Assembly (NCBI GenBank): GCA_016214605.1
Contig: JACROD010000014.1
Span: 1-41,073, forward strand
From: Candidatus Kaiserbacteria bacterium
GTDB lineage: Bacteria; Patescibacteriota; Minisyncoccia; Phycocordibacterales; UBA2100
Length of the DNA: 41,073 bases
Direction of reading: 5' to 3'
Every line of letters begins with the position of its first letter. Position 1 is the first letter of the stretch. This document shows positions 1 to 41,073 of the stretch, in pieces. The position numbers were made by a program, and so were the translations under genes. The notes beneath the pieces were generated by a model. The model was not told the DNA's origin and made no database searches. It saw only the letters and a program-made list of their open reading frames with translations.

Positions 1-153
1 TCGATACTTCGCGGGACAAACGATATGGTACAGCATCAGGCTCTTGTTGTGTTCTTTGGTGATGTGCTTGGACATTCACTGATTATACGGGAGTTCGTTG
101 ACCGCGCAGCAAGCTGCCGCGGTATTACTTTTGGAATAAATGCATGGCGCTGA
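1..153 (+). CDS. C-terminal fragment of an unidentified protein, truncated at the window edge
   Basis: Frame +1 is open from base 1 to TGA at 151-153 (SILRGTNDMVQHQALVVFFGDVLGHSLIIREFVDRAASCRGITFGINAWR*). A strong terminator hairpin follows at 194. Not in the ORF track. Confidence 0.45.
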   Translation, partial: SILRGTNDMVQHQALVVFFGDVLGHSLIIREFVDRAASCRGITFGINAWR

Positions 154-193
154 GATATGGACTACCTCCGATCCCTGAAGAGGAATAAATGTG

Positions 194-230
194 AAAGCGG
201 CCGGTCCCTAGGGACCGGCCGCTTTTTGTT
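194..230. terminator. Intrinsic terminator, likely bidirectional
   Basis: Perfect palindrome aaagcggccggtcccta/gggaccggccgcttt followed by a T-run, between the left-edge CDS and the nusA 3' end. Confidence 0.85.
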
Positions 231-250
231 TCACTGTTTTTTATCTGAGA

Positions 251-1606
251 TTATTCCTTATCAATCTCTACCTCAGCAGGCTCTTCCGAAGAATCCTTGT
301 CGGTCTCTTCGTTGGCCTCCTCGGACACGACATCGCGATCTTGCGGCTGGGGATCGAGATTCTCCTCGCCTATCCCCTCTACCGCATCTGCGGCACCCAT
401 GTCTTTTTCGGTTTCATCGAAGGCGCTTTCTTTTGCAGAAACATCCTCGATGGTTTCGACGTCTTGCACCTTGGGAGCTTCTTTGCCGTCAGTCTCGGCG
501 AGGTGTTCGCCGCCGACACTACGAATATCGATCTTCCAGCCGGTCAAGCGTGCCGCGAGGCGCACATTTTGACCACCACGACCGATCGCGAGCGACTGCT
601 GATCCTCGGCGACCTGTACGATCGCGCGATTCTCGTCCTCAAAAAGCTCGAGTGAGAGTACCTGAGCGGGCTTGAGCGATTCTTTGACATATTCGGAAGC
701 ATCTTCAAACCATTCGACGACGTCGATCTTCTCGCCGCCGAGCTCGGAAGTGACCACCGCGACACGCACGCCGCGCTGGCCGACGAGTGCGCCTACCGGG
801 TCGACGTGCTCATCGGTAGAATGCACCGCGATCTTGGCACGGGAGCCCGGCTCACGCACGATACCCTTGACCTCGACGACACCGGACGCCATCTCGGGTA
901 CTTCGGTCTCAAAAAGTTTGGTGAGGAAGCGCGGATGCGAGCGAGAAAGGCGGATGAAGGTACCGCGCACACCTTCATCGACACGCAAGAGGAGCGCGCG
1001 TACACGCTCGCCCTGGCGATAACGCTCACCGGGGATCTGTTCGTCGTAGGGGAGGATGGCGGTCGCGCGACCGAGGTCGATAAAAAGATTACCGCGCTCA
1101 AAGCGCTGGACGTGGCCCGTGACAATCTCGCCCTCGCGCATGCCGTATTCGGAGATGATCGATGCGCGCTCCGCTTCGCGGACCTTCTGCATGATGACCT
1201 GCTTGGCAGCCTGGGCGGCGATACGGCCGAAATCCTCCTGTGACTCGAGCGGGAAGGAAATCTCCTCGTCGAGCTGAGCGTCGCGCTTGATGCGGCGCGC
1301 GTCTTCGATCATGATGTGCTGATCGGGATTGAAGCGCGAGCGATGGTCGTTTTCGTCGGTCGCTTCCTCGTCTTCCTTCCGGACCAGGGTATTGTCGACG
1401 ACGATCTTGGCCTGACGGAATTCGATATCGCCGTTTTCGGCATTAAAGGTCGCACGGACGATCTGGCCGCGCTTGCCGTATTCACGGCGATAAGCGGCGG
1501 CGAGGGCCGTCGCGATCGCTTCTACCACGCTGTCGCGGCTGATACCGCGCACCTCCTGAAGCTCATCGAGCGCTGAATTCAAGGTTTTTAGGTCAAATAG
1601 TGCCAT
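251..1606 (-). CDS. nusA: Transcription termination/antitermination protein NusA with long acidic C-terminal tail
   Basis: MALFDLKTLNSALDELQEVRGISRDSVVEAIATALAAAYRREYGKRG... plus S1/KH-type segments (GQRGVRVAVVTSELGGEKIDVVEW; AIGRGGQNVRLAARLTGWKIDI). Confidence 0.95.
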   Translation of the reverse strand: MALFDLKTLNSALDELQEVRGISRDSVVEAIATALAAAYRREYGKRGQIVRATFNAENGDIEFRQAKIVVDNTLVRKEDEEATDENDHRSRFNPDQHIMIEDARRIKRDAQLDEEISFPLESQEDFGRIAAQAAKQVIMQKVREAERASIISEYGMREGEIVTGHVQRFERGNLFIDLGRATAILPYDEQIPGERYRQGERVRALLLRVDEGVRGTFIRLSRSHPRFLTKLFETEVPEMASGVVEVKGIVREPGSRAKIAVHSTDEHVDPVGALVGQRGVRVAVVTSELGGEKIDVVEWFEDASEYVKESLKPAQVLSLELFEDENRAIVQVAEDQQSLAIGRGGQNVRLAARLTGWKIDIRSVGGEHLAETDGKEAPKVQDVETIEDVSAKESAFDETEKDMGAADAVEGIGEENLDPQPQDRDVVSEEANEETDKDSSEEPAEVEIDKE

Positions 1607-1703
1607 AGGAATAGGGGGCTAGGGTTTAGCCATTAGCCAATAGGGTTAGATTTGGTAAGGTTTTTAAAAAAAGCGCCCGGCAAGAGCCGGAACGAATAGG
1701 GAT

Positions 1704-1731
1704 AGTGTACTGGAATAGGGGAGATTGTCAA
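1704..1731 (-). promoter_or_regulatory. Sigma70-like promoter of nusA
   Basis: On the minus strand TTGACA-16-TACACT; predicted TSS about 1697, about 90 nt upstream of the nusA ATG. Confidence 0.65.
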
Positions 1732-1799
1732 AATTGACAAGAACATACTGTGCATGTCATCATGACAATGGGATGTTCCAACCTGAGAGGAGGAGGGTC

Positions 1800-1955
1800 A
1801 TGGTACCTGTCCATATCCCAAACTACGAAAAGAAAGTGATTTTGCCGGCGACCTTGAGTAGCATTGCGTTTTGCGTGACATTTCTGTTGCTCATATTTGC
1901 GGAAATCACGTGGATTAAATATATGGTTCGAATCGGTGAATTCACGCTCAAATGA
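1800..1955 (+). CDS. Small single-TM hypothetical protein (51 aa)
   Basis: ATG at 1800 preceded by GAGGAGGAGGG Shine-Dalgarno; MVPVHIPNYEKKVILPATLSSIAFCVTFLLLIFAEITWIKYMVRIGEFTLK; followed by a terminator at 1968. Confidence 0.55.
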   Translation: MVPVHIPNYEKKVILPATLSSIAFCVTFLLLIFAEITWIKYMVRIGEFTLK

Positions 1956-1967
1956 GCCAGGCATGAA

Positions 1968-2006
1968 AAAGGCGGGGAGCATTGTGCTACCCCGCCTTTA
2001 TTTTTT
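1968..2006. terminator. Intrinsic terminator
   Basis: AAAGGCGGGG-loop-CCCCGCCTTT followed by ATTTTTT. Confidence 0.8.
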
Positions 2007-2065
2007 AGGTCATTTTGACCTTCTCGCGGAAGCGCTTCAGGAGCGCTTCCGCTTTTCTCGATTTT
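2005..2065 (-). pseudogene. Relic of the 3' end of the oxidoreductase gene (copy of 2791-2850)
   Basis: Minus-strand reading ...KSRKAEALLKRFREKVKMT* against KAKQKAEALLKRFREKTT* of the intact gene; CTTCTCGCGGAAGCGCTT(C/T)AGGAGCGCTTCCGCTTTT is shared with one mismatch. Confidence 0.65.
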
Positions 2066-2112
2066 ATTGGACTTGTTTATAATTCACGACCGTATGAGAT
2101 AAACAAGTATTT

Positions 2113-2394
2113 TTATCTCTCGAATATCGACGCGTGCGTACCGATGTCGACGAGGAGCAGGATCAGCATATCATCTTGTTTCTTGTAGAGGAGCAGAAGA
2201 TCACCACGTATGTGACACTCGCGAATACCCTTGTACGCGCCCTTGAGTTCATGGTCGAGATATCGTGGCTCCAGCGGCACATCCTGCGTGAGTTTGATCA
2301 CCACGTCGTCAAGTTCTTCAGCGACAAAGCTTGGGTATTGAGAAACGCGTTTGAGAGACTTTTTGTATCGGCTTGTGGGCTTCACGACGTACAT
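2113..2394 (-). CDS. Type II toxin, RelE/YafQ family mRNA interferase
   Basis: MYVVKPTSRYKKSLKRVSQYP...LKGAYKGIRECHIRGDLLLLYKKQDDMLILLLVDIGTHASIFER; YafQ-like size and C-terminal motif. Confidence 0.85.
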   Translation of the reverse strand: MYVVKPTSRYKKSLKRVSQYPSFVAEELDDVVIKLTQDVPLEPRYLDHELKGAYKGIRECHIRGDLLLLYKKQDDMLILLLVDIGTHASIFER

Positions 2395-2403
2395 AAACCC
2401 CTA

Positions 2404-2679
2404 TTATTTCTTGCCGATGATCTCCCGGTGCATAGCACGCACGTCGGTATATACTTTCCCATGCTTGAGCGCATGATCCGCTTCGCGCATAAGCTGTTTC
2501 ATGAGGGAAGTCGGCGCATTGTCATAGGTGAAGATGCTCTGGGGCACTTCGCCTGTGCGCCCGATATGAGTGAGGAGCAGACGCACGCCGCTCGAAAGGT
2601 CGATACCAGAAGCCTTAAAGACTTTTTGCGCCCTACGCTTTGTCTTCTCGTCGATCCGCACTTGAAGTGTCGTGTTCAT
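2404..2679 (-). CDS. Type II antitoxin, RelB/DinJ family
   Basis: MNTTLQVRIDEKTKRRAQKVFKASGIDLSSGVRLLLTHIGRTGEVPQ...; immediately upstream of the toxin; minus-strand promoter TTGACA-16-TACCAT just upstream. Confidence 0.85.
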   Translation of the reverse strand: MNTTLQVRIDEKTKRRAQKVFKASGIDLSSGVRLLLTHIGRTGEVPQSIFTYDNAPTSLMKQLMREADHALKHGKVYTDVRAMHREIIGKK

Positions 2680-2733
2680 ATGTCCTATGGTAGCAAGTGT
2701 AGTGCTGTTGTCAATACATGATTTTCATACGAA

Positions 2734-2766
2734 AAAGGCGGGGTAGCATAAGCTCCCCGCCTTTAC
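2734..2766. terminator. Intrinsic terminator downstream of the oxidoreductase gene
   Basis: AAAGGCGGGGtagcataagctCCCCGCCTTT; same arms as the 1968 terminator. Confidence 0.7.
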
Positions 2767-2790
2767 TTATTTGTTCTACACAGGTTAAAC

Positions 2791-5700
2791 CTATGTAGTC
2801 TTCTCGCGGAAGCGCTTTAGGAGCGCTTCCGCTTTTTGTTTTGCCTTTTCGATGCTCGCTTGTTTCACGTGCCCATACCCTCGAATCTCTTCGGGGATAC
2901 TGAGCAGAGCAAGGGCATCGTCACGGTTTTTCGCGTTGAGACCGTATCCGATCTCAGCGACAAGCGCTTCGTACTGACGGATCAACTCGCGCTCTTCTTT
3001 GCGGTGCGCGCTGTATCCGAAAGGATCCAGCCACGTCCCGCGCAAGAACTTGAGCTTGGCCAAAACGACGCGCATCAATGTCCGCACCCACGGACCGAAC
3101 TCTCGCTTTTTGATACCCATCATGGGGGGAGCGAGCAGGTGAGTCGCCGTACCGTATTCACTGAATTCGCGCTCAAGCTGTCGCTCGAATGCGCCATCAG
3201 TGTAAAGCCGCGCTACTTCGTACTCATCCTTATAGGCCTTGAGCTTGAAGAGGTTCCTCGAGACCGCCTCGGTAAAAGGCGATCCTTCGGTTGTACCTGC
3301 CCGCACATCGAGCATCTTGGCCTCATTGACGATCTCTAGATATTGATCGGCATATGTGCGGCTTTGATACGCGACGAGCTCCTCCGCGTAGAACCGTATA
3401 CGCTCCTCTTGCGAGTCGGGCAAACGGTTTGCTTCAAACGCCTCTTTCCACCGCCATCCGACACCGTCGAACTCTTGCGGAAAAGCGGCAGCATACCGAC
3501 CGCAGGCAAAAGCATCGAGATTCATCTCCACACCAGCCCCATTGAGATGGATTGCTTCAATGATTGCATCGCCCTTGATGGGGATGAGCCCAAGCTGATA
3601 CGCAAAGCCGACAAGAAAGATGTTGGTCGGCATAGCATCGCCAAATAGCTCGGTCACATAGAATGTTGCCTCTATACCATGCACATGATTCGCACCCACC
3701 GCCTCTGTGAGTGCGGCGAGCATCTTTTCCTTGGGGAACACTTTTTGCGGATGATATATAAACTCCGCCGTCGGTGTCTCGTGCAGATTGATCACGACAC
3801 GGCTCACCCCGCGCTTGAGCAAGGCGAGTGCTTGAGAGCCTACGGAGGTCACCAGATCACACCCGATCATTACATCTGCTTGACCCGGCGGTATGCACGT
3901 CGAAGAGATGTGCTTACTATTGATACGCACATCACTACTGACCAGCCCACCTTTTTGAGCCAAACCGTTCCCTGAATGCCCTGAGACTGGAAACCCGCAG
4001 ATGTGCGCGGCCATGCAGAGTATCCATTCTGCGGTCTTGACACCGGTCCCTCCGATCCCCATGAGTGATATGTCGTACGACCGCTCGGTGAGAATCGGCA
4101 ACACGGGCTCAGGTATCACCCTTTGAGCAAGCTCGCGTGCGAGACCGCGACGGTGCGCGAGCACCGCGCCCTTGACGACAACGAAGCTCGGGCAGAATCC
4201 TTCCGCACAACTTTTGTCTTTGTTGCAACTGTGCTGATCGATCTGGCGTTTTCGGCCAAATTGAGTCTCCACTTGCACCACAGAAAGACACTCCGCCTTT
4301 GCACAATCATTGCATCCTTCGCACACACGCTCATTGATTATCACACGATCAGGCTCCGGCAAGCGACCGCGATTGCGGGCGCGCCGTTTCTCTGCGGCAC
4401 ATCCTTCATCGTAGATGATGACCGAGACGCCGGGCACTTCCCACAGTGATTCCTCGATTGTCTGCATGTTCTTGCGTGGATGGATATGCACACCCGGCGC
4501 ACAATCCTTCACGGAAATGGCTTCGGGAAATTCGGCAACGATTTCGATGCGCCGCATTCCCTCGGCATACAGTATCCACGTGAGCTCCGGCGTCGTATGC
4601 CCGCCTTCGGACTTTTGGCCTCCGGTCATGGCAATAGCGCCATTATTGAGGAGTTTGACTGTAATCCCTTTACCTGACCCAAGTCTTTTGAATCCCGCTT
4701 CCAGCTGCCGTAGAGCAAGCGAACCGGAATGGGCAAACGTGCCGTCGCCCATGTTCCCGGACATGTGTTTTTTATCCGAGAAGGGCATCCACCCGAGTAT
4801 AGGGACCATTTCGCCCCCCATTTGGGTAACGCCTACGGTCTGACTGTCTTGTGGCAAGGCCTTCATGTAGTGGCATCCGATGCCCGCGTACGCTTTTTTC
4901 CCTTCGGCGACATGTGTCGACTTAGGGTGAGGACAACCGGGACAGAAGTGTGGAGTCCTTTGCACTTCTATGAACTGCTGTGCGTGTGCGACCGCATCCT
5001 GCGAGATGATTTCCTTCAGCCGACGATCGAGATCTTCATCGCGACTGCCACACTGTGCACAGGCTTTCACGATCGCATCCGCGATCTGCGCGACCGAGAG
5101 CACTCCAATCGAAGGCAATGCGCCACCGCCCGGGATATTCTTCCCGAAGATACGTGGTGATGTTGGCCTCGCATCGTAGAACATCTTTTTGAGTTGCCCT
5201 TCGACGATATCGGCTTTTTCTTCGACCACAAGCACACATGACGCATTCAGCAGACGCCTCATTGTAGGGGAGTCGAATGATAGGGGGTACGGCATGTCGA
5301 TGCAGACAACGGCGATACCCAGTTTTTGTCGTGCGTGCTCATCGATGCCAAGTAGGCGTAAGGCCTCCATGACTTCGGTGTACATCCTACCTACGCCCAT
5401 GATTACCAGACGCAGATGATCTGTGTCATGGGTAAGCATGTTCAAGTGGTTTGTATGTGCGAATGCTTCTATACGCTTGAGACGGTGCACCATTTTGGCT
5501 TCCAACTCAAGCGGCTTGTCTTTGAGGCTCAGGTGGAGATCGTATAGATCAACGATCTTCGGTACAACGATTTTGAAGCATGGATCGACGAAGATCCGCG
5601 CCGATGCATCGCATATATTGGAGACCAGATTGATTCCGACCCATGAGCCGCTGTGACGGGACATTGCCCACCCCAGCATCATGAAGTCGAACATTTGCTG

Positions 5701-6228
5701 CGGCGTGCTCGGCTCGAGGTAGGGCATGCCGACCTGCATGAGTGCATACCCGGACTGATGCGGAATCGTAGATGACTCATTTCCAGGGTCGTTGCCGATC
5801 AGCGCGAGCGCTCCTCCATGAGGAGAAACTCCTGCGGCACAGGCGTGCATGAATGCGTCCATCGATTGATAGAAGCCAGGGCCTTTGCCATACCACGCGC
5901 TAAAGATGCCATGATAGGGTGTGCCTCCGAATTCCTTCGATTGCTGAGATCCCCATGCGATATTCGCAGCCAAATTTTCGTTGACGGCCATGAAGGATTG
6001 GACATGCGGGGCCCCGACTCTTGCGGCCTCTGCAAGCGAGACATTGAGTCCGCCCAAGGGCGAACCCGTATAACCCCAAGCACCCCCGGCAGTGTTCAGG
6101 CCTGCCCGCTCGTCTCGCTTGCGCTGGACGAGCAGAGGAAGCGCCAAAGACTGCATGCCGGTGAGATACATGTACGTCGCCGTCTCAGGTACCGACGGCC
6201 AGTTGAGCAGTGGTAATTTTTCGCTCAT
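2791..6228 (-). CDS. Indolepyruvate ferredoxin oxidoreductase family protein (fused 2-oxoacid:ferredoxin oxidoreductase)
   Basis: LTGMQSLALPLLVQRKRDERAGLNTAGGAWGYTGSPLGG N-terminus, Fe-S cysteines CEGCNDCAKAEC...CNKDKSCAEGFCP, GIGGTGVKTAEW. Start placed at ATG 6228 (MSEKLPLLNW) with an AGAGGAA SD; the 104 aa upstream in the ORF track look non-coding. Confidence 0.92.
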   Translation of the reverse strand: MSEKLPLLNWPSVPETATYMYLTGMQSLALPLLVQRKRDERAGLNTAGGAWGYTGSPLGGLNVSLAEAARVGAPHVQSFMAVNENLAANIAWGSQQSKEFGGTPYHGIFSAWYGKGPGFYQSMDAFMHACAAGVSPHGGALALIGNDPGNESSTIPHQSGYALMQVGMPYLEPSTPQQMFDFMMLGWAMSRHSGSWVGINLVSNICDASARIFVDPCFKIVVPKIVDLYDLHLSLKDKPLELEAKMVHRLKRIEAFAHTNHLNMLTHDTDHLRLVIMGVGRMYTEVMEALRLLGIDEHARQKLGIAVVCIDMPYPLSFDSPTMRRLLNASCVLVVEEKADIVEGQLKKMFYDARPTSPRIFGKNIPGGGALPSIGVLSVAQIADAIVKACAQCGSRDEDLDRRLKEIISQDAVAHAQQFIEVQRTPHFCPGCPHPKSTHVAEGKKAYAGIGCHYMKALPQDSQTVGVTQMGGEMVPILGWMPFSDKKHMSGNMGDGTFAHSGSLALRQLEAGFKRLGSGKGITVKLLNNGAIAMTGGQKSEGGHTTPELTWILYAEGMRRIEIVAEFPEAISVKDCAPGVHIHPRKNMQTIEESLWEVPGVSVIIYDEGCAAEKRRARNRGRLPEPDRVIINERVCEGCNDCAKAECLSVVQVETQFGRKRQIDQHSCNKDKSCAEGFCPSFVVVKGAVLAHRRGLARELAQRVIPEPVLPILTERSYDISLMGIGGTGVKTAEWILCMAAHICGFPVSGHSGNGLAQKGGLVSSDVRINSKHISSTCIPPGQADVMIGCDLVTSVGSQALALLKRGVSRVVINLHETPTAEFIYHPQKVFPKEKMLAALTEAVGANHVHGIEATFYVTELFGDAMPTNIFLVGFAYQLGLIPIKGDAIIEAIHLNGAGVEMNLDAFACGRYAAAFPQEFDGVGWRWKEAFEANRLPDSQEERIRFYAEELVAYQSRTYADQYLEIVNEAKMLDVRAGTTEGSPFTEAVSRNLFKLKAYKDEYEVARLYTDGAFERQLEREFSEYGTATHLLAPPMMGIKKREFGPWVRTLMRVVLAKLKFLRGTWLDPFGYSAHRKEERELIRQYEALVAEIGYGLNAKNRDDALALLSIPEEIRGYGHVKQASIEKAKQKAEALLKRFREKTT

Positions 6229-6317
6229 CGTCTGTTCCTCTCTTGATACGAGTGAATGTACTGAGCTGGCGGTATTCAACCATGGAAATCCGTATAAATA
6301 AAGATATTTCAATATGA

Positions 6318-6337
6318 CAGAATTGTGCTCAATTCTG
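6318..6337. promoter_or_regulatory. Operator-like palindrome upstream of the oxidoreductase
   Basis: CAGAATTG-tgct-CAATTCTG, 8-bp perfect arms, about 90 nt upstream of ATG 6228. Confidence 0.4.
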
Positions 6338-6369
6338 CACCTCGGTGCCGTAGCTCCTTGAGAAAAGAA

Positions 6370-6392
6370 CCCCCGCCTTTCGGGCAGGGGAT
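6370..6392 (-). terminator. Intrinsic terminator of the thioesterase gene
   Basis: Minus strand CCCCTGCCcgaaaGGCGGGGGTTCTTTTCT. Confidence 0.6.
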
Positions 6393-6403
6393 GAATAGGA
6401 ACA

Positions 6404-6907
6404 CTACTTTTTACGTTTCTCATGATCTTCTTGCAGGCGCCTGTCGCGACGGACTTGGGCTTCTTCGAAACGGCGTTTCTCATCGGGGGTTTCGGGGATA
6501 ATGCGCGGCAGTTTTTTTCGGACACCGCACTCGTCGACACTGACGGTGACGAGTGTGAAATAGGCGCTCACAATATGTCGCAGGCTAGCTATTTCCGTCT
6601 TTTGCGCATACACCTTCACTCCTACTTCCATAGAGGTGCCCCACGCGCGGTTGATGGCGACATTGAATATCAAGACTTCGCCTAGTATTGCGGGACCGAG
6701 AAATCTGAACGAATCTGCGGACAACGTGACACAATCCATTTGACTGTGCCGCATAGCTACGATGCCCGCAAGCTTATCAGCAATCTCCATGATACGCCCA
6801 CCAAAGACTGTGTTGCGGGCATTCATGTCGTTTCCGAAGATCAAGTGACAGTAACCGTCGACGACTGATTGTGCGACCGTCTTGGGAGGAATATCATGCG
6901 TAGTCAT
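6404..6907 (-). CDS. Acyl-CoA thioesterase, hot-dog fold (YciA/BACH-like)
   Basis: NDMNARNTVFGGRIMEIADKLAGIVAMRHS...VTLSADSFRFLGPAILGEVLIFNVAINRAWGTSMEVGVKV. Confidence 0.85.
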   Translation of the reverse strand: MTTHDIPPKTVAQSVVDGYCHLIFGNDMNARNTVFGGRIMEIADKLAGIVAMRHSQMDCVTLSADSFRFLGPAILGEVLIFNVAINRAWGTSMEVGVKVYAQKTEIASLRHIVSAYFTLVTVSVDECGVRKKLPRIIPETPDEKRRFEEAQVRRDRRLQEDHEKRKK

Positions 6908-6967
6908 AGGTGACTCCTTTTCTGCTCTGATCGGAGACTAGCAATTTCGCCCCACCGACGCAACAAA

Positions 6968-6994
6968 AAAGGAGCCGCTATCGCGGCTCCTTTG
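6968..6994 (-). terminator. Intrinsic terminator of the GcdA-like gene
   Basis: AAAGGAGCCGC/GCGGCTCCTTT with TTTTTT tail on the minus strand. Confidence 0.8.
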
Positions 6995-7036
6995 CATCTG
7001 CTCTTTTTCCTTCAAAGATCGTAGCCCTTGTCCACT

Positions 7037-8698
7037 CTATACGGGCGGCAGATTCCAAAGACTTTCGACCGGCACTTCGGACACCTTGAGGGCGTCGTGG
7101 GCCGCCTGCGCAAACCATGATAAGTAGCTGCGCATGTCGGTGAGCCGTACCACTTCATCGACAATACCGTGCTGCGCCGCGTAGCGCGGACTTGAGGTCT
7201 CGCGATACTGCGCCATCAGCGCGTTCATCTCATTGATGACCACTTGCTGAGCTTCTCTCGAAGCCGCTTTCAGCAGTTTGTTGCCATAGAGAGCCATCGC
7301 CGCACTTTGCGGATGCATGACCATGATCTCCGTGAGCGCCGTACCGAGCGTCATCGCGTTGGCGGTGGCCATCGGACCGCACTGCACATAATGACTCGCC
7401 GCATGCGCCTTGCGGAGCTCGACGGTCGCCATAGGGATCTTCGCTTTTACAATGGCAGCAATGAGCGCCTGGCCGAGCCCGAGGAGTCCCGCGAGCTCGG
7501 CTTCGTCGCCCACATCTATCCCCGTCGTATCTTGCAACCACACCATTGGTATTTTGTTCGCGCCACACCACGCGACGAACCCTTGCATCTTGATGAGTCC
7601 TTGCCGGTACAGCTTGCCCCCGATACCGTCATAGGTGGCGTAATCGGGGTATCCGCGCGGTAGAAAGCCTTGTCGATTGGCGACGATACCGACCGCACAC
7701 CCGTCGATGTCTGCATATGCGCAATACACCTCGGGACCATACGCGGGCATGTATTCGCGCGCCATACTCCGGTCGACGATCCGCGCAAGCACTTCTTTGA
7801 TATCGTAGGATCGTGCGCGGTCGTGGGGAAGCAAGGTATACAGTTCGCGCACGTCGTAGTCCGGCCAATCAGGCCAGTCTCGCTGGGCTCGTGGCACAGG
7901 ACATGTCAGACAACCGCGCATCGCATCAATGACCTCTTCTTCCGTGTCGAACACGTGATCGAAGAGTCCTGTCTCGGTATGCACCACAGCACTGCCGGGA
8001 GGCGGGATGGTATTTGCTTTCTTGATCTCCGCGATCAGCATATCGACGTCTTCAATACTGAAGCCGTTTCTCGATGCACTCATACCGCTGAGGATCGCCG
8101 TGCCGGCGATCGACATACTCGCATCCTTGTGGGCGAAACGCTTCGTCGCGGATATCGCACCGTAGCCTCCACCTGCGGTATTGGTGCCGAAGATTCCCGC
8201 GATAATGGGGGTGCCGATCTCGTTGGCAAGCTCCGCGTTGTTGTAGAAGATGCGCCCACCGCTTCTGCGGCCAGAATAGACACGATGCTGGCGTCCGAGA
8301 TGGAGTCCGCTACATTGCAGTAGCGTAAAGATCGGCACATGCAACATCATCGCGACTTCTTGAATGCGCAAGATCTTCTCGGGCTGGCCGGGAAGCCATG
8401 CGCCCTTGCATACTTCGGGATTGGATGCGATCACACAGACACAGTGTCCATGCACCTTTGCCAGTCCGGTGATAGCACCCGTCCCACCTTCAGGATTATG
8501 CTCGGGATCAAAGAGACTCCCGAGCGGGAGAAACGTGTCCGGATCGACGAGAAGCTTTATACGCCGCTGTGCGACGGTCTCCTTCGCTGCCGTTTGAAGC
8601 CCTTGTTCTATCGATTGGATCTGATCTGCGTTGGCGCTCGCGCGCTCTTCGCAGGGTGAACCGAGCATGTGTAGGGGGCCGAACATGTCTGTATTCAT
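7037..8698 (-). CDS. GcdA-like carboxyltransferase (glutaconyl-CoA decarboxylase alpha subunit / acyl-CoA carboxylase carboxyltransferase)
   Basis: Resembles GcdA throughout from memory: LVDPDTFLPLGSLFDPEHN, AGAWLPGQ-like region, FGTNTAGGGYGAIS, ARIVDRSMAREYMPAYGPE, GIGGKLYRQGLIKMQGFVAWCGANKIPMVWLQDTTGIDVGDEAELAGLLGLGQALI. Start at ATG 8698 (MNTDMFGPL) with AAAGGAA SD. Confidence 0.88.
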   Translation of the reverse strand: MNTDMFGPLHMLGSPCEERASANADQIQSIEQGLQTAAKETVAQRRIKLLVDPDTFLPLGSLFDPEHNPEGGTGAITGLAKVHGHCVCVIASNPEVCKGAWLPGQPEKILRIQEVAMMLHVPIFTLLQCSGLHLGRQHRVYSGRRSGGRIFYNNAELANEIGTPIIAGIFGTNTAGGGYGAISATKRFAHKDASMSIAGTAILSGMSASRNGFSIEDVDMLIAEIKKANTIPPPGSAVVHTETGLFDHVFDTEEEVIDAMRGCLTCPVPRAQRDWPDWPDYDVRELYTLLPHDRARSYDIKEVLARIVDRSMAREYMPAYGPEVYCAYADIDGCAVGIVANRQGFLPRGYPDYATYDGIGGKLYRQGLIKMQGFVAWCGANKIPMVWLQDTTGIDVGDEAELAGLLGLGQALIAAIVKAKIPMATVELRKAHAASHYVQCGPMATANAMTLGTALTEIMVMHPQSAAMALYGNKLLKAASREAQQVVINEMNALMAQYRETSSPRYAAQHGIVDEVVRLTDMRSYLSWFAQAAHDALKVSEVPVESLWNLPPV

Positions 8699-8805
8699 GT
8701 ACGTTCCTTTCTTTTGTTTCAAAGAACCGTTCCTCGCGAACGAGAAAAGAGATTGACTCCATATTTCCACGATCACCCTATCTTTTTGCACCCCTGTCGT
8801 CAATA

Positions 8806-8836
8806 AAAAGGGGAGCCGCGTCTTTGCGGCTCCCTT
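8806..8836 (-). terminator. Intrinsic terminator of the acyl-CoA dehydrogenase gene
   Basis: GGGAGCCGC-loop-GCGGCTCCC with TTTTTATTG on the minus strand. Confidence 0.75.
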
Positions 8837-8840
8837 GTAC

Positions 8841-10013
8841 TCACTCGCCAAATTCCTTGGCGAGGTATTTGGAGATGATGTCCAGTTGGACTCTGTTGTG
8901 TCCCTCATAGATGCCGGTCAGCAAGATTTCTATCAGGCGTTGCATGTATGGGTGCGTAGTGAGCACAATCTGGCCCCCAAACATTTCCGTGATGGCGAGA
9001 GCGGCTTCCTTTGCTGTCTCGGTCGCGACGTATTTCACGTAGGAAGCCTCAGCCTTGAAGTCTTTGTGCGCATCGCACTTGCGTGCCGCCGCGACGACTC
9101 CTTGCCACGCAACCCACAACTTGGCACGGGCTTTGGCGAAGTCATGCTGGGTGGTCTGCTTGTCCCAGAGCGTACCTCCAAACATCTTCCGATCGCGACA
9201 ATACTTCATCGCCTCGTAGAAGATGCGTTCGCTCATACCGATCGACTGTGCCCCGATCCCGATGCGTCCGAAAGCAAGCGAGTGCATAAACGAGCGGAAT
9301 CCTTCCCCAGACTTACCAAGTCGAGCAGACTCATGCACGGACACGTTGTTCAAGCCGAGGCGACAGAAGCTCGCACACTTGAAGCCATACTTCTCTCCCT
9401 CCGAGCTCACCGTGAATCCAGTCGGTACGGAGCCCGTTTTCATATCGATGACAAAGGCCGATATATCCTTGCGCACGAAACCGACATGATGCGCCGTCAC
9501 GACAATAATTGAAGCCTGTTCGAGATTCGTGGTGAAACACTTATCACCCGTCAAGCTGTAACATTTTGATCGCAGATCAAATTCCGCCTCGACATTCGTC
9601 GTGAGGGCGTCGGACCCTCCTGCAGGACTGGTGAGGCCAAAAGCACCAATCTCGCCGGCTGCCATGCGCGGGAGATAAAGCCTCTTTTGTTCATCCGTAC
9701 CCGCTTGAATGATGACCTCAACGGCGAGATTGTGCGCCGTCCAGATCAGATGCAATCCCGGCCACCAGTATGCCAATTCGCGTGCGACGTATGCCGCCGC
9801 TTCAGCGCCCATACCTGAGCCGCCATACTCAACCGGAATGATGAGTCCGAAGACTCCCATCTCGGCGAGCCACTTTACGGCCTTATTCGGAAACTGCCCA
9901 TTCTTTTCGAACGTCTCGTACTGTGAAAGAAGCTCTTTCTTGCCGTATTTGCGGATCTGTTTAAGAAGCGCACACAGCACGTCATCTTGGGGCATTGGCC
10001 ATGTTTCAGACAT
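8841..10013 (-). CDS. Acyl-CoA dehydrogenase
   Basis: WLAEMGVFGLIIPVEYGGSGMG, GAFGLTSPAGGSDA, FGRIGIGAQSIGMSERIFYEAMKYCRDRKMFGG, TGIYEGHNRVQLDIISKYLAKEF; SD cggaggaaaaaATG; promoter TTGACT-16-TATAAC. Confidence 0.92.
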   Translation of the reverse strand: MSETWPMPQDDVLCALLKQIRKYGKKELLSQYETFEKNGQFPNKAVKWLAEMGVFGLIIPVEYGGSGMGAEAAAYVARELAYWWPGLHLIWTAHNLAVEVIIQAGTDEQKRLYLPRMAAGEIGAFGLTSPAGGSDALTTNVEAEFDLRSKCYSLTGDKCFTTNLEQASIIVVTAHHVGFVRKDISAFVIDMKTGSVPTGFTVSSEGEKYGFKCASFCRLGLNNVSVHESARLGKSGEGFRSFMHSLAFGRIGIGAQSIGMSERIFYEAMKYCRDRKMFGGTLWDKQTTQHDFAKARAKLWVAWQGVVAAARKCDAHKDFKAEASYVKYVATETAKEAALAITEMFGGQIVLTTHPYMQRLIEILLTGIYEGHNRVQLDIISKYLAKEFGE

Positions 10014-10085
10014 TTTTTCCTCCGTTTTCGTAGGGCTTTTCCTCTGCCGTCGTTATACGCTAAGGTCGCGAAAAGTCAAAAGAAT

Positions 10086-10113
10086 GGGCCGGGCTCGCTA
10101 GCGAGCCCGGCCC
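10086..10113 (-). terminator. Intrinsic terminator of the 10137-10847 gene
   Basis: 28-nt perfect palindrome gggccgggctcgctagcgagcccggccc followed by ATTCTTTTGACTTTT on the minus strand. Confidence 0.75.
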
Positions 10114-10136
10114 CACACCTCTTGTAATAAATCACC

Positions 10137-10847
10137 TTACTGATCGTCGGTCGGCTCAAGGATCAGCTTACTGAGCGCGTCTGCCGCAGGTTTATAGAGG
10201 CCGGGCATATACACTTCATCAAGCCACTGCTTGACCGCGTCATCGCCGATAATGATCTTATCCTCCCAGCTTCCTTCTTCCTGAAGGATAATATAAAGAG
10301 GACGCGGATCATGATCGCTATAAAATTCCCTGAAGATGTTTTCTTCGACGACAGAAAGGGGTCGACTCAGGTCACCCTTCATAAGCAGCCCAACCTCTCC
10401 TTCGACATATCGCGACACATCGATCGTCGGAGCGACTTGATCGCTTGTACGATAACGTGGGGGACACGTGACTCCTTCGTTTTTGAGTACACCCAACCGA
10501 TAGTATGTCACATGAGCGTATTCAGACTCTCCGATAAATACGTGTTTCACAAGACGCCTTCCCGGAAATGTCACGAGCACAAACTCGCCTTTCTTTCCCT
10601 TGAGGGCCTCGTCGATCGCGCGATATTTGGCCGTCAGGACATCATCGTCCTTTTGGTGAAAACGAATAACGAGGTCGCGCATGGCGTCGCCGGTCGTCTC
10701 TCCCTCTTCAATCGCCTTAGCGAGCATCTGCATACGTTCGGCCAAGGCCTTTTCGTATGCAGATATCTGAGCCCTGAGGCTCGCGAGAGAATCCTTGATC
10801 CCTTGGACCCCCAAAATGAGCTGTTCCATGTCTACTCCGTCCTCCAT
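10137..10847 (-). CDS. Hypothetical protein with N-terminal coiled coil
   Basis: Long ORF with its own terminator; SD-like GGGAGAG before ATG 10847, alternative start 10829 (GGAGTAGAC-ATG). Confidence 0.65.
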   Translation of the reverse strand: MEDGVDMEQLILGVQGIKDSLASLRAQISAYEKALAERMQMLAKAIEEGETTGDAMRDLVIRFHQKDDDVLTAKYRAIDEALKGKKGEFVLVTFPGRRLVKHVFIGESEYAHVTYYRLGVLKNEGVTCPPRYRTSDQVAPTIDVSRYVEGEVGLLMKGDLSRPLSVVEENIFREFYSDHDPRPLYIILQEEGSWEDKIIIGDDAVKQWLDEVYMPGLYKPAADALSKLILEPTDDQ

Positions 10848-10944
10848 GATTCTCTCCCTTCATCACTATATTCGTCTGCGGCGAGTGTATAGCACATCTG
10901 GATAACGTGCAATTTGACGCGCGGAGATACTATATAATAGACAC

Positions 10945-12669
10945 ATGTATATCAGTGATTCGCAGCTCAAATCCTTCCTCGCCGACGCCGGACTCATATC
11001 ACAAAAAGACTTCGACACTGCCCAAAAGGAAGCTGCAGAAGGAGGGCGCACGGTAGGGGAAGTACTCACCGCACGCAATGCGATCAGCGAGGATGAACTC
11101 CGCCGCACCTACGCCTACATCCTCGGCATTCCGTTCGTCTCGCTCGTCGGTATCAACATCGACTACGATACGCTCTCGCTCATCCCCGAACCGGTCGCGC
11201 GCCGCAACAACATCATCGGATATATCAAACACGGCGATGAGCTTGAGGTGGCGATGCTCGATACCGACGATCTCGCCGCGATCGATTTCATCAAGAAAAA
11301 GACGCGCCTCAAGGTCTTACCGCGCCTGACCGACGCCGCATCGATCAAAGCAGCACTCAAACAATACCAACAATCACTCAAGGACAACCTCGGTGAAGTG
11401 ATCCAACACGAGACGGATACCTTGGAAAAGGATTCGGACGCCGATATCAAACAGGTCGCCGAAGGCGCATCCGCCGTACGCATCGTCGACACGCTCTTGC
11501 GTCATGCCAACGTACAGGGCGCTTCCGATATCCATATCGAACCGCTTGAGGATTCGCTTTTGATCCGCTACCGCATCGACGGCATTCTCCACGATGCCAT
11601 GACTCTGCCCAAGCACGCTGCCGCAGCGATCACCGCGCGCATCAAGGTCTTGTCGAGTATGAAGCTCGACGAAAAACGCCTTCCTCAAGACGGGCGTTTT
11701 GCCGCCGAGAACGCCGGCGAAAAGGTCGCGTTTCGCGTCTCGATATTACCCACGTACTACGGCGAAAAGATCGTCATGCGCCTCTTGCGCGATTCGATCT
11801 CGGGATTCACGCTCGAGTCGATCGGCTTCCACGGCGCGGCGCTCGAACACATGCATGATGCCATGAAGAAGACGACCGGCATGATCCTCACCACAGGTCC
11901 GACCGGCGCCGGTAAATCGACGACGCTCTACACGCTGCTCGATATCGTCAACACGCCCAACGTCAATATCTCGACGGTCGAGGACCCAATCGAATATCAA
12001 ATGCCGCGTGTGAATCAAACGCAGGTCCGCCCTGATATCGGATTTACTTTTGCCAATGGCCTGCGCACACTCGTGCGCCAAGATCCCGACATCATCATGG
12101 TCGGCGAGATCCGCGACAAAGAGACTGCATCCTTGGCGATCAACGCCGCACTCACCGGCCACCTTGTACTCTCGACCTTGCACACCAATTCCGCCGCGGG
12201 TGCAGTGGCCCGCTTGCTCGACATGGGTATCGAGCCATTCCTCCTGATCTCGACCCTACGCGTCATTATTGGTCAACGTCTCGTGCGCAAGTTCACCAAC
12301 AAAAAAGAGAAGTACGAATTGGGACGCGATGCGCAAGAACAGCTCGAACACCTCATTGATCCCGGTGTCGTACTCAAAGCGCTTAAAAAAGAACGCGCCG
12401 TCGCACCCGACACACTCTGGAAAGATATTCCGTTCTATCACCCGACGGACAATGAGGGCAAGTCTGGCTACTCGGGCCGTGTCGGCATCTACGAAGTCCT
12501 CCCGGTGACCGCGACCATCAAAGAGCTCATCATGCAAAATGCGACCGGCGACGCGATAGGAGAGCAAGCACGCAAAGAAGGCATGCTTTCCATGGTAGAA
12601 GACGGCATCTTCAAGGCCGCCCAAGGCCTCACTTCGATCGAAGAAGTAATGCGCGTGATCACGGAATAA
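10945..12669 (+). CDS. pilB: Type IV pilus assembly ATPase PilB/GspE
   Basis: GEVLTARNAISEDEL, GASDIHIEP, TGPTGAGKSTTLYTLL (Walker A), STVEDPIEYQ, VRQDPDIIMVGEIRDKETA, STLHTNSA. Confidence 0.95.
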   Translation: MYISDSQLKSFLADAGLISQKDFDTAQKEAAEGGRTVGEVLTARNAISEDELRRTYAYILGIPFVSLVGINIDYDTLSLIPEPVARRNNIIGYIKHGDELEVAMLDTDDLAAIDFIKKKTRLKVLPRLTDAASIKAALKQYQQSLKDNLGEVIQHETDTLEKDSDADIKQVAEGASAVRIVDTLLRHANVQGASDIHIEPLEDSLLIRYRIDGILHDAMTLPKHAAAAITARIKVLSSMKLDEKRLPQDGRFAAENAGEKVAFRVSILPTYYGEKIVMRLLRDSISGFTLESIGFHGAALEHMHDAMKKTTGMILTTGPTGAGKSTTLYTLLDIVNTPNVNISTVEDPIEYQMPRVNQTQVRPDIGFTFANGLRTLVRQDPDIIMVGEIRDKETASLAINAALTGHLVLSTLHTNSAAGAVARLLDMGIEPFLLISTLRVIIGQRLVRKFTNKKEKYELGRDAQEQLEHLIDPGVVLKALKKERAVAPDTLWKDIPFYHPTDNEGKSGYSGRVGIYEVLPVTATIKELIMQNATGDAIGEQARKEGMLSMVEDGIFKAAQGLTSIEEVMRVITE

Positions 12670-12726
12670 TATTCTTACACACATTTGCCGCGCGCTCGTC
12701 CGACTAGAGCGCGTTATACTTATCGC

Positions 12727-13947
12727 ATGGCTCATTTCTCATACAATGCCACCAAGAGCAACGGCGAAGCCTATACCGGCACCGCCGAAGCAACCGACCG
12801 CTTTGAGATCTATCAGACGATCCGACGTGAAGGCGGCCATCTCCTCACCATCAAAGAAGAGCGGCAAAATCAGTATCTGTCCTTAACCTACTGGAATCTC
12901 AAGGTCGCACATGTCGGTGAATACGAGCGGATACTCTTCGCGCGCAATCTCGGCGCGATGCTCTCCGCGGGCCTCGCGCTCACCCGCGCGCTTTCCGTTA
13001 TCGAGCGCCAGTCCAAAAACGCCAAGCTGACCTACGTGGTGTCGCAGGTCGGCACCGATGTGCGACACGGCGACAACCTCAACACTGCACTCTCCAAATT
13101 CCCCGACGTCTTCTCAAATGTCTTCATCGCGATGGTAAAGGCGGGGGAAGAGGGAGGTGATCTCACCGGATCGCTCTCGACGGTCGCCGACCAAATGGAG
13201 CGTATGTACGATCTCAAGAAAAAGATTCGTGGCGCGCTCATCTATCCGAGCGTCATTCTCGTCGCCATGGTGGGTATCGCTTTTCTTATGATGACGGAGG
13301 TCGTGCCGACTCTCGCCAGCACTTTTACCGAGATGAAGGCCACCCTGCCGACCTCGACCCGTTTTGTGATCGCGATCAGCACCATACTCAAGGACTACAC
13401 AATCTTTGCGCTCGCAGGGATGGCTGCGGCGGCGGGTGCTATCTACGGGCTCCTCCGTACCAAGCAGGGCAAACGCGCTTTTGAATTCTTCATTTTGCAT
13501 ATTCCGGTGATCGGCGGCCTCGTACGCGAGGTCAATGCCGCGCGCACCGCACGCACACTCGCGTCACTCCTCTCGTCCGGCGTCGACGTCATGACGTCGC
13601 TCACCATCGCGGCCGAGATCGTCCAAAACACCTATTTCCGCGAAGTCATCAGTGCCGCGCGTGATGCAGTGGGCCAGGGAGAGGCGCTCTCGGTGGTATT
13701 CATAAAGAACGAGACCCTCTATCCTCCTTTTGTCGGAGAGATGATGGCGGTCGGCGAGGAGACAGGCACGACTGCCGACATGCTCAAACGCCTCGCGGTA
13801 TATTACGAAATGGAAGTCGATCGCAAGACCAAAGACATGTCGACGATCATCGAGCCCTTCCTTATGCTTCTCATCGGCGGCGGTGTCGGCTTCTTCGCGG
13901 TATCAATGATCACACCGATCTACCAGATGTCTTCAAATATCAACTAG
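12727..13947 (+). CDS. pilC: Type IV pilus inner membrane protein PilC/GspF
   Basis: MAHFSYNATKSNGEAYTGTAEA...; ARNLGAMLSAGLALTRAL; VGEETGTTADMLKRLAVYYEMEV; start moved to ATG 12727. Confidence 0.93.
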   Translation: MAHFSYNATKSNGEAYTGTAEATDRFEIYQTIRREGGHLLTIKEERQNQYLSLTYWNLKVAHVGEYERILFARNLGAMLSAGLALTRALSVIERQSKNAKLTYVVSQVGTDVRHGDNLNTALSKFPDVFSNVFIAMVKAGEEGGDLTGSLSTVADQMERMYDLKKKIRGALIYPSVILVAMVGIAFLMMTEVVPTLASTFTEMKATLPTSTRFVIAISTILKDYTIFALAGMAAAAGAIYGLLRTKQGKRAFEFFILHIPVIGGLVREVNAARTARTLASLLSSGVDVMTSLTIAAEIVQNTYFREVISAARDAVGQGEALSVVFIKNETLYPPFVGEMMAVGEETGTTADMLKRLAVYYEMEVDRKTKDMSTIIEPFLMLLIGGGVGFFAVSMITPIYQMSSNIN

Positions 13948-13978
13948 TTCGCCGCAAAACCCCGAGTTGGAATCTCCT

Positions 13979-15313
13979 CTATTTAATAGAGTACGTGCCG
14001 GGTATATAAGCCCATGATCCGCCCGGACCCGAGCTAAACAGCGCACTTCCTAGGCCGGTCTCGTAGACAATCTCCGCCGAGTTCTTGACCTCGATCCGAT
14101 ACCCTGTGACTTCTTTGAGGTTGATGTTGTTCTCAAGGGCGATTCGTCCGTGTCCTGCATAGATAAGCATGTCTCCGCTCGCGCTGTTGCTCACTTCAAT
14201 CGCGGTCTCATTGCCCCCATTCTGGGCGCTATTATTTTGTGACAAAAACATGACGTATGACCCTGTCTGCCCCGTACCCTCCACCGTCATCGAATTGTCC
14301 ATTGAGAGTTTGCTCGACGTGGTGCGATTTGATTCATTGTCAACGACGATCGCCACACTCTGACTTCCGAGAGAAGGATCAATGGTGATCGTCGGGGAGT
14401 TCTTGATGGTGAGGTTACCACTCACCCAGAGAGGTCCGGCGAGAGTCACGGTGCCGCCACTGATCGTGACGTCACAATTGATCTTTTTGGGACCGATGGT
14501 GACCGAAGAGGATATCGTGTACGGACACGGCGTCGTATGCACACCTCCGGCCGCAGCCGCCGTCTTCCATTCTTCTACTTGTGTGTCCGGGATCGGGAGC
14601 GACGACGTGGCCACATCCGCACTGCCAAGATACGACGTGCCACCTATCGACGTACCGGAGATCGACTGATAGTACGCATCTTTATCGATATCAGAATCAG
14701 TGATCGTGTGGGCGCGCGCCGTATTGGTAGCATAGATACCGTCAATGAGACCAGATGGTCCTGCCGAGATCACATCGCCGCGTACGATATTACTGTTCGC
14801 TCCCGTGATTGGACCGTTGGAAAAGAGGTTGCCGCGCACCGAAGCGGAGTTTTGTAGATCAACACCGCCGTTGTCCGACTGCACACCGAACTGAAAGGCG
14901 ATGACATCGGCATTGATCGTAACATCTGCCTTGATGGTCCTCATCGCACGAGGACTGGTGCTGTTGGGCACATACCCCACGACCGTGACGTGTTTTGTAT
15001 TGGAATTGACAGCTGTGACCGTCGTCGTGAAGGTCCCCGCGCCGAGCGCGGTATTGACCTCGCCCGTATAGCCTGCATTTTGATTGAGTTCGTAGATCGC
15101 CTTGTCGATACCAGCCTCAGCCAGCGCGATTGCTTGTTTGTCGGCTATTGCGATATGTTGGCTGCGTGCATAGAGCGTCATGTGATTGATGAATCCGGCA
15201 AACACCATCACAAATATCGCCATGAAAACGAGCGCCATAACGAGCACATATCCCTGCCTGCCGGCCCGCTTCGACGACAATTTGGTGAGACGAGTATGGG
15301 TAGGATATTTCAT
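13979..15313 (-). CDS. PilX-like pilus assembly protein with repetitive (beta-helix-like) C-terminal region
   Basis: RQGYVLVMALVFMAIFVMVFAGFINHMTLYARSQHIAIADKQAIALAEAGIDKAIYELNQ, then polar repeats (GGVDLQNSASVRGNLFSNGPITGANSNIVRGDVISAG). Confidence 0.7.
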   Translation of the reverse strand: MKYPTHTRLTKLSSKRAGRQGYVLVMALVFMAIFVMVFAGFINHMTLYARSQHIAIADKQAIALAEAGIDKAIYELNQNAGYTGEVNTALGAGTFTTTVTAVNSNTKHVTVVGYVPNSTSPRAMRTIKADVTINADVIAFQFGVQSDNGGVDLQNSASVRGNLFSNGPITGANSNIVRGDVISAGPSGLIDGIYATNTARAHTITDSDIDKDAYYQSISGTSIGGTSYLGSADVATSSLPIPDTQVEEWKTAAAAGGVHTTPCPYTISSSVTIGPKKINCDVTISGGTVTLAGPLWVSGNLTIKNSPTITIDPSLGSQSVAIVVDNESNRTTSSKLSMDNSMTVEGTGQTGSYVMFLSQNNSAQNGGNETAIEVSNSASGDMLIYAGHGRIALENNINLKEVTGYRIEVKNSAEIVYETGLGSALFSSGPGGSWAYIPGTYSIK

Positions 15314-15870
15314 ATATTACGTAAGCGCGCAGATTCATGCAGGTGCGCTTGGATCAACTGTCCTTGTACGGTCTTTTGCGTCTGTATGTCGATCTCGGTG
15401 CTCGTGGCGGACGACAAGGTCACGTTGTTGTAGGTAAACACAAGCGTATTTAGTGTATCACTGAGTCGTCGCGTCCCACTTCCGCGTGCACTTCCGGCTC
15501 CCGCTTCGGTCACTTTGTACACGCTCGTACTCGTCGCAAAAAAAGCGATGTAGTCATACCTCCCGGCAATAGCGGCACCGGTGCCGTCTATCGCGGGAAG
15601 CCTGAAGACCACTTCGTCGCTTCCCGAAGTGTAGTTTTCACCGGAAAAAGCATGTGAAGTGACCACTTGACTCGCCTGTAGAGCAGTGTGCTTGAATTCG
15701 TCGACAACCTCTCGCGCGGAGCCGTTCACCTCCACGCGCGCCTGCTGTATCACAAACACCGCGTCATATCCCGTGTATATATTGTAGAGAACGAGCATAA
15801 TGAGAATCACCACCGCGGTCGATATCAATATTTCTACAAGCGTAAATCCTTTTTTGAGTGAATATTTCAT
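15310..15870 (-). CDS. Type IV prepilin-like protein (PilW-like)
   Basis: MKYSLKKGFTLVEILISTAVVILIMLVLYNIYTG (GFTLVE prepilin motif); ATGA overlaps with both neighbours. Confidence 0.85.
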   Translation of the reverse strand: MKYSLKKGFTLVEILISTAVVILIMLVLYNIYTGYDAVFVIQQARVEVNGSAREVVDEFKHTALQASQVVTSHAFSGENYTSGSDEVVFRLPAIDGTGAAIAGRYDYIAFFATSTSVYKVTEAGAGSARGSGTRRLSDTLNTLVFTYNNVTLSSATSTEIDIQTQKTVQGQLIQAHLHESARLRNI

Positions 15871-16280
15871 GGCAATCCTCCTGTTTCGGTAATATAAGTA
15901 GAGAGTGAGACAGAGCGTGAGCCGCGCGAGCCTTCTTGCCACGAGACAGTGACGACAACCTGCTTGGTCTTGGCATTGAGGGCACTAATGGTCATTGCTC
16001 CGGATCCGCTCGGCAGCTGCGTGACCTGTGAATTCGCGAATGATCCACTCGCGGGCAACGCCGGATAGCCGCTCATTCTCAGAGATTCCAACTGTTGACT
16101 TGCCGCATGAAGCGCGATGTCCTGATGCGCGGCCTCGCGCGTGAGCGATGTGGTCATCACACCCACACCATAAAGCGCGACAAGCACTCCGACGACAAAG
16201 ACCGTAATGAGCACCTCTATGAGGGTAAACCCCGCGGCCATACGCGCTCCTCTTGTCTGCATAGCTTGAGCGTACATCAT
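15867..16280 (-). CDS. Type IV prepilin-like protein (PilV-like)
   Basis: AAGFTLIEVLITVFVVGVLVALYGVGVMTTSLTREAA. Confidence 0.85.
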   Translation of the reverse strand: MMYAQAMQTRGARMAAGFTLIEVLITVFVVGVLVALYGVGVMTTSLTREAAHQDIALHAASQQLESLRMSGYPALPASGSFANSQVTQLPSGSGAMTISALNAKTKQVVVTVSWQEGSRGSRSVSLSTYITETGGLP

Positions 16281-16356
16281 TTAAAATGATAGCACGGCAT
16301 AAACGAGTCCCGCTGTCTTGTACAGAAGAAACTTTGCGCATGTTACAATCATTTTT

Positions 16357-17109
16357 ATGAAAACCCTCGTGATCGCGAATTGGAAAATGAACCCGCAAAC
16401 TCTTGCGGAGGCAAAAAAGCTTTTGGAAGGTACTAAAAAAGCCGCCGACAAAGCAAAGGGAGTGACGGTCGTCATAGCGCCCCCGGCGATATTTTTACAC
16501 GAACTGCGCGCGAGCTACCGCGGCAAGAAAATCTCTTTCGGCATACAAAACGCGCACGCAGAATCCGCCGGGTCCTACACCGGCGAAACATCGCTCACCC
16601 AGGCGCATGCCGCAGGCGCCTCATGGGCCATTATTGGCCATGCGGAACGCCGCGCGATGGGGGAGACCGATCTCGATGTCCGGAAAAAGGTCGCTGTCGC
16701 ACTCGCCCTCAAAATGACTCCGGTCCTCTGTATCGGCGAGAAGACCAGGGGACCCTCGGGTGAACACCTTGCCCTCGTCAAAGAACAGCTCAAAGCCGGA
16801 TTGGCCGATGTCCCCGCCGCCAAATTGTCCAAAATAGTGATCGCTTACGAGCCGGTCTGGGCTATCGGCGCCACCGAAGCGATGAAACCGCACGATATGC
16901 ACGAAATGGCGATCTTCATCCGCAAGACGCTTTTTGACATCTACGGTAAACCGGGCATGGCGGCCAAGATCCTCTACGGCGGATCAATCGACGAAACCAA
17001 CGCCCCCTCCATGCTGCGCGAAGGAGATGTCCAGGGACTACTCGTCGGACGCGCATCCGCAGACGCCGCCCGATTTACCCGACTCCTCTCCGCCGTCGAA
17101 AAAGCATGA
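16357..17109 (+). CDS. tpiA: Triosephosphate isomerase
   Basis: MKTLVIANWKMNPQT, GETSLTQAHAAGASWAIIGHAERRAMGE, VIAYEPVWAIGA, ILYGGSIDETNA. Confidence 0.97.
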   Translation: MKTLVIANWKMNPQTLAEAKKLLEGTKKAADKAKGVTVVIAPPAIFLHELRASYRGKKISFGIQNAHAESAGSYTGETSLTQAHAAGASWAIIGHAERRAMGETDLDVRKKVAVALALKMTPVLCIGEKTRGPSGEHLALVKEQLKAGLADVPAAKLSKIVIAYEPVWAIGATEAMKPHDMHEMAIFIRKTLFDIYGKPGMAAKILYGGSIDETNAPSMLREGDVQGLLVGRASADAARFTRLLSAVEKA

Positions 17110-17173
17110 ATCCCGTTAGAAATCACGCTAAGAACAATACACATGAACATTACAGATAAATTTCTAACGGGAT
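17110..17173. promoter_or_regulatory. Long inverted repeat spanning the tpiA-pgk junction and the pgk start codon
   Basis: atcccgttagaaat (17110-17123) and atttctaacgggat (17160-17173), 14-bp perfect arms, 36-nt loop; pgk ATG is 17172-17174. Confidence 0.7.
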
Positions 17174-18311
17174 GAAATACATCACCGACGTCCCGGCCGA
17201 AGAACTCGACGGCAAATACGTGCTTCTGCGGGCCGGACTTGACGTGCCGCTCGATAAACACGGCGACGTCGCGGATCTATTCCGCGTGGAACGCGCTGCG
17301 CAAACGATCCTCCATCTGCGCGAACGTGGCGCGAAAGTGATCGTGATTTCGCATATCGGCCGCGACCCCGAGACGACCAACGAATCGGTTGCGCGCGCGC
17401 TCAAGGCGCATGTTCCCATTTTCTACGTCCCCGATATCTTGGGGATGCAGGCGCAGTATGCTCGCAGTAATATGAAAAACGGGGACGTGCTTCTGCTCGA
17501 AAACCTGCGCACTGATCCGCGCGAAATCGCGAACGATCCCGAATTCGCCCAGGAGCTCGCCGCGTTTGGGAATCTCTATGTCGACGACGCGTTCTCCGTC
17601 GTGCATCGGGCGCACGCCTCGATCGTCGGCATTCCCCAATACATTCCTGGTTATGCGGGAATCCTCGTACGCGAAGAGGTCGAACGCCTGAAGGAAGCGC
17701 GCGCACCTATCTCGCCCAACGTTGCGATTCTCGCCGGTGCAAAATTCGAGACCAAGGAACCGCTGATCAAGCTACTGCTTGAGACGTACGATCACGTCTT
17801 CGTCGGCGGCGCCCTGGCCAACGACATTTTCAAGGCCCGCGGCCTTCCTGTGGGCATCTCCCTTATTTCCGAGGGCATACCGGGGCCCGAAGTGCTCGAG
17901 CACCCAAAACTGCTCATACCGAGCGATGTTACCGTAGAGCGTCCGGACAAACAGGCGTATGTGAAAAAGATAGGCGATGTCTCTGCAGACGAACGCATCG
18001 TCGATATGGGACCCGACTCGCTCGCACTACTTGCACCACTCGTCGCATCCGCGAAATTCATTCTCTGGAACGGGCCGACTGGCATGTATGATCATGGGTA
18101 CGGCGCGTGGACGGATCGCGTCGCGGAAATGATCGCTCGCTCCGATGCACAAGCGGTGCTCGGCGGAGGAGACACTGTCGCCGCGATCCAGCAAGCCCAT
18201 ATTCAACTGAACGAACACATCTTCCTTTCGACTGGCGGCGGAGCGATGCTGGAGTATCTACTGAAGGGGACCCTGCCGGGGATTGAAGCCCTCAACAAAA
18301 AAATAATATAG
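17172..18311 (+). CDS. pgk: Phosphoglycerate kinase
   Basis: YVLLRAGLDVPLDKHGDVAD, VIVISHIGRDPE, VLLLENLRTDPRE, ILAGAKFETKEPLI, FILWNGPTGMYDHGYGAWT, AVLGGGDTVAAI. Confidence 0.95.
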   Translation: MKYITDVPAEELDGKYVLLRAGLDVPLDKHGDVADLFRVERAAQTILHLRERGAKVIVISHIGRDPETTNESVARALKAHVPIFYVPDILGMQAQYARSNMKNGDVLLLENLRTDPREIANDPEFAQELAAFGNLYVDDAFSVVHRAHASIVGIPQYIPGYAGILVREEVERLKEARAPISPNVAILAGAKFETKEPLIKLLLETYDHVFVGGALANDIFKARGLPVGISLISEGIPGPEVLEHPKLLIPSDVTVERPDKQAYVKKIGDVSADERIVDMGPDSLALLAPLVASAKFILWNGPTGMYDHGYGAWTDRVAEMIARSDAQAVLGGGDTVAAIQQAHIQLNEHIFLSTGGGAMLEYLLKGTLPGIEALNKKII

Positions 18312-18317
18312 ATGGAT

Positions 18318-18369
18318 AAAAAACGCTCCTGTAATTTTCGCAATTGCAGAAATTACAGGAGCGTTTTTT
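18318..18369. terminator. Bidirectional intrinsic terminator
   Basis: 20-bp arms aaaaaacgctcctgtaattt / aaattacaggagcgtttttt between convergent pgk and HIT genes. Confidence 0.95.
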
Positions 18370-18374
18370 ATGTT

Positions 18375-18791
18375 CTATATTAGGACACTACGGATTTTTT
18401 CCTGCACATTTTCCGCCTCACCTTCTTTGTACGCACCGTGCGGCCAGAGCTTGAGGCCGTCGCCCTTGAAGCGGGGGATGAGGTGCATGTGTGGATGCTC
18501 CACGACCTGTCCCGCGTGCTCGCGATTATTCATCATGAGATTGACGCCGTCGGCTTCGAGCGCGCGTTCAATCGCGACCGCGACCTTGCGCGTGGTCTCT
18601 GATACAGCGGTCCAACTCTCCGATGAAATATCAAAAATATTCGTCGCATGCACCTTGGGCACCACAAGCGTGTGCCCGGATGCGACCGGATGGATGTCGA
18701 GAAAAGCGAGTGTATCGTCGTCTTCATACACCTTGAAGCTCGGGATCTCACCGCGCACTATTTTGCAAAAAATACAATCCTTGTCGTTCAT
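18375..18791 (-). CDS. HIT family hydrolase
   Basis: CIFCKIVRGEIPSFKVYEDDDTLAFLDIHPVASGHTLVVPK ... GQVVEHPHMHLIPR. Confidence 0.93.
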   Translation of the reverse strand: MNDKDCIFCKIVRGEIPSFKVYEDDDTLAFLDIHPVASGHTLVVPKVHATNIFDISSESWTAVSETTRKVAVAIERALEADGVNLMMNNREHAGQVVEHPHMHLIPRFKGDGLKLWPHGAYKEGEAENVQEKIRSVLI

Positions 18792-18825
18792 AGAAATGAG
18801 TATAATGCATGCACGCAGAGAATAC

Positions 18826-20515
18826 TATGAACGCTCCAATCTCCGAACTTGTGCGCACGCTTCTTGTGAGGCGCGGGGTCGTTGAGGACGCGGACATCGT
18901 CGCCTTTCTCTCGCCGGATTACGAGGCGCATACGCATGCGCCCGAGTTCTTGAATGACATATCAATCGCGACCGACCGCATCCTGAAAGCGATGGAGCGG
19001 GGCGAGCGCATCGCGATCTATGCCGACTTCGATTGCGACGGCATTCCCGGCGCTTCGATCCTCTCCGATTTTTTTGCAAAAATAAAATATGAAAATGTGG
19101 AGGTGTATTTGCCACATCGTGATCGTGAAGGATATGGATTCCACACCAATGCGATCAGCGCACTGAGTCAGCGGGGAGTGAAAGTGATCATCACCGTCGA
19201 CGTCGGTACAGTCGCGATCGAAGGTTGCGCACATGCGCACGGACTCGGCATCGATGTGATCGTCACCGACCACCACGAGATCATCGGCGCGCGTCCCGCA
19301 TGCCTCGCACTCGTGAATCCCAAGATCGCGCCGTATCCCTTTGGCGGACTCTGCGGCGCAGGCGTCGCGTTCAAGCTCGTACAGGCGACTCTGCGCGAAG
19401 GAAAAAAACGCGAGCTCGAAAATTTTACCGCCGTCGCCCTCGGTTGGGAGAAATGGCTCCTTGATTTGGTCGCGATCGCGACAGTGGCCGACATGGTCCC
19501 GCTCATCGGGGAAAACCGCGTGCTCGCGCACTGGGGTCTCAAGGTCTTGCGTCGCAGCGCACGCCCTGGCATCGACGCACTCTGTGCGGCTACGCGCATA
19601 CGCAAGAGCGAACTCACTGAAGACGACATCGGATTCTCGATCGCGCCGCGCGTGAACGCCGCTTCACGCATGGATGAGCCTGACCTTGCGCTCAAACTCC
19701 TCACCACAAAAGATCGCGATGAGGCGGAACGCCTCGCCGCTCAACTCGAACACTTGAACGCAAGCCGTAAAGGGGTCGTCGCCGGCATCGTGAAGAACGC
19801 GCGCAAGCATGTCGCCGCGAGATACAACGCGAAAAATAGGGTGGTCGTACTCGGCGATCCCGATTGGAAGCCTGCACTTCTCGGGCTCGCCGCAAATTCA
19901 ATCATGAACGATCGCGGCGGCGTCGTGTGCCTGTGGGGTCGCGATGCCAACGGTAAATTAAAAGGTTCGTGCCGCTCGGATGGAGACATCAGTCTCGCGG
20001 ATCTTTTTACCCATGCGCGCGAAGCGTTTGAGGAGTGCGGCGGACACGCCGCATCGGGCGGATTCTCCGTTTCACAAGAGCAAGTTCACGCACTTCCGGA
20101 GACACTCGCCCGGGCTGTTTCACAATTACAGACCGACACTGTCCCCGCGATAAAAGAAGTCGCGGCTCATGACGCACTCATCACCCTACGCGAAATCTCG
20201 TGGCCGCTGCACCGAGACATCTCTCTTCTCTCTCCCTTTGGGATGGGCAATACCAAGCCGGTGTTTCGCATTTCGACGGTACAGGTCGTATCGGTACGCA
20301 CCTTCGGCAAAGAGGGCAATCATGTCGAAATACAATTGACCAGTGATGGGGTCGGGGCACCGGTGCGTGCATTTCAATTTTTCAAGACGGCAGAAGATTT
20401 TACACATCAGCCCAAGGCGGGCGACATCGTGCACGTGCTCGCCACCCTCGAACGCGACACCTTCCGCGGACCCGTGAAACTGGTACTTCGAGTCATCGAC
20501 ATTTTCGCCGCCTAA
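18826..20515 (+). CDS. recJ: Single-stranded-DNA-specific exonuclease RecJ
   Basis: IAIYADFDCDGIPGASIL, VYLPHRDREGYGF, VIVTDHHEI, IAPRVNAASRMDEP, GGHAASGGFSV. Confidence 0.93.
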
Positions 20516-20530
20516 GTTTCATATTAAAAT

Positions 20531-20558
20531 TTCCGGCGCATGCAAGCATGCGCCGGAA
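20531..20558. terminator. Hairpin between convergent genes
   Basis: ttccggcgcatgc-aa-gcatgcgccggaa, 13-bp perfect arms with 2-nt loop; weak T tracts. Confidence 0.65.
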
Positions 20559-20601
20559 TAAGGACCAAGGTTTCCAAGGGCCCAATGCGAAGAACGAAAG
20601 A

Positions 20602-21132
20602 TCAAGCCCTTGAGGATCCAAAATCCTTGATGGGACGGACGGACAGGAAACGGCAGAAGCAAAACCAATCAACGTCCCACCAACGGAGACTGAGGTGGCG
20701 CGACAAAACCCGCCCGCGGAGAGACGGTACGCCGCGGTAACCAAACACCTGTGCAGGCGCGCCGAGGCCAATGATTGGATATCTGCATTGCTCATCGGGG
20801 TATTTCGCTCCAAACGCAAGCAAGTGTTCGATCTTGGCAGGCTGCCAGCCATCCCTTTCGATCGCCCTGACCGCCTGTTCCGAAGAAACCTTGCGATCAA
20901 AGTGATCCAGCTTCCATTCCAATTGGACGGTACCCTGACCGGTAACCAGAAATCGCTCCGCCGTAATATCGTCATTCTTCCAATCGTAATGACCGGCGGC
21001 GATCATGTCAGTAAGAGGCTGATCGTAGTCGGCAGTGATAGTATCGACAGGACTCATGTCGCGCGGCAATGCCTTGAGCACAAGCACTGGCAGTTCGGCA
21101 AGCTGACCGATCGATAGGAGCGTTCCACTCAT
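20602..21132 (-). CDS. Conserved hypothetical protein, resembling an uncharacterised CPR family
   Basis: MSGTLLSIGQLAELPVLVLKALPRDMSPVDTITADYDQPLTDMIAAGHYDWKNDDITAERF...YPIIGLGAPAQVFGYRGVPSLRG; SD AAGGAAC upstream. Confidence 0.65.
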   Translation of the reverse strand: MSGTLLSIGQLAELPVLVLKALPRDMSPVDTITADYDQPLTDMIAAGHYDWKNDDITAERFLVTGQGTVQLEWKLDHFDRKVSSEQAVRAIERDGWQPAKIEHLLAFGAKYPDEQCRYPIIGLGAPAQVFGYRGVPSLRGRVLSRHLSLRWWDVDWFCFCRFLSVRPIKDFGSSRA

Positions 21133-21339
21133 AGTGACTGTTCCTTATATCGCTAGTGGGCTCCCTTTGATAAGAGTTCGCCATAGCAGGGAAAGACTTT
21201 AATGTGCAGAGCCAATAGCGGTATAACCCATCGCACAAGAATATCCCGTGAAGTTTTCACTATCAGCTACTCGCCGTGCTCGCAGCACAATCCACATACT
21301 TCATTTCCCTAAACCAATCCCTGTGCTAGCGTTATACGT

Positions 21340-22011
21340 ATGAATACATTTTCAGTGGGTACTGCATTGCGGTTTGGGTGGGAGACTTTTAAAAAACGTC
21401 CGTGGTTTTTGGTCGGTGCGACACTATTGGTCTTCGTCCTCTCATGGATCATTAGTGCAATTCAAAATGCACAGAGCGGTGTGGCAGTACTGGGATTCGT
21501 GATCTTTCTCGTAGCACTTGCGATGTCGACCCTGATCGACATGGGTTTTACCGCTTTGTATCTGCACGCACACGATGATATCTCCACGGTTTCACTCAGT
21601 GACCTCTGGCATCCAAAATCTTTTTGGCAATATCTGGTTGCGACAATTCTTGTCAGTTTTCTTGTGATCGCAGGCCTCATCTTGCTTATCGTCCCCGGAT
21701 TGATCCTCGTGACACTCTTCGCCTTCGTAAAGCTCCTCGTCATCGATCGCAATCTCGGACCAATCGAAGCCATGAAAGAGAGCGTCCAGATCACACGCGG
21801 ACATCGCCTCGATTTGTTTTTGCTCATTCTCTCTCTCATCGCCATCAACATCCTCGGTGCGATCGCTCTACTCATCGGACTCTTACTGACAGTGCCGGTG
21901 TCTGTACTCGCACTCGTCCATGCGTATCGCACACTCGCACATACCACAGCGACAAGTGGACACCCGCACACTACACAACTCCCGCGCACACCTCACACCT
22001 CTTCGATCTAG
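21340..22011 (+). CDS. Multi-TM membrane protein (DUF975/YciC-like)
   Basis: MNTFSVGTALRFGWETFKKRPWFLVGATLLVFVLSWIISAIQ...; several hydrophobic segments; VIDRNLGPIEAMKESVQITRGHRLDLF. Confidence 0.75.
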   Translation: MNTFSVGTALRFGWETFKKRPWFLVGATLLVFVLSWIISAIQNAQSGVAVLGFVIFLVALAMSTLIDMGFTALYLHAHDDISTVSLSDLWHPKSFWQYLVATILVSFLVIAGLILLIVPGLILVTLFAFVKLLVIDRNLGPIEAMKESVQITRGHRLDLFLLILSLIAINILGAIALLIGLLLTVPVSVLALVHAYRTLAHTTATSGHPHTTQLPRTPHTSSI

Positions 22012-22013
22012 TC

Positions 22014-22427
22014 ATGGTGCAGGTGATCATTTATACCGACGGGGGAGCCCGCAATAATCCGGGGCCCGCGGCCGCAGGAGCCGTCATTATCCAAGGCGGA
22101 AAAACGATCGCCGAGATCAAACAATACCTTGGAGCGCAAACGAACAACTGGGCAGAGTATGAAGCGGTCGCGCTCGTGCTTACAGAAGCAAAGCGCCTCG
22201 GGCTCGGCGGGCAAGGTATCGAAGTACGTCTCGACAGCAAGCTCGTCGCCGAACAACTCATGGGTAATTGGAAAATAAAAGAACCGACACTCAAGCCGCA
22301 ATGGGCAAAAGTGCGCGCCATGATGGCAGCCGACTTTCCCGGCATCATTTTTACCCACATCCCGCGCGAAAAAAATAAACAGGCGGATCGATTGGTGAAT
22401 GAGGCTCTCGACGAAGCAGGTCATTAA
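22014..22427 (+). CDS. RNase HI family protein
   Basis: IIYTDGGARNNPGPAAAGAVI, NWAEYEAVALVLTEAKRLG, VRLDSKLVAEQLMGNWKIKEP, KNKQADRLVNEALDE. Confidence 0.92.
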   Translation: MVQVIIYTDGGARNNPGPAAAGAVIIQGGKTIAEIKQYLGAQTNNWAEYEAVALVLTEAKRLGLGGQGIEVRLDSKLVAEQLMGNWKIKEPTLKPQWAKVRAMMAADFPGIIFTHIPREKNKQADRLVNEALDEAGH

Positions 22428-22452
22428 AGATGGCCGAGGAGCAAGCTTGTTG

Positions 22453-22481
22453 TTGACAAACAAAACCCCCTGACCTATTCT
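22453..22481 (+). promoter_or_regulatory. Sigma70-like promoter
   Basis: TTGACA-17-TATTCT about 30 nt upstream of the 22519 start. Confidence 0.65.
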
Positions 22482-22518
22482 GTGACCAGTCGGTGAATCA
22501 CATAGGTGGAGAATGGTG

Positions 22519-22872
22519 ATGGGGAAAGAAAAAATCAAAGATCTCGCTGTGACTCTGTTAGAGCGGGTCCTTTTTATGTACCCTACCTTCTATGTCGTAC
22601 CGGGGCTGTTCGTCATGGCTCTTGCAGTGACCCTAGATCACTATGCGATCCTGGCAACATCCACAACAATCTTAATCGGCCTTGCGGGATGGTGGTATAT
22701 TGGCCAGGGGTTTTGGAGATACGAGGCATGGCGCGCAAGTGGCCCGCGAGGGACTTACTACAATCCGAGCGGATACCCGTCCGAAGGTGCCAAAACATAT
22801 CTCGTATGGTGGACTTTTGGGGTGTTCCTCAGCATGTACCGCGTGCTCTACCACGTGTACTGTCGGTATTAG
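22519..22872 (+). CDS. Small membrane hypothetical protein
   Basis: Good promoter, GGTGGAG SD, two hydrophobic segments, terminator downstream; alternative ATG at 22513. Confidence 0.6.
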   Translation: MGKEKIKDLAVTLLERVLFMYPTFYVVPGLFVMALAVTLDHYAILATSTTILIGLAGWWYIGQGFWRYEAWRASGPRGTYYNPSGYPSEGAKTYLVWWTFGVFLSMYRVLYHVYCRY

Positions 22873-22918
22873 CAGAATAAGGGACGGGAAAAGGATCAAG
22901 AAGAAAATTGATTGTCGG

Positions 22919-22948
22919 GGCTCGCTGTTCTCAAGCGAGCCTCTTTTG
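22919..22948 (+). terminator. Intrinsic terminator
   Basis: GGCTCGCT-gttctca-AGCGAGCC-TCTTTTG, abutting the comEC -10 box. Confidence 0.75.
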
Positions 22949-22963
22949 CTATAATCCCGCCAC

Positions 22964-24472
22964 ATGGGATCACGGATACTCTGGTCGGCGACCATCGGAT
23001 TTCTCGCGGGCGTGCTCGTGCGCTCTTTTGTCCCGCTCGGTCCGAACTACGCGCTTTTTCTCGCCGCCATTACTGGCGTGTTTTTACTTGTGCTCTATCT
23101 ATATGATCATGTGCATTTTCACACTGGCGTCGTGATCGCGATCGCATGCCTGGCCTTTGCTGGCGGGATCATGCGCATGAATGCCGCGATACTTCCCACC
23201 GACCCGATTACACATATGTACGTCGGTGAGCGCGTCACCGTGACCGGCTATATCTTTGCCGAACCCGACGCACGCGAGACCAACACGCGCCTCTCGATCC
23301 GCGCACATACGCTCACTACTGCGGCAGGGAGTAGCACCATACACACGGGCATACTTGCCGTGTTGCCGCCGCATACACATGCCACATACGGCGATGAGAT
23401 CGTCGTGTCGGGAATACTGCGCGAGCCGGAATCTTTTGATACTACCCTCGGTCGCGTCTTTAATTACCCGGCATATCTCGCGGTGAGCGGCATATCATAT
23501 CAGCTCACTTCGGCGCACATTGATTCTATCGGGGAGAACTCCGGCAACGCCGGCTACGCGCTCGTGATCCGCATCAAGGAAGTATACCTACGCGGCCTTC
23601 ATCGCGCGCTGGCCGAACCGTACGCCGGGCTTGCCGGAGGGATCACCGTCGGCGACAAACGCTCGATCGGAGAGGATCTATCGGCGGATTTTCAGCGCGC
23701 AAGCCTCATCCACATGCTCGTACTCTCCGGCTACAACATCACCGTCGTCATCAATGCGGCTGCCTATATCTTCTCGCGTTTTCCGCGCATCATACAATTC
23801 GGCACGAGCGGATCGATCGTGGTCTTTTTCATAGCACTCTCCGGAGGCGCGTCGAGCGCCGTGCGCGCAGGCCTCATGGCCTTGATCGCCGTCTATGCCC
23901 GCCAACATGGCCGCGTATTTTTGCCGCTACGCGCCGTCGGCACCGTCGCAGTCGGCATGGCATTATGGAATCCATACATCGTCGCTTTTGATCCAGGCTT
24001 TCAGCTCTCGGCACTCGCGACCATCGGCCTCGTCGCATTCACCCCGATATTTGCCGCGCGCATGCAATGGCTCACGGAATCGTTCGCTCTGCGCGAGGTC
24101 ACCGCTTCGACCATCGCGACACAACTCACGGTCCTCCCGCTCCTTTTGTATCAAAATGGCCAACTAAGTCTTGTCGCGCTCCCGGCCAACATTCTCGCAC
24201 TCGCGCCGGTGCCTTTTGCGATGTTTGCCTCTTTTGTCGCGGCGATCGGCGGTATCTTTTCTGACACACTTGCCGCCATCATCGGGCTGCCGGCCTACTT
24301 ACTCCTCTCGTATATCATCACGATCACGCGATTCTTCGGGTCATTGCCTTTTGCCTCGGTCTCTATTCAAGCCTTCGGTTTTGGCTGGCTTGTGGGAGCA
24401 TATGCGGCTCTCTTTCTAATCTGGAAACATACTTATAAAGAGAAGAGCGACCCTTCGGCCGCTCTTTCCTAA
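22964..24472 (+). CDS. comEC: ComEC/Rec2-family competence membrane protein, without C-terminal MBL domain
   Basis: GLAGGITVGDKRSIGEDLSADFQRASLIHMLVLSGYNITVV; SGGASSAVRAGLMALIAVYARQHGR; multi-TM. Confidence 0.9.
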   Translation: MGSRILWSATIGFLAGVLVRSFVPLGPNYALFLAAITGVFLLVLYLYDHVHFHTGVVIAIACLAFAGGIMRMNAAILPTDPITHMYVGERVTVTGYIFAEPDARETNTRLSIRAHTLTTAAGSSTIHTGILAVLPPHTHATYGDEIVVSGILREPESFDTTLGRVFNYPAYLAVSGISYQLTSAHIDSIGENSGNAGYALVIRIKEVYLRGLHRALAEPYAGLAGGITVGDKRSIGEDLSADFQRASLIHMLVLSGYNITVVINAAAYIFSRFPRIIQFGTSGSIVVFFIALSGGASSAVRAGLMALIAVYARQHGRVFLPLRAVGTVAVGMALWNPYIVAFDPGFQLSALATIGLVAFTPIFAARMQWLTESFALREVTASTIATQLTVLPLLLYQNGQLSLVALPANILALAPVPFAMFASFVAAIGGIFSDTLAAIIGLPAYLLLSYIITITRFFGSLPFASVSIQAFGFGWLVGAYAALFLIWKHTYKEKSDPSAALS

Positions 24473-24492
24473 AAATCTCGTTTCCAATCCGA

Positions 24493-24945
24493 TTACATCA
24501 TCGGAGACGATGCCTTCATTTTGTTCTGGAGATACCATCCGACGAGAACTGCGGGGATCACCCAGTAGGCGAGGACGACGAGCGTCGACCAGTTCCAAAG
24601 GAAGGGGACGAAGCGAGGCAAAACACTCACCGCCTGCGCGATCGATCCTGTCTGCAAGATCACGCCCGCAACACCGGAGACGAAGGTGGTCGCGACAGAG
24701 ACCGCGAAACCAACGGCGCCAAAGATCGCACCCCACTTCATGAGCATGGCGCGAGGGGCATCACCGAGGTACCACCATGCAAAAAGTCCGCTCGCAACGA
24801 TTGCAAACACGACAAACATGATGTACTGCACGGTGAGCAATCCACCCGTCTCTGAAGCAGGGAAGAGAGCAGCGATCGCCGCGACGACATTATTGATAAG
24901 GTAGTTTCCAAAAAATGGAATCAGAATGAGTCTTTCGATCTTCAT
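24493..24945 (-). CDS. Multi-TM hypothetical membrane protein
   Basis: 150-aa hydrophobic ORF with four or more TM-like segments. Confidence 0.6.
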   Translation of the reverse strand: MKIERLILIPFFGNYLINNVVAAIAALFPASETGGLLTVQYIMFVVFAIVASGLFAWWYLGDAPRAMLMKWGAIFGAVGFAVSVATTFVSGVAGVILQTGSIAQAVSVLPRFVPFLWNWSTLVVLAYWVIPAVLVGWYLQNKMKASSPMM

Positions 24946-24994
24946 AAAATCTATTAACGTTTATATCTACTAATGGTAATACCTCAATGATAGC

Positions 24995-25594
24995 CTACCT
25001 CTGGACGAGCGCAAATCGGTTCTCCACAACACCCCAATTGAGGTTTTTGAAAAAGGCTTCAACATGATGGGCCTTTTCGGCAGGCATATAGTCAACCATA
25101 TAGGCATGTTCCCACATATCCATGGCCAAAAGCACCTGTACATCGGTCAAAGTACCCAGCTCGTGGTCTACCGTCCACACCACATGTGGCTGTTTGGCCT
25201 TGCCGTCCCATACGAGACTGGTCCAACCGGAACCGCGGCTCATGCCCACCGCCTTGAAATGTGCCAAAAATCCTTCCCAGGCACCGTACTTTTCGGAGAG
25301 CACCGCATCGAGCGTCGAACCGCGCGGTTCGGGCGTAGCACCCCCCTCCCACTGTGGGAAATAAAATTCGTGCATGCGCATGCCGTTGAATTCAAATCCC
25401 ATGCGGCGGCGTGTGGATTCGATGGCAAAAGCGTATTTTTGGGGGTCCGCCTTGGTGAGGTCGGCGATCTGCTCGCGCAGGAGGTTGATGTGCTTCACAT
25501 AGCCTTGATAGAGGCCCAGATGCACGTCGATCTGCTTCTGGGAAATGCCGTCGAGTGCGGGAATGTTAAAGGTTTGTGCTTCGTAAGAGTGCAT
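24995..25594 (-). CDS. Fe/Mn superoxide dismutase family protein
   Basis: FNIPALDGISQKQIDVHLGLYQGYVKHIN, MRMHEFYFPQWEGG, GSGWTSLVWD, AMDMWEHAYMVDYMP. Start placed at 25594 (MHSYEAQTFNIP). Confidence 0.88.
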   Translation of the reverse strand: MHSYEAQTFNIPALDGISQKQIDVHLGLYQGYVKHINLLREQIADLTKADPQKYAFAIESTRRRMGFEFNGMRMHEFYFPQWEGGATPEPRGSTLDAVLSEKYGAWEGFLAHFKAVGMSRGSGWTSLVWDGKAKQPHVVWTVDHELGTLTDVQVLLAMDMWEHAYMVDYMPAEKAHHVEAFFKNLNWGVVENRFALVQR

Positions 25595-25691
25595 AGGCGT
25601 AAGGTAGGGATTAGCCACTAGGGTATAGGGTTTAGTAATACCAAAAGTATAGCATTTGGAGCCCTGAATATCTGGTGAGATACTGCCGACC

Positions 25692-26555
25692 ATGCGTCGA
25701 AGCGTCCGGATCACCGGGATTTTGATAGTCGCTCTTTTTGCCGTCTCGGTGGTCGTTTGGGGTGCAGTACTGCGCGAAGCCCGGCACGGCGTACTGACAG
25801 TATCTTTTCTCGATATAGGGCAGGGCGACTCGATCTATATCGAGTCGCCCTCAGGCCTCACCGCACTCATCGACGGCGGCCCCACTGCCGGAGTATTGCG
25901 CGAGATCGGCAAAATGAGCCCGTGGTACGACCGATCTATCGACGTGATCATCCCTACACATCCCGATGCCGACCATATCACCGGACTGATCGACGTGCTC
26001 GAACGCTACCAAGTAGCGTATGTCGTGCGATCGAGTGTCGAAGGTGATACCGCCACCTGGCGCACACTCGAAGAAATGATCGAGGCTCGTGCACAAAAGG
26101 GGACGAGCGTGATCACCGCAGACCGCGGACAGATCATTGATATCGGCGGCGGTGCGTATCTCGAGGTGCTTTCCCCTGATCGTTTCGTGCCAAATCTCGA
26201 GACCAATACCGGGTGCGTCGTGACGAGACTCGTCTACGGCAACACCTCATTTATGCTTTCGTGCGACGCTCCACAGGCGATAGAAAAATACCTCGTCTCG
26301 CTGGACGGCACCAATCTCCATTCAAATGTCTTAAAAGCGGGACATCATGGCTCAAAGACGTCATCTTCGCCGCTTTTTGTCGGATACGTCGACCCACAAT
26401 ACGCCGTGTATTCGCGCGGATGCGACAATATATACGGCATGCCGCACAAAGAGACCATCGCAACATTCGAAGCATTCAATATACCCACACTCGACACCTG
26501 CACCATGGGCACCATAGTATTTCACTCCGACGGCACTAAAGTGTGGCAAGAATAA
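25692..26555 (+). CDS. ComEC C-terminal-like metallo-beta-lactamase-fold protein
   Basis: VSFLDIGQGDSIYIESPSGLTALIDGGP, IIPTHPDADHITGLIDVLERY, LKAGHHGSKTSSS, N-terminal TM. Confidence 0.9.
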   Translation: MRRSVRITGILIVALFAVSVVVWGAVLREARHGVLTVSFLDIGQGDSIYIESPSGLTALIDGGPTAGVLREIGKMSPWYDRSIDVIIPTHPDADHITGLIDVLERYQVAYVVRSSVEGDTATWRTLEEMIEARAQKGTSVITADRGQIIDIGGGAYLEVLSPDRFVPNLETNTGCVVTRLVYGNTSFMLSCDAPQAIEKYLVSLDGTNLHSNVLKAGHHGSKTSSSPLFVGYVDPQYAVYSRGCDNIYGMPHKETIATFEAFNIPTLDTCTMGTIVFHSDGTKVWQE

Positions 26556-26586
26556 ACCCACGTAGTCTGACTACGTGGGTTTATTG
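26550..26586. terminator. Bidirectional intrinsic terminator
   Basis: aataaacccacgtag-tctga-ctacgtgggtttatt, 15-bp arms, overlapping the MBL stop codon. Confidence 0.9.
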
Positions 26587-26591
26587 ATTGA

Positions 26592-26888
26592 TTAGCCACC
26601 AACACGACGCAAATACTCTTCATATCGTTGAGGAGCGTCAGTTTTGAACCGTTCCAACAGGTCTCCGCGCGTGGTTAAGTTCTCATTGACCTCAAGAGGG
26701 CCTGGCGGTTTTGAGGACGGGTTGATATTTGACCTACCAATCCTGTCCACCCTCTTGCCGGTTGTCTCAGCGACCTCAAGAGCGGCCATGGCGGCACTAA
26801 CCGATTCCGGATGTGCCCCTGGGGGCTTCTCGAATTCCACTATTTTTGATGTGCCGTCGCTGAAATAGGCGACAAAAGTGAGTTTCAT
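26592..26888 (-). CDS. Hypothetical protein
   Basis: 98-aa ORF, SD-like GAGGGTAAC before ATG, terminator downstream. Confidence 0.5.
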   Translation of the reverse strand: MKLTFVAYFSDGTSKIVEFEKPPGAHPESVSAAMAALEVAETTGKRVDRIGRSNINPSSKPPGPLEVNENLTTRGDLLERFKTDAPQRYEEYLRRVGG

Positions 26889-26987
26889 GTTACCCTCATT
26901 TTAGGATTACAGAGGTATTCTAGAGTAGAATGTATCATAAAGCATGTTTTTGTCAAGATGCACACGGAAATATGCTATAGTTTCCCG

Positions 26988-28946
26988 ATGCATACCGAAG
27001 AATCACGTTATTTACAGGGCTTAAATCCTCAACAAAAAGAGGCTGTGCTGTGCACTGAGGGGCCCGTTTTGATCGTCGCTGGTGCGGGTGCCGGCAAGAC
27101 CAAGACCATCACACACCGTATCGCACATATGATCGAGCAGGGGATACCGGCCCGATCGATTCTCGCGGTCACCTTTACCAATAAAGCCGCGGGCGAGATG
27201 CGTGATCGCGTGCGCCATTTGATACCCGAAGGCCGCGGCACGCCGCTGGTCGCCACCTTTCACTCTCTGGGCGTACGACTCTTGCGTGAATTCCACACCG
27301 AAGCAGGGCTTGAGCGCGGATTCAGCATCTGGGATCGCGACGACAGCATGCGCGTGGTCAAAAAGGCACTCGAGAAGCTCGACATCGAAAACATTCCCCC
27401 ACGACAAATCCTCTCGATCATCTCGCGCGAAAAAGGTGACGGCATGACCGTGGCACGATATGAAGAAAAGAAAGCGAGTTCGTTTAAGGAGCAGACCGTC
27501 GCGCAAGTGTGGCGCATCTACGACAAGGCGTTGCACGAAGAAGGCGCGCTCGACTTTGACGACCTCCTCGGTCGAACATTGCAGCTCCTGCAAAACTCGC
27601 CACGCGTGCTTGAGCTTTTGCGCGGCCGCTGGAAGTACATCACGATAGATGAATATCAGGATACGAACGCCGCGCAATACGAGATCGCACGACTACTCGC
27701 AGGCGAGCGGTGCAATCTCTGCGTCGTCGGCGACACCGACCAAAATATCTACTCGTGGCGTGGCGCTGATATTGAGCACTTGATGAACTTTGAAAAGACC
27801 TTTCCCGGCACCAAGGTGATCCTCCTCGAACAAAATTACCGCTCGACACGTACCATCCTCACCGCTGCCAATTCTGTCATCGCCAAGAATAAACGCCGCA
27901 AGGAGAAAAATCTTTTCACCGACAACGACACCGGCGAACCGCTCATGGCATACGGCGCGCGCAATGAGATCGACGAATCATGGTTCGTCGCACAGACCGC
28001 AGTCACACTGATGGAAGAGGGGATCAATCCTGCCGAGATAGCCATCCTCTACCGCGAAAACTTCCAGTCGCGCGCACTCGAAGAAGCACTACTCGCATTT
28101 TCGGTGCCGTATCGCGTACTCGGCACCAAATTCTTCGAGCGCAAAGAGGTCAAAGACACGCTCTCGTATCTGCGTGCCGCGCTCAATCCGCGCAGCAAGG
28201 TCGACCTCGCACGCATCGTCGGTGTGCCTGCGCGCGGCATCGGCAAGGTCACGCTCGACAAACTATTCGATACTTCAGATATGCCGGTCGATGCGGAACC
28301 TGGCATATGGAGTCATCTCGCCCTACACTCGCTCACCGGATCGGCACGCATCAAAGTACAGACATTTCTCGATACGATCCAAAAGATCCGCCACGCGATC
28401 GACACCCTGCCCACCTCCGAAGCAGTGCGCTACTGCGTCGAGGCCTCGGGCATGGAGCAGATGTACAAGGACGACAAAGAAGAGGGGTATGAACGTCTCG
28501 AAAACATCCGCGAACTCGTCAACCTCTCGGTGCGCTACGACGACGTCTCGCCGCCCGAAGGCATTGAGCGCCTACTCGAAGAAGCGGCTCTGCAGAGCGA
28601 CCAGGATGAGCTCACCGAGGTCCAGCAGGCAGTGTCTCTCATGACCATTCACGCATCAAAAGGGCTTGAATTCGACGCGGTATTCATCACCGGCCTCGAG
28701 CAAGGACTCTTTCCCTCGCTGCGCGAGGACACCCGCGACCCCGAAGAAGAACGTCGCCTCTTTTATGTGGCGGTGACCCGCGCACGCAAGCGACTCTTCC
28801 TCAGCTACGCCGGCGAGCGCATGAAATACGGTTCGCGCGAGCGAGCGCTTGCGTCCGAATTCATCCACGACATCGACAAGCGCCTCATCGTCCACTCCTC
28901 GCGCGACGGAGACTTGGGCGCGGGATTTGAGCGCGTGATCGATTGA
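26988..28946 (+). CDS. uvrD/pcrA: ATP-dependent DNA helicase UvrD/PcrA
   Basis: LNPQQKEAVLCTEGPVLIVAGAGAGKTKTITHRIA, VTFTNKAAGEMRDRV, ITIDEYQDTNAAQY, LEQNYRSTRTIL, TIHASKGLEFDAVFITGLEQGLFPS, RRLFYVAVTRARKRLFLSYA. Confidence 0.96.
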   Translation: MHTEESRYLQGLNPQQKEAVLCTEGPVLIVAGAGAGKTKTITHRIAHMIEQGIPARSILAVTFTNKAAGEMRDRVRHLIPEGRGTPLVATFHSLGVRLLREFHTEAGLERGFSIWDRDDSMRVVKKALEKLDIENIPPRQILSIISREKGDGMTVARYEEKKASSFKEQTVAQVWRIYDKALHEEGALDFDDLLGRTLQLLQNSPRVLELLRGRWKYITIDEYQDTNAAQYEIARLLAGERCNLCVVGDTDQNIYSWRGADIEHLMNFEKTFPGTKVILLEQNYRSTRTILTAANSVIAKNKRRKEKNLFTDNDTGEPLMAYGARNEIDESWFVAQTAVTLMEEGINPAEIAILYRENFQSRALEEALLAFSVPYRVLGTKFFERKEVKDTLSYLRAALNPRSKVDLARIVGVPARGIGKVTLDKLFDTSDMPVDAEPGIWSHLALHSLTGSARIKVQTFLDTIQKIRHAIDTLPTSEAVRYCVEASGMEQMYKDDKEEGYERLENIRELVNLSVRYDDVSPPEGIERLLEEAALQSDQDELTEVQQAVSLMTIHASKGLEFDAVFITGLEQGLFPSLREDTRDPEEERRLFYVAVTRARKRLFLSYAGERMKYGSRERALASEFIHDIDKRLIVHSSRDGDLGAGFERVID

Positions 28947-28969
28947 TATGGTCATGCAAGAAGGACTTG

Positions 28970-28995
28970 CATTGTGCGTCATTTGACGTACAATG
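28970..28995. promoter_or_regulatory. Operator-like palindrome overlapping the TA promoter
   Basis: CATTGTGCGTCA-tt-TGACGTACAATG, 12-bp arms with one mismatch, containing the predicted -10 TACAAT. Confidence 0.6.
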
Positions 28996-29000
28996 GTGGC

Positions 29001-29303
29001 ATGGGTAAAACAACGGCAAAAACACAGATTGTGCAGGCGCGGGTGACGCCCCAGCTTAAGCGGGATGCCGAACACGTTCTAGATAAAATCGGCATCTCGA
29101 CGACCGATGCATTTCGTATGTTCCTCCGACAAGTCGTCCTGCAGAAAGGACTGCCGTTTGAGGCGAAAGTGCCGAATAAAGCAACTATCGCGGCGTTTCG
29201 AGAAGATGTGAACAAACTCAAAAGCTATACTTCGACCGAGGAAATGTTCAAAGACATTCTAGGCAAAAACTGGCGAACGCGCGAAAAGAAGAAGTATGCG
29301 TAG
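29001..29303 (+). CDS. Type II antitoxin, RelB/DinJ family
   Basis: MGKTTAKTQIVQARVTPQLKRDAEHVLDKIGISTTDAFRMFLRQVVLQKGLPFEAKVPN. Confidence 0.88.
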   Translation: MGKTTAKTQIVQARVTPQLKRDAEHVLDKIGISTTDAFRMFLRQVVLQKGLPFEAKVPNKATIAAFREDVNKLKSYTSTEEMFKDILGKNWRTREKKKYA

Positions 29304-29565
29304 GCGCTTGCCGACACGCGCTTTTGAGAAAGACGTAAAACGACTTGATGATCGTGGCGTTCGACTCGACCCACTCTTTCGTATTATTGAAATACTACAG
29401 AACGATGGCCGATTACCCATCTCATTTCGCCCTCATAAACTGCACGGCGAGTGGGCAAGATATTGGGAATGTCATGTCGGCAACGATTGGTTGCTTGTAT
29501 ACGCCGTCACAGATAGGGAAGTGGTCCTCTATCGCACCGGATCACATACCGATATTTTTGAATAA
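29296..29565 (+). CDS. Type II toxin, YafQ family mRNA interferase
   Basis: RRLPTRAFEKDVKRLDDRG...LHGEWARYWECHVGNDWLLVYAVTDREVVLYRTGSHTDIFE; overlaps the antitoxin. Confidence 0.88.
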   Translation: MRRRLPTRAFEKDVKRLDDRGVRLDPLFRIIEILQNDGRLPISFRPHKLHGEWARYWECHVGNDWLLVYAVTDREVVLYRTGSHTDIFE

Positions 29566-29568
29566 TAT

Positions 29569-29712
29569 GGGTTTATCAGTGAGCGCATAAAATACGGCTC
29601 CCGCGAGCGAGCCCTTTCATCAGAATTCCTCAACAACATTGACTCCCGCCTCATGGTCAGCACCTCGCGGGATGGCGACACGAGTGGAGGATTTGAACGT
29701 ATCATTTCATAA
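29569..29712 (+). pseudogene. Duplicated 3' end of uvrD/pcrA
   Basis: GFISERIKYGSRERALSSEFLNNIDSRLMVSTSRDGDTSGGFERIIS* aligns with the intact ...AGERMKYGSRERALASEFIHDIDKRLIVHSSRDGDLGAGFERVID*. Confidence 0.9.
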
Positions 29713-29773
29713 AAAGAGGTCCCGCATGATTATGCGGGGCCTGAAGTGTGTCGAGACCGGAGCAAAGAACATG

Positions 29774-29992
29774 TTACGCGACCTGTCTGGTTTTCCCCGC
29801 AACAGGATACCGTGCAGTGTTGAGCGCCACGAACGGATCGAGGACGAACCCATCGTACGTAACACGAACGATCCCAAGCTCCGCAGGAGTTTCCTTGATG
29901 ATTAAAAGGTGATCACCGAGAATTCGTCCAGCTTCTTGGCTATGGTTTCTTGCCAAAGATTCTTCCAAAAGGGGCGTACACTTCACAAACAT
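29774..29992 (-). CDS. Hypothetical small protein (72 aa)
   Basis: MFVKCTPLLEESLARNHSQEAGRILGDHLLIIKETPAELGIVRVTYDGFVLDPFVALNTARYPVAGKTRQVA*; a minus-strand terminator-like hairpin (29716-29741, TCTTTTT tail) lies downstream. Confidence 0.35.
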   Translation of the reverse strand: MFVKCTPLLEESLARNHSQEAGRILGDHLLIIKETPAELGIVRVTYDGFVLDPFVALNTARYPVAGKTRQVA

Positions 29993-30120
29993 CAATAGAT
30001 ATCACTGATGATTTTGTGCGCATTGTCATGTTTAAGGAATTACAGGCTACTATCATTGAGAATCCTCAGGTCGCAAAGACATTGCGAGAGGTGTTTGAGA
30101 TGATTTATGTAAAATATTAA
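29902..30120 (+). pseudogene. C-terminal relic, possibly of a TrmB-like regulator
   Basis: Start-less open frame ...LLGYGFLPKILPKGAYTSQTSIDITDDFVRIVMFKELQATIIENPQVAKTLREVFEMIYVKY* has protein-like composition resembling TrmB-family C-termini. Confidence 0.45.
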
Positions 30121-30169
30121 TAGGAAACTACTCGTTGCACATTACCAAACCATCGTGTATACTTTGGTT

Positions 30170-30445
30170 ATGACTAAGACCGTTTTAAATGTAAAGATCG
30201 ACCGCGATATCAAGATAAAGGCGCAGGGACTCGCCAAGCGCATGGGGATCCCCCTCTCGCTCGTCATCGGAGCCCATTTACGTACGTTCGTACGCGAACA
30301 ACGACTTGAGATCCGTGAACCACTTCGTCCACGCGCCGCTGTGGGACATGCACTATTCAAGGCCCGTAGTGATTTTGATAGTGGTAAAAACACTTCGCCT
30401 GTATTCGATTCGGGTACGGATATGGATGAATATTTGGGGATATGA
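30170..30445 (+). CDS. Antitoxin, RelB/RHH-like
   Basis: MTKTVLNVKIDRDIKIKAQGLAKRMGIPLSLVIGAHLRTFVREQRLEIREPLRP; promoter TTGCAC-17-TATACT; followed by a RelE-like toxin. Confidence 0.8.
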   Translation: MTKTVLNVKIDRDIKIKAQGLAKRMGIPLSLVIGAHLRTFVREQRLEIREPLRPRAAVGHALFKARSDFDSGKNTSPVFDSGTDMDEYLGI

Positions 30446-30702
30446 GGATCGTCCTACATAAGACACTCGAGAAAAAGCTCAGGAAATTGCCACGTACCGT
30501 TCAGGATGCCTACAAAAAACGTCGCGATATTTTTCTTACCAATCCGTTTGAAAAAATCCTCAACAATCATCCGCTTCAAGGTGAATATGTAGGTTTTTGG
30601 AGTATTAATATCACCGGCGACTATCGTGTGATCTATGATCTGGTCGATGACGACCTTGCGCATTTCATTATGATCGGCACACATACGGAGCTGTACGAAT
30701 AG
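30442..30702 (+). CDS. Type II toxin, RelE/ParE superfamily
   Basis: MRIVLHKTLEKKLRKLPRTVQDAYKKRRDIFLTNPFEKILNNHPLQGEYVGFWSINITGDYRVIYDLVDDDLAHFIMIGTHTELYE. Confidence 0.88.
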   Translation: MRIVLHKTLEKKLRKLPRTVQDAYKKRRDIFLTNPFEKILNNHPLQGEYVGFWSINITGDYRVIYDLVDDDLAHFIMIGTHTELYE

Positions 30703-30704
30703 AT

Positions 30705-31514
30705 ATGAAAAAACATGGAGCTCGACTCGGACAACATTTCCTCACGGCGCACTGGGCGGCGGTCGCCTTGGCGACCGCCGCCCACATCACCGACGATCTG
30801 GTCATCGAAGTCGGCCCGGGCAAGGGAGCCCTCACGGGAGAGCTCCTCAAACTCTCGCGCCGCGTGATCGCGATCGAGAAAGATTCGGCATTGATCGAAA
30901 AGCTGCACGAGAAGTTTCCTATGGAGATCGCGGACGGCGCGCTCAAGATCATTGACGGCGACATTCGCAACTTCTCACCAAAAGCCCGGGAAGGTCAGAC
31001 CTCCTTAGGAGGTCTGACCTTCCCGGGCCCGTATGTGGTCGCGGCAAACATCCCATACTACATCACCGGCGAGATCATCCGCCAATTCCTTTCGAGCACC
31101 GCTCAGCCGCGCACCATGGCGATCCTCATCCAAAAAGAAGTCGCGCAGCGAATCGTGGCGACAAATAAAAAAGAAAGCATTCTCTCGCTCTCGGTCAAAG
31201 CATACGGAGTACCGCGGATCGTCGCCAAGGTAGGGAAGGGGAACTTCTCGCCGCCGCCGTCGGTCGACTCGGCGATCCTTGCCATCGATGATATATCGAA
31301 AAAATTCTTCTCGGATATACACGAGGAGGATTTTTTCAAGGTCGTGCATGCGGGATTCGCATCCAAAAGAAAATACCTCGCCAATAATCTCACGGTCGTC
31401 TTTGAAAAAGAAAAAGTACAAGCAGCGTTTACACAACTCAACATCAGCGAAAAGGTTCGCGCAGAGGATGTGCCCCTAGAGAAATGGGGAGCACTCACAC
31501 GTCACTTATTGTGA
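30705..31514 (+). CDS. rsmA: 16S rRNA dimethyladenosine transferase RsmA/KsgA
   Basis: MKKHGARLGQHFLTAHW, LVIEVGPGKGALTGELL, VVAANIPYYITGEIIRQFLS, FSPPPSVDSAILAI, FASKRKYLANNL. Confidence 0.94.
   Translation: MKKHGARLGQHFLTAHWAAVALATAAHITDDLVIEVGPGKGALTGELLKLSRRVIAIEKDSALIEKLHEKFPMEIADGALKIIDGDIRNFSPKAREGQTSLGGLTFPGPYVVAANIPYYITGEIIRQFLSSTAQPRTMAILIQKEVAQRIVATNKKESILSLSVKAYGVPRIVAKVGKGNFSPPPSVDSAILAIDDISKKFFSDIHEEDFFKVVHAGFASKRKYLANNLTVVFEKEKVQAAFTQLNISEKVRAEDVPLEKWGALTRHLL
30754..30783. repeat. Inverted repeat inside rsmA
   Basis: gggcggcggtcgcc-tt-ggcgaccgccgccc, 14-bp perfect arms. Confidence 0.9.
30984..31028. repeat. Long palindrome inserted in frame in rsmA
   Basis: gcccgggaaggtcagacctcct-t-aggaggtctgaccttcccgggc, 22-bp perfect arms, 1-nt centre. 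Confidence 0.97.
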
Positions 31515-31856
31515 CGATCCGTGCATTATTATCGTGTCGGCGGCGCGCACATCAATCGGCACAATAGTATAAAGACAAATATATGGCGCTCCTGCGAGAC
31601 CGAGGAGCCACTGACCCGCGTGCGACGGAGGGCCGAACGCATATGAGTGCGTCGAGGATGTCCACACAAAGATACCTCCGCGCGGCGGACCCAACACCAC
31701 ATAGATTGTGCGGTTGTAGCAGCGATGCACTTCGGATGCTGATCCGCCAAACGGATATGCATAGGAAAAGAGGGGGAAGGCGAAGACGGTGAATAAAAAG
31801 AGGCCCCCGATCACCTGCAGGATATTGCTTTCAAAAAAGGTCACTACTCTCATCAT
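31506..31856 (-). CDS. Secreted/membrane hypothetical protein, resembling a CPR T4SS-neighbourhood family
   Basis: Signal/TM then YPFGGSASEVHRCYNRTIYVVLGPPRGGIFVWTSSTHSYAFGPPSHAGQWLLGLAGAPYICL. Confidence 0.6.
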   Translation of the reverse strand: MMRVVTFFESNILQVIGGLFLFTVFAFPLFSYAYPFGGSASEVHRCYNRTIYVVLGPPRGGIFVWTSSTHSYAFGPPSHAGQWLLGLAGAPYICLYTIVPIDVRAADTIIMHGSSQ

Positions 31857-31946
31857 ATCTTTATCGTATCACCAGTAAGACACCTCGCACTAAGATATCC
31901 CCCGTGGGGGGATAAGACCTCTTTTATAACTGGTATAGTTATTCGC

Positions 31947-32867
31947 ATGGATCAGACAAAACACCCCTACCTCCTTGCTTTGCTCGGTCTCGGATCACTT
32001 CTCATTATCGCCGCGGTGGTGGAAACACATCTCCCCGTACCCGTCATGAACAACATGAACGAATGGGGTACACCAATCGCTTTTTCTTCCTATAGTCCCT
32101 ACACGTCTCAGACGGCACCCTCGTCCGCACCCTCTGTACCCACCACACAAGCAACTCCCACAAACATTCCGAGCACACAGGACCTCTCTTCTTGGAGTTA
32201 TGACACCGCCCCTGCTCCGGTGACTTCTCCCGGAAATACCGCCGCAACGATCATCAAGAGCGACACGAAGTTCGATTTTAACGCATTTATGCAGCAGCTC
32301 GCCGGATCGACAGTTCCCCAACGGCCGTCTGTCACCACAGCACCCCTCTCAAACACACAAGAAACTTACTCGACCGTCCCATCTCAGCTTATCAGCACAC
32401 AAAAAGACACTGTTTCCGCACGTAACGACATCCAACAGGCCTTGTACGTGTATGGCAACACGGTCGGCTCTTTTATCCAAGCTTACGACCGTCTTCACCC
32501 CAACGATTCAAAGGAAGTGCAGAACTTTTTCGACACGCACGGGAACGCGGCGAGTACGATCGCCCTCAAGCAACTGGGTACAGATCTAAAAAATATCGGC
32601 ATTAACATGAAGACGATCGCTTCAGTACCACCATCCCTCCTTTCTATCCATACCGCACTTGCTGATAGCTACATCGATATGGGAGAGAAACTTTCGGCTC
32701 AAACTTCGACACAAAACGATGACGAGGTTGTGCAAATGATCAACACTTACGACGATGCGGTCGAAACATACACAAAAAACTATGTTGCTCTCGTCTTCAA
32801 GTTCTCCGAAAACGGCGTTGTGTTCGGTCCTGACGAACCAGGCAGTTTGTTCATGTTTACCCAGTAG
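31947..32867 (+). CDS. Membrane-anchored hypothetical protein at the T4SS locus
   Basis: N-terminal TM (YLLALLGLGSLLIIAAVV), Pro/Ser/Thr linker, helical C-domain. Confidence 0.65.
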   Translation: MDQTKHPYLLALLGLGSLLIIAAVVETHLPVPVMNNMNEWGTPIAFSSYSPYTSQTAPSSAPSVPTTQATPTNIPSTQDLSSWSYDTAPAPVTSPGNTAATIIKSDTKFDFNAFMQQLAGSTVPQRPSVTTAPLSNTQETYSTVPSQLISTQKDTVSARNDIQQALYVYGNTVGSFIQAYDRLHPNDSKEVQNFFDTHGNAASTIALKQLGTDLKNIGINMKTIASVPPSLLSIHTALADSYIDMGEKLSAQTSTQNDDEVVQMINTYDDAVETYTKNYVALVFKFSENGVVFGPDEPGSLFMFTQ

Positions 32868-32963
32868 GGGAGATGTTCGCTGCCGCGCGCATATCAATAA
32901 TACGCTGCATATCTATACACATCGGAACACCGATTTTTTTCTTTTGCGAGGTATACTTATCCT

Positions 32964-33833
32964 GTGGAAACGGAACTCTCTCACACGGATTCGGTCATTT
33001 CGACCACGCCATCAGAGACATCTTTAGCGCCGCCCCGTGACTCTTGGCGACTCGTTGTCAGTGCGATTCTTTCCGTGATCGTGGTGGCGACCGTAGCGGG
33101 TTGGAGATTCCATCAGATATCGACCCAGAAGGACGTCGATCTATTTGCTGTAGCAAGATCTGCCACCACTCATACGACAGGAGACTCGCCTGCGCGAAGT
33201 CTTGCTGAAGCCTTGGGGATGAATATGTCGCCGAACGCCACGTCCTCAACTCCCGAAGAGATCTCTCAGATCGGCCCCAATACAATGAGTCGACTTATGA
33301 CCTATTATTCATTCTTGGAACAGAGCGGTTCGTATACGCCGGAGCTTGGCGCTCAGATCGCTGCAAGTATCGCGCCGACCGTCCAGGCACATGTGCCATA
33401 CACCATGTATGACGAAGCCTCTGTCCAAACCGATCCCGACACCTCCTACCGGCGCATGCGGGCATATCGCACTGACCTACAGAAATCTTTTGCACCATTC
33501 AGTAAGAATACGGCTTACGAACTGGACCTTTATAATGATTACATGCAGACGCATGACGAAAAGTACCTTTCTCAACTAAAGACCGCGGCACAAAATTACC
33601 GCGATGCGGCGACACTCACTGCCAAGGTCGTTGTCCCCACAGACGCAGTATCGATCCACGTCGGAGTACTCAACGCTCTGCAGGAATTTTCCTCAACACT
33701 TACCTTGATCGCAGATAACATCCACGACCCCATCACATCGCTCGCACTCCTCAGTTCATACAACAAAGCCGAAGACAGTATGACCACATCCTTTGCCGCA
33801 CTCGACACATACTACGCAAGTAAAAAACCATGA
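32964..33833 (+). CDS. Membrane-anchored hypothetical protein at the T4SS locus, possible paralog of the upstream gene
   Basis: GTG start; N-terminal TM (LVVSAILSVIVVATVAGW); ATGA overlap with the next gene. Confidence 0.65.
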   Translation: METELSHTDSVISTTPSETSLAPPRDSWRLVVSAILSVIVVATVAGWRFHQISTQKDVDLFAVARSATTHTTGDSPARSLAEALGMNMSPNATSSTPEEISQIGPNTMSRLMTYYSFLEQSGSYTPELGAQIAASIAPTVQAHVPYTMYDEASVQTDPDTSYRRMRAYRTDLQKSFAPFSKNTAYELDLYNDYMQTHDEKYLSQLKTAAQNYRDAATLTAKVVVPTDAVSIHVGVLNALQEFSSTLTLIADNIHDPITSLALLSSYNKAEDSMTTSFAALDTYYASKKP

Positions 33834-35491
33834 CCACCGCCCGAACCAACATATTCTTCGCACCTATACTCGGACTTGCGCTGCTCATGTCCTCTGTATC
33901 GCTCGTATCTGCACAAGCCGCCACCGTGACGCGCATTACCGACTGCTCTCAAAACGGCCAACAGCCGGTCGCCGTCGGCACTCGGGTCGCAAGCGGCACC
34001 TATGTCCCGGTAGCGGACCAGGCGGTGATTCTCAACACCAGCGATATCATCCACAACACTGGTATTTTAGTCTACAAAGAGTGCGTCTTGCGCCCAATCA
34101 TCGACGCTCAGCGCGTAGCGGAAACCTCGACAACTGTAAACAACGGTACAAGAGCATTCAATACCGGAAAGAATGGTGGGCCGCTCATCGTACAAACACG
34201 TGACAAAGAACGCCTCTACTTGGCGAGTGATCCAGAATTCCTTCACATCCTAAATAATGGGACCTACGATACGGTCGATCCCTTGTTTCGCGACACAACC
34301 AAGAATGCCATTGGGCAAGGATACTTCAGAGCGACTCGCCGTTCCAACGACTTCGTGTGTCCTTATACCGGTCTGCAAGCGGCGCTCAGCGGCTCGCCCC
34401 AAGGATCCGTACAGGACGCCCTTGATGCACTTCGAGATCCTCGGTGCAACCCCTATATGGCGACAGAATACACCTACGAAGACGCCCGAGCTCGCGTACA
34501 AGCAAATGTGGAAACTTATGATGCCTATCTCAACTGGGGACAAGGCGTGTACCCCAAGATCCAGCTCGACCCCAACGGCAACTATGTCGTTACGGACGAA
34601 ACCGTGATCACTGCACCTGGATCGATCGTCCGGACCCTGCAAGAGCAATTGCTCACCTCCGGCTTTAGGCAACAAGAATCCGCCAACAACGTGAACGAGA
34701 TGGTCAATCAACTGTTCGCCAATGTAGGGACTCAGGTATTATCAAGCACTCAAGGGGTGAGCGGCTTGACGCAACCAACCACCGGCGGAACAGGCGCCTC
34801 CTTCCTCGACCAGGTCACGTCGCAATCAGGCGGCCAGCTCACGCAAGTAACCGGAAACGCAGCTCTCCAACTTCTCTCTGCCGCGCTCGCGGTCGAGCGT
34901 GCCTACAACCAAGCGGTCTCCGCGATTGCGGCCAACCTCACACAGACTATCGCGCAGCTGCGCGCGGTCGAAAGACAATGCTGGACATCAACGATCCAAA
35001 ATGTATGCGCTGCCGGGACGATTTCTGCCGATAGTTCATCGTGCACCGGCACTTCAGGTGCCAATCTTACCCACATAGCGACCTCGACGGCGTTTTCACA
35101 GGCGGTGATCACCAATAACATCTCTCCGCTCGCGTCCAGCACAGTCACAAATCTGAATAAATCTGATGCAGCAATCACACAACTCACGCAGTTCATCACA
35201 ACCGTCAGCAACAACCCCGGCGCGCAAGCCACCGTACTTGCACAATACTCACAACTCTCAAGCCAAGGCGCTTTTCACACACAAACAGACGTCACCTCCG
35301 CACAGTCCCAACAGCAGACCGTGATCGCCGCCACCGGCAATCTCGTCACCAACACGATCAATGTATGGGCCGGCACTGACAGTCAAGGGGGATCGACCAT
35401 ACCGTGGGACAGCAGCATCTATCCCGGCGCCGGGTGGTGCAACTACCAAAATCAACAAACCCTGTCCCTCTGGGACCAGCGCTGGCGCTAA
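33830..35491 (+). CDS. Secreted T4SS-locus hypothetical protein
   Basis: Signal peptide MTTARTNIFFAPILGLALLMSSVSLVSAQA; Ser/Thr/Gln-rich; upstream of the VirB6-like gene. Confidence 0.65.
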   Translation: MTTARTNIFFAPILGLALLMSSVSLVSAQAATVTRITDCSQNGQQPVAVGTRVASGTYVPVADQAVILNTSDIIHNTGILVYKECVLRPIIDAQRVAETSTTVNNGTRAFNTGKNGGPLIVQTRDKERLYLASDPEFLHILNNGTYDTVDPLFRDTTKNAIGQGYFRATRRSNDFVCPYTGLQAALSGSPQGSVQDALDALRDPRCNPYMATEYTYEDARARVQANVETYDAYLNWGQGVYPKIQLDPNGNYVVTDETVITAPGSIVRTLQEQLLTSGFRQQESANNVNEMVNQLFANVGTQVLSSTQGVSGLTQPTTGGTGASFLDQVTSQSGGQLTQVTGNAALQLLSAALAVERAYNQAVSAIAANLTQTIAQLRAVERQCWTSTIQNVCAAGTISADSSSCTGTSGANLTHIATSTAFSQAVITNNISPLASSTVTNLNKSDAAITQLTQFITTVSNNPGAQATVLAQYSQLSSQGAFHTQTDVTSAQSQQQTVIAATGNLVTNTINVWAGTDSQGGSTIPWDSSIYPGAGWCNYQNQQTLSLWDQRWR

Positions 35492-35498
35492 TTACCGT

Positions 35499-38072
35499 AT
35501 GTTAAAAGACACACTTGATCGTCGCACTGCCAAATACATCCTTTGTTTTAGTTTCGTGCTCGTGCTCGTACTTACACCTTTTATGTTTTCACCTCTATCG
35601 GGTGACCTGACACCGAGCGTCGCGCAAGCTGCGACCGGAAGCACAGCAGACCCTTGTGTAAGTGTTCTTACCACTCCCTCCGCCTGCTACAAAGAGTTTA
35701 TGGCGTGGAATAACAACACGAACGTCTTCGGCTCTTTGCTCCGCCCGGTGTTTGCATCTCTCGCTGCTCTTATCATCCAGTTGGCCATTGTTGCCATGCA
35801 GGTGGCGAGCGGCTTGTTCGATACATTGGTCACGCGCACGATCATCCACTTTGGAGATACGAATGGGTTACTCAACACGGGAGTGATCCAAGCGATCAAT
35901 GTGGCATGGAGCGCTTTTCGCGATCTTGCCAACATACTGATCATCGGATTCTTTACTTTTATCGCTATCAACATCATTCTTGGCTCTCCGACATTCGGAC
36001 AAAAGAAACTCATCGCAAACGTCCTCATTGTAGCCATTTTGATCAACTTCAGCCTGCTTTTCACCAAAATCATCATCGATTTCTCGAACTACACCGCGGC
36101 GCAGTTTTATACCGCGAGCATCGGCGGCAGCCTCGTCGCCGGAGCCGGCGGCGGCGCAAACACGCCAGAGGGAATAGGCGACCGTTTTCTCCGCGTCACC
36201 AAAGCAACCTCCTTCAGCGACTCCGCCAAAAGCATCGACCAGGTCGGACAGGTATCGGGAAACTGGTTCATGCTCTTGTACGCACTGGTGATGTTCATCC
36301 TTATCTCGGCGGTCGCTGCGGTGCTTTTTTATGGATCGTTCCTTCTGATATCCCGTGCCATTCTTCTCATCTTTCTTATGGTGACCGCCGCGCTCGCTTT
36401 TGCTACATATCTTGTACCGAGTAATTCTCCCTTGAATCATTGGGAGGCGTGGTGGCGTTCCCTTATTCAAAGTGCAGTGCTTGCCCCTGTCATCATTCTC
36501 TTTTTGTGGGCCACGCTGCGCGTCTCCCAAAGCCTGCAAACTCAGGGGACATTGGGGGATCTTGCAAACCATCCCCATGACGCATCGAATTTGGGTGCAT
36601 TGTTCTCATACCTACTCATCGTCGGTCTGCTTTTTGCCACCTTCAAGATTGCAAGTAGCTTCTCGATGAGTGTTGGCGGACTCAATTGGGCATCCATACC
36701 GGGCGCGATGACGGTCGCCGGAGGGACACGGCTAGCTGGCTTCCTCGGCCAGCAAGCTGGTTTGCGCGCGAGCAGGCGCCTGTCTGCCGCTGGTGATAGA
36801 GTCAAGTCTGACAGTAAAATGGCACTCCTCGGTAAAGGTGCACTCTATGGGGGGGCTGCCGGAGCGGCTGCGCTCGCCCTCGGCAGCCGCGGCGGCGGAG
36901 GTGCCCCCGGAGCCGTCATTGGACGCCAAATATCCGGCACCGGGTTGGGCCGCAAAGAAATCTTCCCGTCTCGCAGTGCTCTACCTGGGGCCGCTGCCGC
37001 ACAACAAGTCGCTAGTCAAAGCGCTGCCAAAGCAATCAAAGCAGCTTTGGCCGGCTCCAAGGATAAACAGACCGCTCCGAAGACTCAAAATACAGGCAAT
37101 GCGACACCTCCTAAGCCGCCTGCCGGACCAACCACAACACTTCCTCCACGCGGTGGGTCGGTACCGCTTCCTCCGTCCGGCTCGTCGTCTAAGCCTGCCC
37201 CGGCACCCAAACCTGTTCCTACGCCTCCAGGTGCCGGTGCCTTACATGCACCAACATCCGGCGATAGTGGTATTGCTGACACTATAAATAAAGAACGGGC
37301 AGCTACAGTTGAAGCCGCAAAAGAAGCTGCAACGGCGACTCAAGAAGACCACAAAGCAGTAGCTGCGGAGATCAAAGAAGCGGTCGGTGCCGCAGGCGCC
37401 GCAGCCGGAACCAGTAAAGACAGGGAGCTTGTTACTGCACTGAAAGAAGAGATGGGTGCGCAACGCACGGCTATGAAGGAAGCAGTGGACACACAGACTG
37501 AAAAACTTGGCGGAAAATTGGAACATGTGGGCTCACAAATAGAAACGGCGGCGGGAGGCAACAGAGAGACGCTTATTGGCCTAGAGAAGACTGTTAGAGA
37601 TGTCGGTAAAGAAACCGCCGAAATCGGATCGCAACAAATCGAAGCGACCAAGAGTGAAAATGAGGAAGTAAAGAGAGGAGCCGTAGCCTCACACACTGAA
37701 TCAGAGGTTCGATTAAGAACTTCGGCACAGGGGCAAAGGATCGCGGGAGCACAAGAAGTCGCCCAACGGGATACGGAACGCTTTGCAACTCTAACGGCTC
37801 AACAAAAAATGAAAGATTTCGGCTTCTCCTCACCAAATACCTCCACGACATTACAATCTACTCAAATGACTCCAGCGAACCTAGGAGGATCGGCTAGATT
37901 TGCCGCCCAACCCTACTCGCAAGTAAACGTCGCACAGTCGACACCGGGGATCCCGCTTCATCAAGAGCCCCTGAATACCGACGCACTATTAAAAGAAATT
38001 CGAGAGAACCGAGACCGAACGGTGAAACAAATTCTCCAGGGAGGAAAAAACACCCCACCAATCCAACAATAG
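35499..38072 (+). CDS. TrbL/VirB6-like T4SS membrane protein with long C-terminal extension
   Basis: N-terminal multi-TM region (PVFASLAALIIQLAIVAMQVASGLFDTLV, FGQKKLIANVLIVAILINFSLLFTKIIIDFSN); start moved to ATG 35499 (MLKDTLDRR). Confidence 0.78.
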   Translation: MLKDTLDRRTAKYILCFSFVLVLVLTPFMFSPLSGDLTPSVAQAATGSTADPCVSVLTTPSACYKEFMAWNNNTNVFGSLLRPVFASLAALIIQLAIVAMQVASGLFDTLVTRTIIHFGDTNGLLNTGVIQAINVAWSAFRDLANILIIGFFTFIAINIILGSPTFGQKKLIANVLIVAILINFSLLFTKIIIDFSNYTAAQFYTASIGGSLVAGAGGGANTPEGIGDRFLRVTKATSFSDSAKSIDQVGQVSGNWFMLLYALVMFILISAVAAVLFYGSFLLISRAILLIFLMVTAALAFATYLVPSNSPLNHWEAWWRSLIQSAVLAPVIILFLWATLRVSQSLQTQGTLGDLANHPHDASNLGALFSYLLIVGLLFATFKIASSFSMSVGGLNWASIPGAMTVAGGTRLAGFLGQQAGLRASRRLSAAGDRVKSDSKMALLGKGALYGGAAGAAALALGSRGGGGAPGAVIGRQISGTGLGRKEIFPSRSALPGAAAAQQVASQSAAKAIKAALAGSKDKQTAPKTQNTGNATPPKPPAGPTTTLPPRGGSVPLPPSGSSSKPAPAPKPVPTPPGAGALHAPTSGDSGIADTINKERAATVEAAKEAATATQEDHKAVAAEIKEAVGAAGAAAGTSKDRELVTALKEEMGAQRTAMKEAVDTQTEKLGGKLEHVGSQIETAAGGNRETLIGLEKTVRDVGKETAEIGSQQIEATKSENEEVKRGAVASHTESEVRLRTSAQGQRIAGAQEVAQRDTERFATLTAQQKMKDFGFSSPNTSTTLQSTQMTPANLGGSARFAAQPYSQVNVAQSTPGIPLHQEPLNTDALLKEIRENRDRTVKQILQGGKNTPPIQQ

Positions 38073-38076
38073 ATCT

Positions 38077-38646
38077 ATGGACCAAAAAGTAAATTTTGAA
38101 GCAGTGATGGCGGAACGTTTTGCAAAGCTTCCGCTGTCGGTACAAAATGCGATCACGTCCACTGATGTAGAAAAACACTTGCGCGACCTTGCCCAACACC
38201 AACAACTCCATCTCGACCAGTGGGATCTGCTCGAGAACGAGGTCATGCTGACCCTGCTCGGCCTCGCCAAGACCTCGGAACTCAAACAAAACATCATTAA
38301 AGAGGTGGGGGTCTCCGATGAGGTCGCTGCCGCGCTCGCCAACGATATCGCACAATACATCTTCCAGCCGATTCGCGAAGAGCTTGAGCGCCAACTCGAT
38401 CACCCTGAGGCACAGGCGATCGAAACAAAAAACATCGACGCGATCCGGGAGCAGGCACTCACGGAATCCACGACCTCGACACCCGCTCCAAATACAACAG
38501 AAACACCAACAACCGCGGCCCTGGCACCAGCTCCGACTCAGGAAAAAGCAGTTCGAGCGGATGTTTCCACCAGCTACAAATCTCAGGTGCCCAGCCACGA
38601 GAGAAAGACGATCGAGGGAGATCCGTATCGCGAACAAGTGAGTTAG
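38077..38646 (+). CDS. T4SS-locus hypothetical protein
   Basis: MDQKVNFEAVMAERFAKLPLSVQNAITSTDVEKHLRDLAQHQQLHLDQWDLLENEVMLTLLG; collinear with neighbours. Confidence 0.65.
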   Translation: MDQKVNFEAVMAERFAKLPLSVQNAITSTDVEKHLRDLAQHQQLHLDQWDLLENEVMLTLLGLAKTSELKQNIIKEVGVSDEVAAALANDIAQYIFQPIREELERQLDHPEAQAIETKNIDAIREQALTESTTSTPAPNTTETPTTAALAPAPTQEKAVRADVSTSYKSQVPSHERKTIEGDPYREQVS

Positions 38647-38694
38647 AGTGGGAATATCCGATATGGCTCCGCGACGCGATGCTATACTGGATGC

Positions 38695-39195
38695 ATGCAG
38701 TTTCAAGTGCCTCAATTCATCGAGGTCGAGGATAAGATCTTTGGCCCTCTCACATTCAAACAATTCATCTATCTTGTGGGCGGAGCGGGCGCAAGCTATC
38801 TCTTTTGGAGGGTGCTTCCTGTATTTATTGCTATTCCGCTGATCATTGCTGTCGTGGCTCTTACCGTATCGCTCGCATTCGTACATATGAACGGGCGACC
38901 TTTTATATTGTCCCTGGAGAGTGGTTTTTACTACATCATTCACTCAAAACTGTACCTCTGGAACAATACTCAAAAGCCGTTGGTCACCCGAGAAAAAGCA
39001 CAAGCCGCAGCAGCGACTAAAAATGGATTATACGTCCCTAAACTTTCCGACAGTAAACTGCATGAACTCGCATGGAGTCTCGACATTAAAGAGCGTATCG
39101 CAAGCGGCACCACGACGGATTCCGAACGCCCGCACCCGACGACAGACGCGCTTGCTCCCGTTCGCACGGCCCGCGATGCCGTAGCACAACATTGA
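38695..39195 (+). CDS. PrgI family T4SS membrane protein
   Basis: MQFQVPQFIEVEDKIFGPLTFKQFIYLVGGAGASYLFWRVLP. Confidence 0.85.
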   Translation: MQFQVPQFIEVEDKIFGPLTFKQFIYLVGGAGASYLFWRVLPVFIAIPLIIAVVALTVSLAFVHMNGRPFILSLESGFYYIIHSKLYLWNNTQKPLVTREKAQAAAATKNGLYVPKLSDSKLHELAWSLDIKERIASGTTTDSERPHPTTDALAPVRTARDAVAQH

Positions 39196-39205
39196 TCTTG
39201 CCCAT

Positions 39206-39865
39206 ATGGAATCCTCTTCGACACGCACATCAGCTCGCTCGACCCAGGAGTTCGTCCCGGTGTCTGAGGTGCGCGACGGCATCATTGTCCTTAAAAGCGG
39301 TGAACTACGTGCTATCCTGCTCGCCTCATCAATCAATTTTGCCCTCAAATCCGAAGACGAGCAGACCGCATTTATCGTTCAGTTTCAAAACTTCCTCAAT
39401 TCTCTCGACTTTTCCTGTCAAATATTCGTCCAGTCCCGCATGCTCGATATCCGTCCCTACATCGCGACCCTGGAAGCACAGTACAAGCAACAGCTCGACG
39501 ACCTTATGCGCATTCAGATCCGCGAATACATCGAGTTTATCAAAAGCTTCACTGAAGCCGCCAACATCATGACTAAAAACTTCTTCGTTGTGGTGCCGTA
39601 TTCGCCGACACTCATAAAAAAATCCACAGGACCCACTTCCTATCTCCCATCCTTTGGCGGCAAAAAGGGTGGTGGCACCGTAGAAACATCTTTCGAAGAG
39701 CATGTATCGCAGCTCGAACAACGTATTTCGATCGTACAGCAGGGACTCGTGCGCACCGGGGTACGTACCGTACAATTAGGGACCGAGGAAGCGATCGAGC
39801 TTTTGTATAAAATGTTCAATCCTGGCGAAGAGGGTAAGCCGATGCCGATACCTACCGAACAATAA
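39206..39865 (+). CDS. TraC/VirB4 N-terminal-like protein
   Basis: FVPVSEVRDGIIVLKSGELRAILLASSINFALKSEDEQTAFIVQFQNFLNSLDFSCQIFVQSR; directly upstream of the ATPase. Confidence 0.78.
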   Translation: MESSSTRTSARSTQEFVPVSEVRDGIIVLKSGELRAILLASSINFALKSEDEQTAFIVQFQNFLNSLDFSCQIFVQSRMLDIRPYIATLEAQYKQQLDDLMRIQIREYIEFIKSFTEAANIMTKNFFVVVPYSPTLIKKSTGPTSYLPSFGGKKGGGTVETSFEEHVSQLEQRISIVQQGLVRTGVRTVQLGTEEAIELLYKMFNPGEEGKPMPIPTEQ

Positions 39866-39867
39866 CT

Positions 39868-41073
39868 ATGGCGCTACTAGATTTTCTAAAAACAAAAAAA
39901 GGGCTCGAGAGTCCAAGTATCATACCGGTCTTGCCGGCGGAGATCTATCAGTCAGGCGTCCTCGACATGCAGGATGTGATCGCGCCGCATGCGCTGCAGA
40001 TCAATTCGCGCGAACTCGACCTTGGCGAGAAGATCGCCCGCACATTTTTCGTCATATCATACCCACGCTTCCTCACTACGGGATGGTTCGCACCGATCAT
40101 CAACATGGACAAAGTCATCGACATCTCGATCTTCATCCACCCGATGGACACCAACGAAATGCTCCGAAAGTTTCAAAAAAAGGTCGCTGAGGTCCAAAGC
40201 CAGATCTCTACCCGCGAAGAGAAGGGGATGGTGCGCGATCCGATGCTCGACACCGCCTATGCCGACCTCGAGCAGTTGCGTGATAGCCTCCAACAGGCAC
40301 AGGAGCGCATATTCGACGTCGGCCTCTATCTCACGATCTACGGCAATACCCGTGAAGAGATCGACAAGGCGGAGACGGAGGTTCGTTCGATTCTCGAGTC
40401 GCGCCTTGTCTACATCCGGCCCGCCCTCTTCCAACAAGAGCAGGGTTTCCGGTCGGTCCTTCCGCTCGGGACCGATCTACTCGATGTCCATACCAAGCTC
40501 AACTCGGCCCCGCTTTCTTCGATATTCCCGTTCATCTCTTTCGACCTCACGTCGGATCGCGGCATCCTCTATGGGATCAACCGCCACAACTCCTCCCTTA
40601 TCCTCTTCGACCGTTTTTCCCTTGAAAACTACAACTCGGTCACCTTCGCAAAATCCGGCGCTGGTAAGTCCTATACGACCAAGCTCGAGATCCTGCGTAG
40701 CCTCATGTTCGACACTGAAGTGATCGTGATCGACCCGGAACGCGAATACGAATACCTCGCCGAGACGGTCGGTGGACGCTATTTCAACATCTCACTCTCT
40801 TCCGAACACCACATCAATCCTTTTGATATTCCAATCCCGCGTGAAGACGAGAACCCCGCAGACGTCTTGCGCAACAACACCATCGCGCTCGTGGGACTCT
40901 TTCGTATCATGCTCGGCGGCCTCACACCTGAAGAGGACGCGATCATCGACAAAGCGATCACCGAGACCTATGCACTCAAAGACATCAGCGCCGACGCCAA
41001 TTTTGCCGCTGTCGAACCGCCACTTCTCTCCGACTTTGAGCTCGTACTCTCCGGCATGGAAGGATCCGAGTCT
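39868..41073 (+). CDS. VirB4/TraC-family T4SS ATPase, partial at right edge
   Basis: ATG at 39868, open to the window end: MALLDFLKTKKGLESPSIIPVLPAEIYQSGV...SVTFAKSGAGKSYTTKLEILRSL (Walker A)...VIVIDPEREYEYLAETVGGRYFNIS. Not in the ORF track because it has no stop in the window. Confidence 0.9.
   Translation, partial: MALLDFLKTKKGLESPSIIPVLPAEIYQSGVLDMQDVIAPHALQINSRELDLGEKIARTFFVISYPRFLTTGWFAPIINMDKVIDISIFIHPMDTNEMLRKFQKKVAEVQSQISTREEKGMVRDPMLDTAYADLEQLRDSLQQAQERIFDVGLYLTIYGNTREEIDKAETEVRSILESRLVYIRPALFQQEQGFRSVLPLGTDLLDVHTKLNSAPLSSIFPFISFDLTSDRGILYGINRHNSSLILFDRFSLENYNSVTFAKSGAGKSYTTKLEILRSLMFDTEVIVIDPEREYEYLAETVGGRYFNISLSSEHHINPFDIPIPREDENPADVLRNNTIALVGLFRIMLGGLTPEEDAIIDKAITETYALKDISADANFAAVEPPLLSDFELVLSGMEGSES

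Follow-up and report, generated by a model that had tools for sequence, protein, structure and literature searches.

A toxin–antitoxin pair between two copies of an oxidoreductase gene end

The window, meaning the whole 41,073-nucleotide stretch of DNA analyzed here, spans the opening 41 kb of a 158-kb contig from the 1.09-Mb genome of a “Candidatus Kaiserbacteria” bacterium (G000), whose relatives have genomes of 0.4 to 1.6 Mb. Its first module (positions 1968 to 6228) consists of an intact oxidoreductase gene, a toxin–antitoxin (TA) pair, and a second copy of the oxidoreductase gene end.

2791..6228, minus strand: intact indolepyruvate ferredoxin oxidoreductase-like gene, the target of the module (NCBIfam NF009589, 1104 bits; Pfam POR and DUF6537; start codon inferred)
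2734..2850, minus strand: attached copy of the oxidoreductase gene 3′ end plus terminator, from repeat comparison (fold −58.4 kcal/mol, z −9.1)
2404..2679, minus strand: RelB/DinJ-family antitoxin (Pfam RelB; NCBIfam TIGR02384, over cut-off)
2113..2394, minus strand: YafQ/RelE-family toxin (Pfam YafQ_toxin, 2.2e-26; TIGR02385, over cut-off)
2068..2109, no strand assigned: operator-like palindrome ACTTGTTTATAATTC...ATAAACAAGT
1968..2065, minus strand: displaced copy, a second oxidoreductase 3′ end plus terminator, from repeat comparison

Along the minus strand, the oxidoreductase 3′ end with its terminator (2850-2734) is followed by RelB (2679-2404), YafQ (2394-2113), the palindrome (2109-2068), and the second 3′ end with its terminator (2065-1968). 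The coordinates, the terminator arms, and the TA genes at 2113-2679 recorded in the first-pass annotation were all borne out on re-examination, as was a core of 37 to 38 nt with one mismatch between the two end copies. Within the window the core gave exactly two perfect matches, compared with 0 in 100 shuffled sequences. The annotation had also proposed a genome-wide search for the core, on the grounds that a high-copy hairpin dispersed between genes could stand on both sides by chance. With up to 3 mismatches allowed, the core was found at these two places only in the 1.09-Mb genome, and the dispersed hairpin was rejected. The core is a perfect 11-bp hairpin inside the oxidoreductase coding sequence, and the close match of the two cores therefore does not in itself point to a recent event; the blocks as a whole are ~71% alike. 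The displaced terminator (1968-1999) comes close to being the reverse complement of its attached counterpart (2734-2764): the arms are unchanged, and the loop is inverted. Rfam searches returned sub-threshold matches only, the best being an L20 leader.

The oxidoreductase gene itself is rare, being present in 2 of 97 related genomes, and the only relatives found for it in named genomes are from distant Proteobacteria, at ~40% identity, which suggests horizontal acquisition.

A second module behind uvrD

A module of the same anatomy (28815-29712) lies further along the window, behind a helicase gene.

26958..28946, plus strand: intact uvrD/pcrA helicase gene, the target of the second module (Pfam UvrD-helicase, UvrD_C)
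28815..28946, plus strand: attached copy of the uvrD 3′ end, from repeat comparison
29001..29303, plus strand: RelB/DinJ-family antitoxin (Pfam, NCBIfam)
29296..29565, plus strand: YafQ/RelE-family toxin (Pfam, NCBIfam)
29581..29712, plus strand: second uvrD 3′ end (displaced copy), without indels and in frame up to the stop codon (differences at the three codon positions, 11/6/19)

The uvrD end copies are 76% identical over 119 nt. In both modules the antitoxin and toxin genes are adjacent in one operon and match type II RelB/YafQ-RelE models (toxicity predicted); PADLOC gave no match for the TA proteins. The two modules had initially been described as unrelated to each other and identically arranged. 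The arrangement is indeed the same, while the description as unrelated does not hold, as both pairs are of the RelB plus YafQ/RelE type; their toxins are 30% and their antitoxins 26% identical.

A third RelB/RelE-type pair, with no detectable bracket, occupies positions 30170-30702, between the displaced uvrD end and rsmA. The uvrD-rsmA interval of the window genome holds two TA pairs; in its place, relative G015 has a gene that by eye resembles a REP-associated tyrosine transposase, with AGGAACCAGGTTCCTAAGT-like repeats (L041:5404-6160). A few kilobases upstream of uvrD lie comEC (Competence domain; 22964-24472) and a separate metallo-beta-lactamase gene (25692-26555) resembling the ComEC C-terminal domain.

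Bracketing of TA loci across the genus

In 52 genomes of the genus, we looked for YafQ-type toxins and screened each toxin locus by self-comparison for straddling direct repeats. Such repeats were found at 14 of 65 YafQ-type loci and at 0 of 454 control intervals in uvrD loci (P = 6e-14). Two of the 14 (L126 and L064) are straddled by a hairpin repeat found in more than one genome, the remaining 12 by repeats specific to their locus. The hairpin-bearing repeat of L064 and L126 (AACACAAAACCACCC...GTTTGTGTT) is present in several copies, in both G009 and G023. Brackets were also found at 5 of 30 loci of a second TA family, Phd/YefM, and at 0 of 28 loci of a glycosyltransferase family used as a control. 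Phd alone differs from the glycosyltransferases only at P = 0.05; with the TA families pooled (19/95 vs. 0/28), P = 0.007. Four of 29 YafQ loci in other genera of the phylum were straddled, one of them by a repeat unlike a gene end.

The bracketing of TA loci is real and systematic in the genus. The suggestion in the first-pass annotation that the two modules reflect a shared mechanism rather than coincidence is supported, since the same anatomy recurs at many unrelated genes and genomes and is absent from the controls.

Targets, junctions, and arrays

The repeats are the ends of unrelated conserved genes, namely rnc, fusA, uvrD, rodA, ruvB, a comM-like gene, a hydrolase gene, and the oxidoreductase gene; 5′ ends are also used, at a site-2-protease-like gene and a pilB-like gene. 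Named from translations and not from annotation, the targets comprise at least ten unrelated genes, and the TA pairs stand in either orientation. The rnc end is a target in two genomes (G018 and G023), with different TA families; in most relatives, the fusA or uvrD end is present only once. TA inserts measure 579 to 760 bp, essentially from promoter to toxin stop, and the duplicated length ranges over all cases from 28 to 151 bp. Measured displaced copies begin between the toxin stop itself and ~100 nt past it; in G017, the TA promoter region supplies the stop codon of the attached gene and the toxin stop overlaps the displaced copy. By eye, no shared motif was seen at 19 junctions, nor was any recombinase or integrase gene seen inside the TA inserts, which hold TA genes only. 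At the rnc locus of G023 (L337), the junction of toxin stop and displaced rnc end is a 9-bp inverted repeat, GGTTTGGTT-AAC-AACCAAACC.

The oxidoreductase end recurs as a target in relative G015, where a Phd/RelE pair on the opposite strand lies between two copies of the end that are 98.8% identical over 81 nt. Among the loci compared, the operator-like palindrome occurs only at the oxidoreductase loci of G000 and G015 (in the latter at L040:5974-6012), on different sides of different TA pairs. It is possible that the palindrome is a relic of an older TA pair, and since it is common to both genomes, the oxidoreductase site may have a longer history.

Behind fusA, repeated fusA ends were found in 5 of 46 genomes, and most cassettes are closed by a fusA 3′ fragment. 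Pairs in these arrays for which no Pfam search was run were named from sequence.

G050: fusA-[Phd/RelE]-fusA′-[CopG-like/MazF]-fusA″
G036: fusA-[340-aa gene]-fusA′-[RelB/RelE]-fusA″
G030: fusA-[Fic protein]-fusA′-[two large genes]-fusA″-[Phd/RelE]-fusA‴
G039: two fusA fragments, a Fic protein, and a Phd/RelE pair
G024: fusA-[ParE-like remnant]-fusA′-[RelB/RelE-like pair]

The Phd/RelE pairs found at fusA, in four species, are all of a single subfamily. Five of 10 subfamily members lie on a fusA contig within ~3.5 kb, compared with 1 of 20 other Phd pairs, a difference whose P value of 0.009 is only indicative, as the groups were drawn by eye and post hoc.

Cargo is not confined to TA pairs. 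In 400 kb of sampled stretches, half of them from the window genome, the same anatomy was found at the ends of recA and rplT: a 151-bp, 95%-identical copy of the recA end lies beyond a 298-aa gene (L251:12173-13069) that has no Pfam, NCBIfam, or PADLOC match, and a 39-bp repeat of the rplT end surrounds an isochorismatase-like gene. Because the recA and rplT ends bracket non-TA cargo, the process is not TA specific; a mechanism peculiar to TA pairs was rejected on this ground and on that of the non-TA cargo of the fusA arrays. In the window and the sampled part of its genome, TA pairs make up 3 of the 5 recognized bracketed inserts. In G041 (L260:8557-18049), a repeat of ~120 bp (TTCCAATCTACGAATATATTCC...) occurs many times between the genes of an apparent ribosomal-protein operon.

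Divergence of the two gene ends

In 14 comparisons of end copies, 95 codons differ synonymously and 36 nonsynonymously, where 29.5 and 104.6 would be expected under neutral decay. If one copy were constrained and the other decaying, ~60% of the changes should be nonsynonymous, compared with 27% observed (P = 6e-14). The synonymous bias is weakest at uvrD (12:14), where nonsynonymous changes still fall below the neutral expectation of 22; the oxidoreductase copies have a single difference in the stretch compared, too few for the bias to be judged. The peptides encoded by attached and displaced ends are almost the same. Because the differences are mainly synonymous, the two copies in the diverged cases each evolved as a functional gene end, in separate lineages, and came together only later; divergence of this coding type speaks against simple target-site duplication and in favor of recombination across lineages. 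On sequence evidence, the second copy in the diverged cases is an independently evolved gene end and not a simple duplicate of the first. Simple target-site duplication was rejected for these cases on the synonymous bias, and the duplicated lengths are not fixed. The attached uvrD copy of the window is closer to G015 over most of its length, its last residues being common to the two window copies only; for fusA and rnc, the relatives are too distant to tell a native from a foreign copy.

Proposed displacement of gene ends by imported DNA

These observations suggest that TA pairs are brought in when imported DNA recombines at the conserved ends of genes, on occasion several in succession. Our best reading, to which we assign a probability of roughly 0.6, is an integrase-free displacement of 3′ ends by homologous recombination of imported DNA, with retention of the addictive TA cargo. 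DNA from another lineage, consisting of a TA pair and the end of a gene X, would recombine with the resident gene X within the conserved end. Gene X would remain whole, with the TA pair beside it and a second X end, plus terminator where present, beyond the pair; TA cassettes would in this way be placed directly behind, and sometimes in front of, conserved genes. The event could be a single crossover of a circle carrying the TA pair and the X end; uptake of linear DNA by transformation, from a donor already arranged as X-TA-x, would give the same product. Repeat events at one gene would generate arrays of the type X-TA1-x-TA2-x, and an addictive pair would resist being lost when the direct repeats recombine. 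The parts of this scheme that we infer are homologous recombination, import through transformation, and the role of addiction in the over-representation of TA pairs.

In favor of displacement are the excess of brackets at TA loci over the controls, the serial arrays at fusA, the synonymous bias, the single ends of most relatives, the variety of targets, and junctions and inserts in which neither a common motif (by eye) nor a recombinase gene was seen; in addition, the same targets (oxidoreductase, rnc, and fusA) carry different TA pairs in different species. The presence of comEC in 49 of the 52 genomes and in the window counts in favor of import, and comEC-dependent transformation has been demonstrated in Saccharibacteria (PMC10633639). 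Against it, repeats of 28 to 150 bp with 75 to 95% identity are poor RecA-type substrates unless longer homology in the gene body is used, and each new combination of TA pair and target would need a further, unexplained step of illegitimate joining at its birth. About four-fifths of TA loci show no bracket, which also counts against displacement. More tentatively, conserved gene ends might serve as an integrase-free attachment system, in which a TA pair joined to a gene-end fragment would form a self-propagating cassette that finds the same gene in other species by homology, stacks into arrays, and is fixed by addiction.

A product of the same anatomy, with the native end displaced beyond the insert as at e14/icd, would result if an integrase provided in trans inserted small nonautonomous TA elements, each with a substitute gene end, into the ends of genes by site-specific integration. 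The recurrent use of fusA, rnc, and the oxidoreductase gene agrees with this, but we consider it unlikely in view of the number of unrelated targets, the use of both 3′ and 5′ ends, the variable duplications, the two TA orientations, the lack of a common junction motif by eye, and the lack of an integrase in the inserts. Homology-facilitated illegitimate recombination, which is known in naturally competent bacteria, would join a linear X-TA fragment homologously within X on one side and illegitimately inside the recipient X end on the other, in independent one-step events. It explains the variable duplicated length, a foreign attached end, and, by mirror image, the 5′-end cases; a random right joint, however, should usually carry along the next gene of the donor, whereas the measured displaced copies start at most ~100 nt from the toxin stop, and we regard this route as rather improbable. 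A transposition-like insertion with an unusually long and variable target-site duplication, after which the displaced copy decayed, would look like the young cases, in which the copies are 98 to 100% identical (G015, G017, G001, and G041), but it is hard to reconcile with the mainly synonymous divergence of the others and seems very unlikely. Chance repeats, a dispersed hairpin, or mis-assembly can be practically dismissed: the core is a hairpin, the hairpin repeat around L126 and L064 recurs in more than one genome, and the assemblies are drafts, yet the core has only two copies in the genome, the control intervals gave none, and copies that have diverged and stay in frame are not the product of assembly error.

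How small chromosomal TA pairs without mobility genes enter genomes is a long-standing question. Under displacement by imported DNA, the scars of insertion would still be legible, the bracketing homologous gene end recording a recombination between lineages and serving as a marker for finding such events elsewhere. The same process would offer a natural explanation for TA arrays behind essential genes, as well as a testable route for gene gain in reduced genomes like those of Patescibacteria, namely, DNA import and homologous recombination at conserved gene ends.

Comparison with known systems

The cargo genes are ordinary members of the type II TA families RelB/YafQ-RelE, Phd/YefM-RelE, and MazF, and only their genomic setting is unusual. 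Integron gene cassettes are small, often encode TA pairs, and occur in arrays, each cassette ending in a characteristic sequence. The modules described here are likewise small, often TA encoding, and arrayed, but they terminate in coding gene ends, which vary between loci. When prophage e14 integrates at icd, the gene retains a full homologous end, with another end on the far side of the insert. Unlike integration of the e14/icd type, the inserts described here are below 1 kb with no integrase seen in them, and they use many unrelated targets and both gene ends.

Partial duplication of the target gene around an insert is also a feature of single-crossover and homology-facilitated recombination; in E. 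coli, a single crossover with a shortened circle produced partial target duplications of 109 to 950 bp (PMC3240628). That work concerned laboratory constructs in E. coli and reported no natural TA route.

A close parallel in outcome is the displacement of rhs C-terminal tips, for which circles and homologous recombination have been proposed (Jackson et al. 2009, PMC2935791). There, too, an imported end displaces the old one, which is left downstream, serial arrays are formed, and the duplicated length varies (PMC2935791). As at rhs loci, an intact gene is followed by displaced homologous end fragments at uvrD and the oxidoreductase gene of the window and in the fusA arrays. In rhs, however, the displaced tips are polymorphic toxin domains and the shared cores are identical (PMC2935791), whereas the targets described here are housekeeping genes, unrelated to one another, that keep their product; the cargo is a separate TA pair, and the copies have diverged. 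In rhs-type displacement, alternative C termini would be expected to give the product a new function; here, the two ends specify almost identical peptides. In the literature searched, which lay mostly outside subscription journals, we found no account of TA pairs flanked by displaced ends of housekeeping genes. Displacement itself is known from rhs; what appears new is the displacement of gene ends at housekeeping genes, mostly with TA cargo and with no integrase seen in the insert.
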